From Algimonas porphyrae (lineage in GTDB: Bacteria > Pseudomonadota > Alphaproteobacteria > Caulobacterales > Maricaulaceae): 64,000 nt of DNA. The position numbers were made by a program, and so were the translations under genes. Location: the NCBI RefSeq assembly GCF_041429795.1, contig NZ_CP163424.1:310001-374000 (forward strand), written 5' to 3'. The notes beneath the pieces are model-generated. The model made no database searches, had not been told where the DNA came from, and worked only from the letters and a program-made list of their open reading frames with translations. Each line of letters starts with the position of its first letter. Positions within the stretch are counted from its first letter, which is position 1. Positions 1 to 64,000 of this stretch are shown here, piece by piece.

Positions 1-444
1 TGGCTTCAGGAACGGGGCTATGAAATCAGCAAATCGTCTGTGCACGCCTACGGCCAAGAGCTCGAGCAGCAGTGCAAGAAGATCCGGATAGCAACAGAGC
101 AGGCGGACTATATTCGCCGGATGTTCCCTGACGACGATGCCGGGATGATGGATGGGGTGCTACGGACATTCGTCGCCGAGCTGTTTTCCTACATGCAGGA
201 CTTCAGCATTGAGAAAGGCTCCATGGATCCAACCAAGATGGGCAAGCTCATCGGGGATCTGTCAAGAGCGACCGTGTCTCAGAAAAAATTGCAGGCACAG
301 ATCCGCGAAGAAGAGCGCCAGCTCGCCGCCGAGGCTGCGCGAGACGCTGTATCCGAACAGGGTGTATCAGCCGAGATTGCTGACATGATCTATCGTCAAG
401 TCCTGGGCGTTGACCGACCGGCTCTCGAGGCTCCATCGACGTGA
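1..444 (+). CDS. Mu gp27-like protein (DUF3486 family), 5'-truncated by the window edge
   Basis: The frame is open from base 1 (reading W-L-Q-E-R-G-Y-E-I-S-K before the GTG at 40), so the true start is outside the window. The visible 147 residues are mostly charged and helical, with a short N-terminal segment ending in a tyrosine-containing YEISKSSVHAYG stretch, as in DUF3486/gp27 proteins of Mu-like phages. gp27 sits directly before the large terminase and is often regarded as a packaging partner or small-terminase-like protein; that role is inferred here from position. Its stop overlaps the GTG of the terminase (GTGA, 441-444). Confidence 0.75.
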   Translation, partial: WLQERGYEISKSSVHAYGQELEQQCKKIRIATEQADYIRRMFPDDDAGMMDGVLRTFVAELFSYMQDFSIEKGSMDPTKMGKLIGDLSRATVSQKKLQAQIREEERQLAAEAARDAVSEQGVSAEIADMIYRQVLGVDRPALEAPST

Positions 445-1964
445 GCGCGAAACCCGCCACAGTTGAATCCGAAATCGACTGGGAGGCGGTTAAGGCCGAG
501 GCCTCAAGCGATGCCGACCGGCTGAAGGCATCCAACGACAATGACAAGATTCTGCTGCGCTACCAGCAGCGTATTCTGGCCACAGTCGCACAATCCGCCT
601 TTGTTGTTATCGAGAAAAGCCGTCGTATCGGTGCGACTTGGGCGCTGGCATCAGATGCCGTTCTGCGGGCCGGGAAGTCCCGCGCGGCGGGCGGCCAGAA
701 CGTCATGTATATTTCCTACGCCATGGACATGACGCGGGAGTTCGTCGAGGCCTGCGCATTCTTTGCGCGGATCTTCGGCCAGGCGATGACCAAAGCTGGC
801 GAATTTCTGTTCAAGGAAGGCAAAGATGATGAAGGGATCAATGCGTTCCGGATCGAATTTGCGTCCGGCTTCAAGATCCAGGCGCTCAGTTCCGCACCGC
901 GTTCGATCCGCGGCAAGCAGGGTCTGGTTATCATCGATGAGGCCGCATTCGTTGACAGTCTCGATGAGCTGGTCAAGGCGGCGAACGCCATGTCGATCTG
1001 GGGCGGTCGGGTGGTCATCATCTCTACGCATAATGGCGTAGACAATCCGTTTAACAAGCTGCTCGATGAGGTGAAGTCCGGAGAGCAAGCCGGTGTTTGG
1101 TTGAAGGTAACCTTCGATCAGGCGATCGCGGACGGGCTCTATGAGCGTGTCGCGCTGATGAAACCGGAGATGGCGTCACTCGGTCGCGACGGGTTTGTCG
1201 CGCGCATTCGCGGCATATATGCGAAAAATGCATCCGAGGAGCTCGACGTCATTCCATCGGCAGGCGGCGGGTCCTGGCTCGCGGCGGCCGACATCGCCAA
1301 GGCGACGGCCGCCAATGACAATGCAGTTGGTCCGCATGCCTATCAGGGCGGTCCGTGTGTGCTGGGTTGGGACGTGGCACGTAAGGTGGACCTCTCAGTG
1401 CTCTATCTCTTCGAGTTGGTTGGGAACCGGCTAGAAGAGCGTGAGCTGATCGTGATGAAAGGCCTGCGCTTTTCAGAACAATATGGCGAAGTGGACCGGC
1501 TCTTTGAGCGGTACCGCATTATCAAGTTCAATATCGATCAGACGGGCATGGGCGAAGCCGTCGTGGAAGAAATGGAAGAGCGTCACGGCGAGAGCATTGT
1601 CGAAGGTGTCATGTTCACATCTGCCAACAAGCTCGAGATTGCCATGGTGCTGAAGCGGCGGTTTGAAGATGAGGAGATGCTGATCAGCAATGATCCACTG
1701 CTGCGCGCCGACCTGCGATCCATCAAGAAAAGCGGCGGCGCTTCGGGACGTCCCGTCTTCGCCAATGACAACAACAAGGATGACGATACGGATGGCCATG
1801 GGGACCGGTTTTGGGCAGCCGGTCTGGCGACGCTCGCCGCCGAGACAGGCGAGATCCAATATGACTACCACTCCGCTGCCCGGTCGAGTGCGTCCGAGGT
1901 GCCATTCGGCGGCCGTCGAGTGCGCACCAGCTCAGGTCTGTCGTCCATGAAAGGAGCCTATTGA
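441..1964 (+). CDS. Phage terminase large subunit, Mu gp28-like
   Basis: The 507-residue product is the ATPase and nuclease that would cut and package phage DNA into the prohead. An adenine-binding-like Q segment (RYQQRIL, about residue 36), a variant Walker A (SRRIGATW, about 60) and a Walker B (LVIIDEAAF, about 160) are visible. The C-terminal half has acidic residues spaced as in RNase H-type terminase nucleases (DVARKVDLSVLYLFE, DQTGMGEAVVEE). It starts with GTG and is coupled to gp27 by a 4-base overlap, and its TGA overlaps the portal ATG. Length and order match gp28 of Mu-like prophages. Confidence 0.9.
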   Translation: MSAKPATVESEIDWEAVKAEASSDADRLKASNDNDKILLRYQQRILATVAQSAFVVIEKSRRIGATWALASDAVLRAGKSRAAGGQNVMYISYAMDMTREFVEACAFFARIFGQAMTKAGEFLFKEGKDDEGINAFRIEFASGFKIQALSSAPRSIRGKQGLVIIDEAAFVDSLDELVKAANAMSIWGGRVVIISTHNGVDNPFNKLLDEVKSGEQAGVWLKVTFDQAIADGLYERVALMKPEMASLGRDGFVARIRGIYAKNASEELDVIPSAGGGSWLAAADIAKATAANDNAVGPHAYQGGPCVLGWDVARKVDLSVLYLFELVGNRLEERELIVMKGLRFSEQYGEVDRLFERYRIIKFNIDQTGMGEAVVEEMEERHGESIVEGVMFTSANKLEIAMVLKRRFEDEEMLISNDPLLRADLRSIKKSGGASGRPVFANDNNKDDDTDGHGDRFWAAGLATLAAETGEIQYDYHSAARSSASEVPFGGRRVRTSSGLSSMKGAY

Positions 1965-3505
1965 TGCCCGGCCGTCATATTCAACGGGTCGGTCAATCAG
2001 CCCCGATACCGAACTCAAAAAAACCCAAGCCCGGACCCTCCCATGCGGTCGCGATTGCCAGCGCCTCACAAAGTCTCTGGGCCTCGGCTCTCGGTTCCCT
2101 GACACCCTTTACCCTGTCGCGGATTCTGCGCCGCCATGGTGAAGGCGATCTCGATCAGTTTCTGATTTTTGCTGAAGAAGCTGAAGAAAAGAATGAGCAT
2201 TACGGTTCCGTCCTCGGAACACGCAAGCGGGCTGTTGAGGGGCTTAATTACTCTGTGGAGCCAGGCGGTGACACGCCAGCTGACAAGGAGATGGCCAAGC
2301 TGATCGGCTCCATGCTCGACAATCCGGTCATGGTTGAGCTGGTCGAGGATATGCTCGATGCGCTCGGTAAGGGTTACTCAGTCAATGAAATTATCTGGCA
2401 CACGGAATCCGGTGTCTGGGTGCCGGTCGCGTTCAACCATGTCGATCCGCGCGCCTTTCAGCTCGACCAGCTCGACCGACGCCAACTCCGTCTGAAGAGC
2501 CGGAATGATCGTGCGGGCATCCCGCTCCAGCCCTACAAGTTCGTTACGCATTTTTCGAAGCTCAAGAGCGGAGCGCCGCACCGGGCCGCGCTCGCGCGCT
2601 TTGTGGCATGGACCTATATTTTCCAGAACTTCACGATCAAGGATTGGGTCGGCTTTGTCGAAACCTACGGGCAGCCTCTCCGGGTCGGCAAATATGGTGC
2701 GAAGGCGACGGACGAAGATATCGCGACGCTGGTTTCCGCCTTGCGCAATATCGGAACGGATGCAGCGGCCGCGATCCCGCAAAGCATGCAGATCGAGTTC
2801 ATCAAGGCGACCGGCACGACATCCGGAGGGGCCTTCAAGGAACTCGCCGAGTATTGCGATCGGCGGATATCAAAGGCGGTGCTCGGCCAGACCATGACGA
2901 CGGACGATGGCTCAAGTCAGGCACAGGCCATAGTCCATGATGATGTGCGCACTGACATCAAGAGAGCCGATGCGCGTCGAATATGCACAACCCTGAACCG
3001 CTATCTCGTGCGTCCCGTCATCGATCTGAATTTCGGGCCGCAGGCGCACTATCCGAAGATCGTCTCTCCGGTACTCGATGCGCAGGATCTGAATGAGCTG
3101 CGCGCTGCCATCAAGGACTTCACGGCCATGGGTATTCAGGTGCCGCAATCCTTCGTTCATTCCCGCTGGGGCATACCGCAGGCCAAGGATACGGACACGG
3201 TACTGGCTGTGCCTGAAGCCGGGAGCCCAGCCGTCGCGACAGCCCGACAGAATATCGCCATGGCCCGCCGCTCCGGCGTCGATCCTGATGCGGCCTTGGA
3301 AGACCTGATTGAAAAGACCCATTCCGACTGGGAGCCGATTGCCGATGCGCTGGCCGATCCGATCATTGCCGCCATCAGAGATGCGTCGGACTATGAGGAT
3401 GCGCTGGCGCGCCTGGACGCTATCGTGCCTGACAGTGATCCGCTCGCCGCCCGGCTGCGTGACGGGCTGGTCAGCGCCCGCCTGCTCGGCAATACGCCGG
3501 AGTAG
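1964..3505 (+). CDS. Phage portal protein, Mu gp29-like (DUF935 family)
   Basis: A 513-residue protein expected to form the dodecameric portal ring at the packaging vertex. The sequence carries the DUF935 signature order: LGTRKRAVEGL near residue 80, then ALGKGYSVNEIIW, FNHVDPRAFQLD, an RRISKAVLGQTMT segment followed by a run of QAQAIVHDDVRTDIKRADA, and a helical C-terminus. The ATG at 1964 is preferred over the TTG at 1961 because AAAGGAG lies a few bases upstream and the ATG overlaps the terminase TGA. The 40 residues at the N-terminus are Pro/Lys-rich and probably disordered. Confidence 0.9.
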   Translation: MPGRHIQRVGQSAPIPNSKKPKPGPSHAVAIASASQSLWASALGSLTPFTLSRILRRHGEGDLDQFLIFAEEAEEKNEHYGSVLGTRKRAVEGLNYSVEPGGDTPADKEMAKLIGSMLDNPVMVELVEDMLDALGKGYSVNEIIWHTESGVWVPVAFNHVDPRAFQLDQLDRRQLRLKSRNDRAGIPLQPYKFVTHFSKLKSGAPHRAALARFVAWTYIFQNFTIKDWVGFVETYGQPLRVGKYGAKATDEDIATLVSALRNIGTDAAAAIPQSMQIEFIKATGTTSGGAFKELAEYCDRRISKAVLGQTMTTDDGSSQAQAIVHDDVRTDIKRADARRICTTLNRYLVRPVIDLNFGPQAHYPKIVSPVLDAQDLNELRAAIKDFTAMGIQVPQSFVHSRWGIPQAKDTDTVLAVPEAGSPAVATARQNIAMARRSGVDPDAALEDLIEKTHSDWEPIADALADPIIAAIRDASDYEDALARLDAIVPDSDPLAARLRDGLVSARLLGNTPE

Positions 3506-3509
3506 AGCG

Positions 3510-3773
3510 GTGCCCGATAATGCGAAGGTGCAGGTCGGACAAAGAGAAGTATCGGGGGAACTGTCGGTTTTCGCAATGGACTGGGAGCCTGACAAATGGC
3601 GGTACAAGTTCGAAGCCTTTGACGAATTGTCCAATCCTCAGCTTGGAGGTGATTATCGCCGGGTTGTCCTGACAATGGCCGGAGGCATCTATACATCACA
3701 ACAAGAGGCGCTGCGCGGTGCCAGTGGTGCGGGTGTCATTCTGATCGAAACTTGTGAGCAGGTTTCATCGTGA
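3510..3773 (+). CDS. Small phage protein of unknown function between portal and head morphogenesis genes
   Basis: An 87-residue reading frame fills the gap between the portal stop and the GTG of the next gene, which it overlaps by 4 bases. GTG at 3510 is chosen because a GCCGGAG sequence lies about seven bases upstream; the ATG at 3576 would give a 65-residue form. The predicted protein is mixed alpha/beta with a WEPDKWRYKFEAFDE segment and no membrane segment. No family is recognised. Its place in the head operon suggests a virion or assembly role, but that is only positional. Confidence 0.55.
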   Translation: MPDNAKVQVGQREVSGELSVFAMDWEPDKWRYKFEAFDELSNPQLGGDYRRVVLTMAGGIYTSQQEALRGASGAGVILIETCEQVSS

Positions 3774-5020
3774 CAGATTTCGTATTCGAAACCAATCCGC
3801 CTGAAGCGGTCACCAATTTCCTGCGCAATAAGGAATTGCTGCCGACGATCGGCTATCGGGATCTGGCGGCTCAGGAACATGCCTTCGCCTTTACGGTCGC
3901 CCGCTCGACCGGCTTCGACATTCTGGGTGATATTCGCGGTGCGCTTGTCACGGCCCTGGAAGAGGGGAAGACCTTTGCGCAGTTCCAAGCCGAGCTTGAG
4001 CCGCTGCTGGCGCGAAAGGGCTGGACGGGTTTTACGCTCGGCGGCGACGGCGTATCCGGTGAGAATGATCTGATCGAACTGGGCACGCCGCGTCGACTAC
4101 GGACCATATTCGATGCCAATATGCGCTCGGCGCGTGCCGCCGGTGCCTGGGAGCGCACCCAGCGGAACAAGGCGTTCCTGCCCTACCTCATCTATACGCT
4201 TGGCCCTTCTGAAGAGCATCGCCCGCACCATGCTGACAAGGAGGGCCTCATCCTGCCCGTTGACCATCCCTTCTGGCGGGTCTGGTATTTCCCGAATGGC
4301 TGGGGCTGCAAATGCGGCGCGCGGGCGATCAGTGCGCGGGAGGCGCAGCGGCTGGGCGGCGTTAGTGATGAACCCGACGTACCGGACGTGCAAGTCCGCA
4401 ACCGGGAGACAGGCGAGATCCGGACCGTGCCGCAGGGCGTGGATCCCGAATGGGCCAGCAATCCGGGACTTGAACGTCAGGATAATCTGCGCCGCACCTT
4501 GTTTGCGCGCCAGTCAGTCACGCGGCCTGACCTGACCGAGACAATGGTTCGCGTCGGGTTCGCGGATCTCCGCAGCCGTCCCTTCATGCAGTCATTCCTG
4601 CGCGGCGAGCTGACGGATGATCCGCGTGTCTCGCTGCCGGTCGCCGTTCTGCCAGAGCGCTTTCGCGACTTGGCCGGGCATGAGGGCACGGTGATCGGCT
4701 GGACGGGCCGGTCGGCAGCGAGGCACAATCCATCTGTCGAAATCAATTACCCGGATGCAAAAGAATGGGATCTGCTGCAGCTGCTGATCGATCAGGGTAC
4801 CGGTTGGATCCAGACTGGCCCGACCGGGAAGCGGTGGATCAATTTCATTCTCTATCATGAGGGCCGCTGGCTGCACGCGACCCTGACCAGCCTGCCAAAA
4901 CGCGCGGAGCTCTGGCTCAATACGTTCAAGCGGCGTAGTCCCGACCCTGCCCGACCGCCGCGACCCTCGCAGACGCACCGACGCGGCCCAGGCGAGCGAT
5001 TCGATATCGGTGAGGGATGA
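3770..5020 (+). CDS. Phage head morphogenesis protein (Mu F-like/gp30) with a C-terminal nuclease-like domain
   Basis: The 416-residue protein starts with GTG inside the stop of the previous gene. Residues about 1-230 match the Mu F / SPP1 gp7 minor head protein pattern: a TIGYRDLAAQEHAFAFTVA segment, IFDANMRSARAAGAWER, then a Cys- and Trp-containing metal-knuckle-like stretch (FPNGWGCKCGARAISAREA). Such proteins sit in the capsid interior near the portal. Residues about 300-395 (WDLLQLLIDQGTGWIQ, YHEGRWLHATLTS, LWLNTFKRR) resemble the barnase/EndoU/ColicinE5/RelE-like domains appended to some phage head proteins. The first assignment is firm; the second is by pattern only. Confidence 0.85.
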   Translation: MTDFVFETNPPEAVTNFLRNKELLPTIGYRDLAAQEHAFAFTVARSTGFDILGDIRGALVTALEEGKTFAQFQAELEPLLARKGWTGFTLGGDGVSGENDLIELGTPRRLRTIFDANMRSARAAGAWERTQRNKAFLPYLIYTLGPSEEHRPHHADKEGLILPVDHPFWRVWYFPNGWGCKCGARAISAREAQRLGGVSDEPDVPDVQVRNRETGEIRTVPQGVDPEWASNPGLERQDNLRRTLFARQSVTRPDLTETMVRVGFADLRSRPFMQSFLRGELTDDPRVSLPVAVLPERFRDLAGHEGTVIGWTGRSAARHNPSVEINYPDAKEWDLLQLLIDQGTGWIQTGPTGKRWINFILYHEGRWLHATLTSLPKRAELWLNTFKRRSPDPARPPRPSQTHRRGPGERFDIGEG

Positions 5021-5351
5021 AGAGGTCGGGCGGGTCGCGATCCCCGCACAGGAGCTGTTAGCCTGGTAACGCGAAATGGCTCCGACCTCAGGCCTGAAAT
5101 AGGTCCGATCCTTGGCAAAATCAACGCAAATCACCGGCCCTGACAGAATTTGGGCGGTCTTAAGGCCTGATTATCGCGCACCGCGCCTCTCAAGCTAGTC
5201 TCAAGCGCCCTTGCGCTCATTTCCGGTAGCTTCTAACGACGGGATGCGAAATTGCGCTGTGCGGTGAAATTTTGCGCCTCCCCTGTTTTCCGGTTTCAGC
5301 CTGACAACTGTCAGCGTGTTTGCTCTCATCCGCCTGCGCCATAGCGGGGTC
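5021..5351. other. Non-coding gap between head morphogenesis gene and protease gene
   Basis: This 331-base stretch has no convincing gene: reading frames here are short and share no family pattern. It separates the packaging/portal genes from the capsid genes. Its right end holds the promoter-like element described at 5300-5351. Nothing else could be identified with confidence. Confidence 0.5.
5300..5351 (+). promoter_or_regulatory. Candidate late promoter/operator, copy A of a two-copy prophage element
   Basis: The block begins CCTGACAACTGTCAG, a dyad CTGACA-N2-TGTCAG, then TGTTT and ends GGGGTCAT just at the protease start. A close relative lies at 22863-22915, upstream of a secreted-protein gene, with the same dyad, the same TGTTT spacing and the same GGGGTCAT end. 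The CTGACA arm could serve as a -35 element with a loosely matched -10 (TCTCAT) 17 bases later. Conservation of a non-coding block in two places of one prophage argues for a shared regulator site. The activator is unknown. Confidence 0.55.
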
Positions 5352-6527
5352 ATGAACTGGACCGCCCGGACACTGATTGATGGTATGGCGCTTGCGCTCT
5401 GTAGCGCCGGTGCGACCGGCCCAGCCAATGATCCTGGCGACGCGGTTCGAGGCCCTTTGAAATTGCCCGAGGGACTTGCGATTGCACGGGATCTTCAGCA
5501 GCTCATCGTCAATCTGCCTGAAGAGACTGAGGGCGATGCGGTCTCCAGCTGGAACATGATCCTTCCAGCCGGGGAGATTTTGGAGCTTCGCGACAATCGT
5601 GTCTACAGAAACCCGGATCCTGACGCTCTCGTTGCGGCCTATAATGCAGACCCTGTTGATATCATGGTCGATATCAATCACTGCTCGGTCGGATCGGAAT
5701 GGGGTCCGCCTGCCGAAGGCTGGGTCGCGCAAATGGAAGTGCGCGACGGTGCGATCTGGGGTCTGATCGACTGGACCGACCGTGGCTTGAATGTACTTCA
5801 GGCGCGTCACTACCGCTATCTTTCGCCTGCCTTCTCCCACGCCGAAGACGGAGAGATCACCGGCTTTCATTCCGTCGGTCTGGTGAACTCGCCTGCCATG
5901 ACCATGCCCGCCGTCGCCCGGTCTCAGGCTGACGGCGATCCAACACCCAAACCAACGGAGTCACTCATGACTGAAGAACAACTGGCCTCCCTGCGCGAAA
6001 AGCTCGGCCTCGACGCCGATGCGAGCGTTGATGATATTCTGGCGGCCGTCGCTGCATCGAATGAAGATAAACCAGGCGGGGGTGAGCCCGGCGATCCTGC
6101 CGACCCCGCAAACCCTGAGGGCGGTGAAGCAGGCGCGGGGGCGGGCGTCGATCTCACCGATTACGTTCCCCGCGCCGATTACGATGCCGTCGTGGACCGT
6201 CTCGCCGAGACGGAAAGCGCCGGTGAGGTTTCGCCAAGTGCTGACGAAGTCGAGCAGGTCATTGATCAGGCGATCGCTGCCGCGCGGATCGCGCCGTCAT
6301 CGAAGGATCATTACGTCGCCATGTGCGCTACACAGGCAGGGCTCGACAGCTTCCGCAAGCTCGTCAAGGTCAGCCCCGACCTTGTGGTCGGCAAGCCGGA
6401 CGCATCACTGAACAAACCGATCGCGACAGCTGGGTCGCTGACAGCTGCCCAACAGCAGGTCTGCCGCGCGCTCGGTGTCTCGGAAGAGAAATTCATCGCC
6501 ACCAACAAAGCCAATCAAGGAGCCTGA
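5352..6527 (+). CDS. Mu-like prophage protease/scaffold protein (gpI family)
   Basis: A 391-residue protein. Residues about 60-200 match the Mu I protease pattern: SWNMILPAGEILELRDNRVYRNPDPDALVAAYN, then DIMVDINHC, GPPAEGWVAQMEVRDGAIWGLIDW, YRYLSPAFSHAEDGEITGFHSVGLVNSPAM. It would cleave the scaffold and capsid proteins during prohead maturation. The C-terminal third is Gly/Pro/Glu-rich and then helical, as expected for the scaffold part. ATG at 5352 is chosen over an upstream ATG at 5316 because the latter lies inside the promoter-like block; the start remains uncertain. An internal in-frame start at 5967 likely gives a separate scaffold. Confidence 0.82.
   Translation: MNWTARTLIDGMALALCSAGATGPANDPGDAVRGPLKLPEGLAIARDLQQLIVNLPEETEGDAVSSWNMILPAGEILELRDNRVYRNPDPDALVAAYNADPVDIMVDINHCSVGSEWGPPAEGWVAQMEVRDGAIWGLIDWTDRGLNVLQARHYRYLSPAFSHAEDGEITGFHSVGLVNSPAMTMPAVARSQADGDPTPKPTESLMTEEQLASLREKLGLDADASVDDILAAVAASNEDKPGGGEPGDPADPANPEGGEAGAGAGVDLTDYVPRADYDAVVDRLAETESAGEVSPSADEVEQVIDQAIAAARIAPSSKDHYVAMCATQAGLDSFRKLVKVSPDLVVGKPDASLNKPIATAGSLTAAQQQVCRALGVSEEKFIATNKANQGA
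5967..6527 (+). CDS. Nested in-frame scaffold protein (Mu gpZ-like internal start)
   Basis: Within the protease gene, an ATG at 5967 follows a CGGAG ribosome-binding site with six bases between. Translation from it would give a 186-residue protein (MTEEQLASLREKLGLDADAS...) identical to the C-terminus of the protease protein. Mu makes its scaffold Z this way from inside gene I. The boundary coincides with the end of the protease domain (after MTMPAVARSQADGD) and the beginning of a helical, acidic region, which supports the interpretation. Expression itself is not shown by the sequence. Confidence 0.55.
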   Translation: MTEEQLASLREKLGLDADASVDDILAAVAASNEDKPGGGEPGDPADPANPEGGEAGAGAGVDLTDYVPRADYDAVVDRLAETESAGEVSPSADEVEQVIDQAIAAARIAPSSKDHYVAMCATQAGLDSFRKLVKVSPDLVVGKPDASLNKPIATAGSLTAAQQQVCRALGVSEEKFIATNKANQGA

Positions 6528-6530
6528 TCC

Positions 6531-6932
6531 ATGGCGCTTACGAAACGCCGCGAGATTGTCTCTCGCAAGCCGGGCCTTGTCGCCCATCCTGTCGCTGCAA
6601 CGGCCGTCATCCATTCCGGCGCGATCGTCGTTCTGAACGGTGACGATTTCGCGCAGCCTGGAACGGCGGCAGCCGGTCTCCGTTCTGTTGGTCGCGCCAT
6701 TGAAAGCTGCGACAATTCAGCTGGCGGAAATGGCGATGCCCGCATCACCGTGCAGCGCGATCTCGCACAGCGCTACGACAATGACGGGGTCGCCCCGGTC
6801 ACGCGCGAGCATATCGGTGGATCGGCCTACATTGTCGATGATCATACGGTCAGCTCTGACGCCACAGACCGCTCGGCTGTCGGCATTGTTCTCGACGTCG
6901 ATGAAGACGGCGTCTGGATCCTTTTCCCTTAA
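6531..6932 (+). CDS. Small head decoration/capsid cement-like protein
   Basis: A 133-residue, Gly/Ala/Val-rich protein with a strong AAGGAG site upstream and its start 4 bases after the protease stop. The pattern of an N-terminal KRREIVSRKPGL segment followed by beta-rich VAHPVAATAVIHSGAIVVLNGDDFAQPG resembles the small capsid-cement proteins found between protease and major capsid genes of Mu-like prophages. It would bind the outer capsid surface as a stabiliser. The assignment rests on position and general pattern. Confidence 0.65.
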   Translation: MALTKRREIVSRKPGLVAHPVAATAVIHSGAIVVLNGDDFAQPGTAAAGLRSVGRAIESCDNSAGGNGDARITVQRDLAQRYDNDGVAPVTREHIGGSAYIVDDHTVSSDATDRSAVGIVLDVDEDGVWILFP

Positions 6933-6973
6933 GTCCGCCCATCCCGTTTCTCGATTGATCTGAAAGCAAAATC

Positions 6974-7882
6974 ATGGACCCTCTCGTTATTACCCCAGAA
7001 ATCCTGCAAGCCATCCGGGGCGGCCTGCGCACCGAATTTGAAGATGTCTTCAGTGGCATCGAGCCAGTCTGGGACCGCATCGCAACAGAGGTTCCGTCCA
7101 CGACATCCGGCAATAATTATGGCTGGCTCGCCGACGTACCAGATGTCCGTGAGTGGATTGGTGAACGTCAGATCCGCGAACTCGACGAGCATGCCTACCG
7201 CATCAATAACCGCCTGTTCGAAAGCACGGTCGCGGTGAAGCGCACCAGCATCGAGGACGGCGATCTCGGATCCTATACGGTTCGCACGCGGCAGATTGCC
7301 GACAAGGCCGCCAAGCACCCTGACAAGCTGGTATTCGAAGCTGTCAAGGCGGGCTTTACGTCGCGCTGTTTCGACGGCCAGAACTTCTTCGACACGGACC
7401 ATCCAGTGGGACCGGACGGCAAGGAGGAGAGCGTGTCCAACTTCCAGAACGGTGCCGGCGAAGCCTGGTACCTGCTCGACACGACCGCGCCGCTCAAACC
7501 CTTCATCTTCCAGAACCGATCTCCCGTCGAGTTCGACAGTCTGGACGGGATCTCCAATGGGTCGATGCCGGAGCATGTCTTCATGAAAGACCAGTATGTG
7601 TTCGGCACGCGCCATCGGTCCAATGCGGGCTATGGTTACTGGCAGCTCGCCTTCGCGTCCAAGGCTCCCCTGACCGCCGCCAATCTCAAGGCGGCTCGCG
7701 ACGCCATGCAGGCTTACAAAAGTCATTCGGGCGAGACGCTGGGTGTCATGCCGAATACGCTCATGGTCGGGATCGGAAATCAGTCGGCAGCCAAGGAGTT
7801 GATCGGCGCGGCGAAGATCAACGACGCCTATAATGAATTCAAGGATGCGTTCGAGCTGATCGTCGCGCCGCAGCTGAATTAG
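6974..7882 (+). CDS. Major capsid protein, Mu gpT-like
   Basis: A 302-residue HK97-fold capsid subunit of the Mu gpT type. Typical segments are LTPEI-like VITPEILQAIRGG, FEDVFSG at the N-terminus, NNYGWLADVPDVREWIGERQI, AYRINNRLFESTVAVKR, LVFEAVKAGF, FDGQNFFDTDHPV and the C-terminal MPNTLMVGIGNQSAAKELIGA. Spacing and length agree with the family. It is preceded by the decoration gene and followed by a gp35-type gene, the usual order. No maturation cleavage site can be fixed from the sequence. Confidence 0.93.
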   Translation: MDPLVITPEILQAIRGGLRTEFEDVFSGIEPVWDRIATEVPSTTSGNNYGWLADVPDVREWIGERQIRELDEHAYRINNRLFESTVAVKRTSIEDGDLGSYTVRTRQIADKAAKHPDKLVFEAVKAGFTSRCFDGQNFFDTDHPVGPDGKEESVSNFQNGAGEAWYLLDTTAPLKPFIFQNRSPVEFDSLDGISNGSMPEHVFMKDQYVFGTRHRSNAGYGYWQLAFASKAPLTAANLKAARDAMQAYKSHSGETLGVMPNTLMVGIGNQSAAKELIGAAKINDAYNEFKDAFELIVAPQLN

Positions 7883-7893
7883 CGGAGGCGGCG

Positions 7894-8310
7894 ATGACGC
7901 AAGAGAATACCGGTACGGAAACCCCCAAGCCTGATGGCGCGGACAAGACTGCGCCGAAGTCGGACACTCAGACATCTCAGACGGAAGCGCCGAAACCGGA
8001 TGGCTCAGACGATCCGGGTTCCAAGCCCGATGACCAGAAGGTTGAGGCAAAAAAGCCCGCAGCGAAAAAGCCCGCAGCGAAAAAGCCTGTGACGAACAAG
8101 AAGCCCGGCAAGAAGCCGTCAGGTGGCAACCCGCCCCCTGCAACGGAGCGTCTCGTCATCCAGGCAAATGCAGCGGGCTCCTATCGCCGCGCCGGGCTCG
8201 ATCTGTCTGATCGTCGCGAAGTCACTCTTGCAGCGAGCGCCTTGTCCAAGGCGCGTCGCGCTCAACTCGACGCAGATCCGCGCGTCACGGTGCGTCCGGC
8301 CGAGGACTAA
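7894..8310 (+). CDS. gp35-like protein with FluMu N-terminal-type domain and a Lys/Pro/Ala linker
   Basis: A 138-residue protein in two parts. Residues 1-85 are low-complexity: repeated PKPDG segments and a threefold KKPAA/KKPVT run rich in Lys, Ala and Pro. Residues about 90-138 (RLVIQANAAGSYRRAGLDLS ... LDADPRVTVRP) resemble the compact FluMu/gp35 domain that reads a YRRAG motif and ends in a short VxV strand. Homologues occur directly after the capsid gene in Mu-like prophages. The function is unknown; the basic linker could bind DNA or another head protein. Confidence 0.7.
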   Translation: MTQENTGTETPKPDGADKTAPKSDTQTSQTEAPKPDGSDDPGSKPDDQKVEAKKPAAKKPAAKKPVTNKKPGKKPSGGNPPPATERLVIQANAAGSYRRAGLDLSDRREVTLAASALSKARRAQLDADPRVTVRPAED

Positions 8311-8354
8311 CCGTCACAGTCTTTCGGTTTCGCGCATGGGGGCGGGCCGAAACC

Positions 8355-8386
8355 TGCGGGCCGGGGCCTCCAGTCCCCGGCCTGCA
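8355..8386 (+). other. Strong GC-rich hairpin between capsid-module and connector genes
   Basis: The arms TGCGGGCCGGGG (8355-8366) and CCCCGGCCTGCA (8375-8386) pair over 12 positions with one G-U, closing an 8-base loop. No U-run follows, so it is not a normal intrinsic terminator. It lies 45 bases after the gp35-like stop and just before an 18-codon reading frame that is coupled to the gp36-like gene. It could protect mRNA ends, pause the polymerase or tune the ratio of capsid to connector proteins; those are inferences. Confidence 0.6.
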
Positions 8387-8399
8387 CCCTCAACCGCCC

Positions 8400-8456
8400 A
8401 TGGAGATCGTGATGACATTTGTTACTCCCCGCCAGACCGAGTGTGCCGCCCGCTGA
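8400..8456 (+). CDS. Possible 18-codon leader peptide coupled to the gp36-like gene
   Basis: ATG at 8400 begins a reading frame MEIVMTFVTPRQTECAAR that stops at 8454-8456, where TGATG joins its stop to the start of the gp36-like gene. The gp36-like ATG has no good ribosome-binding site of its own in the sequence upstream, so reinitiation after this short frame is plausible. The small size makes chance likely, and no homology can be claimed. Confidence 0.3.
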   Translation: MEIVMTFVTPRQTECAAR

Positions 8457-8869
8457 TGTATGCGACGCGTGAGGATATCGTATCGCGCTTTGGCGAGGAC
8501 GTGCTGATCGGCGCGGCCGACGCGGATGGGCTGATCGTGGACGCGCGTATCACGGCCGCCCTCGAGGCCGCATCTGCCGAGATCAACTCCTATGTCGGCG
8601 TCCGTCACACGCTGCCCCTCACCTCCGTTCCGCCCATCCTCGTCGAGCACTGCGTCGTCATGGCGATCTACAAGCTTAATAGCGGGGCCGATATGGGGAC
8701 AGAGGACATGGAGACGCGCAACAAGCAAGCTCTAGGCTGGCTTAAGGATCTCTCAAATGGACGCGCCACGCTCGGCCTAGATAGCAAGCCGGGCCAAAAA
8801 TCGCCGCGTCCTGTCGTCACGACCGGAACGCCTCGTCAGTTTTCCCGCCATGCGATGCGAGAGCTGTAG
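8456..8869 (+). CDS. Mu gp36-like protein (DUF1320 family)
   Basis: A 137-residue protein beginning MYATREDIVSRFGEDVLIGAAD, the usual N-terminus of DUF1320 proteins, followed by RITAALEAASAEINSYVGVRHTLPL and a helical LVEHCVVMAIYKLN segment. Members are thought to act as head-tail connector/adaptor components. The start is fixed by that conserved N-terminus; a longer upstream frame in the same phase has no such pattern. Its TAG precedes, with a one-base overlap, the ATG of the next gene. Confidence 0.85.
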   Translation: MYATREDIVSRFGEDVLIGAADADGLIVDARITAALEAASAEINSYVGVRHTLPLTSVPPILVEHCVVMAIYKLNSGADMGTEDMETRNKQALGWLKDLSNGRATLGLDSKPGQKSPRPVVTTGTPRQFSRHAMREL

Positions 8870-9334
8870 ATGAGCGCCGTTGCTCTGCATATCGATCTGG
8901 CCGAAATTGAGTTGGCGAGCGCGCGTCTCGATGCAATTGCGTCAAAGATTGATGTCGGGGCGCTTTTGTCTGGCGTCACAGGGATTGTCGAAAGCCAGAC
9001 CCGTCGCCGGATTACGGATGAAAAGCGGGCTCCGGACGGAACACCCTGGGCAGACTGGTCGCCTGCATATGCCGAGACTCGCCACGGCGGACACAGCCTG
9101 TTGCAGGGGCGCGGGGATTATCTGGATTCGATCTTTGGGGAAGTCCGCGGCGATGTCGGTGTCGTCGGTTCTCCCCTCATTTACGCGGCTATGCATCAGC
9201 TGGGTGGAGACTTCCAAGCGTTCGGGCGCCACGCCGCGACCATGCCGGCCCGTCCCGCCTTCGGCCTGTCTCCTGCGGATGAAACCGAGATCCTCGAGGT
9301 TGTCTCGGACTATCTGAACGGTCTGGATCTGTGA
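8870..9334 (+). CDS. Phage virion morphogenesis protein (Mu gpG / P2 S-like tail completion)
   Basis: A 154-residue protein with the phage virion morphogenesis family pattern: an N-terminal helix, RRRITDEKRAPDGTPWADWSPAY in the middle, LLQGRGDYLDSI and the C-terminal MPARPAFGLSPAD...IL.VVSDYL. It would complete or stabilise the joint between head and tail. It lies between the DUF1320 gene and the gp37-like gene, as in other Mu-like phages, and ends in a 4-base overlap (GTGA) with the latter. Confidence 0.88.
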   Translation: MSAVALHIDLAEIELASARLDAIASKIDVGALLSGVTGIVESQTRRRITDEKRAPDGTPWADWSPAYAETRHGGHSLLQGRGDYLDSIFGEVRGDVGVVGSPLIYAAMHQLGGDFQAFGRHAATMPARPAFGLSPADETEILEVVSDYLNGLDL

Positions 9335-9885
9335 GCGGGCTTGAACATGTCCAGGACAAGGTGGTGACGGCCATCTCGACGCTACTTCCTGCGCTCAAGA
9401 CCTGCGATGCACATCCGGGACGCTTCACGCCGGACGAACTCAAGGCGTTCATAATAAAAGCCCCAAGCGCGCATGTGGCGATGCCAACGGTCAAGGGGGG
9501 CGTCGTTCAGGGTGGCCTGGCCATGCTCGATGTGAAGATCGTCACCGTTTTCACGGCCAGGAATACCGTTCTCGACGCCAAGAAACTGCTCGGCTCGCAG
9601 GCGGCACTCGCCATGGTTTCGGCCTTCATGACAATCCTGCCAGGCCTTCGCCTGGGCAGCGGCATCGGTCAGGCCAGCGATATCCAGGCAGACAACCTTT
9701 ATGACAGCAGCGTCCGCAAGGACGGCGTCGCGCTCTGGGCCGTGCATTGGAGCACGACCGTTACCGTTCAGCCCGAGATTGATGAGCAGCTCGGCACGCT
9801 TTCCCAGTTGCTCTACAGCTGGGCTCCCGAAATCGGAGTTCCGCATAAAAACGATTATCTTCCGCTGATCGGAGGGGCGTCATGA
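9331..9885 (+). CDS. Mu gp37-like protein (DUF1834 family)
   Basis: A 184-residue protein starting with GTG inside the preceding stop. The beta-rich middle (GGVVQGGLAMLDVKIVTVFTARN) followed by a helix and AVHWSTTVTVQPEID is consistent with the DUF1834/gp37 family, which sits between the G-like protein and the tail genes. Its role is thought to be at the head-tail connector or the tail terminator; this is family knowledge, not seen here. The ATG of gpV overlaps its TGA. Confidence 0.7.
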   Translation: MSGLEHVQDKVVTAISTLLPALKTCDAHPGRFTPDELKAFIIKAPSAHVAMPTVKGGVVQGGLAMLDVKIVTVFTARNTVLDAKKLLGSQAALAMVSAFMTILPGLRLGSGIGQASDIQADNLYDSSVRKDGVALWAVHWSTTVTVQPEIDEQLGTLSQLLYSWAPEIGVPHKNDYLPLIGGAS

Positions 9886-10496
9886 CGAATGACAAAGCCT
9901 TTGCGGATCTTCTGGAGCGCGTTGATAACCTGTTCCGCATCGGATCCGTGACGCATCTGGATCTGGCTGCGAGCCCGCCTGTTGCGCGCATCGATGACGG
10001 CGACCGGATATCGGGCTGGATCCCGATCATGACGCGGCGGGCGGTGGGCGGCGAGGCCGAATGGGATGCGCCTGAGATAGGTGAACGTGTTCTGGTTATC
10101 GCACTCGGCGGTCGACGTGAGCAGTCGCGTATTCTCCCAGCCGCGCTCTTCTGTGCTGATCATCCTGCCCCGAGCCAGGACGGCAATGTCGTCTTGCGTC
10201 AGCATGATGACGGTGCGTCAGATGGCTATGATCGTCAGACCCACATCCGCACAATTCGTGTGCCAGATGGCGGTTCCCTCAAGATTGAGGTCGGATCCAC
10301 ACGCCTCAACGTTCATGACGGACATATTCAGATCATCGCTGACGCCCTGACGATCGACGGCACAACCGTGATGATCGACGCCGACACGATCGAGCTCGGC
10401 GGATCTGGCGGGGCGAAGGTCGCCCGCGTCGGCGATGCGGTCAATCCAAACACGTTCAAGATCCAGGAGGGCAGCGATGTCACAAAATCAAACTGA
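9882..10496 (+). CDS. Phage baseplate assembly protein V (spike)
   Basis: A 204-residue gpV-like protein. The N-terminal helix is followed by an OB-type domain (RIGSVTHLDLAASPPVARIDDGDRISGWIP, WDAPEIGERVLVIALGG, ILPAALFCADHPAPS) and a beta-repeat C-terminus (GGSLKIEVGSTRLNVHDGHIQIIADALTIDGTTVMIDADTIELGG) that would form the trimeric tip which punctures the host envelope. It opens the P2-type baseplate operon. The next small gene starts within its last codons. Confidence 0.92.
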   Translation: MTNDKAFADLLERVDNLFRIGSVTHLDLAASPPVARIDDGDRISGWIPIMTRRAVGGEAEWDAPEIGERVLVIALGGRREQSRILPAALFCADHPAPSQDGNVVLRQHDDGASDGYDRQTHIRTIRVPDGGSLKIEVGSTRLNVHDGHIQIIADALTIDGTTVMIDADTIELGGSGGAKVARVGDAVNPNTFKIQEGSDVTKSN

Positions 10497-10695
10497 ACAA
10501 TCCAATCAGCGAAAAGAGCGTTTCGTCGCCGTTGCCGGTCCGATCAATGTCGCTGGTGCTTTGCGCCGGTTCGGTGACTCTGTGTTTCTCACCGACCGAG
10601 AGGCGGCGAGTTATGGTGCCATGATCTCTGATCGCAAGCCTGCGAAAGAGTCGCTCAAAACAGGACTGAAGTCCAAGGATGCGGGCGCTGACTGA
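10477..10695 (+). CDS. Small unknown protein between baseplate V and W
   Basis: A 72-residue basic protein starting at ATG 10477, with an AGGAGG ribosome-binding site six bases upstream that lies inside gpV; the two frames overlap by 20 bases. The sequence has an N-terminal Gln/Asn-rich stretch, a central VAGPINVAGALRRFGDSVFLTDREAASYGAMI and a Lys-rich tail. Similar short genes occur at this place in P2-like baseplate operons, but I do not recognise a named family. Its TGA overlaps the ATG of the W-like gene. Confidence 0.65.
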   Translation: MSQNQTEQSNQRKERFVAVAGPINVAGALRRFGDSVFLTDREAASYGAMISDRKPAKESLKTGLKSKDAGAD

Positions 10696-11027
10696 TGGTC
10701 GCCATGTCGCGACATACAGGATCGAGTATCGATCTTCTGGCGCATCTGCGCCAGTCCGTCAGCGATATTCTGACGACGCCCATCGGGTCACGGGTCATGA
10801 TGCGCGACTATGGATCGCGCCTCTACGCGCTGATCGATAGACCGATGACGCCAGCTCTTAAGGTTGATGTGTTTGCGGCCTGTGTCGATGCCCTGTCGCG
10901 CTGGGAACCCCGTCTGATTGTTGATCGTGTGTTCGTTCAGGCCGATCGGGGCGGACAGCTGCAGGTCGGTATCGAGGCGCGCACCCAACTGGGCGAACCT
11001 ATTCGGATCGACGGAGTGACGGTGTGA
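10695..11027 (+). CDS. Baseplate wedge protein W (gp25-like)
   Basis: A 110-residue protein with the gp25/W lysozyme-like fold pattern: LAHLRQSVSDILTTPIGSRVMMRDYGSRLYALIDRP, followed by helices and the C-terminal beta pair (LQVGIEARTQLGEPIRIDGVTV). It would form part of the baseplate wedge that connects to the sheath. It begins at an ATG overlapping the stop of the small upstream gene and ends in a GTGA overlap with gpJ. Confidence 0.92.
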   Translation: MVAMSRHTGSSIDLLAHLRQSVSDILTTPIGSRVMMRDYGSRLYALIDRPMTPALKVDVFAACVDALSRWEPRLIVDRVFVQADRGGQLQVGIEARTQLGEPIRIDGVTV

Positions 11028-11899
11028 GCGCGCTCTTCGATCCAATCGATCTGGAAAGGTTGCCTCCTGTTGCGGAGTGGACGGTTAATTATGATGCCGA
11101 GCTGGTGGCACGTATTGAGAGCTTCCTCACCGATGCACCGGAATATGCTGAGACGATTGAGCTGGAATCAGATCCGGTCAGGAAGCTGCTGCAGGAAGCC
11201 GCCTATCTTGCTGTGCTCGCCAAAAATGCGGCGAACCAGGCCGTCCGGCAATCTATGCTTGCCACAGCGAGCGGGGCTGAGCTTGACGCACATGCAGCCC
11301 TGATCCCGATCTTGCGTAAGGCAGAAGAGACGGATGACCGGTTCAGGCTGCGCATTCGCCGATCTCATTCGGCCTTCTCTGTTGCCGGACCGCGATCGGC
11401 TTATGAAACGATTATTCGTGAGCGCGTTCCAGACCTGATCGATATCGATATCCGCACACGGACCAATGACGTGAGTGTCGATCCGGGTGTCGTCAAAGTC
11501 TATGTGCTGACAGGTGAGGAACCTGAAGGCTCGGCCGACGTCGCCAAACGCAATGATGTGGCGGTTGTGCTCGATGACGATGTCGTGCCTGATACAGATC
11601 AGGTCATCGTGCTCTCGCCCGTTATCGCCGACTATAGCGTGCATGCGCTGCTGACGATCAATCCCGGCCCCGGTCAAGATCAGGTACTCGCGGCGGCGCA
11701 GTCGGCTGTGACGGCTCTGACGGACAATGCTTACCAGATCGGCGGATCGGTCAGCCGTGACCAGCTCATCGCCGCGCTCGTCGTGGAGGGTGTCACGAAG
11801 GTTGATCTCCAATTGCCCGAGGTCGACATTGATGCGGCCGCGCTGACGGCCCCGCGCATGAGTGCGCTGACCGTCCTGCCGGAAGGCGATCCGTCTTGA
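11024..11899 (+). CDS. Baseplate assembly protein J
   Basis: A 291-residue gpJ-like wedge protein. Features are an N-terminal acidic segment (LERLPPVAEWTVNYDAELVARI), a helix ending in LLQEAAYLAVLAKNAANQAVRQSMLATASGAELD, the FRLRIRRSHSAFSVAGPRSAYE motif and a C-terminal beta domain. GTG 11024 overlaps the W stop. It ends in TTGA, where the TTG serves as the start of the next gene. Confidence 0.92.
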   Translation: MSALFDPIDLERLPPVAEWTVNYDAELVARIESFLTDAPEYAETIELESDPVRKLLQEAAYLAVLAKNAANQAVRQSMLATASGAELDAHAALIPILRKAEETDDRFRLRIRRSHSAFSVAGPRSAYETIIRERVPDLIDIDIRTRTNDVSVDPGVVKVYVLTGEEPEGSADVAKRNDVAVVLDDDVVPDTDQVIVLSPVIADYSVHALLTINPGPGQDQVLAAAQSAVTALTDNAYQIGGSVSRDQLIAALVVEGVTKVDLQLPEVDIDAAALTAPRMSALTVLPEGDPS

Positions 11900-12498
11900 G
11901 TTCGCTGCTACCAGATAACGCCACGCCGCTGGAGCTGTTCGTCGAAAAGCAGCTGCTCGCCGCGCATCAACCGGCCACAAGGATCCCGGTTGTGTGGGAT
12001 CCGGAGCGCTGCCCGGCTGAACTCCTGCCCTATCTCGCCTGGGCGCTGGCCGTGGACGTGTGGGATGATGACTGGTCGACGGCCCGAAAACGCACTGTGA
12101 TCAAGGCGGCTGTTTCCGTGCATCGGCATCGCGGAACAATCGGTGCCATCCGTCGGGCTTTGCAAGCGCTTGATCTCGGTGTGCGGATCTCCCGATGGTA
12201 CGAGCATGGCGGGGAGCCCTACACATTCCGAGCCGAAGTCTTCGTGTACGACCGCCCGCTAGACGAAGCCGAAATCGACATGATCTACCGGACGATCGCG
12301 AACACGAAGTCTGCGCGGAGCTGGCTGGAATCGTTGTCCGTTGTTCTCACAGGTCGCGGCCAGCTGCATATACTCGCGGCTGCACGCGTCGGACAGCATA
12401 TCCGATTGCGCCCGCCAGAGGCGCGCGCGGAAGATGATCTGTCGGTCATCGCCGCACCCATCACCCGATCGCGGATCCATGTGGGGGGCAACTCATGA
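11896..12498 (+). CDS. Phage tail protein I (baseplate)
   Basis: A 200-residue protein of the P2 I family: LLPDNATPLELFVEKQLLA, the signature PVVWDPERCPAELLPYLAWALAVDVWDDDW, then VHRHRGTIGAIRRALQALDLG. It would form the outer wedge that carries the tail fibres. The start is TTG at 11896, overlapping the gpJ stop, which the conserved N-terminus supports; no ATG lies nearby. Its last codons overlap the next gene (ATGA). Confidence 0.9.
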   Translation: MSSLLPDNATPLELFVEKQLLAAHQPATRIPVVWDPERCPAELLPYLAWALAVDVWDDDWSTARKRTVIKAAVSVHRHRGTIGAIRRALQALDLGVRISRWYEHGGEPYTFRAEVFVYDRPLDEAEIDMIYRTIANTKSARSWLESLSVVLTGRGQLHILAAARVGQHIRLRPPEARAEDDLSVIAAPITRSRIHVGGNS

Positions 12499-13034
12499 GC
12501 ACCTATCAGGCCAAATTGACAGATGCTGGTCGCGCTGCCGTTACAAACGCCTTTCTGACCGGAGACATGGTGTCGCTCACGCAATTTGCAGTGGGAGACG
12601 GCGGCGGTCCGGTAACGGGCGTGGAGACCGCGCTACGGTCGGAACGCTGGCGCGGCGCTGTTCAGCGCCTTGCTCCGCTCGGAGTCGATGGCGATCGCTT
12701 TACTGTCGAAGTCACGGTTCCGTCCGATGTGGGCGGGTTTACGATCCGCGAGATCGGTCTGCTGACGGCAGACGGTGTGCTGGTCGCGATCGCCAATGTC
12801 CCGGACACGGACAAGGTCGTGGCGGAAGAAGGGGCCGTCACTGAAACGCTGGTTGGTTTCGACTTTGCCGTCGAACACCCCGGAGTTGTCGAGCTCAAGA
12901 TAGATCCAACAACGACGATCGCCAGCCGTGCCTTTGTGGAGGATCGGGTCCGCGATGCCGAGCTGATCGGCCATCTCGCCCTGACGGCCGCCATGACCAA
13001 CCGCATGAAACTCGAACGAAAGCGATTCCAATGA
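12495..13034 (+). CDS. Tail-collar fibre protein, P2 H-like N-terminal part only
   Basis: A 179-residue protein with the tail-collar fibre N-terminal domain pattern (YQAKLTDAGRAAVTNAFLTGDMVSLTQFAVGDGGG, LREIGLL-type TIREIGLLTADGVLVAIA). In P2-like phages this domain is joined to a long fibre; here the protein stops after the attachment part. The distal, receptor-binding portion is therefore probably supplied by the next gene(s). It overlaps the following ATG by 4 bases. Confidence 0.85.
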   Translation: MSTYQAKLTDAGRAAVTNAFLTGDMVSLTQFAVGDGGGPVTGVETALRSERWRGAVQRLAPLGVDGDRFTVEVTVPSDVGGFTIREIGLLTADGVLVAIANVPDTDKVVAEEGAVTETLVGFDFAVEHPGVVELKIDPTTTIASRAFVEDRVRDAELIGHLALTAAMTNRMKLERKRFQ

Positions 13035-13762
13035 GCGACATCCTAGACACCATCTCTACCGAGCTGGGACGGCTCGCCTTAGAACAGGCGGGTTGGATCG
13101 ACAGTGCCAACGGCCTTCTCGATCTGACGGTCGCGGCCACGGCACGGGCCGACGCCGCCGTTCAGGCGGATAAGGGCCGGGTATTCCTCTATGTCGACCC
13201 GACCAGTGGGCAGGACGCGAATGCAGGCACTTTAGCCGCGCCGTTTGCCACGTTGGAGCGCGCGCTGCAGGAAGTGCGCAGCCTGCAGCACACCGAAATC
13301 GGGATCATGAACAATATGACCCTCAGCGTGTCGACGACGCTGCGGACCTTCTGCGGCTATCTTTTCCTTCGAGGCGTCGATGCAGCTGGAGTTCCAGCCC
13401 AGCGCACTCTCACCGTTCAGGACGATGCAGCCGCATCCAGACCGGGTGGCATCTTTTTTGAGAATCCATTCGCAGCTCTGCTCTTGCTGGATCTCGACAT
13501 TGCGATGGGCAGCCAGTTCGACTTCGGCGCGTTTCGCCAGGAAGGCGGCAGCCTCAAGGCGCACCTGGTCAACACGACCCTGTCGGAAACCGGAGCGAAT
13601 GCGGCCAGTGTTTTCGGCACCCCAAGCGCGCCCGGTACCCTCGACTTCGAAGTGGCGAATATGTCCAGGACCGGTCTGGACGGGCGCATCATTCAGGGTG
13701 TGACCGACGGAACAGCTTTCACGAATTTCTGGTGGCTTCGGTCGCCGATCGCCAACTTCTAG
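13031..13762 (+). CDS. Probable beta-helix tail fibre/receptor-binding protein
   Basis: A 243-residue protein with an N-terminal helix (about residues 1-45) and then VFLYVDPTSGQDANAGTLAAPFATLERALQEV, the pattern that opens right-handed beta-helix (DUF1565/pectate-lyase-like) domains. The rest is rich in short strands with Asn and Thr. It is coupled to the tail-collar fibre gene (ATGA) and so likely provides the distal fibre that the short upstream protein lacks. The specific receptor is unknown. Confidence 0.6.
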   Translation: MSDILDTISTELGRLALEQAGWIDSANGLLDLTVAATARADAAVQADKGRVFLYVDPTSGQDANAGTLAAPFATLERALQEVRSLQHTEIGIMNNMTLSVSTTLRTFCGYLFLRGVDAAGVPAQRTLTVQDDAAASRPGGIFFENPFAALLLLDLDIAMGSQFDFGAFRQEGGSLKAHLVNTTLSETGANAASVFGTPSAPGTLDFEVANMSRTGLDGRIIQGVTDGTAFTNFWWLRSPIANF

Positions 13763-13771
13763 GAGGTCATC

Positions 13772-14278
13772 ATGCGCCGTCTCGATATTCTTCATAATGG
13801 TCAAAATCTGTTGCAGGTGACGCGCGCCGAGGCCGAGGCTCGGCTGGGGCAGGACGGCTTGTCTCTCTGGGATGCTGCTGCTAAAATCGCCGATGGTCTA
13901 CTGGCGCGCAATGCGGTGAGAGCCACGATCGCGGCGCAAGTCGGCGATCGTGACTCCATTCTCGGCACCACGGCCGACGCCACGCAGATCAACGCCGCGA
14001 TCCTGCTCGCATTCCTGTCGGCGATGGCTGACAATACGACTATCTCAGCCATCCGGACGCAATTTCTTGCAAGCGTCGATGACATGTTCCCGACCCCGGA
14101 CGGTGAGACGGGACTGACCTCTCTGGCTAAGGGTTTTGTCACGGCGATCGAGGCCGGAGATATCCAGCTGACGGCCAACGTCAAAACACCCGGCACGGTC
14201 CTGGACGAAATTGCAACGCGCAGTACCGGCGTCGCGACCATCCTGGCCGCCATCGGCGCGCAAGGTGTAGACGGCTGA
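13772..14278 (+). CDS. Unknown protein in the tail fibre cluster
   Basis: A 168-residue protein behind an AGGAGG site that overlaps the previous stop (13760-13766). It starts MRRLDILHNGQNLLQVTRAEAEARLGQDGLSLWDAA and is mostly Ala-rich helix with Thr/Ile segments. No membrane segment or signal peptide is visible. No family is recognised; its place between fibre and sheath genes suggests a fibre chaperone or accessory fibre protein, which is only positional. Its TGA overlaps the next ATG. Confidence 0.6.
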   Translation: MRRLDILHNGQNLLQVTRAEAEARLGQDGLSLWDAAAKIADGLLARNAVRATIAAQVGDRDSILGTTADATQINAAILLAFLSAMADNTTISAIRTQFLASVDDMFPTPDGETGLTSLAKGFVTAIEAGDIQLTANVKTPGTVLDEIATRSTGVATILAAIGAQGVDG

Positions 14279-14841
14279 TGGGCCGTTTCACTACACCGCT
14301 GATCTACCGCCGTATTCCGGACTGCGTCCGGACCGGTCGCCCGCGCTTCCGTCTGCGCGAGTCCTTTACCTATGCGCTGAAGGAGAAGGACGGGCCGATC
14401 GCCATTCTGGTGCCAAAGAACTTCAAGACGGATCTGGCGACCATCCCGCGTCTCATCGATGACTGGTTCGGTCTGAACCCGTCCGGACGGCTCGCCAAGG
14501 CGGCGGTCCTGCATGATTACCTCTATGGCGATCCGCAAGCGCTATTGCCGCTGATCTGGGCCATCCTGAACAACCGAACGCGGCTCGGCGAGGACTATGT
14601 CCGAACGCTGACCGGACCCCTGCCAGAGCGCGTCGATGATCTGCGCCAGCTGGCCGATGATCCTGCCTTTCAGCGACGGGTCGCGGACCGCATTTTCCGC
14701 GAAGCCGCGCAGGTGCCGCCAAGGTCCGGGTGGGACGGGCGGATGAGCCGTCTCATTGCCTGTCTGGCTTACACTGCCGTTCGCCTGTTTGGCGGTCGCG
14801 CCTTTCAAACATCGCTTAAAACCAAGGAGAGTTTTGTATGA
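14278..14841 (+). CDS. DUF1353-family phage protein
   Basis: A 187-residue protein with the DUF1353 signature: PKNFKTDLATIPRLIDDWF followed by AKAAVLHDYLYGDP, in which the Asp, His-Asp and Tyr spacing suggests a metal site. DUF1353 proteins are common in tailed phages and are often near tail or lysis genes; their activity is not known. The C-terminal quarter has a hydrophobic stretch (LIACLAYTAVRLFGG). It is coupled to the upstream gene by TGATG and overlaps the sheath start. Confidence 0.75.
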   Translation: MGRFTTPLIYRRIPDCVRTGRPRFRLRESFTYALKEKDGPIAILVPKNFKTDLATIPRLIDDWFGLNPSGRLAKAAVLHDYLYGDPQALLPLIWAILNNRTRLGEDYVRTLTGPLPERVDDLRQLADDPAFQRRVADRIFREAAQVPPRSGWDGRMSRLIACLAYTAVRLFGGRAFQTSLKTKESFV

Positions 14842-16016
14842 GCTTCATTCACGGTGTCGAGGTTCTGACCATACTCGACGGATCACGTCCTATTCAATCC
14901 AAGCGCATCAGTGTTGCGGGCATTATCGGTACGGCTCCCGATGCCGATGCGCAGAAATTCCCACTTAATACGCCAGTCCGCGTGCTCGGCTCGACCGATA
15001 TGGCGGGTCTCGGCGCGACTGGAACCCTGCCTACGTCCCTGGACGGCTTTTACGACAATGGGGGCGGCACGGCTGTCATTATCCGCGTCGATGAAGGAGC
15101 GTCGGAAACGGACACGCTGACCAATATCGTCGGTGACGCGGCGACACTGACCGGTGTTCATGCCTTCAAAGCGGCTGAGAGCCTGATCAAGCTGACGCCA
15201 CGCATCCTCGTCGCCACGGGCTGGACCCATCAGCGCCCGAATGACAATGCCAATCCTGTCGTCGCCGAGCTGAAGGGTGTGGCTGAAAGCCTGCGGGCTG
15301 TCTTCTATGCTGACGGCCCGAACACGACCGATGCGGCCGCGCTGGCGGCAGCCTTGGAGCTCGGGGATGCGCGCGGACGTCTGATCGATCCCTGGTCCAG
15401 TGTTTTCCGTGACGGATCCTCTGTCTTGGAACCGGCATCGGCGCGCATGGCGGGACGGCGCGTGCAGGTCGATGACGATCTCGGTTTCTGGCACTCCGTG
15501 TCCAACCAGCCTCTCGCCGGAATTACCGGGCTAGGCCGTCCAATCCATCATGAACCCAGCAATGTGAATGGGCAGACCAATCTGCTCAATGCTGGCAATG
15601 TCACGACGCTTATTCATCGCGACGGTTTCCGGATCTGGGGCAATCGCGGCACGGGGGCGGAGCCTTTGACCGCGTTCCAGAGCGTGCTGCGAACGATGGA
15701 CAGCGTTGAGCTTGCGATGGAGAGTGCATTTGCCTGGGCATTGGACCAGCCGATGAGTGCTCAGCTCTTTCTTGATATTGCCGATTCGGTGAATGCCTAT
15801 TTGCGGTCTTTGACAGCACGGGGCGCATTGCTGGGCGGCCGATGTTGGTTCGATCCGGACCTGAACGACGTCGCGACATTGCAGGCCGGTCGGGCTTATC
15901 TGAACTTCGACATCGAGCCGCCCGGCCCACTCGAGCGTCTGACCTTCAGCATGTACCGCGAGCCTGATTACTACGCCTCTCTGGCTGATCAGGTTGCGAC
16001 TTCGCTCGCCGCTTAA
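14838..16016 (+). CDS. Contractile tail sheath protein FI
   Basis: A 392-residue protein with the P2 FI sheath pattern: HGVEVLTILDGSRPIQSKRISVAGIIGTAPDAD, PVRVLGSTDMAGL, a GGGTAVIIRVDEG segment, ILVATGWT, DPWSSVF-type segments, NVTTLIHRDGFRIWGNRGT and a C-terminal LTFSMYREPDYYASLADQV. It would form the outer contractile sheath of the tail. A strong AAGGAG lies just before the ATG. It is followed after 39 bases by the tube gene, the usual pair. Confidence 0.95.
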   Translation: MSFIHGVEVLTILDGSRPIQSKRISVAGIIGTAPDADAQKFPLNTPVRVLGSTDMAGLGATGTLPTSLDGFYDNGGGTAVIIRVDEGASETDTLTNIVGDAATLTGVHAFKAAESLIKLTPRILVATGWTHQRPNDNANPVVAELKGVAESLRAVFYADGPNTTDAAALAAALELGDARGRLIDPWSSVFRDGSSVLEPASARMAGRRVQVDDDLGFWHSVSNQPLAGITGLGRPIHHEPSNVNGQTNLLNAGNVTTLIHRDGFRIWGNRGTGAEPLTAFQSVLRTMDSVELAMESAFAWALDQPMSAQLFLDIADSVNAYLRSLTARGALLGGRCWFDPDLNDVATLQAGRAYLNFDIEPPGPLERLTFSMYREPDYYASLADQVATSLAA

Positions 16017-16055
16017 GGCGAGCGTTCAACTCACACGATCGCAAAGGAATAGACC

Positions 16056-16556
16056 ATGATCGAACTCCCAAAAGTCGTCAGCGACTTCACCGCCTTCATT
16101 GATGGGCGGGGCCTTGCGGGGCGCATCAATGAAGCGAAGATCCCGGCCATCGGGCTTGTCACCGAAGAGCATACGGCTGGCGGTATGGGTGGCACTGTGG
16201 ATATCTGGATGGGCCTCGTCGAGAAAATGGAGACCGAGGTGACAGTCGACGGCATGTCGGCCGCCTTCACCGAAGGGTTGGGCCGGTCCGACTTTCCGCT
16301 CACGCTACGTGGCGTACTCGTCAATGACGATGTGACAGAGCAGGCCATCTTCCAGACGCGCGGTCTCTATAAGAAGGCCGAGTTCGGCGACCTCAAGCGC
16401 AAGGACAAAGGCAGCCAGAAGCTGATGGCGACGTTGAGCTACTTCAAGGCGACGATCGGTTCTGTCGAGATCGTCGAGGTCGATGTCATCAACAAGATTT
16501 TCATTGTGGATGGGGTCGACCGTTTTGCCGAGCACCGCGCCGCGCTTGGCCTGTAA
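16056..16556 (+). CDS. Tail tube protein FII
   Basis: A 166-residue protein with the P2 FII pattern: an N-terminal FIDGRGLAGRINEAKIPAIGLVTEEH, then TVDIWMGLVEKMETEVTVDGMSAAF and a beta-rich end (LKRKDKGSQKLMATLSYFKATIGSVEIVEVDVIN). It would form the inner tube of the tail. It follows the sheath gene and is separated from the E-like gene by 18 bases that include AAGGAGCGAG. Confidence 0.93.
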   Translation: MIELPKVVSDFTAFIDGRGLAGRINEAKIPAIGLVTEEHTAGGMGGTVDIWMGLVEKMETEVTVDGMSAAFTEGLGRSDFPLTLRGVLVNDDVTEQAIFQTRGLYKKAEFGDLKRKDKGSQKLMATLSYFKATIGSVEIVEVDVINKIFIVDGVDRFAEHRAALGL

Positions 16557-16574
16557 CGTAAGGAGCGAGACATC

Positions 16575-16889
16575 ATGACCAAAAAGAGCATTTCCGATCA
16601 GATGGAAGGTGATCAGGCGACCGATTTTACCGGGGCCGGTCCGTTCACAATTACGCTCAAATACCCTTTGAGCGACATTGAACCGCCACTCAGCACGCTC
16701 ACGATCCGTCGTCCGAGAGTTGCGGATCAGACAGCAGCCGCACGTTCAGCCAAGCAAACCGACCTGCAGGAAATCAATCTGTTCGCATCGCTTTGCGAGA
16801 TCAGCGTAGATCTGATCGGTGAACTCGACATGGCCGACTATGCCCAGCTTCAGGATGCCTATGCGGCCATGACTCAGGGAAACGGCTAA
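16575..16889 (+). CDS. Tail assembly chaperone, gpE-like
   Basis: A 104-residue protein of the P2 E type, with TGAGPFTITLKYPLSDIEPPLSTLTIRRP at the N-terminus and a helical C-terminus (LFASLCEISVDLIGELDMADYAQLQDAYAAMTQGNG). It would coat the tape measure protein during tube assembly. The heptamer G GGA AAC at 16877-16883 lies in the right phase for a -1 frameshift close to its end, giving a longer E-E' form. Confidence 0.85.
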   Translation: MTKKSISDQMEGDQATDFTGAGPFTITLKYPLSDIEPPLSTLTIRRPRVADQTAAARSAKQTDLQEINLFASLCEISVDLIGELDMADYAQLQDAYAAMTQGNG

Positions 16890-17035
16890 CCAGCTCCGTC
16901 GATCTCGGCCAGGCCTGCATGATCCTGTCGCGCGAGCTGAACACACCGATCCCATACTGGCAGTCTCTGACCGTCAGTGAGCTTAACGAAAAATGGTCGG
17001 TGTTTCGCCAACTCTATCCCCCGGCCCCGAACTGA
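16883..17035 (+). CDS. gpE' frameshift extension of the tail assembly chaperone
   Basis: After -1 slippage at G GGA AAC (16877-16883), translation would continue in the other frame for 50 codons to the TGA at 17033-17035, giving a 153-residue E-E' fusion. The extension reads RLTSSVDLGQACMILSREL and ends WSVFRQLYPPAPN, with a Trp-rich segment as in other E' parts. An ATG at 16919 could give a free 38-residue form but has no good ribosome-binding site. The frame stays open right up to the tape measure gene's leader. Confidence 0.7.
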   Translation, partial: RLTSSVDLGQACMILSRELNTPIPYWQSLTVSELNEKWSVFRQLYPPAPN

Positions 17036-17053
17036 CCAAAAAGAGGAGGCGAT

Positions 17054-19603
17054 ATGAGCAGCAAGCTGATCAAAGTCGGGCTCCTCATCTCAGGACAGCT
17101 TTCGCCGTCCGTCAAGCAGGCCACAGACGGGGCTGTTACAAACCAGCGGCGTATCGGCACGGCGATCGAGCAGGTCAATGACCGGCTCGGACAAGGCCGC
17201 GAAGCGCGGCGCTACGGTCGCCTTCTCAATGAGCTGAAGCGAAAGCAGCAGGGTCTCGGCAATAGTTCTGAACGTCTGGACCGAGGTATTGAAGAGGTTC
17301 AACGGCGCTATAATGCGGCGCGCCGCGCGGCTGGTTTCTATGCCGACGAAGTTGATGACGTCACACGCAAGACACGCGCGCTGGGCGATGCGCAGCGGCG
17401 CAATCATGACGCGATCGGCGCTGGCTTTGATCGGACGACAGTTGGCAGGGCTGTGGCCATGGGCGGGCTTGCCATTGCCGGTACTGGCCTGGTTTCTGAA
17501 GGTAACCGGGAAGAAGAGGGACTTTACCTTCGCACCGTCATCAATGCGCGTGATGGCGACAAGGACGCCGCTGTCAGACGATCGAGAACCGCCGCTCAGG
17601 CCTTTGCGAGAGATAGCCTGGCCGATGAAGCCGAGTTGATCGATATCGAATATGCGCTCAACAGCGCCAGCCTGGAAGAGGATGTGGCGCGGGCTGGGTC
17701 GCGCATGGTCCACAAGCTGTCCAAGATTACACGCGGCCAGAGTGGTCAGGTCGGCGAGATTGTCGCGACGACCTTCAATAACCTCGGCGATCAGATGACG
17801 GGCTCGGCCGAAGAGAAGATGACCGAGATCGGCAACATCTATGCCCGCACCCAGTTCAAGTATCAGATCCGGGATTTTGGCCAGCTGGGCGCATCGATGG
17901 AATATGCATCGGCAGCCTCGGCCTCAGCCCGTCTTGATCTGGTTCAGACAGCCGCCGTCATCGGACAACTCAATACGGCTGGGCTGCAGGGATCACGGGC
18001 CGGTACTGCTTTTTCAGCTGTCATGCGCAACATGACAAAGGCGGCTGACGAGCTCGGCTTCACCATGCGGCGCGGGGCGGATGGTGGTCTGGATCTGATC
18101 GGCACGCTCGCTGATCTCGAGGCGTCGCTGGACGGGCTCAGTGTCGATGAGCGCTCCGATCTGCTGGGCACGCTGTTCGGCGAAGAAGGCAAGGTCGCCA
18201 TCGTTCCGCTGCTCGGCAAGCTGGAGGAGCTTCGGGACGGACATGCCGAACTGGCTGACGCGGCACAGTCCGATCTGGTCAATGAAGAATATGCGCGCTT
18301 CCTGAACAGCACAAATGGCATGTGGCGTCAGGGTCGCCAGCTGATCGGTCAGCTGGTGACCGCAATCGGGTCTGACATGATGCCGGTCGTCAGCGTCGTC
18401 GGTCGTGCGATCGGCGGGACATTGAAAGGTCTGACCTGGGCGATCGAAAATGTGCCGGGACTGGGGCTCACAATCGGTGTGCTGACGACCTTCATCATCG
18501 GCGCGGCCTTCGCCATGGGCACTGCGACGACGGCGACATGGGCATGGAACGCCGCCATGCAGGTCTCGACCAACAGGCGCATGCTCGCCTTCTATGATGC
18601 GCTCAAGGGCCGGATAATCGGCGTCACCCTTGCACAGCGCGCATCGACGGCTGCGGAAGTTGGCGGAAGTCTGGCTCGCGCCAGATCCGGACGCGTGATG
18701 GCGGCATGGGCTTCGACGGCGGGCACAGGCGCACGCCAGGTCGGGTTGCTCGGCCGGGCTTTGCGCTTCGCGGCCATCGGTGTCCGTGCGATCGGTCTAG
18801 CCCTGACCGCTAATCCCATTGGTATCGTCGTCGGCCTGGTCGCGCTGGGGGCCTTTGCGATTTACAAGGCGTGGCGTCCGATCAAGGCTTTCTTTGGCGG
18901 TCTCTGGTCGGAAATCGGCCCGCCCGTGATGGCATTCGGATCCGGCATCACGCGCATTGGTCAGTTCCTGTACCGGATAAACCCACCCTTGCGCCTGGTC
19001 ATGGGCGGCTTACGCCAAATCGGCGCTGCGGTCCGATGGGTCGGTGGGTTGCTAAGCCCGATGGAGGGCGAATTCGAAGGCGCGGCCAATGCGGGCGCGC
19101 GCTTTGGCCGTCTGCTGAAGGGCATCTTCAGCTGGTCGCCGATCGGGCTGGTGTCGCGTGCCTGGAAGAATGTGGCTGTTTTTTACGGCAATCTATTCGG
19201 GCAGATAAAATCGCTTGCGGGTGAGGCCGTCAAAGCGATCGGTGAGAAACTGGCCGCCCCGTTCCGCTGGGTCGGTAATCTGTGGAACCGGATCCGGGGT
19301 GTGAAGAGCGAAGCGGCCGGGCTTGGCGTCGCGGCTAACGACAATGATATAGCGTCGATCGGGTCTGCCTTTGCCGAGGCTGAAGGCTTCGATGCATCAG
19401 GCCGTCCGGTCGAACCATCCGAGCGCCTGCAGCCGCCCGCACCAGCCGGGCCTGTGTCCGGACCCGTCACACAGAACACATATGAAGGCGACCGGTTGGA
19501 GGCCCATTTTCATGGGGTGCTCGACGGTGAGGAAGCGGCTCGCCGCCTCGAGCCGTTTCTCGATGAACGGTCGCGCAGACGCGCCGAGGCAGGCCTGCGA
19601 TGA
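17054..19603 (+). CDS. Tail tape measure protein
   Basis: An 849-residue protein of the P2 T/TP901 tape measure type. The first 170 residues are helical and Lys/Arg-rich; the TP901 core (FARDSLADEAELIDIEYALNSASL, GEIVATTFNNLGDQMTG, ARTQFKYQIRDFGQLGASMEYAS) spans about 180-420. Hydrophobic stretches lie near residues 470-495 and 580-605 (AIGVRAIGLALTANPIGIVVGLVALGAFAIY). The C-terminus is Pro-rich and ends in an acidic helix. Protein length sets tail length, so this predicts a mid-sized tail. A GAGGAGG site precedes the ATG. Confidence 0.93.
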   Translation: MSSKLIKVGLLISGQLSPSVKQATDGAVTNQRRIGTAIEQVNDRLGQGREARRYGRLLNELKRKQQGLGNSSERLDRGIEEVQRRYNAARRAAGFYADEVDDVTRKTRALGDAQRRNHDAIGAGFDRTTVGRAVAMGGLAIAGTGLVSEGNREEEGLYLRTVINARDGDKDAAVRRSRTAAQAFARDSLADEAELIDIEYALNSASLEEDVARAGSRMVHKLSKITRGQSGQVGEIVATTFNNLGDQMTGSAEEKMTEIGNIYARTQFKYQIRDFGQLGASMEYASAASASARLDLVQTAAVIGQLNTAGLQGSRAGTAFSAVMRNMTKAADELGFTMRRGADGGLDLIGTLADLEASLDGLSVDERSDLLGTLFGEEGKVAIVPLLGKLEELRDGHAELADAAQSDLVNEEYARFLNSTNGMWRQGRQLIGQLVTAIGSDMMPVVSVVGRAIGGTLKGLTWAIENVPGLGLTIGVLTTFIIGAAFAMGTATTATWAWNAAMQVSTNRRMLAFYDALKGRIIGVTLAQRASTAAEVGGSLARARSGRVMAAWASTAGTGARQVGLLGRALRFAAIGVRAIGLALTANPIGIVVGLVALGAFAIYKAWRPIKAFFGGLWSEIGPPVMAFGSGITRIGQFLYRINPPLRLVMGGLRQIGAAVRWVGGLLSPMEGEFEGAANAGARFGRLLKGIFSWSPIGLVSRAWKNVAVFYGNLFGQIKSLAGEAVKAIGEKLAAPFRWVGNLWNRIRGVKSEAAGLGVAANDNDIASIGSAFAEAEGFDASGRPVEPSERLQPPAPAGPVSGPVTQNTYEGDRLEAHFHGVLDGEEAARRLEPFLDERSRRRAEAGLR

Positions 19604-20007
19604 GCGAGACAATGCTGGCCCTAGGTGACTTCCGCTTTGCCATCGGCACAGCGGCTTATCAGACCCTGACGCGAACGCGCCGTTACAACTGGACGGAACA
19701 GGGTCGTGTCGGACGTCGGCCAGCCCTGCAGTTTCTGGGACGCGGGTCAGAAACCATCCAGCTCGAAGGGGTGATCTACCCGCATTTTCGCGGCGGTCTG
19801 GATCAGGTCGCGCGGATGGACGCCATAGCCGGTCAGGGTGATCCGATGCTGCTGGTTGATGGCCGAGGCTTCAATCATGGATCGTGGGCGGTCCGCGAAA
19901 TTAGTGAAGTGAAAAGTCATATCGATGAATCCGGCATTGCCTTCAAGCAGTCCTTTACCGTGCATCTGATCTGCTACAGCGGCGCTGACGAGGCGCGCGG
20001 GCAATGA
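19600..20007 (+). CDS. Phage tail protein U (P2 U-like)
   Basis: A 135-residue protein with the P2 U pattern: MLALGDFRFAIGTAAYQTLTRTRRYNW, LQFLGRGSETIQLEGVIYPHFRGGLDQVARMDAIAG and MLLVDGRGFNHGSWAVREISEVKSHID. It is thought to act in tail completion or tube termination. The ATG overlaps the tape measure stop (ATGA) and its own stop overlaps gpX. Confidence 0.9.
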   Translation: MSETMLALGDFRFAIGTAAYQTLTRTRRYNWTEQGRVGRRPALQFLGRGSETIQLEGVIYPHFRGGLDQVARMDAIAGQGDPMLLVDGRGFNHGSWAVREISEVKSHIDESGIAFKQSFTVHLICYSGADEARGQ

Positions 20008-20207
20008 CCTACCGAACTGTCGAAGGCGATGTGCTGGACCGGATCGTGCATGATCATTACGGCCAAACGGTTGGTCGGGTTGAAGCTGTGCTTGATGCCA
20101 ATCCGGTGCTGCGCGATCAGCCGCCCATTCTGCCCGCTGGTCTCATCATCAGCCTGCCATCCTTCACGCCCGTCGTCGCGGATTCGCGGGTGAGGCTCTG
20201 GTCATGA
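20004..20207 (+). CDS. Phage tail protein X (LysM-like)
   Basis: A 67-residue protein beginning TYRTVEGDVLDRIVHDHYGQTVGRVEAVLDANPVL, a LysM-like motif, and ending LPAGLIISLPSF as in P2 X. It likely binds peptidoglycan or helps tail assembly at the baseplate. It sits between U and D with 4-base overlaps on both sides, the standard order. Confidence 0.92.
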   Translation: MTYRTVEGDVLDRIVHDHYGQTVGRVEAVLDANPVLRDQPPILPAGLIISLPSFTPVVADSRVRLWS

Positions 20208-21208
20208 AGCCCGTCTATCAGATCAGCGCCAATGGACGTGACATCACAGACAAGATCGGGGATCACCTGATGCGTCTGACGGTGGTGGATGAGGCCGGAA
20301 TAACGTCCGATCGCATCACTCTTAAACTCTCTAACCGCGATCATGCGCTCGAGCATCCGCCAAAGGGCATGACGCTGGCTGTGCGCATGGGATATGACGT
20401 GCCGCAATACGCCATGGGGCTCTACGTCGTCGACACGATCGAGAGCACGGGCAATCCCCATACGCTGACCATCGGGGCCAAGGCGGCCGACATGACAGGT
20501 GAGATGAAGGCCCCAAAGACGCGCAGCTGGCCGCTGCAGGATTTTGCGAGTATCGTCGGCACTATTGCGGCCGAATATGGGCTGGAGCCCGCCGTCTCGG
20601 CCGCGCTGGGCGCGATCGTTCCCGTCCAGATCCCCTATGCCCAGATCGAGCAGGACGCGGAAAGCGACCTGCAGTTTCTGACGCGATTGGCCGAGCAATA
20701 TGATGCAGTGGCAAAGCCGAGCGGCGGGAGGCTGATTTTCGTGCCACGAGGTCGACTGGTGTCGAGAACGGGTAAGGACGCTCACAAAGTGCTGATCGAC
20801 CAAGGCAGCGTCTCCAGCTGGTCGGCGCGCGCACCGGACCGCAGCAAGTTTGCCGGTGTCTCGGCGCGCTGGATCAATTCGGCCACGGAGACGAGTGAAC
20901 GGGTCCGGTTCGGCCCGGACGGCCCGACTTACACGATGAACACACCGTTCAGCAGTGAGGCGGAAGCGCTGAAAGCCGCGCAATCCAAGCATGCGCAGCT
21001 GGCGCGGCAGACGGCGACCCTGTCAATCGAGATGCCGGGCAACCCTGAAGTCGAAGCCGAAGCTGTTGTCGTCTTCACGACAAAGGACCCTCTCGCGCAT
21101 GGTGAATGGATCGTCAGGCGGGTTGAGCATGAATTATCGGGCGGCGCGAATGGTCGCTTCTCAACACGAATGGAGCTTGAACCTCCAACGGAAGAACTGC
21201 AGCCGTGA
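20204..21208 (+). CDS. Late control/baseplate hub protein D
   Basis: A 334-residue P2 D-like protein, the hub that connects tube and spike. Features are FSISANGRDITDKIGDHLMRLTVVDEAG-type N-terminus (YQISANGRDITDKIG), DRITLKLSNRDHAL, GLYVVDTIESTGNPHTLTIGAKAADMTGEMKAPKTRSW, IEQDAESDLQFLTRLAEQYDAVAKPSGG and EAEAVVVFTTKDPLAHGEWIVRRVEHELSG. It closes the collinear tail operon. Everything after it is accessory or rearranged. Confidence 0.93.
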   Translation: MKPVYQISANGRDITDKIGDHLMRLTVVDEAGITSDRITLKLSNRDHALEHPPKGMTLAVRMGYDVPQYAMGLYVVDTIESTGNPHTLTIGAKAADMTGEMKAPKTRSWPLQDFASIVGTIAAEYGLEPAVSAALGAIVPVQIPYAQIEQDAESDLQFLTRLAEQYDAVAKPSGGRLIFVPRGRLVSRTGKDAHKVLIDQGSVSSWSARAPDRSKFAGVSARWINSATETSERVRFGPDGPTYTMNTPFSSEAEALKAAQSKHAQLARQTATLSIEMPGNPEVEAEAVVVFTTKDPLAHGEWIVRRVEHELSGGANGRFSTRMELEPPTEELQP

Positions 21209-21222
21209 GCGAAACAGTTGAC

Positions 21223-21621
21223 CTATTTCCAGACGTCGATCGTCGGTGCTGGCTGTTTGACGTTGTCCTTAGGTCTCTCACATGCAGCTTTAGCAGCTCG
21301 ACAAGCAGCATAACCATCAGGGCTTTTATCGATCAGTTTATTGTAATTATGAAAGCACGCCTTCTCCCCATAGGCCTCGACGGCGCGTGCCAGACAGGCT
21401 TTGCGCGTGGCGGCTTGGCGCATCCCCTCCAGCCGCGCCCGGCTCGTTCTCAGCGTCTTGTGCGTGCTGCACAGATCCTGACTCGTCAGTGCGCGGTGCT
21501 CTTCACAGCTATACGACACGATCTCTGTCTTCGCGTCTCCACTTTGCGCCAGAGCAGGGACCGTCAAAAGGGCGGTCGCTGCGATCGCCGTCATCATCAT
21601 TTTCATGGTCATCGTCCTCAT
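21223..21621 (-). CDS. Secreted Cys-rich small protein of unknown function (prophage cargo)
   Basis: A 132-residue protein encoded against the tail operon. The ATG at 21621 is preceded by GAGGAG with a 4-base spacer. The N-terminus (about residues 1-26, ending VPALAQ) is a clear Sec signal peptide with an AxA-type cleavage site. The mature part has six cysteines (SCEE, LCST, KACL, ACFHN, AACRA, AACER) and many Lys/Arg, which suggests a disulphide-bonded periplasmic or exported protein. No family is recognised. Its opposite orientation and isolated start mark it as a moron or late insertion in the phage. Confidence 0.65.
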   Translation of the reverse strand: MRTMTMKMMMTAIAATALLTVPALAQSGDAKTEIVSYSCEEHRALTSQDLCSTHKTLRTSRARLEGMRQAATRKACLARAVEAYGEKACFHNYNKLIDKSPDGYAACRAAKAACERPKDNVKQPAPTIDVWK

Positions 21622-21675
21622 TGGGCTCCTCGGGACATCAAAGGCCATGACAGCGCTTCCGTCAATGCGGGGGCT

Positions 21676-21716
21676 GGGACACGCCAATGTCCCGAGCCGG
21701 GCAGAACACACTGCCC
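21676..21716. repeat. Two tandem 6-6-6 hairpins between cargo gene and methylase fragment
   Basis: GGGACA-N6-TGTCCC (21676-21693) is followed five bases later by GGGCAG-N6-CTGCCC (21699-21716). Both are perfect six-base arms around a six-base loop and similar in sequence. No T-run lies on either side, so they are not normal terminators. They lie between the secreted-protein gene and the reversed N-terminal methylase half, close to where that half stops resembling its family. Confidence 0.6.
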
Positions 21717-21719
21717 ACG

Positions 21720-21950
21720 TCAGCGCACGGCCGTGCGCATCCGATCCCGCAGCACTTCGATAAATTGAGGATAATGCCGCTGCAGGATCCGGAAAAGGGT
21801 GGCAACTTCGCCGTTCGCGTCATTAATGATTTCAGCTTTGGGACGGCTGCGACGCCGCAGAAACACGCCGCCCATACCCACAAAGGCCTCGGCGTAGAGA
21901 TTATGAGGCGTCTCGGCAATGAGCGAACAGATGGACTTTGAACGGTTCAT
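21720..21950 (-). pseudogene. DNA adenine methylase, N-terminal half, inverted
   Basis: The reverse-strand frame reads SLIAETPHNLYAEAFVGMGGV (about 21926 downward), then FLRR..RPKAEIINDANGEVATLFRILQRHYPQFIEVL. This is motif I (FVGMGG, AdoMet binding) and the IND motif of D12/Dam-type N6-adenine methylases. It ends at a stop after RMRTAVR, without the target-recognition domain, and its first residues before SLIAET come from DNA shared with the facing fragment. The C-terminal half lies on the opposite strand next to it, so the gene was broken by a rearrangement that inverted this part. It cannot make an active enzyme alone. Confidence 0.75.
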
Positions 21951-22227
21951 CCGGACCTATGACCGCGCGGGCGTGCTCTTCTATCTGGACCCGCCTTATA
22001 TGGGCTCGGAGGACGATTATGATGCGCCTTTCCAGCGCGAGGACTTCCAGCGTCTGGCCGACTGTTTACGAGCCCTGAAAGGTCGGTTCATTCTCTCTAT
22101 CAATGACACGCAAGATGTCCGCGACATCTTCGCCTTCTGCGATCTGCAGCCGGTCGAACTCTCTTACCAAATCAGTGCGTCCGGTCCGACGAAGGCCCGC
22201 GAGCTCATTCTGACGGGCGGTGGATGA
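21919..22227 (+). pseudogene. DNA adenine methylase, C-terminal half
   Basis: The forward frame gives MDFERFIRTYDRAGVLFYLDPPYMG, followed by FQREDFQRLADCLRALKGRFILSINDTQDVRDIF and a beta-rich end. DPPY is the catalytic motif IV of N6-adenine methylases, and the rest matches the C-terminal part of Dam-like enzymes of Mu-like prophages. The N-terminal AdoMet motif is missing in this orientation but present on the other strand at 21720-21926. About 70 residues around the target-recognition domain are not found. It is coupled to the next gene by ATGA, so translation through it may still matter. Confidence 0.78.
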
Positions 22228-22556
22228 CCGCAGAGGGTTTCCATAAAGAAGCTGAGCCACTTCAGGTGATCGGGGCCATCCGGGACAGTTTTCAGGATGC
22301 GGCGTTCGTCTACAAGAACGGCTCCTGTTTCGAGCTCTATCGTATCCTACGCACCATATTTCCTGAGGCTCGGCCGTGGACGAATTTCGATCATGTCTGG
22401 GTGGAGATCGCCGGGAAGCTCTATGACATCGATGGGCTGCGGTCAGCCGGAACCGAGGGGTTGAGCCCCATGTGGGGCGATACAGCTCTGATGGAGCGCG
22501 CGCACGGATGGAAGTGGCGCTCTGTCTGGCGCGTCGATCAGGCGATGGAATGTTGA
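22224..22556 (+). CDS. Unknown phage-type protein
   Basis: A 110-residue soluble protein that overlaps the methylase fragment by 4 bases. The core reads FVYKNGSCFELYRILRTIFPEARPW and FDHVWVEIAGKLYDIDG. The NGSCFELY...DHVW.....YDIDG arrangement recalls small phage proteins with a Cys followed by a His/Asp pair, reminiscent of a papain-like or transglutaminase-like triad; that resemblance is mine and not verified. No signal peptide or membrane segment is seen. The next gene begins inside its last codons. Confidence 0.6.
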   Translation: MTAEGFHKEAEPLQVIGAIRDSFQDAAFVYKNGSCFELYRILRTIFPEARPWTNFDHVWVEIAGKLYDIDGLRSAGTEGLSPMWGDTALMERAHGWKWRSVWRVDQAMEC

Positions 22557-22858
22557 TTGTTTCGCGACATGCGGCGCTCCGTATGCGTCAGAGGCTTGGC
22601 TTGAACCGGCGTTCAGTCGAGCGTCACATTCTCGTGGTCAATGAACAGGGTTTGCGTCGTGGGGAGTTGTCAGGAGAGGTCAGGCGATGGATGGACGCAC
22701 TCAGATATAGTGGAAAGGTTGCGACCTGGGCGATCATATATTTAGACTATGCCTATCTGATGCGCGGCCTGACGATCGTTACCGTTGTCCCGGTCCCCGC
22801 CCGGTTCCGCGCCCGCCTCAGACGGCTCACGGCCAGACGCAAAGGGAATTCAAGGTGA
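22550..22858 (+). CDS. Small basic protein of unknown function
   Basis: A 102-residue protein starting MLIVSRHAALRMRQRLGLNRRSVERHI, followed by beta strands (VATWAIIYLDYAYLMRGLTIVTVVPVP) and an Arg-rich tail. The HA..R...R N-terminus and beta sheet are like the small RelE-type/DUF4258 proteins found in phages, but no catalytic residues can be named. It overlaps the previous gene by 7 bases and ends five bases before the second copy of the promoter-like element. Confidence 0.6.
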   Translation: MLIVSRHAALRMRQRLGLNRRSVERHILVVNEQGLRRGELSGEVRRWMDALRYSGKVATWAIIYLDYAYLMRGLTIVTVVPVPARFRARLRRLTARRKGNSR

Positions 22859-22862
22859 GCAA

Positions 22863-22915
22863 CCTGACATCTGTCAGTCTGTTTCCTTACGCCTCTATGC
22901 GCGAAAAGGGGTCAT
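22863..22915 (+). promoter_or_regulatory. Candidate promoter/operator, copy B of the two-copy prophage element
   Basis: This block begins CCTGACATCTGTCAG (dyad CTGACA-N2-TGTCAG), continues with TGTTTCC and ends GGGGTCAT, matching copy A at 5300-5351 with only one single-base gap in between. It lies 40 bases upstream of the ATG of the secreted-protein gene at 22956. The match makes it likely that this gene is expressed together with the capsid operon, so it belongs to the prophage. Confidence 0.55.
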
Positions 22916-22955
22916 CGACACGCACACAGTCAATCACACTCGCCCGGAGACTTCC

Positions 22956-23345
22956 ATGAAATTCCATCCCTTCCGATCTGCTGGAGCCGCCCTTCTGGCA
23001 CTCGCATTTACGTTCCTCTCCCTGCTCATGTCGGCCCCTTTCGCCAGCGCATCAGCGCCAGACTTCATCAGTGATGCTCCGCATGCCGCCGCTCTTCATC
23101 AGATCGATCTCCAGCTGGAATGCGTCGTCGTTCAAGGGGAAGGCCCGACATTCCTGACAATTTCTGCTAGTCCTGATGTGCTGGCGCAGGACGTGTCCGG
23201 GCCAGCTGCGCATACTGTCCGTTTCGACGTCGCACTCGAGCGACAACTGAACGGCCATACAGAGCTCAAGTACAGTCTCGTACCTGCGGCGAACACGCTT
23301 ACATCCCCCTTCATCGCTCAACCTCTTACTCAGTCTATCGACTGA
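22956..23345 (+). CDS. Secreted small protein of unknown function, last gene of the prophage
   Basis: A 129-residue protein with a signal peptide (MKFHPFRSAGAALLALAFTF... ending about SAPFASASA, residue 34). The mature part is beta-rich and has one Cys (LECVVV) and no transmembrane segment. No family is recognised. ATG at 22956 follows CGGAGA by five bases. It stands alone behind the copy-B promoter element and before the hairpin/terminator at 23366, so it is probably transcribed as a single gene. It might alter the host envelope (lysogenic conversion), which is inference from export and place. Confidence 0.65.
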   Translation: MKFHPFRSAGAALLALAFTFLSLLMSAPFASASAPDFISDAPHAAALHQIDLQLECVVVQGEGPTFLTISASPDVLAQDVSGPAAHTVRFDVALERQLNGHTELKYSLVPAANTLTSPFIAQPLTQSID

Positions 23346-23365
23346 CAGCCATAAACCCGCGAGCA

Positions 23366-23436
23366 GGTGTCCCTGCGAAGGTGCTGGAGGGGCTCTCAAA
23401 TGGCTCTCAAAGCGCCCTCGCGGGGACACCAATTTT
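23366..23436 (+). terminator. Long hairpin terminator after the last prophage gene
   Basis: GGTGTCCCTGCGA (23366-23378) pairs with TCGCGGGGACACC (23418-23430) over 13 positions with one G-U, and AATTTTTG follows. The loop holds a tandem direct repeat, GGCTCTCAAA at 23391 and 23402. The arms and U-run fit an intrinsic terminator for the 22956 gene. The long loop could also form part of a stable RNA. Confidence 0.65.
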
Positions 23437-23475
23437 TGCGCGCTACGACACCCCATACGGGGTGAATAGAATGAA

Positions 23476-23520
23476 AAAGCCCTGGACGGGCTTTCGTGTG
23501 TCCTGCGGACACCTTCTTTT
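23476..23520 (+). terminator. Two further hairpins before kdsA
   Basis: AAAGCCC-TGGAC-GGGCTTT (23476-23494) is a perfect seven-base stem, and GTGTCC-TGC-GGACAC (23498-23512) is followed by CTTCTTTT. Together with the hairpin at 23366 they form a block that insulates the prophage from kdsA. The end of the prophage may lie within or just after this block, but I found no repeat that would prove it. Confidence 0.6.
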
Positions 23521-23613
23521 GTTGGCTACAGCAATCTTGCGCCCTTGCCGAATTTAGCGGTTTCCTGCGCGGACTTCGCGCCATAAGTCTGCGTCCATGA
23601 AAAGGAGCGTTTC

Positions 23614-24468
23614 ATGACACCGATCCAACTGGCAGATCGCGACTGGGCGATCGGCGGCACCCATACGCCACTTGCCGTGATTGCCGGCATCAATGTGCTC
23701 GAAGATGAAGGCCTGTCGCTGGAAGTCGGCACGGAACTTAAACGCATCTGTGTCGATCTCGGGCTGCCCTACGTTTTCAAGGCCAGTTTCGACAAGGCGA
23801 ACCGCTCTTCGATCACGAGCTTTCGGGGGCCGGGACTGAAGGCCGGACTGGCGCATCTGGCGCGGATCAAGGCGGCGCTGGACGTACCGATCTGCACCGA
23901 CGTTCACGAACCCGATCAAGCCAAGGCCGTCGCGGCCATTGCCGATATTGTCCAGATCCCGGCTTTCCTGTGCCGCCAGACGGACCTGGTCGTCGCTATC
24001 GCGCGCGAAACGCAGGCAGCGGGCGGTGTCATTCATGTCAAGAAGGCTCAGTTCCTGGCCCCTTGGGATACAAAAAACATTATTGCCAAGATTGGCGAAG
24101 CCGCCCCGGATGTCGGCGTGATCCTGTGCGAACGCGGCAGTAGTTTCGGCTATAATAATCTGGTCGTGGACATGCTGGGAATCGGCGCAATGCACGATCT
24201 GGGCGTGCCGGTCACGATCGATGCGACCCACGCCGTACAGTTGCCCGGCGCGGATCCGCGCACGGCGGGCGCGTCGACGGGCGGTCGTCGCGAAGGGGTC
24301 CCCATCATCGCCAAGGCCGCCGTGGCGAGCGGTGCGGACGGCGTATTCCTCGAATTTCATATTGATCCGGATGCGGCGCTCTGCGATGCACCGAGCTGCC
24401 TGCCGCTCTCCAGCGCGCGGGATTTGCTGAGCACGCTCAAACGTGTGCGAGAGGCCGTCCAGGGATGA
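23614..24468 (+). CDS. kdsA: 3-deoxy-8-phosphooctulonate synthase
   Basis: The 284-residue enzyme condenses arabinose-5-phosphate with PEP to give KDO-8-phosphate for LPS. Clear motifs are PYVFKASFDKANRSS, GLKAGLAHLARIKAALDVPICTDVHEP, IVQIPAFLCRQTDLVVA, VHVKKAQFLAPWD, LCERGSSFGYNNLVVDM and DATHAVQLPG. Start ATG follows AAAAGGAGCG. It heads an operon with kdsB and a phosphatase-like gene, each coupled by short overlaps. This is the first certain host gene after the prophage. Confidence 0.97.
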   Translation: MTPIQLADRDWAIGGTHTPLAVIAGINVLEDEGLSLEVGTELKRICVDLGLPYVFKASFDKANRSSITSFRGPGLKAGLAHLARIKAALDVPICTDVHEPDQAKAVAAIADIVQIPAFLCRQTDLVVAIARETQAAGGVIHVKKAQFLAPWDTKNIIAKIGEAAPDVGVILCERGSSFGYNNLVVDMLGIGAMHDLGVPVTIDATHAVQLPGADPRTAGASTGGRREGVPIIAKAAVASGADGVFLEFHIDPDAALCDAPSCLPLSSARDLLSTLKRVREAVQG

Positions 24469-25289
24469 TCGCGCCAGCTGCGCATATCCGCACACTGATT
24501 GTCATCCCGGCACGCTATGGTTCGACGCGCTTTCCCGGCAAGCCACTGGCCGAGATCGGCGGCAAAAGCATGCTGCGGCATACAGCTGAAACGGCTGATG
24601 TCGTCGCCCGCGCGGCACCGGGCCGGGCTTATGTCGTAGCCACGGATGATGACCGCATCAGAGATCATTGCGAGGCGCACGACCTGCCTGTCGTCATGAC
24701 CGATCCGGATTGCCCGTCCGGCAGCGACCGCGCCATGGCGGCCTGTCACATGGTCGCGCCGACGGCGGAGATCATCGTCAATCTGCAGGGCGACGCGCCG
24801 TTTACGCCGCCCGACTATATCGAACATTGTCTGGCCAATCTGGCGGACGACCCGGAGGCCGACATGGCCACGCCTGTCGTGCCGCTCGATTGGGCCGCGC
24901 TCGATCAGCTTCGGGCGGATAAACGCACCACACCTTTTTCCGGAACCACGGCGATCATCGACGGCGCGACAGGCCGCGCGCGCTGGTTCTCAAAGACCAT
25001 CATCCCGGCGATCCGCAAGGAAGAAATCTGGCGTCAGCACGAGGAACTATCCCCCGTTTTGCGCCATGTCGGGCTCTATGCCTATCGGCGCGCGGCGCTG
25101 GAACAGTTCATGGCGCTGGCGGAAAGCCCCTATGAGCGCACGGAAGGGCTGGAACAACTCCGCGCGCTGGAAGCCGGAATGATCATCAGCTGCGCCCGCG
25201 TCGATCCCGCACCCGTTAGCCTGTCCGGCATCGATACGCCGGAAGATCTGGCGCGCGCCGAAGCGCTGCTGGCCGGAATGTCTCACTAA
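24465..25289 (+). CDS. kdsB: 3-deoxy-manno-octulosonate cytidylyltransferase
   Basis: The 274-residue enzyme activates KDO with CTP to CMP-KDO. The N-terminal VIPARYGSTRFPGKPLAEIGGKSMLRH is the nucleotide-binding signature; VATDDDRI, NLQGDAPF and VGLYAYRRAALEQF follow in order. It is slightly longer than the usual 245-255 residues because of its N-terminus and an insertion around residue 120-150. ATG 24465 overlaps the kdsA stop. Confidence 0.95.
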   Translation: MIAPAAHIRTLIVIPARYGSTRFPGKPLAEIGGKSMLRHTAETADVVARAAPGRAYVVATDDDRIRDHCEAHDLPVVMTDPDCPSGSDRAMAACHMVAPTAEIIVNLQGDAPFTPPDYIEHCLANLADDPEADMATPVVPLDWAALDQLRADKRTTPFSGTTAIIDGATGRARWFSKTIIPAIRKEEIWRQHEELSPVLRHVGLYAYRRAALEQFMALAESPYERTEGLEQLRALEAGMIISCARVDPAPVSLSGIDTPEDLARAEALLAGMSH

Positions 25290-25879
25290 TGGGCTGGCTG
25301 GTCGTCGTCCGGCACGGCAATACGTTCGACCGAGGCGACAGGGTGCTGCGGGTCGGCGGACGGACGGATCTGCCGCTGAGCCGTTCCGGACAGGAACAGG
25401 CACAAGCGTTGGGGGCGCATTTCGCCGGGCAGAGTTTCGATCATCTTCTCAGCGGTCCGTTGCTGCGCCAGAGCCAGACCGCGGACGCCATTCTCAGCCG
25501 TCTGTCCCGTCCGGATCGATGGGCTGTCGAGACCGGATTGACCGAAATCGATTACGGTCCGGATGAAGGCCAGCCGGAAGATGACGTGATCGCCCGGATC
25601 GGACAAGACGCCCTGACCCGCTGGGACACGGACCGCATTCCCCACCCGGACTGGATGATTGACGCCGCCGCGCTCAGCGCCGTGTGGCGGGACCTGTTAA
25701 GCCGCGCGCAGACGCAGGACCTGATGGTCGTGACAAGCAATGGAACGGCGCGCTATCTTTTCGATCATGTTGCACAGGGGGATGCGCCGCTGAAACTGCG
25801 GACGGGCGCGTTCGGCGTCATCGCGAGCGGCCCGGACGAAGCGCAACTGATCAGCTGGGACGAACGCCCCGCGACATGA
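25289..25879 (+). CDS. Histidine phosphatase superfamily protein
   Basis: A 196-residue protein with the RHG phosphate-binding start (VVVRHGNTFDRGDRV), the second arginine (GPLLRQSQTADAIL) and the acidic TEIDYGPDEGQ segment of the phosphoglycerate-mutase-like superfamily. In place of the usual VSHGG motif it has VVTSNGTARY, so the second catalytic histidine appears missing. Its ATG overlaps the kdsB TAA, so it is translated with KDO enzymes. A role as a sugar-phosphate phosphatase for KDO-8-phosphate is possible because no kdsC is seen here, but this is an inference. Confidence 0.8.
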   Translation: MGWLVVVRHGNTFDRGDRVLRVGGRTDLPLSRSGQEQAQALGAHFAGQSFDHLLSGPLLRQSQTADAILSRLSRPDRWAVETGLTEIDYGPDEGQPEDDVIARIGQDALTRWDTDRIPHPDWMIDAAALSAVWRDLLSRAQTQDLMVVTSNGTARYLFDHVAQGDAPLKLRTGAFGVIASGPDEAQLISWDERPAT

Positions 25880-25928
25880 CCCCTCTATATGAGCCCGGTC
25901 ACATAAACCTTGGCCACATGAGTTCGGG

Positions 25929-26918
25929 CTACATGACTCCCTGCTTCAGAAAGTCGTGAATGTGCAGCAACCCGACGGGCGTGCCCCCATCCACGACAAA
26001 AACAGCCTGGATGCGCCGTTCATTCAGAAGGGCCAGCGCTTCGGCGGCAAGCTGACCGGGCGTAACCGTGACCGGACTGGACGACATGACATCCCCCGCG
26101 CGCAACGCCATCAGGTCCCGCCCGGCATTGCGGCGCAGATCGCCATCCGTAATGACCCCGATCAAGCGACCGGACATGTCGCAGATCCCGACAATCCCCA
26201 GACCGCTTTCGCTCATTTGCGCGATCGCGGCCGGTAGTGGCGCGTCGGCATCGATCAGGGGCAACATGCCTTGGCTGACAATATCGCCGACCGCCCGGAA
26301 CCCCGCGCCGAGCTTTCCACCCGGATGAAACGTCTTGAAGTCGGACGCCCCGAAAGCCGACAGCTTCAGCAAGGTCACGGCCAGCGCGTCGCCCAGCGCC
26401 AGGCTCATCGTCGTCGAGGTCGTCGGCGCAAGCGTCTCGGAGCAGGCCTCATCGGCTGCCGGCAGAAGCAAGGTGGTTGTCGCGGCTCTGGCCAGGGTGG
26501 AGTCAGCCCCGGACGTTATAGCGATCAGCGGGATCGAGAAGCGCGCACAATATTGCAGAATATCGGATAGTTCGCGCGTTTCTCCTGAATTGGACAGAGC
26601 CAGCACAATATCCTGCCGGCTGATCATGCCCAGATCGCCGTGACTGGCCTCAGCCGGATGAACAAACAGGGACGGTGTGCCGGTCGAGGCCAAGGTCGAA
26701 GCGAGCTTTCGTCCGATATGGCCGGATTTTCCCATGCCCGTGACGACGATCCGACCTTGTCCGCGACCGCGCATGTCGTGACAGAGGCGAACCGCCGCCT
26801 GAAACGCACCGTGCAACGAGTGGTCGGATGACACATCCAAGGCATTGATCAATGCATTCAGGCCATCGCGCTCGACCTGGAGGGCCTGCACGGCGTAATC
26901 TGTAGCATTATCGGTCAT
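25929..26918 (-). CDS. kdsD: Arabinose-5-phosphate isomerase (KpsF/GutQ family)
   Basis: The 329-residue protein converts ribulose-5-phosphate to arabinose-5-phosphate, the substrate of KdsA. It has an SIS domain (GRIVVTGMGKSGHIGRKLASTLASTGTPSLFVHPAEASHGDLG, LALSNSGET) at about residues 40-180 and two CBS domains at about 205-325 (GIVGICDMSGRLIGVITDGDLRR, IQAVFVVDGGTPVGLLHIHDFL). It converges on the kdsA-kdsB operon. Confidence 0.95.
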   Translation of the reverse strand: MTDNATDYAVQALQVERDGLNALINALDVSSDHSLHGAFQAAVRLCHDMRGRGQGRIVVTGMGKSGHIGRKLASTLASTGTPSLFVHPAEASHGDLGMISRQDIVLALSNSGETRELSDILQYCARFSIPLIAITSGADSTLARAATTTLLLPAADEACSETLAPTTSTTMSLALGDALAVTLLKLSAFGASDFKTFHPGGKLGAGFRAVGDIVSQGMLPLIDADAPLPAAIAQMSESGLGIVGICDMSGRLIGVITDGDLRRNAGRDLMALRAGDVMSSSPVTVTPGQLAAEALALLNERRIQAVFVVDGGTPVGLLHIHDFLKQGVM

Positions 26919-27222
26919 GAGGCATCAGTCAGAGATCAGAGTTCAGGGCACGGCTTCAGGGCTCAGGGTTCGAACCATATCGGAAAAGGCGCTTTTTCCG
27001 GGCGTGACCGCATAATGTCAACATATGGCGAAAGCATCGCCATGATACGGCGCAAATTTCGCCCTGATTAAGGGTCAGTCCCGGGAAAGTTCTCCCCGTG
27101 CGAGCGCGGGATTGCTCTACAGGCTTTCTGCCGCTACGGGCGCTGCCACGGGGTCCCGCCAAGGGCCGTCGTGACGGCTGAGCAGGTTCCAGCCTGGCGC
27201 AAATTATCGAGGTCAAGACGCT
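26919..27222. other. Divergent kdsD-glmS intergenic region with several hairpins
   Basis: This 304-base gap has no gene. It holds repeated CAGGG units (26931-26970), a hairpin CGGAAAA-N6-TTTTCCG (26981-27000) and, nearer glmS, CCCTGATTAAGGG and the distant pair CCCCGTG (27094-27100) with CACGGGG (27147-27153). It must contain the promoters of both genes. A structured glmS leader is possible but matches no known glmS element that I can recognise. Confidence 0.5.
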
Positions 27223-29037
27223 ATGTGCGGTATCGTTGGTATTATTGGTTCAAAGACGGTCACGTCCCGCCTGATGGCTGGTCTGCGTCGGCTCGAATAT
27301 CGCGGGTATGACAGTGCCGGTCTGGCAATTGCCGCCGATGGTGCGATCGATCGTCGCCGCGCCAAGGGCAAGATCGTCAATCTCGAAGCCGTCTTGACGG
27401 TCGATCCGCTGGATGGTCCCGTCGGCATTGCGCATACGCGCTGGGCCACACATGGCGCGCCGAGCGTCACCAATGCGCACCCGCACCGCGCGGGCCGGGT
27501 CGCCATCGTGCATAACGGCATTATCGAGAATTTCGCCGAAATTCGCGAAAAGCTCGCCCATCGCAATCTAGAATCCGACACCGACACGGAAATCGCGGCA
27601 CATCTGATCGATCACGAGATTGACCAAGGCGGCACTATTCAGGATGCGGTCGGACGCGCGCTGGCACAGTTTCGCGGGGCCTATGCACTCGGCATTCTGG
27701 TCGAAGACGAACCGCACCGCATCTATTGTGCGCGCCGCGGCTCGCCTCTGGCTGTCGGCATCGGCAAGGGCGAACGCTATCTCGGCTCGGACGCCATGGC
27801 GCTCGCGGCTCTGACGGATCAGCTCATCTATCTGGAAGAGGGCGACTGGGCCGTTCTGGAATCCGATTCGATCCAGATTTTCGATGATAACGGAACGCCT
27901 GTCGAGCGCGACATCACGGTCGTGCGCGGGGCGGACGATATTGCCGACAAAGGCAGCTTCGATCACTTCATGCTCAAGGAAATCCACGAGCAACCCGATA
28001 CGCTGGCGCGGACCCTCTCCCATTATCTGGATCTGGCCGCCATGGGCGTGTCATTGCCCGAAGAGCTCGATCTGGGCCAGATAAACCGCATCGTCATCGT
28101 GGCCTGCGGCACCGCCTTCTATGCGGGTATGGTCGGGCAATATCTGTTTGAACAGATTGCCGGCGTTGCCGTCGATATCGATATTGCCTCGGAATTCCGT
28201 TACCGCGAACCGGTTCTGGATCCGAACAGCCTGATGATCGTCGTGTCCCAATCAGGGGAAACCGCCGATACGCTGGCGGCTCTACGCTACGCCAAAGAGG
28301 CCGGTCTGAAAACGGCGGCACTGGTCAATGTGATGACCTCGACCATGGCCCGCGAAGCGGACGTCGCCATGCCTATCAATGCCGGGCCTGAAATCGGGGT
28401 CGCCTCGACCAAGGCGTTCACCTCGCAAGTCGCGGCCCTGGCCTGTCTGGCGGTCGGGGCGGGCGAATTGCGCGGGAAGCTCGATTCCGACTCTGTTGCC
28501 ACGCATGTACGCGAACTGATGGGCCTGCCGACGAAAGTCGCAGACTCGCTGAAAAGCGCCGCCGAAATCGCGACCATTGCCGGTACGCTGGCGGGCGCCT
28601 CTTCGGCCTTTTTCCTCGGTCGTGGCACGATGGTGCCGATCGCACTGGAAGGGGCGCTCAAGCTCAAGGAAATTTCCTATATTCATGCCGAAGGCTATGC
28701 GGCGGGCGAACTCAAACATGGTCCGATCGCGCTGATTGAAGACGGTACGCCCGTCATCGCTTCCGCGCCGATGGATGGCCTGTTCGAAAAGACCGTCTCC
28801 AATCTTCAGGAAGTCGCGGCCCGTGGGGCCCGTGTCATTCTATTCACGGATGCCGAAGGCAAGGCTGCCGCAGGCGATCAGGTCGATACATGTCTTGTTC
28901 TGCCGACTGCGCCCATGATCAGTGCGCCCATCGTTCAGGCCATCGGCCAGCAATTGCTGGCCTATCACACGGCACTCGCTCTGGGCACGGATGTGGATCA
29001 GCCGCGTAATCTGGCCAAGTCTGTTACGGTCGAATAG
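27223..29037 (+). CDS. glmS: Glutamine-fructose-6-phosphate aminotransferase
   Basis: The 604-residue enzyme makes glucosamine-6-phosphate, the first step to peptidoglycan and LPS amino sugars. It begins MCGIVGIIG, with Cys2 as the N-terminal nucleophile of the glutaminase domain (about 1-215; HTRWATHGAPS, HNGIIEN). Two SIS domains follow (VACGTAFYAGMVGQ, SQSGETADTLAALR; FFLGRGTMVPIALEGALKLKEISYIHAEGYAAGELKHGPIALI). The C-terminal LAKSVTVE is typical. It converges with an rfbC-like gene, with only three bases between. Confidence 0.97.
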   Translation: MCGIVGIIGSKTVTSRLMAGLRRLEYRGYDSAGLAIAADGAIDRRRAKGKIVNLEAVLTVDPLDGPVGIAHTRWATHGAPSVTNAHPHRAGRVAIVHNGIIENFAEIREKLAHRNLESDTDTEIAAHLIDHEIDQGGTIQDAVGRALAQFRGAYALGILVEDEPHRIYCARRGSPLAVGIGKGERYLGSDAMALAALTDQLIYLEEGDWAVLESDSIQIFDDNGTPVERDITVVRGADDIADKGSFDHFMLKEIHEQPDTLARTLSHYLDLAAMGVSLPEELDLGQINRIVIVACGTAFYAGMVGQYLFEQIAGVAVDIDIASEFRYREPVLDPNSLMIVVSQSGETADTLAALRYAKEAGLKTAALVNVMTSTMAREADVAMPINAGPEIGVASTKAFTSQVAALACLAVGAGELRGKLDSDSVATHVRELMGLPTKVADSLKSAAEIATIAGTLAGASSAFFLGRGTMVPIALEGALKLKEISYIHAEGYAAGELKHGPIALIEDGTPVIASAPMDGLFEKTVSNLQEVAARGARVILFTDAEGKAAAGDQVDTCLVLPTAPMISAPIVQAIGQQLLAYHTALALGTDVDQPRNLAKSVTVE

Positions 29038-29040
29038 CGC

Positions 29041-29595
29041 TCAGAAAGGCGTTTTGAAGGCTCCGAATGCCGGGGCGGCCGCATCCTTGGTGGATATGGC
29101 AGGGTCGGTTCCCGATAAGCCCCAATCTATGTCGAGGTCAGGGTCATTCCAGGCCACGCCTCCGTCGCAATCCGCATCGTAGTAGGCCGTGCATTTATAT
29201 TGCACGAGGCAGTGATCCGTCAGTGTGGCAAAACCATGCAGGAATCCCGGCGGAACCCAGAGCTGCGCGCCATTCCCGGCGCTCAGTTGAACCCGGACAT
29301 GCTGCCCATAAGTCGTCGAGCCAGAACGGATATCGACGGCGACATCGATGATCGCACCCTGCGTGCAGCGGACGAGCTTGCCCTGCGCGTGCGGCGGAGC
29401 CTGATAATGCAGACCACGGATCGTTCCCTTGCGCTCGGACAGGGACTGATTGTCCTGCACGAATTGCACGACCTCACCGATCGCATCCACAAAGACGCTC
29501 TGGCGGAACGTCTCCGCAAAATAGCCGCGCTCATCCACGAAACGGCGGGGCGTGAATAGGACGGGCCCGGATATGTCGAAGCGGTCGATCTGCAT
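29041..29595 (-). CDS. rfbC: dTDP-4-dehydrorhamnose 3,5-epimerase-like protein
   Basis: A 184-residue cupin enzyme of the RmlC type. Motifs are FVDERGYFAETF, VQFVQDNQSLSERKGTIRGLHYQAPPHAQGKLVRC, GAIIDVAVDIRSGSTTYGQ and LWVPPGFLHGFATL, with the catalytic His in RGLHYQ. It would epimerise the keto-sugar in dTDP-rhamnose synthesis, but rmlA/B/D are not adjacent, so another sugar pathway is possible. The start at MQIDRFD (29595) is chosen for family length; the ribosome-binding site is weak. It diverges from galE. Confidence 0.85.
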   Translation of the reverse strand: MQIDRFDISGPVLFTPRRFVDERGYFAETFRQSVFVDAIGEVVQFVQDNQSLSERKGTIRGLHYQAPPHAQGKLVRCTQGAIIDVAVDIRSGSTTYGQHVRVQLSAGNGAQLWVPPGFLHGFATLTDHCLVQYKCTAYYDADCDGGVAWNDPDLDIDWGLSGTDPAISTKDAAAPAFGAFKTPF

Positions 29596-29722
29596 GGTCT
29601 TGGTGGCATGGCGATAACGGTTGCAGCCGATCGTGCAAGAAGGTCGTAGCAGGGAGCGCTGCAACAGGTTAGTTGTCCGATCATGTCCAAGGGGCCGCAG
29701 GCCTTTCAAAAGGGAGCGACAA

Positions 29723-30763
29723 GTGAGCATTCTGGTCACGGGCGGTGCCGGCTATATCGGGTCGCATACAGCTGTCGCGCTGATCGAATCCGGACATGAC
29801 GTGGTCGTGATCGACAATTATTCCAATTCGTCGCCGGACGTGATCGCCCGTGTCGAAGCCCTGACCGGAGCGACCATCCCGGCCTATACGGCTGACATCG
29901 CCGACAGGCAGACAGTCACCCGGATCCTCAAGGATCATGACTGCGACACGGTCATGCATTTTGCGGGTTTGAAGGCGGTCGGCAACTCCGTCGCACAGCC
30001 TCTGGACTATTACCGTGAAAATGTTGCAGGGGCCCTGTCCCTGTTTGAAGCCATGCAGGCGGCACAGGTCAGACGTTGCGTTTTCAGCTCCTCGGCGACC
30101 GTTTATGGCGCGCCGCAATTTCTGCCCTTCACGGAAGACCATCCGCTCGCCCCCGCCAGCCCCTATGGCTGGAGCAAGCTGATGATCGAGCAGATATTGC
30201 GCGACCTGGCGATCAGCGACCCGGACTGGCGGATTGCCGTGCTACGCTATTTCAACCCCTGCGGCGCGCATCCGTCCGGACAGATCGGGGAAAACCCCAT
30301 AGGACGACCCAATAATCTGATGCCGTTCATCGCGCAGGTCGCAGTGGGACGCCGCCCGCATCTCGACGTGATGGGGGACGATTACGATACGTCGGATGGA
30401 ACAGGAGTCCGGGACTATATCCACGTCGTCGATCTGGCGCGGGGACATGTGGCGGCGCTGGATCTGATCGAACGGGAGACGGGCTGGAACGCCGTCAATC
30501 TGGGAACGGGGGCAGGCTATTCCGTCATGGACATGCTGCGGGCCTTTGAAAAGGCCGTCGGGCACCCGATTGCGCATAAGATCGGCCCGCGTCGGCCCGG
30601 CGATGTCGCAGCCTATTGGGCGGATACGCAGACGGCGGAAGCGCGCCTTGGCTGGCGCGCCGAGCTGGGGGTAGAGCGCATGTGCGAAGATCATTGGCGC
30701 TGGCAGCAGAGCCTGATCGCCTCTCAGGCGGAGCCCTCACACCCGGTCGGTGGCGGTCTCTGA
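29723..30763 (+). CDS. galE: UDP-glucose 4-epimerase
   Basis: A 346-residue short-chain dehydrogenase. Features are the Rossmann motif VTGGAGYIGSHTAVALIESGHDVVVIDNYSNS at the N-terminus, MHFAGLKAVGNSV, the catalytic SSSATVYG and YGWSK (Tyr-x-x-x-Lys), LRYFNPCGAHPSG and GTGVRDYIHVVDLARGH. It would interconvert UDP-glucose and UDP-galactose for surface sugars. GTG at 29723 follows AAAGGGAG by eight bases. A broken membrane-protein gene follows after the stop. Confidence 0.93.
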   Translation: MSILVTGGAGYIGSHTAVALIESGHDVVVIDNYSNSSPDVIARVEALTGATIPAYTADIADRQTVTRILKDHDCDTVMHFAGLKAVGNSVAQPLDYYRENVAGALSLFEAMQAAQVRRCVFSSSATVYGAPQFLPFTEDHPLAPASPYGWSKLMIEQILRDLAISDPDWRIAVLRYFNPCGAHPSGQIGENPIGRPNNLMPFIAQVAVGRRPHLDVMGDDYDTSDGTGVRDYIHVVDLARGHVAALDLIERETGWNAVNLGTGAGYSVMDMLRAFEKAVGHPIAHKIGPRRPGDVAAYWADTQTAEARLGWRAELGVERMCEDHWRWQQSLIASQAEPSHPVGGGL

Positions 30764-30779
30764 CAGGCCACGACAATGC

Positions 30780-31206
30780 CGAACGGACCTTTGCGGGTAT
30801 CTGCTTTATCGAAAATTCGGTTTTTCCCATTTCGCCGGACGGGATGCTGATTCCGATGGTACAGGCGGCACTGAAACGGGCCTGGCGACTGGTCACGATT
30901 GCGACGATCTTTTTTCGTAATCGGCGGCGCATTCGGCTATCTTCCCGGTTTGCGCCCATTCGATGCGCTGGCCATGCCGGTGCTGGACAATCTCGGCAGC
31001 GCCGTTGCGGTCGAAGAATTTTCTACCAATGTGAAAACATACGGCGCGATGGCTGTGTTCGGTGCGGCGCTGACACCCTTTCCCTACAAGGTCGTCACCA
31101 TCATGAGCGGCGCGCTGAAGATCAATTTCGGTGTCTTCATGGCGGCGTCGGTCTTTTCATCATGCTGGCCGCGCTCTACTGGGCCTATGTGACCCTCATG
31201 CACTAA
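30780..31206 (+). pseudogene. YqaA/DedA-type membrane protein, frameshifted and 5'-truncated
   Basis: Three pieces of one membrane protein are seen in alternating frames: FIENSVFPISPDGMLIPMVQAAL in frame A, then FFVIGGAFGYLPG ... YGAMAVFGAALTPFPYKVVTIMSGAL in frame B, then LFIMLAALYWAYV back in frame A. The changes fall near the T6 run at 30910-30915 and near 31150. The segments match the order in YqaA-like SNARE-associated proteins, but the usual 20 N-terminal residues are absent. Either the gene is decayed or the assembly has indel errors at these runs. Confidence 0.75.
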
Positions 31207-31244
31207 TCTTCGTGTTCTGGATTTGGCGCACGACCCTAACTAGA

Positions 31245-32060
31245 TTAAAGGCTGACGATGCGGCCAAAGCCATGCTCGGCAAAGGCCTGTCGCCGCGCAG
31301 GATCATCATCCGGCCCGGTCAGAAAAGCGGTGTCGCTTAGCGGCGGACAGGCTTGAAACTGCGTGATCCGGTCCAGCAGATTGCCGACGCGCCTGGCCAC
31401 GGCCTCGCCGCTGTCAATCCATGCGACGAGACGCGGAGCCGCTGCTTCCAGCTCGTCACGCAAGAGCGGGAAATGGGTGCAGGCCAGGACGATCGCATCC
31501 ACGGTCTCGCCTTGCAGGCCGTCGAAAAGCGGCGCGGTTTCGCGGCGGATGACGGCCATGTCGACCTCCCGGCCCGACAATTTGCGTTCGGCCTGCTCGA
31601 CCAGCGCCGACGAGCCGACCAATTCGACATGACAATCGGCAGCGTGGGCGGCGATCAGATCATCGACATAGGTCCGCCTGACCGTTCCCGGCGTTCCCAG
31701 CACCGCGATCGACCGAGTCTGCGACAGGGCGGCGGCGGGCTTGATCGCCGGAACGACACCGACAACGGGACAGTTCAGCGCCGCGCGGATCGTCGGCAGC
31801 GCCGTCGTCGAGGCCGTATTACAGGCAATCACGACCAGATCGGGATTGAGCATATCGCAGATGGGGCGCAGCAGCCCCGGCAGACGCGCGCTCAGCTGGC
31901 TTTCCGTTTTCTCACCATAGGGCCTGAACGCATCATCCGCCAGAAAACTGAGCGCAACATGCGGATGGGCGGCCCGGATTTCGGCTGCGATCGTCAGGCC
32001 ACCCACACCAGAGTCGAAAATAAGCGCATGAGGCGCGGGATGGGGCAAGAATGCAGTCAT
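31245..32060 (-). CDS. murI: Glutamate racemase
   Basis: The 271-residue enzyme makes D-glutamate for peptidoglycan. The N-terminal LIFDSGVGGLTIAAEI, the DDAFRPYGEKT segment, the two catalytic cysteines in VIACNTASTTAL and VLACTHFPLLRDEL, and VPAIKPAA are clear. It is transcribed away from the glycosyltransferase gene at 32123. Its end lies about 40 bases after the decayed membrane-protein gene. Confidence 0.94.
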   Translation of the reverse strand: MTAFLPHPAPHALIFDSGVGGLTIAAEIRAAHPHVALSFLADDAFRPYGEKTESQLSARLPGLLRPICDMLNPDLVVIACNTASTTALPTIRAALNCPVVGVVPAIKPAAALSQTRSIAVLGTPGTVRRTYVDDLIAAHAADCHVELVGSSALVEQAERKLSGREVDMAVIRRETAPLFDGLQGETVDAIVLACTHFPLLRDELEAAAPRLVAWIDSGEAVARRVGNLLDRITQFQACPPLSDTAFLTGPDDDPARRQAFAEHGFGRIVSL

Positions 32061-32122
32061 GGAGCGTGTCTTGGACCCGAATTAAGTTTATTTTGCGCAA
32101 ATGTCAGCATAGCGATCGCATT

Positions 32123-33604
32123 GTGACGATCAGGACCCGCAATATCCATCTGTCTGACGCGAACTGGGCGGCGGCGCTGATCGGAACCCTGCTGGTCTTC
32201 CGGATTGTGATGCTGATGCTCAGCGCGTCGGGCCTGCATGGCGACGAAGCGCAATATTGGGCCTGGTCGCTTGATCCGGACTTCGGCTATTATTCCAAGC
32301 CGCCGCTGATCGCCTGGATCATTTGGGTGAGTACCTCCATCTTTGGCCATGCGGAATGGGCGATCCGGCTAGCCTCGCCCTTCCTGCATACGGGCACGGC
32401 GATCCTGACTTATCTGACGGCGTCCCGCCTGTTCGGCAGCCGTGCCGGACTAATCGCCTGCGCCCTTTATATTCTGATGCCGGGCGTGGCCCTATCGGCC
32501 TCTCTGATTAGCACGGATGCGGCGCTCCTCTTCTTCGTCGCCCTCTTCATTCACAGCTGGATCCGCTTGCGCGAGCGCACCGACTGGCGCTGGGTCATCA
32601 TGCTGGGTGTCGCGCTGAGTCTGGGGTTGATGGCGAAGTATGCCATGATCTATGTGTTGCCGGCCTTCGGTCTGGCGCTGCTGTTCGATGCCAGAAGCCG
32701 GGCGTCACTGCTGGGCCTGAAGGGCGCAGTCGCCGCAATCGTGGCAGCCGCAATCATCACCCCCAATCTGATCTGGAACCAGCAGCATAGTTTTGCGACG
32801 TTGCAGCACACAACCGACAATGCGAATATGGGCGACGGAGTGCAGCTCAATCCGCTTGAGCTGATCGAATTTGTCGTGGGGCAGCTAGGCGTTTTCGGTC
32901 CGATCACCTTCATCCTACTTCTGATCGCGCTCTGGCGACTGCGGCTGGACCGGACGTCGTTCCGTCTGTGGCTGGCCGTGCTGGTGTTGACGCCGCTAAG
33001 CGTCATCTGCCTGCAAGCACTTTTGAGCCGTGCCAACGCCAACTGGGCGGCGGCAGCATATGCCGCAGCGCCAGTGCTGCTCGCGGCTTGGGCGATACAC
33101 TCGCAGCAAACTTTACGCTGGGTGATGGCGGGTCTGGCCGTCAATCTGCTGCTCAGCATCGTTCCGCCTCTGGTCCTGACGTCCCCGGCCCTGACCGACC
33201 GGCTAGGTTTTGCCAATGCGGTGAAGCGACAGCGCGGCTGGCCGGAAACAGTTGAGAGGATCACCGAACAGTTTGCCGCTGGCGATTATGACGCCGTTGC
33301 CGTCGATAACCGCCTGATGTTCTACGCGCTGACCTATTATGACATGGAAGGCACGGCCCCGCTCTTCATGTGGCGCTATGAGCCGCGCCTGAACAATCAT
33401 GCGGAGATGACGCGGCCTTTGCCGGAAGACGACCGGTCCGTTCTGCTGATCTCCTACTATCCCACCTATGCAGATTATTTTGCGCGCGACTTCGAACAGC
33501 TGACCCGGCTGGGCGAGATCGAAATCGATCTGGGCGGCGGGAAGTCACGCGCTCTCATCGCCTATGCGGCGCAAGGTTATAAGGGCCCGGTGGCACGCGA
33601 TTAA
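32123..33604 (+). CDS. GT39-family (ArnT/PMT-like) integral membrane glycosyltransferase
   Basis: A 493-residue membrane protein with about 9-11 hydrophobic segments. The first periplasmic loop has the catalytic GDEAQYWAWSLDPDFGYYSKPPLIAW motif of GT39/GT83 enzymes that use lipid-linked sugars. The C-terminal 150 residues form a soluble periplasmic domain. It likely adds a sugar to LPS or a protein outside the cytoplasmic membrane; the acceptor cannot be told. GTG at 32123 avoids overlap with murI, but the start is uncertain because the ribosome-binding site is weak. Confidence 0.85.
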   Translation: MTIRTRNIHLSDANWAAALIGTLLVFRIVMLMLSASGLHGDEAQYWAWSLDPDFGYYSKPPLIAWIIWVSTSIFGHAEWAIRLASPFLHTGTAILTYLTASRLFGSRAGLIACALYILMPGVALSASLISTDAALLFFVALFIHSWIRLRERTDWRWVIMLGVALSLGLMAKYAMIYVLPAFGLALLFDARSRASLLGLKGAVAAIVAAAIITPNLIWNQQHSFATLQHTTDNANMGDGVQLNPLELIEFVVGQLGVFGPITFILLLIALWRLRLDRTSFRLWLAVLVLTPLSVICLQALLSRANANWAAAAYAAAPVLLAAWAIHSQQTLRWVMAGLAVNLLLSIVPPLVLTSPALTDRLGFANAVKRQRGWPETVERITEQFAAGDYDAVAVDNRLMFYALTYYDMEGTAPLFMWRYEPRLNNHAEMTRPLPEDDRSVLLISYYPTYADYFARDFEQLTRLGEIEIDLGGGKSRALIAYAAQGYKGPVARD

Positions 33605-33649
33605 CGTGTCGAGTTTCGGGCCTCTCAACTGGCGTTCAGGACCGACGTT

Positions 33650-34363
33650 TTATTGTCCGCCCTTGGCCGCATTGCCCCAGAGACGTTTGAGCGTCGCATC
33701 GCGGCGGCAGGCCAGCCTGTAGGCATTATAGCGGACCGGGTTCTTCTTATAGTAATCCTGGTGATAGTCTTCCGCGTCATAAAAAGTGACGGCGGGCAGG
33801 ACCGGTGTAACGATATCGGCGGCAAACGGCTTGTCAGACAGCAGCGCAGCCAAGCTCGCTTCGGCGGCCTGGACCTGATCGGGCTGCGCGAAGATGGCGG
33901 TCCGGTAGGATGATCCCTTGTCGCAGAACTGGCCCGATGGATCGGTCGGATCGACCGTGGTCCAGTAGTAATCGACCAGATCGCGGTAGCTGATGACGGA
34001 CGGGTCGAACAGAACTTCGGCGGCTTCGTAATGGCCGGTTTCCGTGTAGCTGACCGTCTTATAGTCGGGATTGTCCAGACGCCCGCCCGTATAGCCGGAG
34101 ACGACTTCGATCACGCCGGGCAGGCTTTCGAAATCCTTTTCCACGCACCAGAAGCAGCCCCCGGCGAAAATTGCGGTTTCCAACCCCTCTACGGTCTCTT
34201 CCAGATAAGGCGCCATCGGCCCGCTGACAGCGGAGGCCACCATGGTCTTCGGCTCAGCCTGCGGATCGGGCTCGCTTTCCGTCTGAACGCGGGACGGAGC
34301 CTCCGTACAGGCGGTCATCAGGGCAAAAAGAGTGATCGGGAGGACAAATCGAACGGCTATCAT
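33650..34363 (-). CDS. msrA: Peptide methionine sulfoxide reductase MsrA, lipoprotein form
   Basis: A 237-residue protein. The N-terminus (MIAVRFVLPITLFALMTAC) is a lipoprotein signal peptide with a lipobox at Cys19, so this MsrA is exported and anchored. The catalytic GGCFWCVEKDFESLPGV and VSGYTGGRLDNPDYKTV motifs are intact, followed by HYEAAEVLFDP and FYDAEDYHQDYY. It would repair oxidised methionines in periplasmic proteins. The start at 34363 is set by the signal peptide and an AAAGG site. It converges on the GT39 gene. Confidence 0.93.
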   Translation of the reverse strand: MIAVRFVLPITLFALMTACTEAPSRVQTESEPDPQAEPKTMVASAVSGPMAPYLEETVEGLETAIFAGGCFWCVEKDFESLPGVIEVVSGYTGGRLDNPDYKTVSYTETGHYEAAEVLFDPSVISYRDLVDYYWTTVDPTDPSGQFCDKGSSYRTAIFAQPDQVQAAEASLAALLSDKPFAADIVTPVLPAVTFYDAEDYHQDYYKKNPVRYNAYRLACRRDATLKRLWGNAAKGGQ

Positions 34364-34435
34364 GCCTTTACTATGGGTTGAGAGGCGTTGCGGTTCCAAT
34401 GAAGTTCCGGTGAGATTCATGGCATGCCCCTGTGA

Positions 34436-35860
34436 TCAGGCCGAATTGCGAGCTGTCTTATAGGCGCTCAGCACACGTTCCCGGGCGGATTTGTGATCTA
34501 CGATCGGGTCCGGATAATCACGACCCAAGACGATACCGGCATCTGTCAGAACCTCTTTCGGGGCTTTCCAAGGCTGGTGGATATATTTTTTCGGCAGGCG
34601 TTTCAGTTCCGGCACCCAGCGCCGCACATAGTCGCCATTGGGATCGAATTTCTCGCCTTGCCCGAACGGATTGAAGACACGGAAATAGGGCGCGGCATCA
34701 GCCCCCGTTCCGGCCACCCATTGCCAACTGGCCGCATTGGAGGCGAGGTCGGCTTCCAGCAGCGTATCCCAGAACCAGTCTTCGCCGTCGCGCCAGTCGA
34801 TCATCAGATGTTTGATCAGGAAACTGGCCACGACCATGCGGACCCGGTTGTGCATCCAGCCCGTTTCCCAGAGCTGGCGCATCCCGGCATCGACGAATGG
34901 ATAACCCGTCCGGCCCCGGGTCCAGGCTTCGAAGGCCTGATCGTCATGATCCCAGGCCATGGCATCGTAACCGTCATTGAAGTTCTGCGTCGCCAGATCG
35001 GGATTGTAGAACAGCAGCGAATAGGAGAATTCGCGCCAGCCGATCTCCGTCAGGAATTTGCGCGATGTATAGTCATTATCCTTGCACGCATCCCAGATCT
35101 GACGCGGACTAATTTCGCCGTGCGCCAGATGCGGCGACAGCCGCGAAGTCAACGCTTTGTCGGGACGGTCCCGCCCTTCCGCATATTCTTCGATCGGACC
35201 GTCCAGAAAATCGGCCAGACGCGCCTGCGCGCCCGCTTCGCCCGGCGTGTGATAATCCATCATCTTGGATCCCCAGTCGGGGTTTGTCGGCATCAGGGCC
35301 CAGTCTGCGAGCCCATCGGAGCTGACGTCCGGCACGCAGCTATCCAGTTGCTGCGGCGCCGGGATCGGATCGGTCACATCCAGCCCGTCCGTGGCGGCGC
35401 GCCAGAACGGGGTGAAGACCCGGTAGGGCGTGCCGGATTTGGTCTCGACCTCCCACGGTTCCACCAGCAGATTGCCGTTAAAGCTCTCCACCGTCAGGCC
35501 GCGCGCCGCCAGATCGTCCTTGATCGCCGCGTCCCGGTCGCGATCCGGCTTGTGGTAGCGGCGGTTCCAGAAGACCGCGCCCGCATCCGTCTCCGCAATG
35601 ACGGCGTCAATCACCTCTGCGGAGGAACCGCGCCGCAGAATGAGCCGGCCGCCCCGATCCTCTATCGCCGCCTGCAGCGCCGTCAGCGAATAGTGCAGCC
35701 AGACCGCCCGCGCCCCACCGTGAGGCCGGGCCGCGTCCGTCTCCAGAATATATAGCAGGACCAGCGGGCCGCCACGATCCATGGCCGCCTGCAATGCAGG
35801 ATGGTCGCCGAGCCGGCGGTCATCGCGAAACCAGACAAGAGACGGGGAAAGATCGGTCAT
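34436..35860 (-). CDS. phrB: Deoxyribodipyrimidine photolyase
   Basis: The 474-residue flavoprotein uses light to repair UV pyrimidine dimers. The antenna domain begins PSLVWFRDDRRLGDHPAL. FAD-binding segments are LSPHLAHGEISPRQIWDA, WREFSYSLLFYNPDL, GRTGYPFVDAGMRQLWETGWMHNRVRMVVASFLIKHLMIDWRDGEDWFWDTL and GTGADAAPYFRVFNPFGQGEKFDPNGDYVRRWVPEL. These are hallmarks of class I CPD photolyases. ATG at 35860 is preferred over upstream ATGs because the domain starts right after it. Confidence 0.95.
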   Translation of the reverse strand: MTDLSPSLVWFRDDRRLGDHPALQAAMDRGGPLVLLYILETDAARPHGGARAVWLHYSLTALQAAIEDRGGRLILRRGSSAEVIDAVIAETDAGAVFWNRRYHKPDRDRDAAIKDDLAARGLTVESFNGNLLVEPWEVETKSGTPYRVFTPFWRAATDGLDVTDPIPAPQQLDSCVPDVSSDGLADWALMPTNPDWGSKMMDYHTPGEAGAQARLADFLDGPIEEYAEGRDRPDKALTSRLSPHLAHGEISPRQIWDACKDNDYTSRKFLTEIGWREFSYSLLFYNPDLATQNFNDGYDAMAWDHDDQAFEAWTRGRTGYPFVDAGMRQLWETGWMHNRVRMVVASFLIKHLMIDWRDGEDWFWDTLLEADLASNAASWQWVAGTGADAAPYFRVFNPFGQGEKFDPNGDYVRRWVPELKRLPKKYIHQPWKAPKEVLTDAGIVLGRDYPDPIVDHKSARERVLSAYKTARNSA

Positions 35861-35932
35861 GACATGCATACGGTTGTCGGACCGGTTCTGTTTCAAGTGG
35901 GTGCCATCACATCCCCATGCGGATCGCCAGGA

Positions 35933-36925
35933 TCAGAGGGACAGGGCGAAATCGTGAACGGGCATTTCAGGGCGCGCGCCGTAATGGCCGATGACTTCGG
36001 CCGCCGCGATCGATCCCAGGAAACCGGCATCCGCCCAGCTCATGCCGAGCGCCCGTCCGCCCAGGACCCCGGCAGCATACTGGTCTCCAGCCCCGGTCGT
36101 ATCGACCAGCGTATCGGCCCAGACGACGGGGATCTGATGCCGGGTCCGGCCTTCGCAAATAACGGAGCCCTTGGAGCCGCATGTCACGCACAGGATCAGA
36201 TCGTCCCGGGCAATATCATCCATCGCTTCGTCCAGATCGGTCGAACTGGTCAGGGTCATCAGCTCGTCCTGATTGGCAAAGACGATATCGGTCTGGTGAT
36301 CGACCAGATGGCGGAAGCTTTCGCGGTGGCGTTCCACACAGAACGGGTCGGACAGGGTCACCGCGACCTGCCCGCCGGAGGCACGTGCCACTTCGGCGGC
36401 ATGGACGAACGCCGCCTTGGCAGGGTCGGCATCGAACAGATAACCTTCGAGATAGAGCAGATCCGCGGCGCGGATCATTGCGTCCTGCACGTCGGCTTTC
36501 TCAAATTCGATCGAGGCCCCGAGGAAGGTGTTCATTGTCCGCTCGCCGTCCGGAGTGACGGCGATCATGCTGCGGGCTGAGGCGGTCCCCGTCTCAGTCG
36601 GGCGCGTCGCGAAGTCGAGTCCGGCCTGCGTAAAGCCGTCCGACAGGGCCTGACCGGTCCGGTCCTTGCCGACCTTGCCGATATAGGCCGCCTTCAGGCC
36701 CATGGCAGCCAGACCGACCATGGTGTTGGCAGCCGATCCGCCTGCAATCGTCTGCACCTGACCGGCCTCGCGAAAGGCGGTGTCGAGGCTGAGCGCCCGG
36801 TCCTGATCGATCAGCGACATGATCCCCTTGGTCATATGATGATCAGCCAGGAATTCATCGTCGACAGGCGCGATAACATCCATGATGGCATTGCCAATTC
36901 CGACAATGTGATAGTGAGATGCCAT
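35933..36925 (-). CDS. Adenosine kinase-like PfkB family kinase
   Basis: A 330-residue kinase of the ribokinase/PfkB family. The N-terminal IVGIGNAIMDVIAPV and GGSAANTMVGLAAMG bind the sugar; the C-terminal DTTGAGDQYAAGVLGGRALG contains the catalytic Asp and anion hole. These fit the adenosine kinase-type subgroup of alphaproteobacteria. It would phosphorylate adenosine or a related nucleoside. It is transcribed in the same direction as the photolyase and diverges from the ATP-grasp gene. Confidence 0.88.
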   Translation of the reverse strand: MASHYHIVGIGNAIMDVIAPVDDEFLADHHMTKGIMSLIDQDRALSLDTAFREAGQVQTIAGGSAANTMVGLAAMGLKAAYIGKVGKDRTGQALSDGFTQAGLDFATRPTETGTASARSMIAVTPDGERTMNTFLGASIEFEKADVQDAMIRAADLLYLEGYLFDADPAKAAFVHAAEVARASGGQVAVTLSDPFCVERHRESFRHLVDHQTDIVFANQDELMTLTSSTDLDEAMDDIARDDLILCVTCGSKGSVICEGRTRHQIPVVWADTLVDTTGAGDQYAAGVLGGRALGMSWADAGFLGSIAAAEVIGHYGARPEMPVHDFALSL

Positions 36926-37064
36926 GACAGGTCCGTATAAAGTGACGGCGAAGAAACAGGCCAGGTTGACGGATGATGGCGCGCCCCATAGCGCAGCTTT
37001 TGTCTCGCGTCAGTGACAAAATTGCACACCCGCCACAGCCCTTATCGAAGGCAATAATTCAACC

Positions 37065-37970
37065 ATGATGACCATCGGCCTGCTCGCCTCCGCCAACCTT
37101 CTGCCCGGGCCTGGCAAGAAACGGGATGACGCTTTCGAATTCGATGAAGAGCTGGGATCGCTGCGCCCTGGCTTCGCGCAACTCGACATGATGTTGGAGC
37201 CCGTGCTCTGGGACGAGGCGGATCGGCATGCAGAGCGCTTCGATGCCATGCTGCCGCTCATGGTATGGGACTATTTCGAAGGGCATGAGCGGCGTTTTCT
37301 GGATGTGATGACGCGGGCCAATGAAAAGACGCGCCTGCTCAATCCGCCGGATCTGTTACGCTGGAATTCGGACAAGCTCTATCTTGATGTGATGGCCCGA
37401 CGCGGAGCCAAGGTGATCCCGACGCTCCGGGTCGAGAGCGTCACGCCTGAAGACGCGGACGCAGCGTTTGCAAGGTTCGGAACCGACCGGATCGTCATCA
37501 AGCCGCAAGTCGGTGGCGGGGCCTGGCGGCAGGCACTTTACCGGCAAGGCGATCCCTGGCCCGCTGCGGATACGCTACCGCCAGAAGGCGCGCTGATCCA
37601 ACCTTTCCTGCCGAGCGTCGTCGAGGAAGGCGAATATAGTTTCCTCTATTTCGGAGGCCGGTTCAGCCACGCACTGGTCAAGAACGCCAAGGCGGGCGAC
37701 TACCGGATTCAAAGCCTGTATGGCGGCACGGAAACGACCTACACGCCGCGCCCGGAAGACATCCAAGCCGCGGATGCGATTCTGGCGACACTGGACCAGA
37801 CCCCACTCTATGCACGGATTGATCTTCTGAGAGGTCTGGACGGCGAGCTGGCGCTGATCGAGCTCGAAATGATCGAACCCTATCTCTATCTGCCGCATGC
37901 CAACGTGGTGGACGGCATCAATCAGGGCGCGCTGCAGCTGGGCCAGGCGCTGAAGGCACGCCTAAAGTAG
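37065..37970 (+). CDS. ATP-grasp domain protein of unknown substrate
   Basis: A 301-residue protein with the ATP-grasp arrangement: WNSDKLYLDVMARRGAKVIPT and DRIVIKPQVGGGAWRQALYR (ATP-binding Lys and loop), GALIQPFLPSVVEEGEYSFLYFGGRFSHALVKNAKAGDYRIQSLYGG and a Mg2+-binding end (LALIELEMIEPYLYL). It resembles RimK/glutathione-synthetase-type ligases found alone in many Alphaproteobacteria. Two ATGs at 37065/37068 are possible starts. It converges with the response regulator with seven bases between. Substrate unknown. Confidence 0.8.
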   Translation: MMTIGLLASANLLPGPGKKRDDAFEFDEELGSLRPGFAQLDMMLEPVLWDEADRHAERFDAMLPLMVWDYFEGHERRFLDVMTRANEKTRLLNPPDLLRWNSDKLYLDVMARRGAKVIPTLRVESVTPEDADAAFARFGTDRIVIKPQVGGGAWRQALYRQGDPWPAADTLPPEGALIQPFLPSVVEEGEYSFLYFGGRFSHALVKNAKAGDYRIQSLYGGTETTYTPRPEDIQAADAILATLDQTPLYARIDLLRGLDGELALIELEMIEPYLYLPHANVVDGINQGALQLGQALKARLK

Positions 37971-37977
37971 GCCGGGC

Positions 37978-38685
37978 CTATTCCCGAGCCAGCGAGTATC
38001 CGCCGGCTTCGGTCAGCAGGATGCTGGCCTGACCTTTGACGGGTTCGATCTTCTGGCGCAGCCGGTAGACATGGGTTTCCAGCGTGTGCGTCGTCACACC
38101 GCTATTATAGCCCCAGACTTCTTCCAGCAGCTCGTCCCGACCGACCGGCTTGCCGCCCGCGCGGTAGAGATATTTCAGAATGTTGGTTTCCTTTTCCGTC
38201 AGGCGAATATCGCGCACTGTCTTGCCGTCTTCGGGTTGGGGCGGTGTCAGACGCTTGGCGGACGGTTTGAACGTGTAAGGCCCGATGCGGAAGGTCGCGT
38301 CTTCGCTTTGCTCAAAACTGCGCAGATGCGCGCGGATGCGGGCGATCAGAACCGAGAGGCGGAAGGGCTTGGTCACATAGTCGTTGGCGCCGCTATTGAG
38401 ACCGAGAATTTCCGAGGCTTCACCCGTATTGCCGGTCAGCATGATGATTGGCGCAGCCACACCATGTTTGCGCATGACGGCACAGGCATCCGTGCCCTGC
38501 ATATCCGGCAGATCAATATCGAGGACGATGGCATCGAAATCTTCGTCTTCTGCCGCCTTGATACCGTCCGTCGCTGTCGCGACGGCGGTAGTTTCGAACT
38601 CGTCGAAAAAGGCGAATTGAGAGGTAAGCTCCTCCCGCAGCGCGTCATCATCATCGACAATAAGGATACGTTTTTTAACTGACAT
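37978..38685 (-). CDS. OmpR-family two-component response regulator
   Basis: A 235-residue regulator. The receiver domain (about 1-125) has KRILIVDDDDALREEL, the phosphorylated Asp in FDAIVLDIDLPDMQG, Thr in IIMLTGNT and Lys in DYVTKPF. A winged-helix DNA-binding domain follows (IRLTEKETNILKYLYRAGGKPVGRDELLEEVWGYNSGVTTHTLETHVYRLRQKIE). No histidine kinase lies next to it. A perfect palindrome AGGACGTCCT (38687-38696) just before the start could be an autoregulatory site. It diverges from the L,D-transpeptidase gene, a candidate target. Confidence 0.93.
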   Translation of the reverse strand: MSVKKRILIVDDDDALREELTSQFAFFDEFETTAVATATDGIKAAEDEDFDAIVLDIDLPDMQGTDACAVMRKHGVAAPIIMLTGNTGEASEILGLNSGANDYVTKPFRLSVLIARIRAHLRSFEQSEDATFRIGPYTFKPSAKRLTPPQPEDGKTVRDIRLTEKETNILKYLYRAGGKPVGRDELLEEVWGYNSGVTTHTLETHVYRLRQKIEPVKGQASILLTEAGGYSLARE

Positions 38686-38763
38686 GAGGACGTCCTAGAC
38701 CAGCACAGTCTTTTGCGCCAATCATGGATTAGTGAGCCGGAGTAAAACGCGCGTGATATATTT

Positions 38764-39282
38764 GTGAACGGATCGGTCCAATTCGACACGGGTTCCGGGC
38801 GTGTGTGTCTGGGCGATTGGTCTGCGCGGTTCGGACAGGGCCGCGCCGGGTGCGTTCCCGAAAGGGATGGGCGCGAGGGCGACGCAAAGACGCCGCTCGG
38901 GACCTATCAGCTCCGCTTCGGCCTCTACCGCGCGGACCGTCTCCCCCGGCCTGCGACCGCTCTGACCTTGCACGCCATGACGCCGGATGACGGCTGGTGC
39001 GACGCGCCGGATGATCCAGCCTATAATCGGTTCATCCGCCGACCCTACCCCGCCAGCCACGAGCGGCTCTGGCGTAAGGACGGTGCGTATGACGTCGTGC
39101 TGGTGATGAGCCATAATGACAGCCCGCCCCGGCCCGGACGCGGGTCGGCCGTCTTCATCCATTGCCGCCAGCCCGATCACCGTCCGACCCTGGGCTGTCT
39201 GGCGCTGGCCCCACCCGATATGTGGGCGCTGCTGCCCAGGCTCCGGACCGGCATGAATATTGTTGTTAGCGGCTCGTCGTGA
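38764..39282 (+). CDS. L,D-transpeptidase (YkuD-like)
   Basis: A 172-residue protein. The catalytic motif is in GSAVFIHCRQPDHRPTLGCLALAPPDM, with the His and the Cys of the YkuD HxxH...S/TxGC signature. The N-terminal half reads FGQGRAGCVPERDGREGDAKTPLGTYQLRFGLYR, typical of this short subfamily. It would make 3-3 cross-links or attach proteins in peptidoglycan. No signal peptide is visible, which is common for this subfamily. The start is GTG 38764. Its 3' end overlaps the reverse lipoprotein gene by 17 bases. Confidence 0.85.
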   Translation: MNGSVQFDTGSGRVCLGDWSARFGQGRAGCVPERDGREGDAKTPLGTYQLRFGLYRADRLPRPATALTLHAMTPDDGWCDAPDDPAYNRFIRRPYPASHERLWRKDGAYDVVLVMSHNDSPPRPGRGSAVFIHCRQPDHRPTLGCLALAPPDMWALLPRLRTGMNIVVSGSS

Positions 39283-40540
39283 CGCGGGTTTCGGCCAGCA
39301 CCGTCCGGCGCTCGCCATATGTCGTGACCATGACCGGACCATAGGGCAGCATCAGATCGACCGTCTCCCCGGGCCTGACCAGCGCGCGGTCCAGCATCAG
39401 GTCAGGCTGTTTCACGTCCCGGACTTCGATCACGGCCATCCGCTCACGCGCCGTATCGGGAATGAAGCCCTGCGCACTGACCCGCACCCTGTCCGGTCCG
39501 GCGAGCCAGCCCTGACGTCCATTGACGATCCGCTCCGGCATGGAATGAACATGCATGTCGAAGCCGTCGGCAGGGTCTGCCGAGGTCGCATAGCGCCAGC
39601 CATCGGAGGCTTCGGCATCCGTGCAACCGGTCTGGTTGATCGTAAAGGGATCGACGCCATAGCTTTCAACCAATCGCTGCGCCATCCAGATATTGCCCTG
39701 CGCGTCCGGCGTCTTGCGCGCATGGCTGAAGCCGACATGGATCAGAACCCGCGCATCCGGATCCGAGAGCACACGGTCCCACAGATTGCGCGCCTGTTCC
39801 GTCTCCCTCAAGGCGACCTGCTCAGCCATGGTTGCGCCCTGCGGCGCGAACCGTTCCGTTTCATAGGCGACCGGGGTCAGCCCCAGGGACAGGGCATCCC
39901 GCACCGTCTGTGCAAAGACAGGGTCCTGCGTATAATTGCCGTCATCCGGCAGGAGATAACCGCGCGCCGCGACCGCGCTTTGCCAGGCCGCATGATCGCG
40001 CAGCCCGTCGTGATTTCTGAGTGAGAAGGTCTCGGCCGCGTAATGGGTAAAGCCTCTTTCCGCCAAGCCCGGCAGCAGACGCCCGATGAAGGCCCGGTGC
40101 TGCGGGCGGGAGTGATCTTCATTGACGATGATGACGCGATGATCCTCCGCGGCGGCGAGAATGGCTTCGACAGCGCCGTCCTGCAGCTGCGCAAGGCGCG
40201 CCGGCGAACAGCGTGGCGGCGTGCCGAATGCCTCCGGGTCGATTTCGGCGGCGGCCCGGCCCAGATAGGGGTAGAATTGCCGCCGCATGCCATATTCATC
40301 CGGCTCGGTTTCCATCAGGAACGCCATGCGCGCAAAGTCGCGAAGCTTCAGCGCGTCCATGACCGTGTCCGCCAAGGGTATGTCCTTCGCTGCCGCCGCG
40401 AGATCGGCGGGCGGCGTCTCGCTGGCCCCGGCAGTCGGTGTCAGCTCAGCGGAAGTCATCTCAGGCGGGCTCAGGTCCGAACAGGCTGTCAGAGCGCCGA
40501 TGGCGACGATGATGGGCAAGCTCGCAATGAATGTGCGCAT
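39266..40540 (-). CDS. Probable lipoprotein, ChaN/erythromycin-esterase-like
   Basis: A 424-residue protein beginning MRTFIASLPIIVAIGALTAC, a lipoprotein signal with lipobox Cys20; an AGGAGG site fixes the start. A Pro/Thr-rich linker follows. The middle has VIIVNEDHSRPQHRAFIGRLLPGLAERGFTHYAAETFS and RVLIHVGFSHARK, in which Glu/His pairs recall ChaN-like and erythromycin-esterase-type domains. A beta-rich C-terminus completes it. It may hydrolyse or bind a small ligand in the periplasm; the substrate is unknown. Confidence 0.65.
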   Translation of the reverse strand: MRTFIASLPIIVAIGALTACSDLSPPEMTSAELTPTAGASETPPADLAAAAKDIPLADTVMDALKLRDFARMAFLMETEPDEYGMRRQFYPYLGRAAAEIDPEAFGTPPRCSPARLAQLQDGAVEAILAAAEDHRVIIVNEDHSRPQHRAFIGRLLPGLAERGFTHYAAETFSLRNHDGLRDHAAWQSAVAARGYLLPDDGNYTQDPVFAQTVRDALSLGLTPVAYETERFAPQGATMAEQVALRETEQARNLWDRVLSDPDARVLIHVGFSHARKTPDAQGNIWMAQRLVESYGVDPFTINQTGCTDAEASDGWRYATSADPADGFDMHVHSMPERIVNGRQGWLAGPDRVRVSAQGFIPDTARERMAVIEVRDVKQPDLMLDRALVRPGETVDLMLPYGPVMVTTYGERRTVLAETRVTTSR

Positions 40541-40599
40541 ATGAGGCCTCCTGAACCGATCCAAAGGTGGGCGGAGGCCTGTGTCAAATTAAGTTCGGT

Positions 40600-41289
40600 T
40601 TAGCCTGTCTTCCGCGCGCCGAACAGTGCGCTGCCGACGCGCACATGGGTAGCGCCGAAGGGAATGGCGGTTTCATAATCCGCGCTCATTCCCATGGAGA
40701 GCTGCGCCAGACCGTGACGCCGGGCCATCTGCTCCAGACGCCAGAAATGCGGTGCGACAGGCGCGCCCAGCGGCGGAATGCACATCAACCCGTCTGGTTC
40801 GATCCCATATTCGCTACGCAGACGATCCAGAAACGAATCCAGATCATCTGGCATAACGCCCGCCTTCTGATCCTCTTCGCCGATATTCACCTGGACCATC
40901 AGGCGCGGCATGTGACCGACGGTGTCGGCGGCTTTCAGCAGCGCCCGCGCCAGCTTCTCCCGGTCCAGCGTCTGAATGACGTCGAACAGGGTCACGGCGT
41001 CTTTGGCCTTGTTGGTCTGAAGCGGCCCGATCAGATGCAGCTCCAGACCGTCCCGCGCAGGCGCAAACGTTTTGCCCCAGCGTGTCTGGGCCTCCTGCAC
41101 CCGGTTCTCCCCGAAAACGGTCTGACCTGCCGCCAGCGCAGCCGCCACGCGGTCGTCCGGCTGCATCTTGGACACGGCGGTCAATTGCGGGGTGGGCACA
41201 CCGGCCCTGGTGGCTGCGCGGTCGATGCGCGCCAGAATGTCGGTGCGGACCTGATCTATCGGTTCGTCTATGCTAGGCGTGGGCGTCAT
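40600..41289 (-). CDS. YggS family PLP homeostasis protein
   Basis: A 229-residue pyridoxal-phosphate-binding protein. The lysine lies in PQLTAVSKMQ; FGENRVQEAQTRW, LELHLIGPLQTNKAK, DREKLARAL, VNIGEEDQKAG and LSMGMSADYETAIPFGATHVRVGSALFG are all typical. It controls PLP and amino acid pools. The start at 41289 matches the usual length; its start codon and that of the divergent thiamine gene, if the latter began at 41288, would overlap. Confidence 0.92.
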   Translation of the reverse strand: MTPTPSIDEPIDQVRTDILARIDRAATRAGVPTPQLTAVSKMQPDDRVAAALAAGQTVFGENRVQEAQTRWGKTFAPARDGLELHLIGPLQTNKAKDAVTLFDVIQTLDREKLARALLKAADTVGHMPRLMVQVNIGEEDQKAGVMPDDLDSFLDRLRSEYGIEPDGLMCIPPLGAPVAPHFWRLEQMARRHGLAQLSMGMSADYETAIPFGATHVRVGSALFGARKTG

Positions 41290-41329
41290 GAGCCCGCCAT
41301 ACGCAAACCCGGCCCCCCTGCAAAGCACG

Positions 41330-42259
41330 ATGGGGCAGCTGGCCGCCATCCTGCCCCGGTCTGCGGCGATCCGGTCCCGGCTTAATCCGCTGGTTCTGAT
41401 GAGCGATCCGACGCGAACGCCAGACCTGCTGGATCTGGCCGCTGCCATGTCGCCCGGATCGGCGCTGATCTATCGCCATTTCGGATCGCCCGGGCTGGAA
41501 ACACGGCTTCGCCAGATCACGCAGGATCGGGGCGTACAGCTGCTGATCGGCAATGACCCGGTTCTGGCGGAAGACTGTCAGGCGGACGGCGTACATTTTT
41601 CGCGCCGCACGGATGCCGAGACCCTGTCTTCATCGCGGGCGGCACGGCCCGACTGGATCATCAGCGCGGCAGCGAGCAAACCCGTTCCCCTGACGCCGGA
41701 TCACGATCCGCGCCCGCTGGATCGGCTGGACGCGCTGTTCATCAGCCCTGTCTTTGCATCGCCGAGTCCGTCCGCTGGAACACCCATCGGGGTGGCCGCG
41801 TTGCAGAGACTCACTACCATCCTGCCCTGCCCGGTCTTTGCTCTGGGCGGTGTCACGAATGAAACCGCCCCGTCCCTGCTGGATACGGGCATTGCCGGAC
41901 TGGCCTCGATCGGCGGTCTAGCCCAATCTTTAAGGACCCGATCCATGACGGCATCTTCGACACAAGCGCAACTGACAATCAGCAAGGCGGAAGACGGCGC
42001 GATGATCGTCTTCACCGCAACCGTCGCGGGCGCGGATGAGACTGGCGAGCTGACCTTGCGGCGGGTTGCGGACGGTGTCTGGAACGCCAATCATACGGGC
42101 GTGCCCAAGGCCATTGGCGGACGCGGCGTCGGCAAAGCGCTGATCGCGGCCATGGTCGAAGATGCGCGGCAGCAGAATTACCGGGTCGTTCCAGGCTGCC
42201 CCTTCGTGGCCCGGTGGTTCGAACGCAAACCGGAATGGGCAGACGGCGTTGCCGCCTGA
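41330..42259 (+). CDS. Thiamine-phosphate-synthase-like domain fused to a YjdJ-type GNAT domain
   Basis: A 309-residue protein. Residues about 10-205 have the TMP synthase/TenI barrel pattern (LVLMSDPTRTPD, GVHFSRR, DALFISPVFASPSPSAGTPIG, PVFALGGVTNETAPSLLDTGIAGLASIGG). Residues about 215-305 form a small acetyltransferase (GAMIVFTATVAG, ADGVWNANHTGVPKAIGGRGVGKALIAAMVEDARQQNYRVVPGCPFVARWFERKPEW). The two are usually separate genes. An internal ATG at 41945 with TAAGGA upstream could also give the GNAT domain alone. The start at 41330 is uncertain (41288 possible). Confidence 0.75.
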   Translation: MGQLAAILPRSAAIRSRLNPLVLMSDPTRTPDLLDLAAAMSPGSALIYRHFGSPGLETRLRQITQDRGVQLLIGNDPVLAEDCQADGVHFSRRTDAETLSSSRAARPDWIISAAASKPVPLTPDHDPRPLDRLDALFISPVFASPSPSAGTPIGVAALQRLTTILPCPVFALGGVTNETAPSLLDTGIAGLASIGGLAQSLRTRSMTASSTQAQLTISKAEDGAMIVFTATVAGADETGELTLRRVADGVWNANHTGVPKAIGGRGVGKALIAAMVEDARQQNYRVVPGCPFVARWFERKPEWADGVAA

Positions 42260-42281
42260 CTCAAAGCTGCCTTAACTCAGC

Positions 42282-44678
42282 CTAGAACTTCAGGCCGCCT
42301 TCGATGAAGATGGCGGTGGCTTTTTCGTTTCCGATCTGCGCGGTCCCAGCGACATTCCGAACCGTGTCGCGATCCGCATATTGCACGCCGGCACCCAGGC
42401 GGACCCGCTCGTTCAGATCGAAGGTGACGCCGCCGACAAACTGATCGGATTGCAGCCCAACCAGATCATCGGTCGCGTGACCGTAACCCAGCGTAAAGCC
42501 AAGCTGCGAAGGCTGCCAGGTCAGACCGACATCATAGGCCTGATAATCGCCATTCATCAGCCCCTGATTGGACTGCAGGAAGGAGCCTCCCAGCGTCCAG
42601 TCAGACAATTTGACTTCGACGCCCGCCCCGAAGGTCTGCAGATCATCCATTTCGGCGAGGGCCGACTGTTCTGAGCCGCGTGCATAGGTCAGTGTGCCTT
42701 CGACCGACAGGCCATTGGCGAAAGTCCGGTCCAGCGCGATGCCGGCTTCCAGAACATCCTTGATGTCCGGCGCAGCGACATTGTCGATATCGTTCAGATC
42801 AACGCAGTAGTCGACGCCGCAGGCGCTGGCATTGGGCGCGTAGGAGCCGCCGATCTGAATGCCGACGCCGACCTGATCGCCGAGCAGGCGCGGACTGGTA
42901 TAGGTGATCTTTTCGGAAAAGCCGGACGCTTCATTGCGAGTCCTGACCGCATCCAGCCCGGTATAGTCGACGCCGCTATTGCTGGCCCCGACATTGAGCA
43001 GGGTTGGGGCACCGAGACTGAACAGATAGGCTGCGCCGTCATCCCGGCCGATCGTCACATCGCCGTAAGCCGAGCGTGCGAACAGATGGGCGGATTCGAG
43101 CGCAATCTGCGTGTCCTTGGAGACGTCCGGCCCAAATGTGTAGAATTGCGATGTGTGGCCGCGCACTGCGACCTGATTGCCGGCAACGATGACGGATGGG
43201 CAGCCGATCAGGGTCGGCGGACAATCCGGCAGGCGACGGGTAAAGCCCTTGCGGCCTTTGTCATACTGGCCCCGGACCTGCGTGTGCACGCCCCATTCGA
43301 TACCGCCTTGCGTGACGGCACTGACTTCGGCTTCGACATCGGCATCGGCGATGAAGGTTTCTTCCCAGCCATTATTTTCGCGCGCGCCCGCCCCGAGACG
43401 CAGCCCGCCCCGGATAAAGGTGGTGAGGGCACCAAGACCCATGCGGTTCATCCAGCCCCGACGTTGGGGTTGCTGCTGATCCATCGGCCCGGAATAGGGA
43501 CCTTGGCCATAGGGGCCTTGATTGCCTGGATCCTGATTATAGGGGTCCTGATTATAAGGACCTTGGCTGTTGGGCCCCGGGCTATAGGGTCCCTGACTGT
43601 AAGGCCCCTGACTGTAGGGGCCTTCGCTGGGTGGAGTCTGCGCATAGGGGCCGCGTGCGTTGGGTCCGGGCGTAAATGGACCGCTCTGAGGTTGCGATGT
43701 CGATGGCTGACGTTCCCAGGCGGGCTGGCCTTGCGGCGCGGCATAAGGACTTGCCTGTTGCGATCTGACCTGCGCCTGAGCGGTCGAGGCGCCTGCCGTC
43801 CGTGGGCCTGTTCCCGGAGGATACCAAGCCATCGGCAAATCCGGTTCCGGTTTGAAATCCGACGGGTCCGTATCCGCAGCCAATCGACGGGCCTGTCCAT
43901 ACTGGCTGGATCCATATTGCCCGGCTTGGCGCGTTGCGATGCTTTCCTGCGGTGATGATGGGACAGCGCCGTAAGTCTGCGTGCCCGCTGACCAGGTCTG
44001 ATTCGTTGCACCATAAGTGGACGCACCTTGAATTCCAGCGCGGTGGCTCGATCCTAAGGTCCAACGGCTGGGAACGGCAGGCGCATGGCGGGTTACCGGT
44101 GCGGATTGCGGCGCGGTGACGCCGGGCGTTAAAGCCGTTGGTGCGGCGGACGCCGAAATAGTCGCCCGAACTGGGGCCGGTGCCGGAGCCGGGGCTGCGG
44201 CGGGTGGTGCCGGCTTTTCCTCAGACCGGACCGGGGCGGACGCGGATTTAGACGCAGCCGATTCAGGCGGCGCGCTCGGGCGGACCGGTTCCAACCGCGC
44301 CGTCATCGCATCGGATTGATCGCGCGGCGCTGCGCGCAGGCGCAAGGACGGGGCAGGGCCGGCCAGACCGCCCTGTGTTGCGGCAGGCCGTATGGAGGAC
44401 GGCCCGGCAGCGGGCGCACGGACCGGCGTTGCGGGAATCGGCTGTGCCGCCGCAGGCGTTTCCCAGGCCTGCGTCTCTTTTTTACTGGCAAAAGGACTAT
44501 TGGACTGTGCGGACGCCACCACGGTGGCCCCCATGGCAATGATCAGCGTCGGACCGATGGCAAACGCCAGTCGCTGGCGCAGACGCGACGGTGCGTCCTG
44601 ACGCGCATCCAGAAGCGGTCGGATCGGGGCGGCCTGCGGCTGCGGCGGCCTTGCAAATTCATGTCGGATGCGGGGCAT
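42282..44678 (-). CDS. Large outer-membrane porin-like protein with disordered Pro/Gln-rich N-terminus
   Basis: A 798-residue protein. A signal segment lies at about residues 33-58 after an unusually long charged start (RLRQRLAFAIGPTLIIAMGATVVASAQ). Residues about 60-400 are Pro/Ala/Ser/Gln-rich and include tandem GPYSQ/GPYNQDP repeats near 340-395. Residues about 410-798 show the amphipathic-strand pattern of Gram-negative porins (RGGLRLGAGARENNGWEET, VTIGRDDGAAYLF, GLTWQPSQLGFTLGYGHATDD, ending FIEGGLKF, a terminal Phe). Two Cys pairs occur in loops. It probably forms an outer-membrane channel whose N-terminal tail spans the periplasm or peptidoglycan. Confidence 0.75.
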   Translation of the reverse strand: MPRIRHEFARPPQPQAAPIRPLLDARQDAPSRLRQRLAFAIGPTLIIAMGATVVASAQSNSPFASKKETQAWETPAAAQPIPATPVRAPAAGPSSIRPAATQGGLAGPAPSLRLRAAPRDQSDAMTARLEPVRPSAPPESAASKSASAPVRSEEKPAPPAAAPAPAPAPVRATISASAAPTALTPGVTAPQSAPVTRHAPAVPSRWTLGSSHRAGIQGASTYGATNQTWSAGTQTYGAVPSSPQESIATRQAGQYGSSQYGQARRLAADTDPSDFKPEPDLPMAWYPPGTGPRTAGASTAQAQVRSQQASPYAAPQGQPAWERQPSTSQPQSGPFTPGPNARGPYAQTPPSEGPYSQGPYSQGPYSPGPNSQGPYNQDPYNQDPGNQGPYGQGPYSGPMDQQQPQRRGWMNRMGLGALTTFIRGGLRLGAGARENNGWEETFIADADVEAEVSAVTQGGIEWGVHTQVRGQYDKGRKGFTRRLPDCPPTLIGCPSVIVAGNQVAVRGHTSQFYTFGPDVSKDTQIALESAHLFARSAYGDVTIGRDDGAAYLFSLGAPTLLNVGASNSGVDYTGLDAVRTRNEASGFSEKITYTSPRLLGDQVGVGIQIGGSYAPNASACGVDYCVDLNDIDNVAAPDIKDVLEAGIALDRTFANGLSVEGTLTYARGSEQSALAEMDDLQTFGAGVEVKLSDWTLGGSFLQSNQGLMNGDYQAYDVGLTWQPSQLGFTLGYGHATDDLVGLQSDQFVGGVTFDLNERVRLGAGVQYADRDTVRNVAGTAQIGNEKATAIFIEGGLKF

Positions 44679-44991
44679 GACCGGGCTCCGGGCGTGACAG
44701 GCGAAAAAGCTCGCTTCGCTATGCCCTGCCGTGCCCTAAGAGAAGGTTAACGCCGCGTTTACCATGTCATTAACCATAGATGGTGATTACCGCATCCCGG
44801 TCCTGTGTTCGAGAGGCGCAGAAAGGGCTTTGGCAAAGGCTGTCGCATAGGATAGTTCTTGCGCTTACGGTAAGTTTATGAAACCCGCCCTTTCACCACG
44901 CAGCCGGGTTTGCCATAAGCGCGCGGATCAACACAGGCACCGCAGGGGTGTCGCTTCGCAAATTTCCCGGGTAAGACCGGAAAAACAGGAC
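44679..44991. other. Divergent porin/DUF3576 intergenic region
   Basis: This 313-base gap has no gene. Its left part holds CtrA-like motifs (44747-44777) on the porin side. The right part holds the DUF3576 leader with a Lys/Arg-coding stretch that is not conserved. The promoters for both genes must lie here; no clear sigma70 consensus could be fixed. Confidence 0.5.
44747..44777. promoter_or_regulatory. Two CtrA-box-like sequences upstream of the porin gene
   Basis: TTAA-N7-TTTA (44747-44761) differs by one base from the CtrA consensus TTAA-N7-TTAA, and TTAACCAT (44770-44777) equals the common CtrA half-site extension. They lie about 70-100 bases upstream of the porin start codon. CtrA is the cell-cycle master regulator in Caulobacterales relatives; binding is not proven. 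Confidence 0.5.
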
Positions 44992-45474
44992 ATGAAAAAG
45001 GTCTCGTCCATGACTGCATATGTTCGTATCGGCCGCTCTGCCGTGATGATTGCCCTCACCGCGACACTTGTCGGCTGTGGCACGCTCGGAATTGGCAAGA
45101 AGTCCGATTCCTCGACGCGCAGCGGCGGCGAACGCGCCATCGCGCCGGCCAATGGCGTGAACAGCTTCCTGTGGCGCGCCACGCTGGAGACATTGAACTT
45201 TATGCCGCTGGATCAGGTCGATCCTTTTGGCGGTGTGGTGATCACGGACTGGTATGCCGATCCAGCGGCTCCGAATGAGCGTTTGCGGGCGACGGCTTAC
45301 ATCCTCGACCAGAATCTCCGGGCCGATGCACTGAAAGTCAGCGTTTTCAAACAGGTTCGCGGCGCCGGTGGCTGGAATGATGCCCCGATTGATGCCGATA
45401 CGGCTCGTCAGGTTGAAAATGCGATCCTGACCCGCGCCCGTCAGCTCTATATCGCCACAGTCGATAACGCATAG
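44992..45474 (+). CDS. DUF3576 family lipoprotein
   Basis: A 160-residue protein. A signal peptide with lipobox (VMIALTATLVGCGTL) lies near the N-terminus. The core has VNSFLWRATLETLNFMPLDQVDPFGGVVITDWYADP, ERLRATAYILDQNLRADALKVSVFKQ and ENAILTRARQLYI, the DUF3576 pattern that is conserved in Alphaproteobacteria and likely resides at the outer membrane. Start ATG follows ACAGGA. It is followed by a strong hairpin terminator. The function is unknown. Confidence 0.85.
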   Translation: MKKVSSMTAYVRIGRSAVMIALTATLVGCGTLGIGKKSDSSTRSGGERAIAPANGVNSFLWRATLETLNFMPLDQVDPFGGVVITDWYADPAAPNERLRATAYILDQNLRADALKVSVFKQVRGAGGWNDAPIDADTARQVENAILTRARQLYIATVDNA

Positions 45475-45520
45475 CACGCGATCCCCGCCGTTTCCGGCAA
45501 GCTATTCTTAACCGCAGTCG

Positions 45521-45546
45521 ACACGTCGCATGGTGCGGCGTGTTTT
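45521..45546 (+). terminator. Hairpin terminator after the DUF3576 gene (or operator of the LuxR gene)
   Basis: ACACGTCGCA (45521-45530) pairs with TGCGGCGTGT (45534-45543) over ten positions with one G-U across a TGG loop, followed by TTT. This fits an intrinsic terminator. As it lies only 20 bases upstream of the LuxR-type start, an operator role cannot be excluded. Confidence 0.6.
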
Positions 45547-45565
45547 ACTGTGCTAAGACAGTGAT

Positions 45566-46312
45566 ATGTGGGAACAGCCGACACGTCATGCCCTGGCCGC
45601 TTTCGAACATGCCGATCACGAAGATCAGGCCTTTGACGCGCTGAACACATTTGCCCGCGCGGTCGGCGCGGATCTTCTCAGCTATCACCATATTGACCCG
45701 CCCCTATCGCGTGCCGATGAAGCTGGGGGCATGCCCACGATCAACCTCATGTCGCACGGCTTTCCGGATGAATGGGTGCGCCACTATGAATCCTCGGATT
45801 ATCACCGGATCGATCCGATTACTGCCTTTGCGGCCTATCAGACCCGACCTGTCCTGTGGTCCAACATCCCGCACCGCGTTCGCCTCAGCCCCGCTCAGCA
45901 AGCCTATATGGAAGACCTTTACCGGTGGCTGTCCCCTGGCGACGGGTTGGCCGTACCGCTATTCGGTCCGTCCGGACGGCATGGTTATGTCGGGATTGGC
46001 TGGCGCAAACCGATCCCTCCCTGGGACCCGGTCAAGCGGCGCGCTATCCAGTCTGTCTGTGAAAGCTTTCACTTGCGGATCTGTGAGCTGCGACTGGCCG
46101 GGATGGAACGCGATTTCGAATTGACCGATGTGCAGATGCGCATCTTGCGCGCCATGGCCAGCGGTCAGCCGGATGCAATAATCTGTGGCATGGTCAATCT
46201 GCGCCCTGAAGCCCTCCGCACCGCCATTGCGCGAACCCTCACCACAATGGGCGTATCCGATCGACCGAGCGCGGTCTTGCGCGCCCATGCTCTGGGTCTG
46301 ATCGACGCCTGA
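45566..46312 (+). CDS. LuxR-type regulator with autoinducer-binding-like domain
   Basis: A 248-residue regulator. The N-terminal part (about 15-165) resembles autoinducer-binding domains (GFPDEWVRHYESSDYHRIDPITAFAA, YRWLSPGDGLAVPLFGPSGRHGYVGIGW). The C-terminal part (LTDVQMRILRAMASGQPDAIICGMVNLRPEALRTAIARTLTTMGVSDRPSAVLRAHALGLI) is a LuxR helix-turn-helix in which the recognition part is somewhat diverged. No luxI-like gene is adjacent, so it may sense an exogenous or non-acyl-homoserine signal. It converges with hemJ. Confidence 0.85.
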   Translation: MWEQPTRHALAAFEHADHEDQAFDALNTFARAVGADLLSYHHIDPPLSRADEAGGMPTINLMSHGFPDEWVRHYESSDYHRIDPITAFAAYQTRPVLWSNIPHRVRLSPAQQAYMEDLYRWLSPGDGLAVPLFGPSGRHGYVGIGWRKPIPPWDPVKRRAIQSVCESFHLRICELRLAGMERDFELTDVQMRILRAMASGQPDAIICGMVNLRPEALRTAIARTLTTMGVSDRPSAVLRAHALGLIDA

Positions 46313-46320
46313 GCAAAGGT

Positions 46321-46752
46321 TCAGAAGACCGGCTTCACAATTGCCAGAACGACGATCACGATCGTCACCAGCGCTGGGATTTCGTTGATCCGGCGGAAGA
46401 ATTTCTCCGACCGCGGACGGCCTCCATTCAGGAACTGCTTGCGCGTCTTGGCGAGAAATGCATGAAAACCGATCAGGGAGAAGGCCAAGGCCACTTTGAC
46501 CAGCAGCCACAGCGGCGGTGGCATATTATAACCCAGCAAAACCAGTCCCAGCAGAAACGCCACGATCATCGCCGGGTTGACGATAATCCGCAGCAATTTG
46601 GCTTCCGCTTCCTCCATCTTCGTTTCCAATTCGCCACCCGCTATCGCAACCGAGTGATAAACAAACAGACGCGGCAGATAGAGCATACCGGCCATCCAGA
46701 AGATGACGGCTGTGAGATGGAAAGCTTTGATCCAGAGATAGGGCTCAGTCAT
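46321..46752 (-). CDS. hemJ: Protoporphyrinogen IX oxidase, HemJ type
   Basis: A 143-residue membrane protein with about four hydrophobic segments. The conserved His/Lys segments are YLWIKAFHLTAVIFWMAGMLYLPRLFVYH at the N-terminus and LLVKVALAFSLIGFHAFLAKTRKQF in the middle. HemJ carries out the penultimate step of heme synthesis in many Alphaproteobacteria. It overlaps the 3' end of hemE (start at 46752 or 46758), so both are in one operon. Confidence 0.93.
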   Translation of the reverse strand: MTEPYLWIKAFHLTAVIFWMAGMLYLPRLFVYHSVAIAGGELETKMEEAEAKLLRIIVNPAMIVAFLLGLVLLGYNMPPPLWLLVKVALAFSLIGFHAFLAKTRKQFLNGGRPRSEKFFRRINEIPALVTIVIVVLAIVKPVF

Positions 46753-47797
46753 AATCATAATCCCGAATGCGGTTGATCACGGCATGGACGTCGTCGATCC
46801 TGACGTCGGGCGTAACCCCGTGACCCAGATTGAAAATATGGGCACCCCCGCCTCCGTCGCGCAGCACATCATCGACCGCTCTGAATAAGGGGCTCCCGCC
46901 TGTTCTTAGCGCCAGCGGGTCGAGATTGCCTTGCACACACATGTCCTCCGGAATGGTGGCACGGAAATCATCCAGTGGAACATCCGTTCCCGCGGCAATA
47001 GCCGTGATCCCGGTTTCATGCGCGTAGCGCACGGCATTGAGGCCCGCGCCGCGTGGAAACCCGATGATCGGCACATCGATTCCGGCCGCCCGCACCCGAG
47101 CGATCATATCGGCCGTCGGACGAATGATGAGCCGGTCAAACAGGTCGGGCGACAAGCCTTCCGCCCAGCTTTCGAAAATCTTCAGAACCTGCGCACCAGC
47201 CTGTGCCTGCCGGATCAGATAATCGGCAGAGCTTTCGACGAGGGCATGCAACAGATCAGCCATTGCCGCCGGCTGTTCATAGGCAAAGCGTTTGGCGTGT
47301 TCCTTGTTCGGGGTGCCGCGACCTTCCAGCATATAGGTGGCGACCGTCCAGGCTCCGCCACAAAATCCGATCAGTGTCTTGCCGGGGTGTTTCGCATCCA
47401 GTTCAGCGCGAACCTTGGCCACGGTTTCATAGACCGCGCTGACACGGTCTGCGGCTCCGCTGACGGTGAGCGCGGCGATCCCGTCTGCATCGATCGGATC
47501 CAGTGTGGGGCCGACTCCTTTGACGAATTCGACACGACGACCCAGTCCGATCGGGATCAGCAAAATATCGGCAAACAGAATGGCGGCGTCCATGTCATAT
47601 CGCCGGATCGGTTGCAGCGTGACCTCGGCGGCCTTGTCGGGCGAGAAACAGAAATCGATGAAGTCCTTGGCCGTGGCTCGAACCTCCATATACTCCGGCA
47701 GATGCCGTCCGGCCTGGCGCATGAACCAGACGGGTACGGGCGTGACGCGTTCGCCGGACAGGGCTCTGAGAATCGGGGTTTTCATATCAGGCTTCAT
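46745..47797 (-). CDS. hemE: Uroporphyrinogen decarboxylase
   Basis: The 350-residue enzyme decarboxylates uroporphyrinogen III in heme synthesis. Motifs are PVWFMRQAGRHLPEYMEVR, DAAILFADILLIPIGLG, GFCGGAWTVATYMLEGRG, VLKIFESWAEGLSPD and PIIGFPRGAG. In Caulobacter the chromosomal origin lies directly beside hemE; the same arrangement is present here. Start ATG 47797 or 47785 are both possible; no good ribosome-binding site decides. Confidence 0.96.
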   Translation of the reverse strand: MKPDMKTPILRALSGERVTPVPVWFMRQAGRHLPEYMEVRATAKDFIDFCFSPDKAAEVTLQPIRRYDMDAAILFADILLIPIGLGRRVEFVKGVGPTLDPIDADGIAALTVSGAADRVSAVYETVAKVRAELDAKHPGKTLIGFCGGAWTVATYMLEGRGTPNKEHAKRFAYEQPAAMADLLHALVESSADYLIRQAQAGAQVLKIFESWAEGLSPDLFDRLIIRPTADMIARVRAAGIDVPIIGFPRGAGLNAVRYAHETGITAIAAGTDVPLDDFRATIPEDMCVQGNLDPLALRTGGSPLFRAVDDVLRDGGGGAHIFNLGHGVTPDVRIDDVHAVINRIRDYDYD

Positions 47798-48253
47798 GAT
47801 GTGGGCTTATACGCCAAACAATCCCGGTCGCGCCCCCTCTCTCAAACTTATTTTTTAAAGAAGAGGAGATAGTAGAGGCTGTGAGTCTGGGGACAATCTT
47901 AAGACTTTAGTAAGAGGTCTTAACAGCCGCTCGAAAGACTGTGGACAGGGTCATAATTCATTATCCATTTCACAGCCTGTGTGTTCTGGTCTGAAACAGT
48001 GCTGGCAGTTGGGATTGGCTTGTGGGGATCCTTTGTGGATGGTCTTTCAACGGACTGTTTCATCCCCATTCTCCACGGGATTACGGGTTAACGCAGAGTC
48101 GGTCTGAATGGAATGGGCAGCCTGTTCGATTCCATTCCCGCATTCAGGCTTCCGATCGGCTGAGCGTGTCTGATCTGTGGACAGGGGCGGACAAGTCCCG
48201 CTAGGACAGGACATCGGATCGGGATGAAAGGCGCAAACCAGACATAGGCGATA
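47798..48253. other. Candidate chromosomal replication origin (oriC)
   Basis: The 456-base gap between hemE and ppsR has no gene. It contains TGTGGACAG (47940 and 48176), TGTGGATGG (48034), TTATCCATT (47961), TGTGGGGAT (48021) and TTCTCCACG (48069), which resemble DnaA boxes TTATCCACA/TGTGGATAA. An AT-rich run lies at 47842-47866 (CTTATTTTTTAAAG). A TTAAGAC-N11-GTCTTAA dyad (47899-47923) fits CtrA-type control, and TTAACG occurs near 48088. Genes on both sides point away from it. Marczynski and co-workers described hemE-Cori-RP001 in Caulobacter and Rickettsia; this synteny is the main support. Confidence 0.65.
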
Positions 48254-49132
48254 ATGGCAGAGCGCAATCCTAATATCTCGACCTGTTTCCACGTTCATCT
48301 TGTCAGTGACTCGACGGGTGAAACGCTGGTGGGCATGATGAAAGCGTCGACGGCGCAGTTTCGCAATGCCACCGCGCTGGAACATCTGCATACGCTGGTC
48401 CGGTCCGAAGCGCAGCTGACCCGGACGTTGGATGCAATCGAAAGCAAGCCCGGCGTCGTGCTCTACACGCTGGTCGATCCGGCGAAACGCAAGACGCTGG
48501 AGACGTTCTGCGCGGAAAGACATATTCCGACCGTATCGATTCTCGATCCGACCCTGTCCATGCTGGGGCGTTATCTGGGCGTGTCGGTGACGTCCGAAGT
48601 GGGCGCGCAGCGGACGCTGGACGATGCCTATTACCGCCGGATCGGCGCACTCGATTTTGCCATGGCGCATGATGACGGACAACAGATGGACGGTCTGATT
48701 GACGCGGATCTGATCCTGCTGGGCGTATCGCGAACATCGAAGACACCGACATCCATCTATCTGGCCAATCGTGGTTACAAGACAGGGAATATTCCGCTGG
48801 TTCCAACGGGGCCGGATGGCATTGTGCTGCCGCCGATTATCGACCGCCTGCCCAAGGATACAGGACCGCTCGTTGTCGGCTTGTTCGCCTCGCCCGACCG
48901 CATCGTGGAGATCCGTCAGAACCGACTCAAGGGTCTCTCTGCCACGGGTCGCTCTGGCTATACAGATGAAGAGCTCGTGCGCGATGAGCTACGCTCTGCC
49001 AAACGACTGTTTTCGCGCCGAGGCTTTCCCGTCATTGATGTCTCACGGCGTTCGATCGAGGAAACGGCAGCGCAGATCATCAATCTTTACAAGATGCACC
49101 GCCCAGACGCGGCCATGCGGAGAAAAATGTGA
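48254..49132 (+). CDS. ppsR: Pyruvate,phosphate dikinase/PEP synthase regulatory protein (DUF299)
   Basis: The 292-residue bifunctional kinase/pyrophosphorylase switches PEP synthase or PPDK on and off. CFHVHLVSDSTGETLVGMM at the N-terminus and LGVSRTSKTPTSIYLANRGYKTGNIPLVP (P-loop-like) in the middle define the family, with YTDEELVRDELRSAKRLFSRRGFPVIDVSRRSIEETA at the end. It is the RP001-type gene that flanks the origin in Alphaproteobacteria. It starts an operon with maf, aroE, coaE and dnaQ, joined by GTGA overlaps. Confidence 0.93.
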   Translation: MAERNPNISTCFHVHLVSDSTGETLVGMMKASTAQFRNATALEHLHTLVRSEAQLTRTLDAIESKPGVVLYTLVDPAKRKTLETFCAERHIPTVSILDPTLSMLGRYLGVSVTSEVGAQRTLDDAYYRRIGALDFAMAHDDGQQMDGLIDADLILLGVSRTSKTPTSIYLANRGYKTGNIPLVPTGPDGIVLPPIIDRLPKDTGPLVVGLFASPDRIVEIRQNRLKGLSATGRSGYTDEELVRDELRSAKRLFSRRGFPVIDVSRRSIEETAAQIINLYKMHRPDAAMRRKM

Positions 49133-49773
49133 GCGCGTCGCCCCAGTCAGGACCCTCATACCCGTCTGCGCCTCTGATCCTGGCATCAGGATCTGCCATC
49201 CGGCGCGACATTATGAGCGGAGCCGGGCTCGATTTCGAAGTCATCGTCAAACCGGTCGATGAAGCGGCGATCAAGACGGCCATGCTGAGCGAGGGCGCCC
49301 GACCCCGGGAGATCGCAGATGCACTGGCCGAAGCCAAGGCGTTGCGTGTATCGCGGGCGCTGATGATGGAAGGCCGGTCTGGGCTGGTGATCGGCGCGGA
49401 TCAGGTCATGGTAATGGATGACGTTCTGTTCGACAAACCCGTTTCGGTCGAGGCGGCGCGAGACCGGTTAAAGGCGATGCGAGGCGAGCGGCATGAGCTG
49501 GTCGGGAGCGTCGTCGTCGCGCGTGACGGTACGCCGGTCTGGCGTCATGTGTCGGAAACGCGCCTGTGGATGCGGGACTTTTCTGATGCTTTCCTGGAAG
49601 ATTATCTGTCCCGTGAAGGGGATCTGGTGACGAAAAGTGTCGGGGCTTACCGGTTCGAAGGCCCCGGAGCGCAGCTATTTACCAAAGTCGAAGGCGATTT
49701 CTTTTCGATTCTGGGCCTCAGCCTTCTACCGTTGCTGCAATATTTGCGCGATTGCGGAGCGGTTGCGACGTGA
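49129..49773 (+). CDS. maf: Maf family nucleotide pyrophosphatase
   Basis: A 214-residue protein of the Maf/YhdE type, which hydrolyses nucleoside triphosphates such as dTTP/UTP or modified nucleotides. The motif LILASGSAIRRDIMSGAGLDFEV begins the fold, with GLVIGADQVMV and the C-terminal YRFEGPGAQLFTKVEGDFFSILGLSLLPLL. GTG 49129 overlaps the ppsR stop and the aroE GTG overlaps its own. Confidence 0.93.
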   Translation: MSASPQSGPSYPSAPLILASGSAIRRDIMSGAGLDFEVIVKPVDEAAIKTAMLSEGARPREIADALAEAKALRVSRALMMEGRSGLVIGADQVMVMDDVLFDKPVSVEAARDRLKAMRGERHELVGSVVVARDGTPVWRHVSETRLWMRDFSDAFLEDYLSREGDLVTKSVGAYRFEGPGAQLFTKVEGDFFSILGLSLLPLLQYLRDCGAVAT

Positions 49774-50630
49774 GCGAGACCTCGATCCCGATTGCAAAGC
49801 TGGCTGGCGTTTGCGGTTGGCCGATCCATCACTCGCTGTCGCCGGTTCTGCATAATTACTGGCTGCGACAGGCCGGAATCCGCGGCGCATATGTGCCGTT
49901 CATGGTCAAGCCGTGGGACGCGATCCGTGCCTTTCGGTCGCTCAAACAGACAACGATCAGCGGGGTCAATGTAACCTTGCCGCTCAAGACGAGTGCGTTT
50001 CGCGCGGCCGATGAAGCGACGGCGGACGCGCACCGGATTGGTGTCGCCAACTGCCTCTTCATGCGTGATGGCAAGCTGATCGCCCATAATACGGATATGG
50101 AGGGCTTTATCAGCCCGCTTTTGCAACGGCGTGGCCAAGCTTGGCTGCGTCAGCGGACCGCACTGGTGATCGGGGCGGGCGGCGCGGCGCGCGCCGTGAT
50201 CGGGGCACTGATCGCTGAAGGTGTGCCCGAGATCATTATCGTCAACCGCACGGACGAAACCGCCGATGATCTGGTGACGCAGGCGGGACTACCCTCCTTC
50301 TATTCCCTACCCTGGGCGCAGCGCAGTCTGGCAACCCATCGGGCCGGACTGATTATCAATGCCAGTGCGGCAGGGATGAGCGGTTATCCGGCGCTGGATA
50401 TCGATCTGTCGCGCGCGCCGGAGACGGGTCTGGTCTATGACCTGATTTATACGCCGGAACGCACGCCGCTGATCGCGCAGGCTGAAGCGCAGGGCTTGGA
50501 GACGATCGGCGGCCTATCCATGCTGATCGGGCAGGCGCGCCCTTCCTTTCGGCTGTTCTACGGGGTCGAGGCGCCTGCATCCGATCCATCGGATCTCTTA
50601 CGTCAGGCGCTGATGACGGGCCAGCGATGA
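49770..50630 (+). CDS. aroE: Shikimate dehydrogenase
   Basis: A 286-residue enzyme of aromatic amino-acid synthesis that reduces dehydroshikimate with NADPH. PIHHSLSPVLHNYWL binds shikimate, NVTLPLKTSAF carries the catalytic Lys, NTDMEGFI the Asp, and VIGAGGAARAVIGAL binds NADPH; GLSMLIGQARPSF closes it. GTG 49770 overlaps the maf stop. The next gene starts in its last codons. Confidence 0.95.
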   Translation: MSETSIPIAKLAGVCGWPIHHSLSPVLHNYWLRQAGIRGAYVPFMVKPWDAIRAFRSLKQTTISGVNVTLPLKTSAFRAADEATADAHRIGVANCLFMRDGKLIAHNTDMEGFISPLLQRRGQAWLRQRTALVIGAGGAARAVIGALIAEGVPEIIIVNRTDETADDLVTQAGLPSFYSLPWAQRSLATHRAGLIINASAAGMSGYPALDIDLSRAPETGLVYDLIYTPERTPLIAQAEAQGLETIGGLSMLIGQARPSFRLFYGVEAPASDPSDLLRQALMTGQR

Positions 50631-51265
50631 GCGCGTCAGGGCAAGCTCCGATCGTGATCGGCCTGACGGGATCGATCGGCATGGGGAAGTCGACCATGGC
50701 AGCCTTGTTTGCGAGCCGGGGAGTTCCTGTTTTTGACGCCGATGCTGCCGTGCACCGCCTTTATGCACCCGGCGGACGGGCTGTTCCGCTGATACGGGCG
50801 GTGTTTCCGGATGCGATCAGCGCGGATGGAGCGGTCGACCGGTCTGTTCTCGGCCATCACATGCGCGCGGACCCGTTGAATCTGGATGTCCTGACCAGCT
50901 TCGTTCATCCATGGGTGGGCGAGATGCGCGCCGCTTTCATGCAGCAAGCGATTGATGACGGAGCGGAAGCGGTTCTGTTCGACATTCCGCTTCTGTTCGA
51001 AACGGGCGGTGAGGCGGAGGTCGACGTAACGATCGTTGTGACGGCACCTGCGGACGTGCAGCGCGCGCGGGTCATGGCGCGCCCCGGTATGAGCGACGCT
51101 CTGTTCGATAGCCTGCTGGCTCGCCAGATGCCGGATGCAGAGAAAAAGGCCCGGGCCGACTATATCATATCGACTGCAGACGGCATTGAGGCGGCGCGTC
51201 AGAGAGTCGATCACGTTCTGGCCGCTATTCTGGCGGGCGCGGAATCCACAGAAGACGCGCATTAG
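50627..51265 (+). CDS. coaE: Dephospho-CoA kinase
   Basis: The 212-residue enzyme does the last step of CoA synthesis. The P-loop is IGLTGSIGMGKSTMAALFASRGVPVFDADAAVHRLY; VLFDIPLLFETGGEAEVD and VVTAPADVQRARVMARPGMSDALFDSLLARQMPDAEKKARADYIIST follow. It overlaps aroE by 4 bases, and dnaQ follows after 39 bases. Confidence 0.95.
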   Translation: MSASGQAPIVIGLTGSIGMGKSTMAALFASRGVPVFDADAAVHRLYAPGGRAVPLIRAVFPDAISADGAVDRSVLGHHMRADPLNLDVLTSFVHPWVGEMRAAFMQQAIDDGAEAVLFDIPLLFETGGEAEVDVTIVVTAPADVQRARVMARPGMSDALFDSLLARQMPDAEKKARADYIISTADGIEAARQRVDHVLAAILAGAESTEDAH

Positions 51266-51304
51266 CCCCTGCCCTCGCCGGACAAATCGGCCTAGACTTT
51301 CATC

Positions 51305-52039
51305 ATGGCGGGCTTGCGCGAAATCGTCTTCGATACGGAAACGACCGGCTTTGACAGTCAGGGTGCGGACCGGATCACGGAGCTGGGCTGTATCGAACTG
51401 ATCGACTGGCTGCCCACGGGCGAGCAGTTTCACGCCTTTATTGACCCGGAGCGGGACGTTCCTGCTAAAGTCGTGGAGATTACCGGCCTGACCACGGAAT
51501 TTCTCCGCGGAAAGCCGAAATTTGCCGAGCGAGCCGATGCCTTTCTCGATTTTATCGGCGATGCGCCGCTGGTCGCGCATAATGCCAAATTCGATATGGG
51601 CTTTATTAATGCGGAGCTGCGGCGCGCACGCCGACCCGAAATTCCGGAACATCGCTTCATCGATACGCTGGCTATGGCCAATGAGAAGTTTCCAGGCAGC
51701 CCGGCCTCGCTCGATGCGCTCTGCAAGCGTTTCGACATCAGCTTGTCGGCGCGTGACAAGCATGGGGCCATTATCGACTCGGAATTGCTGGCGCGCGTCT
51801 ATCTTGAACTGCGCGGCGGACGTGAGCGTTCGCTGGCCTTCGAACCAGACCGCGCCGGGGGCTCTGGTTCATCCGTGAAAGCCGCGCCTGCCCGGGCGCG
51901 ACCTGCGCCTCTACCGAGCCTTCTGACGGATGTGGAACGCGCGGCGCATGCGGCCTTCCTGGCCGACATGGGCGGGTCGGCCCTTTGGGAGCGGGTTCAT
52001 CGTCGGATGGAAGGGCGCCGCGCCGAAGGCGAGCGTTAA
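51305..52039 (+). CDS. dnaQ: DNA polymerase III subunit epsilon
   Basis: The 244-residue proofreading exonuclease. ExoI is IVFDTETTGFD, ExoII is LVAHNAKFDMGF, and ExoIII-epsilon is DKHGAIIDSELLARVY (His and Asp). The C-terminal third is Pro/Ala-rich, then helical, and would bind the polymerase subunit. It ends in a 4-base convergent overlap with parB. The order hemE-oriC-ppsR-maf-aroE-coaE-dnaQ is as in other Alphaproteobacteria. Confidence 0.95.
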   Translation: MAGLREIVFDTETTGFDSQGADRITELGCIELIDWLPTGEQFHAFIDPERDVPAKVVEITGLTTEFLRGKPKFAERADAFLDFIGDAPLVAHNAKFDMGFINAELRRARRPEIPEHRFIDTLAMANEKFPGSPASLDALCKRFDISLSARDKHGAIIDSELLARVYLELRGGRERSLAFEPDRAGGSGSSVKAAPARARPAPLPSLLTDVERAAHAAFLADMGGSALWERVHRRMEGRRAEGER

Positions 52040-53040
52040 CCGCCCATCAGCCCCATGCGTTGCAGCAAGGCCTGAAGGTGGTCTAAGTCATTGTATTTTA
52101 ATCTTATTTCCCCTCTCTTTCCCGACTGACGAATGTCGGCGGGGAAGCCGGTTTCGTCTTGGATCCGTTGTTCCAGCGCGATAATGTCGGCAGGTTTCTC
52201 ACGCGTTTTCCGGGCGGGGAGTTTCGGACTCTTATCCCCCTGCGCCCAGCGTTCGGCGTCCCGGACAGTCAATGCCTTCTCGACGATGGCTTCGGCCAGC
52301 GCGTCCGGATCATCGGCGGCCAGCAGGGCGCGCGCATGACCCGCCGTAATTGCGCCTGTCATCAGCAGATCACGTCCGCGCGGTGTCAATCCGGTCAAAC
52401 GGACCGTATTGGCGACATGAACCCGGCTTTTTCCGATTGTTGTCGCGATTTCCGCTTGGGTGCGGCCAAATTCGGTGATTAGCCTTTCATAGGCGAGTGC
52501 TTCTTCGAGCGGATTCAGATCGGCGCGCTGGACGTTTTCGATCACGCCGATTTCCAGAACATCGCGATCGGAGAGGTCGCGAACCATGACGGGTATCGAT
52601 GTCAACCCGGCCCTGAGGGCCGCCTGCCAGCGCCGTTCGCCCGCTACGATCTGGAACTGTCCGTCATCGATCCCGCGAACGAGAATGGGCTGCAGAACAC
52701 CCTTCTGCTGGATCGAGGCAATCAGATCGTCAAGCTTGTCGCGGGCAAAGACTTTTCGCGGCTGATCCGGATTTCTCTGCAGACGAGAAATGGCGACATG
52801 CAGAATATTAGGCTGTTCCAGCGGCGCGTCGCCCTTCCGTGTATCGACCAGGGTCTGAACAAGCTTGGCCTCCTCAGGTGTCCGGGCCAGAGGCGGCGCG
52901 GAATCTGGGCTAGACGCGGATTTCGTTTCCAGCGGCGCGTCGTCTTCTGCGACCGGAACAGCGGCTTCGTTCAACCCGCTATCGCTCATTAGCGCCGACA
53001 GGCCACGTCCGAGACCTCTGTCTTTTTTGCGTCCAGCCAT
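52036..53040 (-). CDS. parB: Chromosome partitioning protein ParB
   Basis: The 334-residue protein loads on parS and organises the origin region. The N-terminus (KKDRGLGRGLSALMSD) is typical of chromosomal ParB. NPDQPRKVF, GERRWQAALRAG (CTP-binding box) and the HTH region (NPLEEALAYERLITEFGRTQAEIATTIGKSRVHVANTVRL) are clear. The C-terminal dimer domain ends RGEIRLKYNDLDHLQALLQRMGL. It is transcribed with parA, and three parS sites lie between 53981 and 55096. Confidence 0.97.
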   Translation of the reverse strand: MAGRKKDRGLGRGLSALMSDSGLNEAAVPVAEDDAPLETKSASSPDSAPPLARTPEEAKLVQTLVDTRKGDAPLEQPNILHVAISRLQRNPDQPRKVFARDKLDDLIASIQQKGVLQPILVRGIDDGQFQIVAGERRWQAALRAGLTSIPVMVRDLSDRDVLEIGVIENVQRADLNPLEEALAYERLITEFGRTQAEIATTIGKSRVHVANTVRLTGLTPRGRDLLMTGAITAGHARALLAADDPDALAEAIVEKALTVRDAERWAQGDKSPKLPARKTREKPADIIALEQRIQDETGFPADIRQSGKRGEIRLKYNDLDHLQALLQRMGLMGG

Positions 53041-53062
53041 GGTTCAAGCTCCTGATATCATT

Positions 53063-53845
53063 TTACTTCTTGCGCTGAGCATGTTTGCGCAGGATTTCAC
53101 GGGCCAGCCGGCGATAGGCTTTGGCGCCCTGGCTGGCGGAGTCGTAGGTCGTCACGGGCTCGGCAAAGCTGGGCGCTTCGGCAATCCGCACATTGCGGGG
53201 AATCACGGTCTCGAACACAGCACGTCCAAGATGACGGCGAACATCGTCGGCGACCTGAGCCGAGAGGCGGTTACGCTTGTCATACATGGTCAACACCACG
53301 CCATCGATGGCGAGTTTCGGATTGATCCCGGCCTTCGCCATTTCGACGGTTTTCAGTAATTGCGACAGACCTTCGAGGGCGAAAAACTCGCATTGCAGCG
53401 GCACGATGATGGAGCGCGCGGCAGTCAGGGCGTTGAGTGTCAGCAGGTTGAGCGAGGGCGGACAGTCGATCAGCACATAGTCGAAACCTGCCGTCGCGGC
53501 CTCCATGGCATCGCTCAGCCGCCGCGTCCGACCGTCAGCCGTTCCGATTTCAAGCTCAGCCGCCGCCAGATCGGGGTGACTGGGCAGAATATACAGCCCA
53601 CGAACCCGCGTCGGGCGCACAGCATCGTCGATCGACAAGCCGTCCGTCAGCACATGATAGGTTGACTGCTCACGATCATCCCGCCGCACGCCCAAGCCGG
53701 TCGAAGCATTACCTTGCGGGTCCATATCGATGAGCAGAACGCGTTGTTCATGCTCGGCCAGCGCGGCCGCAAGGTTGATGGCCGTCGTCGTCTTTCCGAC
53801 CCCGCCCTTCTGGTTGACCACGGCCATAGTTCGTTTGGGTATCAC
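53063..53845 (-). CDS. parA: Chromosome partitioning ATPase ParA
   Basis: The 260-residue deviant-Walker ATPase drives segregation of ParB-parS. VVNQKGGVGKTTTAINLAAALAE is the P-loop; VLLIDMDPQGNASTGLGV, YVLIDCPPSLNLLTLNAL and VLTMYDKRNRLSAQVADDVRRHLG follow. The start is GTG 53845 with CAGGGA upstream. It is followed by parB after 22 bases and preceded by a parS site. Confidence 0.97.
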   Translation of the reverse strand: MIPKRTMAVVNQKGGVGKTTTAINLAAALAEHEQRVLLIDMDPQGNASTGLGVRRDDREQSTYHVLTDGLSIDDAVRPTRVRGLYILPSHPDLAAAELEIGTADGRTRRLSDAMEAATAGFDYVLIDCPPSLNLLTLNALTAARSIIVPLQCEFFALEGLSQLLKTVEMAKAGINPKLAIDGVVLTMYDKRNRLSAQVADDVRRHLGRAVFETVIPRNVRIAEAPSFAEPVTTYDSASQGAKAYRRLAREILRKHAQRKK

Positions 53846-53980
53846 GTCAATATCCCTGGATGCCGCTCAGCAACGCATCACGTCGCTGAAAATTCGCTAT
53901 TTCGGCGTCTATGCCGCCATTTCGTGACGCAAGTCCATCAGGTGACCTGAGTTTCGCACAGAATATGCGCGGCCTGAGAC

Positions 53981-53996
53981 TGTTTCACGTGAAACA
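53981..53996. other. parS site 1 (parA-rsmG intergenic)
   Basis: TGTTTCACGTGAAACA is a perfect 16-base palindrome equal to the widespread ParB-binding parS sequence. It lies two bases downstream of the rsmG stop and upstream of parA, so it may also serve in parAB autoregulation. Confidence 0.95.
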
Positions 53997-53997
53997 A

Positions 53998-54621
53998 TCA
54001 GCGCGGCTTAAGCTCATTGATGAGAAGAATCTGGCCGCCGCCCTCCGTCATGCTGGGCTGCAATTTCGTGTCGAATGACCAGTCCAGCTGCGCATCCTTG
54101 ATTTCGTGCGCAACATTTGCGCCTTTCAGCAGCAAAATGCGCCCATCCGGGCCAAGATGATGCATGGCCAGAGGTAAGATGCGGCCAAGTGGCGCGAAAG
54201 CCCGTGCAGTGATCAGATCGGCTTGCAAGGATGGAAGGGCTTCGATCCGGGCGGCATGGATCGTGGCGGGAAGCGCTGTTTCACGTGAAACACTCTTCAG
54301 AAAACTGGCTTTTTTGCCGACCGATTCGATCATATGAATATGGCGATCGGCATTCTGGTGTTTCGCGTCGATCGCAAGGGCAAGAGCCGGAAAGCCTGCG
54401 CCTGAACCGAAATCGACGATGGTACGGTCCCGTTCTGTTACCAAAGGCAGGATTTGAGCAGAGTCCAACGCATGGCGATTCCAGAAATGATCCAGAGAGT
54501 CCGGCGCGACCAGATTGATTCGCGCATTCCACTTGCGCAACAATTGCTCCCAGCGCTGATAATCCGCCAGGCTGGCTGGATGGATCGGCGCCCTGTTGGC
54601 GAAAGATGTTGCGTTCGTCAT
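53998..54621 (-). CDS. rsmG: 16S rRNA (guanine-N7) methyltransferase RsmG
   Basis: The 207-residue enzyme methylates G527 of 16S rRNA. YQRWEQLLRKWNARINLVA and HFWNRHALDSAQILPLV begin it; VDFGSGAGFPALALAI is the AdoMet site. It carries a perfect parS in its coding sequence at 54277. It is two bases downstream of mnmG, in the usual mnmG-rsmG-parAB order. Confidence 0.95.
   Translation of the reverse strand: MTNATSFANRAPIHPASLADYQRWEQLLRKWNARINLVAPDSLDHFWNRHALDSAQILPLVTERDRTIVDFGSGAGFPALALAIDAKHQNADRHIHMIESVGKKASFLKSVSRETALPATIHAARIEALPSLQADLITARAFAPLGRILPLAMHHLGPDGRILLLKGANVAHEIKDAQLDWSFDTKLQPSMTEGGGQILLINELKPR
54277..54292. other. parS site 2 (inside rsmG)
   Basis: TGTTTCACGTGAAACA, identical to site 1, lies within the rsmG coding sequence about 280 bases away. 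Its exact conservation within codons shows selection for the DNA sequence. Confidence 0.95.
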
Positions 54622-54623
54622 GG

Positions 54624-56489
54624 TCAGGCGGCGGGGCGTTTGCGCATATGCGCCAGAACAGCCATCAACGCGCCGGGCGTGACCCCTTCCAGGCGTGCGG
54701 CCTGGCCCAAGGTTGCGGGGCGTGCTGTTTCGAGCTTTTCCCGGACTTCATTGGAGAGGCTGCCAATCTGCGCATAGTCCAGCGTATCGGGAAGCCTCAG
54801 CCCTTCATCACGGCGGAACGCATCGATGTCGCGCTGCTGGCGTTCCAGATATCCGGCGTAGGTCGCATGGATTTCGGCAAAGTCCTGTGCCCGGGGCGAA
54901 AGCGACTGGAGTTCCGGGAAGACAGGCAGAAGATCGGCCATGGAGATGTCGGGATAGGCCAGAAGATCCTGAACGCTCCGGGCCTGACCGTCCTGATTGA
55001 TCGTAAAGCCAGCTTCCTTAAGAGCATTCGGCGTTCGGGTGAGGGAGGCAATGAGCGTTTTCGTCACGTCGAATTCTGATTGTTTCACGTGAAACATGTC
55101 AGCGCGATCGTTTGAGGTGAAGCCCAGATCGATCGCCAGCGGCGTCAGTCGCATATCGGCATTGTCGGCCCGAAGATGCAGTCGATATTCGGCGCGACTG
55201 GTAAACATGCGGTAGGGTTCACTGACGCCTTTGGTGATGAGATCGTCAATCATGACGCCGATATAGGCCTGGCTCCGGTCCAGAATGAAGGGCTCGCGTC
55301 CTTGCGACGCCAGAGCCGCATTCGCGCCCGCCATCAGGCCCTGCGCAGCCGCTTCCTCATAGCCGGTCGTTCCGTTGATCTGGCCCGCCAGATAAAGCCC
55401 GGGCAGGGCGCGCGTCTCTAGCGTGGCGCGCAGCTCTCGCGGATCGACATAATCATATTCGATCGCATAGCCGTAGCGTTTGACGTCGACCTGTTCGAGG
55501 CCACGTATGGTTCGCAGAAAGGCGTCCTGCACATCGATCGGCAAAGAGGAGCTGATCCCGTTCGGATATACCGTGTCGCCATCCGGATGGCCCGGCAGAC
55601 CTTCGGGTTCGAGGAAAATCTGGTGTCGGTCACGGTCTGCAAACCGGACCACCTTATCTTCGATAGCGGGACAATATCGCGGCCCGCGCCCTGAGATAGA
55701 ACCGCTATAAATTGCTGATTTCGTTATGTTATCAGCGATTACAGCGTGGGTATCAGCATTGGTATGCGTGATCGCACAGGCAATCTGCGGCACAGTTATG
55801 CGGTCGGTCAGAAAGCTGAACGGAACAGGGACCGCGTCGGCCTGTTGCAGCTCGAGTGCGCCCCAATCGATTGACGCCTTGGACAGACGCGCCGGCGTGC
55901 CGGTCTTCAAGCGTCCCATGGACAGGCCCATCGCATAGAGGCGCGCCGACAGGCTGTCCGCGGGGGGTTCGCCCCAGCGTCCAGCCGGCGTTCGCTCGTC
56001 CCCAATGTGGATCACGCCCTTGAGAAACGTCCCGGTTGTCAGAACGACCCGGTCGGCCAGAAACTCCCGGCCGTCCTCCGTCACGATGCCGGACAATCGT
56101 CCGGTGTCAACGATCAGATCGCGCACTGCGCCTTCAACAATATCGAGTTGCGCCTGCGCGGCCATTTCGGCCTGCATCGCATTGCGGTAGAGCCAGCGGT
56201 CGCTTTGCGTGCGCGGGCCGCGAACGGCGGGGCCTTTAGACCGGTTCAGCAGGCGGAACTGGATACCGGACGCATCCGCGACCCGGCCCATTACACCGCC
56301 CAGCGCGTCGATCTCGCGCACCAGATGGCCTTTGCCGAGCCCACCAATCGCCGGATTGCAGCTCATTTCTCCGATCGTGGCCGCCTTATGCGTCAACAGC
56401 AGCGTGTTCGCACCCAGACGCGCAGCCGCGCTGGCTGCATCACAGCCCGCATGTCCGCCTCCGATAACGATGACATCGTAAGATTTCAT
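54624..56489 (-). CDS. mnmG: tRNA uridine-5-carboxymethylaminomethyl modification enzyme MnmG
   Basis: The 621-residue FAD protein works with MnmE on wobble uridines. [30 protein letters not shown] binds FAD, and [44 protein letters not shown] and [26 protein letters not shown] follow; the C-terminal helices end in [22 protein letters not shown] 56489 is chosen since the FAD motif starts just after. A parS palindrome lies in the coding sequence at 55081. Next to mnmE and rsmG. Confidence 0.97.
55081..55096. other. parS site 3 (inside mnmG)
   Basis: TGTTTCACGTGAAACA, the third exact copy, lies inside mnmG about 790 bases from site 2. All three lie within 1.1 kb and about 6-7 kb from the proposed oriC. 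Confidence 0.95.
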
Positions 56490-56554
56490 GCGGCGGCCTA
56501 TAAGGCAGAGGGGCGTCGTCGTCACCTGTCACGCTGCAGCATGGCTCAGGCGCG

Positions 56555-57862
56555 CTATTTGCCGACGCAGAACTGGCTGAAGATCCGGTCGAACACCTCT
56601 TCGATGTCGGCGCGCCCGGCCAATTCGTCAATGGCGCGCAGGGCGGCGCGGATGTCCTCGCTGACCAGTTCGGGTGCGACCCCGAGATGGGTCCGAGCCG
56701 ATTGCGTGGCCGTCAGCGCGCGTCTGGCGCAATCGACATGGCGCGCCCGTGTCAGGCTGGCGGATTCGGTTCCGGTAAAGCGGGTGGAGACGATCATCGT
56801 CAGTCGGTCCATGAGATCGTCCAACCCATTTCCTGTTAACGCATTGATTTCATTTTTTTTTACAGGCCCTTCGACGTTCTTCAGCACAATGTCACCATCC
56901 TGCAGGTGTGTGTCGATAGCCGGTTCGCGTTGCAGCAGGATGCGCAAATGCGCCTGTTCGGCGCGCGCGCGCGCGCGCCGAACGCCTTCGGCCTCGATTG
57001 CGTCCGTCGTGTCGCGCAGACCGGCCGTGTCCGAGAATGTGACGGGCAGCCCGGCGATGACCATATGCGCCTCGACAATATCGCGGGTCGTTCCGGCGTG
57101 TGGTGAGGTAATGGCGACATCGCGCCCGACGATCTGATTGAGCAGGGTCGATTTTCCGGCATTGGGCGCGCCGATAATGGCGATCTCGATCCCGGTTCTG
57201 ACGGCGCGTCCGCGATCCGCCTGTATCAGAGCGGCTTCCATACCGACGATCACGCGGTCCAGATGAGGGCGAGCGGCGTGCGAGAGCGCGTCCGGAACGT
57301 CACCCTCATCGGCAAAATCGATCTCGCCTTCAACCTGGGCCAGCGCGTCAAGCAAGCCGCTTCGCCAGTCTTCATAGAGACCTTTCAGCCGGCCATCCAT
57401 CTGCCGTAGCGCCTGCCGGCGTTGGCCATCCGTCTGCGCGTCGATCAGGTCGATCAGCCCTTCGGCTTCGGTCATATCCATGCGGCCATTTTCGACCGCG
57501 CGCCGGGTAAACTCTCCGGGACGGGCCTGCCGCAGACCGTGCTGCAGTAGAGCGGTGGAGACGGCTTCGATCACGGCCTGCGATCCGTGACATTGCAGCT
57601 CGACGACGGTTTCCCCCGTAAAGCTGTGCGGCGCGGGAAACAGCAGCACGAGCGCCTCATCGATACGTTCGCCCTTATGGCGCAATGTACGCAGGACCGC
57701 TTTTCGCGCGGCCAGGGGACGATCGTCGGTCAGTGACGCCGCAACGGACCGGGCTTGCGGCCCGGACAGCCGCATGACGGCGACACCGGCACGGCCCGAT
57801 GCGGTCGAGAGAGCGAAAATCGTATCGCCCGGTCCGTCAGCAATCTGTGTTTTGACAGTCAT
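56555..57862 (-). CDS. mnmE: tRNA modification GTPase MnmE
   Basis: A 435-residue GTPase. DTIFALSTASGRAGVAVMRLSG opens the formyl-THF-binding domain, followed by HSFTGETVVELQCHGS and RPGEFTRRAVENGRMDMTEAEGLIDLI. The G domain has GAPNAGKSTLLNQI (G1), TTRDIVEA (G2) and DTAGLRDT (G3), and the C-terminus is FCVGK with the conserved Cys. Where NKxD (G4) is expected it reads DIVLKNVEGPVKKNEI, so G4 looks degenerate. A T9 run (56853-56861) lies in this stretch. The gene is otherwise intact. Confidence 0.95.
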   Translation of the reverse strand: MTVKTQIADGPGDTIFALSTASGRAGVAVMRLSGPQARSVAASLTDDRPLAARKAVLRTLRHKGERIDEALVLLFPAPHSFTGETVVELQCHGSQAVIEAVSTALLQHGLRQARPGEFTRRAVENGRMDMTEAEGLIDLIDAQTDGQRRQALRQMDGRLKGLYEDWRSGLLDALAQVEGEIDFADEGDVPDALSHAARPHLDRVIVGMEAALIQADRGRAVRTGIEIAIIGAPNAGKSTLLNQIVGRDVAITSPHAGTTRDIVEAHMVIAGLPVTFSDTAGLRDTTDAIEAEGVRRARARAEQAHLRILLQREPAIDTHLQDGDIVLKNVEGPVKKNEINALTGNGLDDLMDRLTMIVSTRFTGTESASLTRARHVDCARRALTATQSARTHLGVAPELVSEDIRAALRAIDELAGRADIEEVFDRIFSQFCVGK

Positions 57863-57887
57863 GGCGACACTCTTATAGGCGACGGTG

Positions 57888-58799
57888 ATGACTGCCTATA
57901 TGCGATCTCTGTCCCTGTCGGGCGTAGCCTTCCTGTCAGCCTGTCTGCCAGTCTTTCTGACGGGTTGTTCCAGCGCGGGTCCGACGCCGCCCAACGCCTT
58001 TCCCGCCGGGGAGCCCCTGCCGCCGATCCGCACTGTGTTTGAGTGCCTGCCGAAAGAAGCGGCGCTGGTGGCCGCGCATCGGGGCACGGACAGCTCCCTG
58101 AGACTGCCGGAAAATTCGATCAGCGCCCTGGAGGCGATGATCGCGGCGGGCGTCCTGATGGCGGAGATCGATATTGCCGCCATTCGCGACGGGACGCCGA
58201 TCATCTTCCATGACGGTGTGTGGGACGATCACGTCTCATCGACGGGACCGGTCGTGGCGACGGAGCCGGATGCCTTTGCACGGCTCCGACTGAAAGACAT
58301 GAAGGGTGTGATTACGGCAGAACCGGTTCCGACTCTGGCCGACATGCTCGATCGAGCCAAAGACCGCATCTATCTGGAGGTGGATTTCAAAAGCTCTGCT
58401 GACATGGCGACCGTGGTGCAGATGATCCGCGATCGCGACATGACCGATCAGGTGATCCTGATTGCGACGACGGATGATGAAGCGGAGGCATTGCGCCCCT
58501 TTGCCGGTGAATTTCTACTGTCGCTGCCGCGCGCGCGCAAACGGATCACGGCCAATGCCCGACAAGGGGTCTGGATCGGCGGACGCTGGCGTGACGGTGA
58601 CGATAAAGCGGTCGCAGCCCGTCATTATGTGTTCGGCGCGCAATGGCAGAAAAATGCCGCAGAGCTGCCCAAAGCCGCACGGGCGCTGGACCTGCTCGTC
58701 ACCGATCAGCCTCTGCGTTATGACCCCGTCGTCGGGATGAGAGGCAAAGGCGCGGCCTTCCGCGCTTGTCTGAGTGCGGACGAAGATGAGCGCGGATAA
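57888..58799 (+). CDS. Glycerophosphodiester phosphodiesterase family lipoprotein
   Basis: A 303-residue protein. The signal ends in a lipobox (PVFLTGCSS, Cys about 26). The GDPD fold is seen as LVAAHRGTDSSLRLPENSISALEAMIAAGVLMAEIDIAAIRDGTPIIFHDGVWD, with His-Arg, Glu-Asn and Glu-x-Asp metal ligands, then VPTLADMLDRAKDRIYLEVDFK. It would cleave glycerophosphodiesters or lipid-derived compounds in the periplasm. It diverges from mnmE with 25 bases between the starts. It has no obvious partner gene. Confidence 0.85.
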   Translation: MTAYMRSLSLSGVAFLSACLPVFLTGCSSAGPTPPNAFPAGEPLPPIRTVFECLPKEAALVAAHRGTDSSLRLPENSISALEAMIAAGVLMAEIDIAAIRDGTPIIFHDGVWDDHVSSTGPVVATEPDAFARLRLKDMKGVITAEPVPTLADMLDRAKDRIYLEVDFKSSADMATVVQMIRDRDMTDQVILIATTDDEAEALRPFAGEFLLSLPRARKRITANARQGVWIGGRWRDGDDKAVAARHYVFGAQWQKNAAELPKAARALDLLVTDQPLRYDPVVGMRGKGAAFRACLSADEDERG

Positions 58800-58842
58800 A
58801 TGCGCATCGCCGAGCGCTGACGATTCATGTCTTCAGACGCAC

Positions 58843-59703
58843 TTATTCAGGCGTTTTGGCCATGTGGACGACGCGCTGCGGGAAGGGAATTTCCACGCCT
58901 GCATCATCCAGCGCTGATTTGATCGCGACCCGCAAATCGGTCATGCGCTGTAGCCATTGATCGCCGGGCAGCCAGCAACGGCAGGACAGGTTGATCGCAC
59001 TGTCGCCAAAGCCCATCACATAGACTTCCGGCGGCGTCGGCGCGCCGGTCCCGCTTTCATCGAAAGGTATCACGCCTGGATGGGCGCCGATCAGGTCAAG
59101 CAGAAGCTGACGCGCCGCCTTCAGATCCGTGTCATAGCCGACCCCGATGTCGACGATGGCCTTGCGATTCACATGGCGACCGAAATTCTGCACGCGATTG
59201 CCCCAGACCAGGCTGTTTGGCAGATAGACGGCGACATTCTCGACATTGCGGATGGTGGAGGTGAAAAGCCCGATTTCCTCGACCGTACCCAGCGTGCTTT
59301 GCCCGATATCGACAAAATCGCCGACCTTGAGCGGCCTCAGGATCAGCAGCATGACCCCGGCGGCGATATTGGACAACGTGTCGCGCAGCGCCAGACCGAT
59401 CGCCAGACCCGCGGCACCGAAGACGGCGACGAGGGCGGCTGGCGGCACGCCGAGCTTGATCAGCACGGCATAGAGCGTCATCGCCAGAATCACATAGAAG
59501 ACCAGACTGGCCAGAACCGGTCGAAGGGTCGCATCGAGATGGCTGCCCCCAAAGCGCGAGCGGCGCATGCGCTTTGACAGGCTGCGCCCAACAATCAGGC
59601 CGAGCACGAAGATCAGTGCTGCAGCCAGTATGTTGCCGCCTATGCTTAGCAGAAAGGGGAACTGCTCCTGCGCCTGGGCCCAGTAATCGGCAATGACGTC
59701 CAT
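58843..59703 (-). CDS. mscS: MscS family mechanosensitive channel
   Basis: A 286-residue channel. Three hydrophobic segments lie in residues 15-130; the pore helix and the following beta domain read VAVFGAAGLAIGLALRDTLSNIAAGVMLLILRPLKVGDFVDI, the signature of MscS. The C-terminal cytoplasmic domain has VYVMGFGDSAINLSCRCWLPGDQW. It would release solutes upon hypo-osmotic shock. It lies downstream of holA in the same direction. Confidence 0.93.
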   Translation of the reverse strand: MDVIADYWAQAQEQFPFLLSIGGNILAAALIFVLGLIVGRSLSKRMRRSRFGGSHLDATLRPVLASLVFYVILAMTLYAVLIKLGVPPAALVAVFGAAGLAIGLALRDTLSNIAAGVMLLILRPLKVGDFVDIGQSTLGTVEEIGLFTSTIRNVENVAVYLPNSLVWGNRVQNFGRHVNRKAIVDIGVGYDTDLKAARQLLLDLIGAHPGVIPFDESGTGAPTPPEVYVMGFGDSAINLSCRCWLPGDQWLQRMTDLRVAIKSALDDAGVEIPFPQRVVHMAKTPE

Positions 59704-59727
59704 GAGGGGGGTAATCCTTGTAGAAAA

Positions 59728-60786
59728 TCAGGCGGCGCGGCGTCGCGCTGCAAAATTGGCGAGGCCGAACAGGAGCCGTTCGGTCAGGGCTTCCGCCGGT
59801 GCGCCCGTGCTTTTCAGCTGGCGTTCGACGGTCTGACACTGGCTCAGCGCTGAGCGCAGAGCCCGACTGTTCCAGCGGTTCAGCGTGGCGACGAACGCAT
59901 CTTCCTGCATGCGGAATATGGGCGGGCGAAGCGCGCGCGTGGCAGCCAGGGCGCTATCGCCCGTCTCCATTCGACTCGCCGCCTCGCACAGACGCAGGAG
60001 ATGGCGCTGCAGAGCGAAGTGGATCGCGATTGGACTGGTCTTGGCCTCGACCGCGCGTCGGAAGCGCGCATCCAGGCTGTCGATGCGGCCTGAAAATGCG
60101 TCCTGAATGATCGGATCGATAGCGGAGCCCTGCGCGCCCGCGGCGAGTGTGCGCACATCGTCGGGTGTGACAGTCGCATCCGGGACGCGGCCATAGCCCT
60201 TATAGAGCGCCATCTTCTCGACCTCGGCCGCTGCCAGCGCGTGATCGCCTTCCAGTAGCGGAACCCACAGATCGAGCGCATTGGGCATGACGGCGATACC
60301 GATCTCCTGCAGCTGGTCGCGCACCTGATCACGCCGCGCGCGGGTCCCCAGCGGATAACAGCCCAGCGCGGCCAGATGTTTCGCCGCTTCGGCGGCCTTG
60401 CGGATCGCAGACCGTGTCGACAGATCTCCCGCCTCGATGACCAGCTTGGCTTCGACGCGGGACGGATCGGCATCGATCTGTTTGATGATCTTGCCGATCG
60501 CCGCGCCGGAACGCTCATGATCCAGTCGCAAACGGACGAGCCGCGTCCCGCCCAACAGGCTCATCGCGCTCATCTCATCCATCAGGCGGGCCGGATCGGT
60601 GATCAGGTCATCGGAAGTCAGCACGGTCGCGCCGAAAGCCGGATCGACATCCGGCGCCAGGGTCTGAATCAGGGCCGCGGCCCGGGCCTTGACCAGTCCG
60701 CGGTCCGGCCCGAACAGCAGCGCGCCGACGAGATCGTGTGGCGGTTCGGTCAAAAACCGGTTCTGGCGTGCGCCCGTTACCTTCAT
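59728..60786 (-). CDS. holA: DNA polymerase III subunit delta
   Basis: The 352-residue clamp-loader wrench. LLFGPDRGLVKARAAALIQTLAPD is the N-terminal motif, LLGGTRLVRLR and GDLSTRSAIRKAAE follow, and the C-terminal collar helices end in TERLLFGLANFAARRR. It opens beta clamps together with gamma/tau. It follows lptE after 51 bases, the usual leuS-lptE-holA order. Confidence 0.92.
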   Translation of the reverse strand: MKVTGARQNRFLTEPPHDLVGALLFGPDRGLVKARAAALIQTLAPDVDPAFGATVLTSDDLITDPARLMDEMSAMSLLGGTRLVRLRLDHERSGAAIGKIIKQIDADPSRVEAKLVIEAGDLSTRSAIRKAAEAAKHLAALGCYPLGTRARRDQVRDQLQEIGIAVMPNALDLWVPLLEGDHALAAAEVEKMALYKGYGRVPDATVTPDDVRTLAAGAQGSAIDPIIQDAFSGRIDSLDARFRRAVEAKTSPIAIHFALQRHLLRLCEAASRMETGDSALAATRALRPPIFRMQEDAFVATLNRWNSRALRSALSQCQTVERQLKSTGAPAEALTERLLFGLANFAARRRAA

Positions 60787-60837
60787 CGCACAGTCTCTGA
60801 GGAAACCTCTGTGGGAATGGGCCCGGGCATGGCGGCG

Positions 60838-61347
60838 TCAGGGGGCAGAATTATCGGCGAAATAGAGCGCCAGATCGACCAGTAGCTTGTCCGCGACATC
60901 GCGGGCCACACGTTCGCGGGCGGCATTATCTGTTGCATTCAGGCGGTACGGGTCATCATCGGCGGCGAAGGTCGTCGCGCTATTGACCGTTCCTGACGCC
61001 AGGATTTCGGTCTTGTCCGCTTCCGTCAACTTCCAATAGGCATAGAGGTTGCTGTCGAAGCGGCTGGCCCGGTCAAGCCCGGTCAGACCGAGCGGGATGC
61101 GGGTCGAGCTGGGCCGGACCGTCAGTATGTAGCTGGCTTGGGTGCTGGTCCCGACCCGGTCGCGCAATCGTTGCCGGATCTGAAACCCGGCCTGACGATC
61201 GATCTCGTCATCGCCTTCTTCGACCACCAGTCGAATATCGTTGAAGCTTGTCTGTCCTGCCGATGTGGCATGGACCGGCTTGAAGCCACAGCCGCTCAGA
61301 AGCAGGGCGGCGGTCATCGCCAGGAGAGTGAGAATAGTGCGGATCAT
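60838..61347 (-). CDS. lptE: LPS assembly lipoprotein LptE
   Basis: A 169-residue lipoprotein. The signal is [20 protein letters not shown] with lipobox Cys20, and GFKPVH follows, the typical LptE start. Two-sandwich core strands ([38 protein letters not shown]) and a C-terminal helix come next. It plugs the LptD barrel that exports LPS. Its ATG overlaps the leuS stop. It ties to the KDO genes in the same window by function. Confidence 0.9.
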
Positions 61348-63950
61348 GATGCCACTATATTCACGATCCGGCCCGGAACGACAATGATCTTTCGTACCGT
61401 CTGACCGTCGATTATCTTGGCGACATTCGGCTCGGACAGGGCACACGCTTCGATCTCGGCTTTCGGCATGTCCATGGCGACCGTAATCTCCGCCCGCCGC
61501 TTGCCATTGACCTGAACAGGCAGGGTCACGCTATCCTCGACCAGCATGGCCGGATCGACCTGCGGCCAAGGGGCCGTGGCGCACAGCCCGTCCCCGCCGA
61601 GCCCGGCCCAGCATTCCTCAGCCAGGTGCGGCATGAAGGGCGCGATCGACCGGATCAGAATGCCGAGCGCTTCCATTCGTACCGCGTCCTGCGCCTTATA
61701 TTTGGACAGGGCATTGGTGAGTTCGTAGATTTGAGCGACCGACGTGTTGAAGCGGAAGGCCTCGATCCCCGCAGTGATCTTCTCCAGCGCCTTATGCGCC
61801 GCACGGCGCAAGGTCAGCGCGCCGCCCGTCGCGTCCGGATCGGCGGCCATGGGCGAATGGTCGGGCACATCGGTCGTTTCCACGATGCGCCAGACTTTCT
61901 TCTGAAAGTTCCAGGCCCCACGCACCCCGTCTTCGCTCCATTCCACGTCACGCTCGGGCGGGGAATCAGACAGAACGAACCAGCGCGCCACATCCGCGCC
62001 ATAGGTTTCGATGATATCGTTCGGGTCGACCGTGTTCTTCTTCGACTTGGACATCTTGATGACGTCGCCCCGGGTCACGACCTTCTTCGTGTCCATGCGG
62101 ATCAGCATATTGCCGTCTTCAATGACCTCCGCGGGCACGACATATTCACCGTCTTCGTCCGTATAGACGGCGTGCGTGACCATGCCTTGCGTGAACAGGC
62201 CCGCAAACGGCTCTCCGCTTGGCAGGTCGAGCAGACCGCAATCGCGCAGGCCCCGCGTGAAGAAACGCGAATAGAGCAGGTGCAGCACGGCATGTTCCAC
62301 CCCGCCGACATATTGGTCCACGGGCAGCCAGGCGCTCGCCGCCGCCTTGTCGAAGGGCTGGCCGTCCTTCCCGGCGAATTTGGCGAAATACCAGGACGAG
62401 TCGCCGAACGTGTCGAGCGTGTCGGTCTCCCGTTCTGCGTCCGCGCCGCATTTCGGGCAGCTGACATGTTTGAATGTCGGGTGACGATCGAGCGGGTTGC
62501 CCGGACTGTCGAACTCGATGTCATAGGGGAGCTCGACCGGCAGCTGATCTTCCGGCACGGGTACGGCGCCGCATTCTGGGCAGTGAATGACCGGGATCGG
62601 ACACCCCCAATAGCGCTGACGGCTCACACCCCAGTCACGCAGGCGGTATTGCGTCGTGCCTTCACCGAGGCCCATCTCGTCGATCTTGGCGATGGCCGCT
62701 GCAATCGCCTCGTCCTTTGACAGGCCGTTCAGGAAGTCTGAATTGTAAAGCGTACCTTCGCCGACATAGGCGTCGTCTTCGATGGTAAAGTCTTTCGCAT
62801 CCTCGCCGTCTGGCAGGATGACGGGTGTGACGGGCAGACCATATTTGCGGGCAAAGTCCAGATCGCGCTGGTCATGCGCAGGTTGTCCGAACACAGCGCC
62901 CGTGCCGTATCTCATCAGCACGAAGTTCGCGATCCAGACGGGAAGTGTTTCGTCGGTGAAGGGGTGTTGCACGCGCAGGCCTGTGTCGAAGCCCAGCTTG
63001 GGCGCTTTGGCGATGTCCTCTTCCGACGTGCCGATCTTGGCGCACTCGGTGCGAAAATCTTGTAAATCAGGGTTCGTTCGCGCCAGTTTTTTAGCAATTG
63101 GATGATCAGGTGAGAGAGCAAGAAATGAAGCGCCGAAAAGGGTGTCGGGTCGAGTCGTATAAATTTCGATACCATCCCGGCACACTTCGAAAGAAATTAA
63201 CTGAGCAGTGCTTACCAAAGGGGTTGGTTCAGGATCAGTTTCACTCCACTCGAACCGCATCGACAGCCCTTCCGACTTGCCGATCCAGTTTCGCTGCATC
63301 AGCCGGACCTTGTCCGGCCAGCGGTCGAGCGTGTCCAAACCGCCCAGCAATTCCTCCGAATATTCCGTGATCTTGTAGAACCACTGTTCCATGTCGCGCT
63401 GTTCGACCGTTGCGCCGGAACGCCAGCCCTTGCCGTCGATCACCTGCTCATTGGCGAGGACCGTCATGTCGACCGGGTCCCAGTTCACCTTGGCGGTCTT
63501 GGAATAGACGAGGCCCCGTTCCCAGAACTTCAGAAAGATACGCTGCTGCTCGGTATAATAGTCCACATCGCAGGTCGCGAATTCACGCGACCAGTCGAGT
63601 GCGAAGCCGAGCCGTTTCATTGGCGCGCGCATCTGTTCGATGTTGGCGTAGGTCCAGTCCTTGGGATGGCCGCCCGTCTCGATCGCGGCATTTTCCGCCG
63701 GCATGCCGAACGCGTCCCAGCCCATCGGGTGCAGCACCTCGAAGCCCTGCGCCCGTTTGTAGCGCGCCACCACATCGCCCATGGCGTAATTGCGGACATG
63801 ACCCATATGGATGCGCCCGGACGGGTAGGGGAACATTTCGAGCGCGTAGAATTTCGGTTTCAGACTGGCATTATCCGCCGTGAAGACGTCGTCCGCTTCC
63901 CAGCGGGCCTGCCATTTCGGTTCTGTCGCAGATGGATTGTAAGCCGCCAT
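61344..63950 (-). CDS. leuS: Leucyl-tRNA synthetase
   Basis: The 868-residue class I synthetase. The HIGH motif is in [21 protein letters not shown]1 editing domain at about 220-420 ([22 protein letters not shown]), a zinc-like CPECGAVP at about 470 and [16 protein letters not shown] at about 620, followed by the anticodon-binding helices. The start matches the family ([19 protein letters not shown]). The last gene in the window, on the leading strand, it ends in ATGA with lptE. Confidence 0.97.
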
Positions 63951-64000
63951 AATGGCCGCCCATAGCGAGGGTTGCGCGGCGGGTTAAGCGCTTTGTTGCC
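63951..64000. other. Upstream leader of leuS at the window edge
   Basis: The last 50 bases hold the ribosome-binding area of leuS and the start of the intergenic region; nothing else can be read. Confidence 0.4.

Follow-up and report, generated by a model that had tools for sequence, protein, structure and literature searches.

Phage N6-adenine methyltransferases of the D12 class (PF02086, PHROG 56 and the Dam subfamily TIGR00571) share an AdoMet-binding motif, an IND motif and a catalytic DPPY motif, and a functional enzyme of this class is one continuous frame with its target-recognition region between the motifs. Invertible phase-variable loci, such as the G segment of Mu and the hsdS inversions, hold a segment that is opposed to its partner; such cassettes have inverted repeats at their ends and a cognate recombinase nearby. 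In Pseudomonas Mu-like phages, accessory genes lie in regions of plasticity (PMC4378225). The locus described here lies in a 64,000-nucleotide stretch of the Algimonas porphyrae genome (NZ_CP163424.1, positions 310,001 to 374,000; hereafter the window). It carries the D12-class motifs FVGMGG, IND and DPPY, but on opposite strands, and it lacks the middle and the extreme N terminus of the enzyme. A one-off non-homologous rearrangement that killed the methylase, combining inversion of the N-terminal part, loss of codons and arrival of a cargo gene, is a reasonably probable explanation, and the broken methylase resembles a commonplace dead gene and not a switch that can flip back. No published report of such a split phage methylase was apparent in the literature searched.

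The locus belongs to a Mu-like transposable prophage of 36.9 kb (genome 296624-333530), whose right part fills window positions 1-23530 on the plus strand. The prophage has a 5-bp target duplication (GCAAT), and the best of its three candidate end pairs has 10 of 12 bases in common; GGTGTCC motifs lie near both ends in an uncontrolled listing that covers the end regions only. It encodes a repressor, a Mu-type transposase, a transposition ATPase, a Mu portal protein and Mu F proteins, together with a protein that we take to be Ner-like. With its transposase, portal and head genes, related ends and target duplication, the element has the hallmarks of Mu-like transposable phages, and the broken methylase gene is its only notable departure from them. 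Its right end at 23530 just precedes what is presumably the host kdsA gene. An MT-A70 adenine methylase gene at genome 305225-305833 (L147:15225-15833), which matches the whole profile and is apparently intact, may make the broken D12 gene dispensable.

A first-pass annotation of the window had described two halves of a single adenine methylase lying head to head on opposite strands, and had made this depend on the reverse-strand frame aligning to methylases. Profile matches confirm that both frames belong to one methylase family and that they lie head to head. The inverted N-terminal, AdoMet-binding part occupies 21720-21950 on the minus strand, where homology runs from about 21947 to about 21747 and the frame stays open to a stop at 21720. 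This 76-aa frame matches positions 11-74 of the 253 in Pfam MethyltransfD12 (E 1.9e-5, 24.9 bits against a cut-off of 22; 21.4 bits, just below that cut-off, in the whole-genome search) and positions 78-139 of the 647 in PHROG 56, a DNA methyltransferase family (E 1e-13). The C-terminal catalytic part, a 102-aa frame at 21919-22227 in native orientation on the plus strand, shows homology from 21925 onwards and matches MethyltransfD12 positions 163-247 (E 2.9e-6, 27.6 bits) and PHROG 56 positions 223-321 (E 2.5e-25). Against TIGR00571 the N-terminal and C-terminal halves score 21.6 and 31.8 bits, respectively (cut-off 114.85). The AdoMet-binding motif FxGxGG (here FVGMGG), IND and DPPY are all present across the two pieces. 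Besides the two halves, the 3.17-Mb single-contig genome holds no place matching PF02086 at E 0.001 or better, and the stretch 21190-22240 occurs once in it. The PHROG 1996 profile (150 positions) matches the C-terminal methylase part only.

Both halves are free of frameshifts and internal stops, and each forms an open frame with a possible start codon. Compared with 102 distinct intact methylase genes, the N-terminal half deviates at 3 of the 27 columns with 90% or higher conservation, one of them inside the overlap between the halves and two beyond the end of homology, so that all three fall at its ends. The C-terminal half deviates at 4 of 29 such columns, one of which precedes its homology start. 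Three or more deviant columns are seen in the N-terminal part of 8 of the 102 intact genes and in the C-terminal part of 10, and both pieces are therefore still well preserved. Because neither frameshifts nor stops have accumulated, and because the N-terminal half keeps every 90%-conserved residue except at its ends, decay would seem to have barely begun, unless the remnants are under some constraint; this counts against the dead-gene reading.

What has been lost is the middle of the gene. Intact genes have 74-78 residues between the two parts (median 77, n = 102), and about 77 central codons are missing from the window methylase; they cover the target-recognition region, whose absence the first-pass annotation had noted. 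Among the matches listed, the middle pieces of the 102 intact genes found nothing in the prophage better than E 0.01; in the window plus the preceding 20 kb the best match (E 0.001, one of 102 queries) falls beyond the prophage, at window 52662-52790, and a single middle piece, that of L105, gave at best E 0.44 against the whole genome. The N-terminal GGK stretch is also gone: homology of the inverted half begins after it, and the N-terminal pieces of the 102 intact genes matched nothing in the window plus the preceding 20 kb better than E 0.02, among the matches listed. The locus thus lacks the unbroken frame in which a target-recognition region separates the motifs, and since the central and GGK codons are missing, neither orientation encodes a whole methylase. 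Neither remnant would be expected to make an active enzyme.

Related loci show the native order of the gene. Both parts are present in 192 of 226 fetched loci, on the same strand in all 192 and opposed in none; 19 of the remaining loci hold the C-terminal part only, 1 the N-terminal part only and 14 neither. The set comprises all loci fetched at that stage, with eight from the genome of the window itself left out; it was drawn from genome searches and, for the most part, from best-80 lists of viral contigs, it covers some contigs more than once, and the distinct intact methylase genes number 171. A recognisable gpU, gpX or gpD accompanies both parts in 22 loci, and in 21 of these the tail genes precede the methylase on its own strand. 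In the window, the tail baseplate hub gene gpD (20204-21208, plus strand; PF05954, PHROG 52), which by synteny is the upstream neighbour of the methylase in related phages, precedes the locus, and the stop of the C-terminal part overlaps the start of a YunG-like phage gene downstream (22224-22556, plus strand; PF24591, PHROG 4814). Three loci, L157, L158 and L161, have a gpD that is 40-41% identical to the window gpD, followed after 111, 148 and 39 bases, respectively, by the start of an intact methylase frame. Given this order, it is the N-terminal part that is reversed, whereas the C-terminal part has kept its native site and orientation. Because every one of the 192 loci holding both parts has them on one strand, the arrangement requires either an inversion or the import of an inverted piece. 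A plus-strand GTG at 21205 is attractive as the old methylase start in that it overlaps the gpD stop, but the intact genes in L157, L158 and L161 start past gpD with a gap, and the stretch from this GTG also overlaps the end of the cargo gene.

Loss of the methylase gene is a recurrent event, since only the C-terminal part is kept in L026 (10562-10837), L032 (5835-6170), L151 (7844-8239) and L130 (1390-1779). L026 is a related prophage from the same bacterial family, and its DPPY motif reads DSFY by eye. In another related prophage, L028, gpD and the YunG-like gene were found, and no methylase piece.

The two halves had been placed about 10 bases apart. This spacing does not hold, as there is no gap and the homologies overlap by about 23 bases (21925-21947), a stretch whose minus strand resembles the N-terminal part and whose plus strand resembles the C-terminal part. 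Read on the plus strand, the overlap keeps a glutamate present in 102 of 102 intact genes. On the minus strand it reads NRSKSICS, with a profile score of 9.5 at the low end of true N-terminal parts (mean 16.8, minimum 8.5), a value reached by 0.115% of 20,000 random prophage octapeptides and never by the antisense of the same site in the 102 intact genes; a leucine found in 102 of 102 intact genes is here an arginine. Our guess is that the halves were joined at a short inverted similarity. An old inverted repeat between the starts of the N-terminal and C-terminal parts was also considered as the cause of the overlap; it finds no support in the relatives, where the two starts share on average 8.1 complementary bases of 24 and at most 12.

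Beside the inverted half lies the cargo gene (21223-21621, minus strand), which encodes a probably secreted 132-aa protein with six cysteines and a signal peptide recognised by eye. It had been proposed to share the orientation of the inverted half, and both are indeed on the minus strand. The frame is a real gene, having a relative with 30% identity in which all six cysteines align. This one convincing relative (L148:6118-6531, from a Robiginitomaculum metagenome-assembled genome) belongs to another Mu-like prophage, where it lies between a tRNA-like sequence identified by eye and an S24-type repressor gene with a Ner-like gene. This setting in a second Mu-like prophage, next to its repressor gene, indicates that the cargo is probably a phage-carried accessory gene. 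Only weak matches were found in Pfam and PHROGs (best E 0.02) and none in NCBIfam and PADLOC up to E 0.1. Searches of viral contigs and plasmids returned no relatives, those of genome contigs only the Robiginitomaculum one, and 385 genomes of the same class two weak partial matches (E 6.4e-4 and 6.8e-4). Among the loci up to L152, the family is confined to L019 and L148, two records of a single place. With two aligned rows as input, fold prediction reached a mean pLDDT of 65, and Foldseek matched the model to nothing informative in the PDB (best E 2.7).

The cargo gene resembles the morons of Mu-like phages in being a single extra gene that opposes the tail genes, in its somewhat lower G+C content (0.566 against 0.603) and in its absence at the matching site in relatives, albeit distant ones (gpD about 40% identical): the 39-148 bases between gpD and methylase in L157, L158 and L161 leave no room for it. 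Unlike morons, it sits in the remains of a gene and not cleanly between two genes. As to the promoter and terminator that morons have of their own, no promoter-like site was found within 21100-22300 by sigma-70 consensus, including the spacer between the cargo gene and the inverted half (21622-21719, minus strand), and one terminator-like site was seen on the minus strand at 21187-21171, where 0.9 are expected by chance. A perfect 10-base inverted repeat (21629-21638 and 21687-21696, arms 48 bases apart) lies just upstream of the cargo gene and may be due to chance.

Under the rearrangement that we favour, an intact D12-class gene would once have followed gpD on the plus strand. A non-homologous event would have reversed the front part of this gene and removed its first codons together with about 77 central ones, leaving the catalytic back part unmoved. 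The gene for the small, cysteine-containing and probably secreted protein would have been left on the minus strand in the vacated space. We infer that the inverted half derives from the same methylase gene as the C-terminal half and that the inversion was linked to the deletion and to the arrival of the cargo.

Alternatively, the minus-strand N-terminal part and the cargo may have come as one piece from the methylase region of another phage, with illegitimate recombination replacing the front of the resident gene, so that the halves would represent two different methylases. This import is possible though rather doubtful. The closest relatives of the two halves do differ, reaching 74% identity for the N-terminal part (L084, L039) and 60% for the C-terminal part (L179, L160), and their top-ten lists share one locus (L039). 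The ranks of half-to-relative distances also agree poorly: the correlation is -0.03 over 24 genome-derived relatives, but 4 of 24 intact control genes are as low, and it is -0.245, below all 171 controls, in a larger but biased set of relatives mostly picked for closeness to one half. The cargo relative in another Mu-like prophage is in keeping with a family that travels with phages, but no locus was found with the N-terminal part and the cargo together, and the halves are complementary, without a duplicated protein stretch.

A misjoin near 21930 or 21230 is an improbable source of the arrangement. Searches of 137, 299 and 385 genomes brought up no second genome carrying this prophage, which leaves room for an assembly artefact, but the genome is a single contig, and with 21190-22240 being unique there is no long repeat to mislead an assembler. 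A misjoined intact gene would also leave its middle elsewhere in the genome, where neither the PF02086 profile nor the L105 middle piece found it; a misjoin would not explain this loss.

The first-pass annotation had raised a reversible inversion acting as a phase switch of the methylase, to be sought through inverted repeats at the segment ends and nearby invertases. The opposed halves, their open frames and the adjoining cargo gene on the strand of the inverted half invite this reading, and they recall the Mu G segment and hsdS, but no complete methylase results in whichever orientation the segment takes, since the target-recognition and GGK codons are missing from both. Comparing the segment ends for inverted repeats gives a top score of 5.5, a level matched by 88% of 500 random pairs, and the inverted pairs listed at the segment are short or imperfect only; the best direct match, of 8 bases, is reached by 15% of 500 random pairs. 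No serine recombinase (PF00239) was detected in the genome by a search that was positive in 10 of 14 control genomes, and of six places with a tyrosine recombinase (PF00589) the nearest, with its end at 162.5 kb, is separated from the prophage by about 134 kb. With codons missing, repeats at chance level and no recombinase nearby, a methylase phase switch by site-specific inversion was rejected as very improbable. A recombinase acting at unrecognisably diverged sites, flipping the segment to switch the cargo gene instead of the methylase, is more improbable still; in the lysogen, cargo expression would then be off or on according to whether the gene runs against or along the phage late genes, a new kind of phage switch against which the evidence stands. 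A working split enzyme, with both halves expressed and acting together, would suit the two open frames with their possible start codons but can be set aside as scarcely credible, given the missing target-recognition region and GGK stretch and the lack of a sigma-70-like promoter site in 21100-22300.

As an example, the locus is clear: a transposable phage has lost a modification gene at a site now occupied by an accessory gene, and gene halves that face opposite ways should not automatically be read as a switch. The cargo family, with two cases of a small, probably secreted protein with six cysteines near either end of a Mu-like prophage, provides a modest lead. Another small gene, at window 22956-23345, without a match in NCBIfam or PADLOC or a relative among the loci searched, lies near the right end of the prophage and encodes a protein with a signal peptide recognised by eye.
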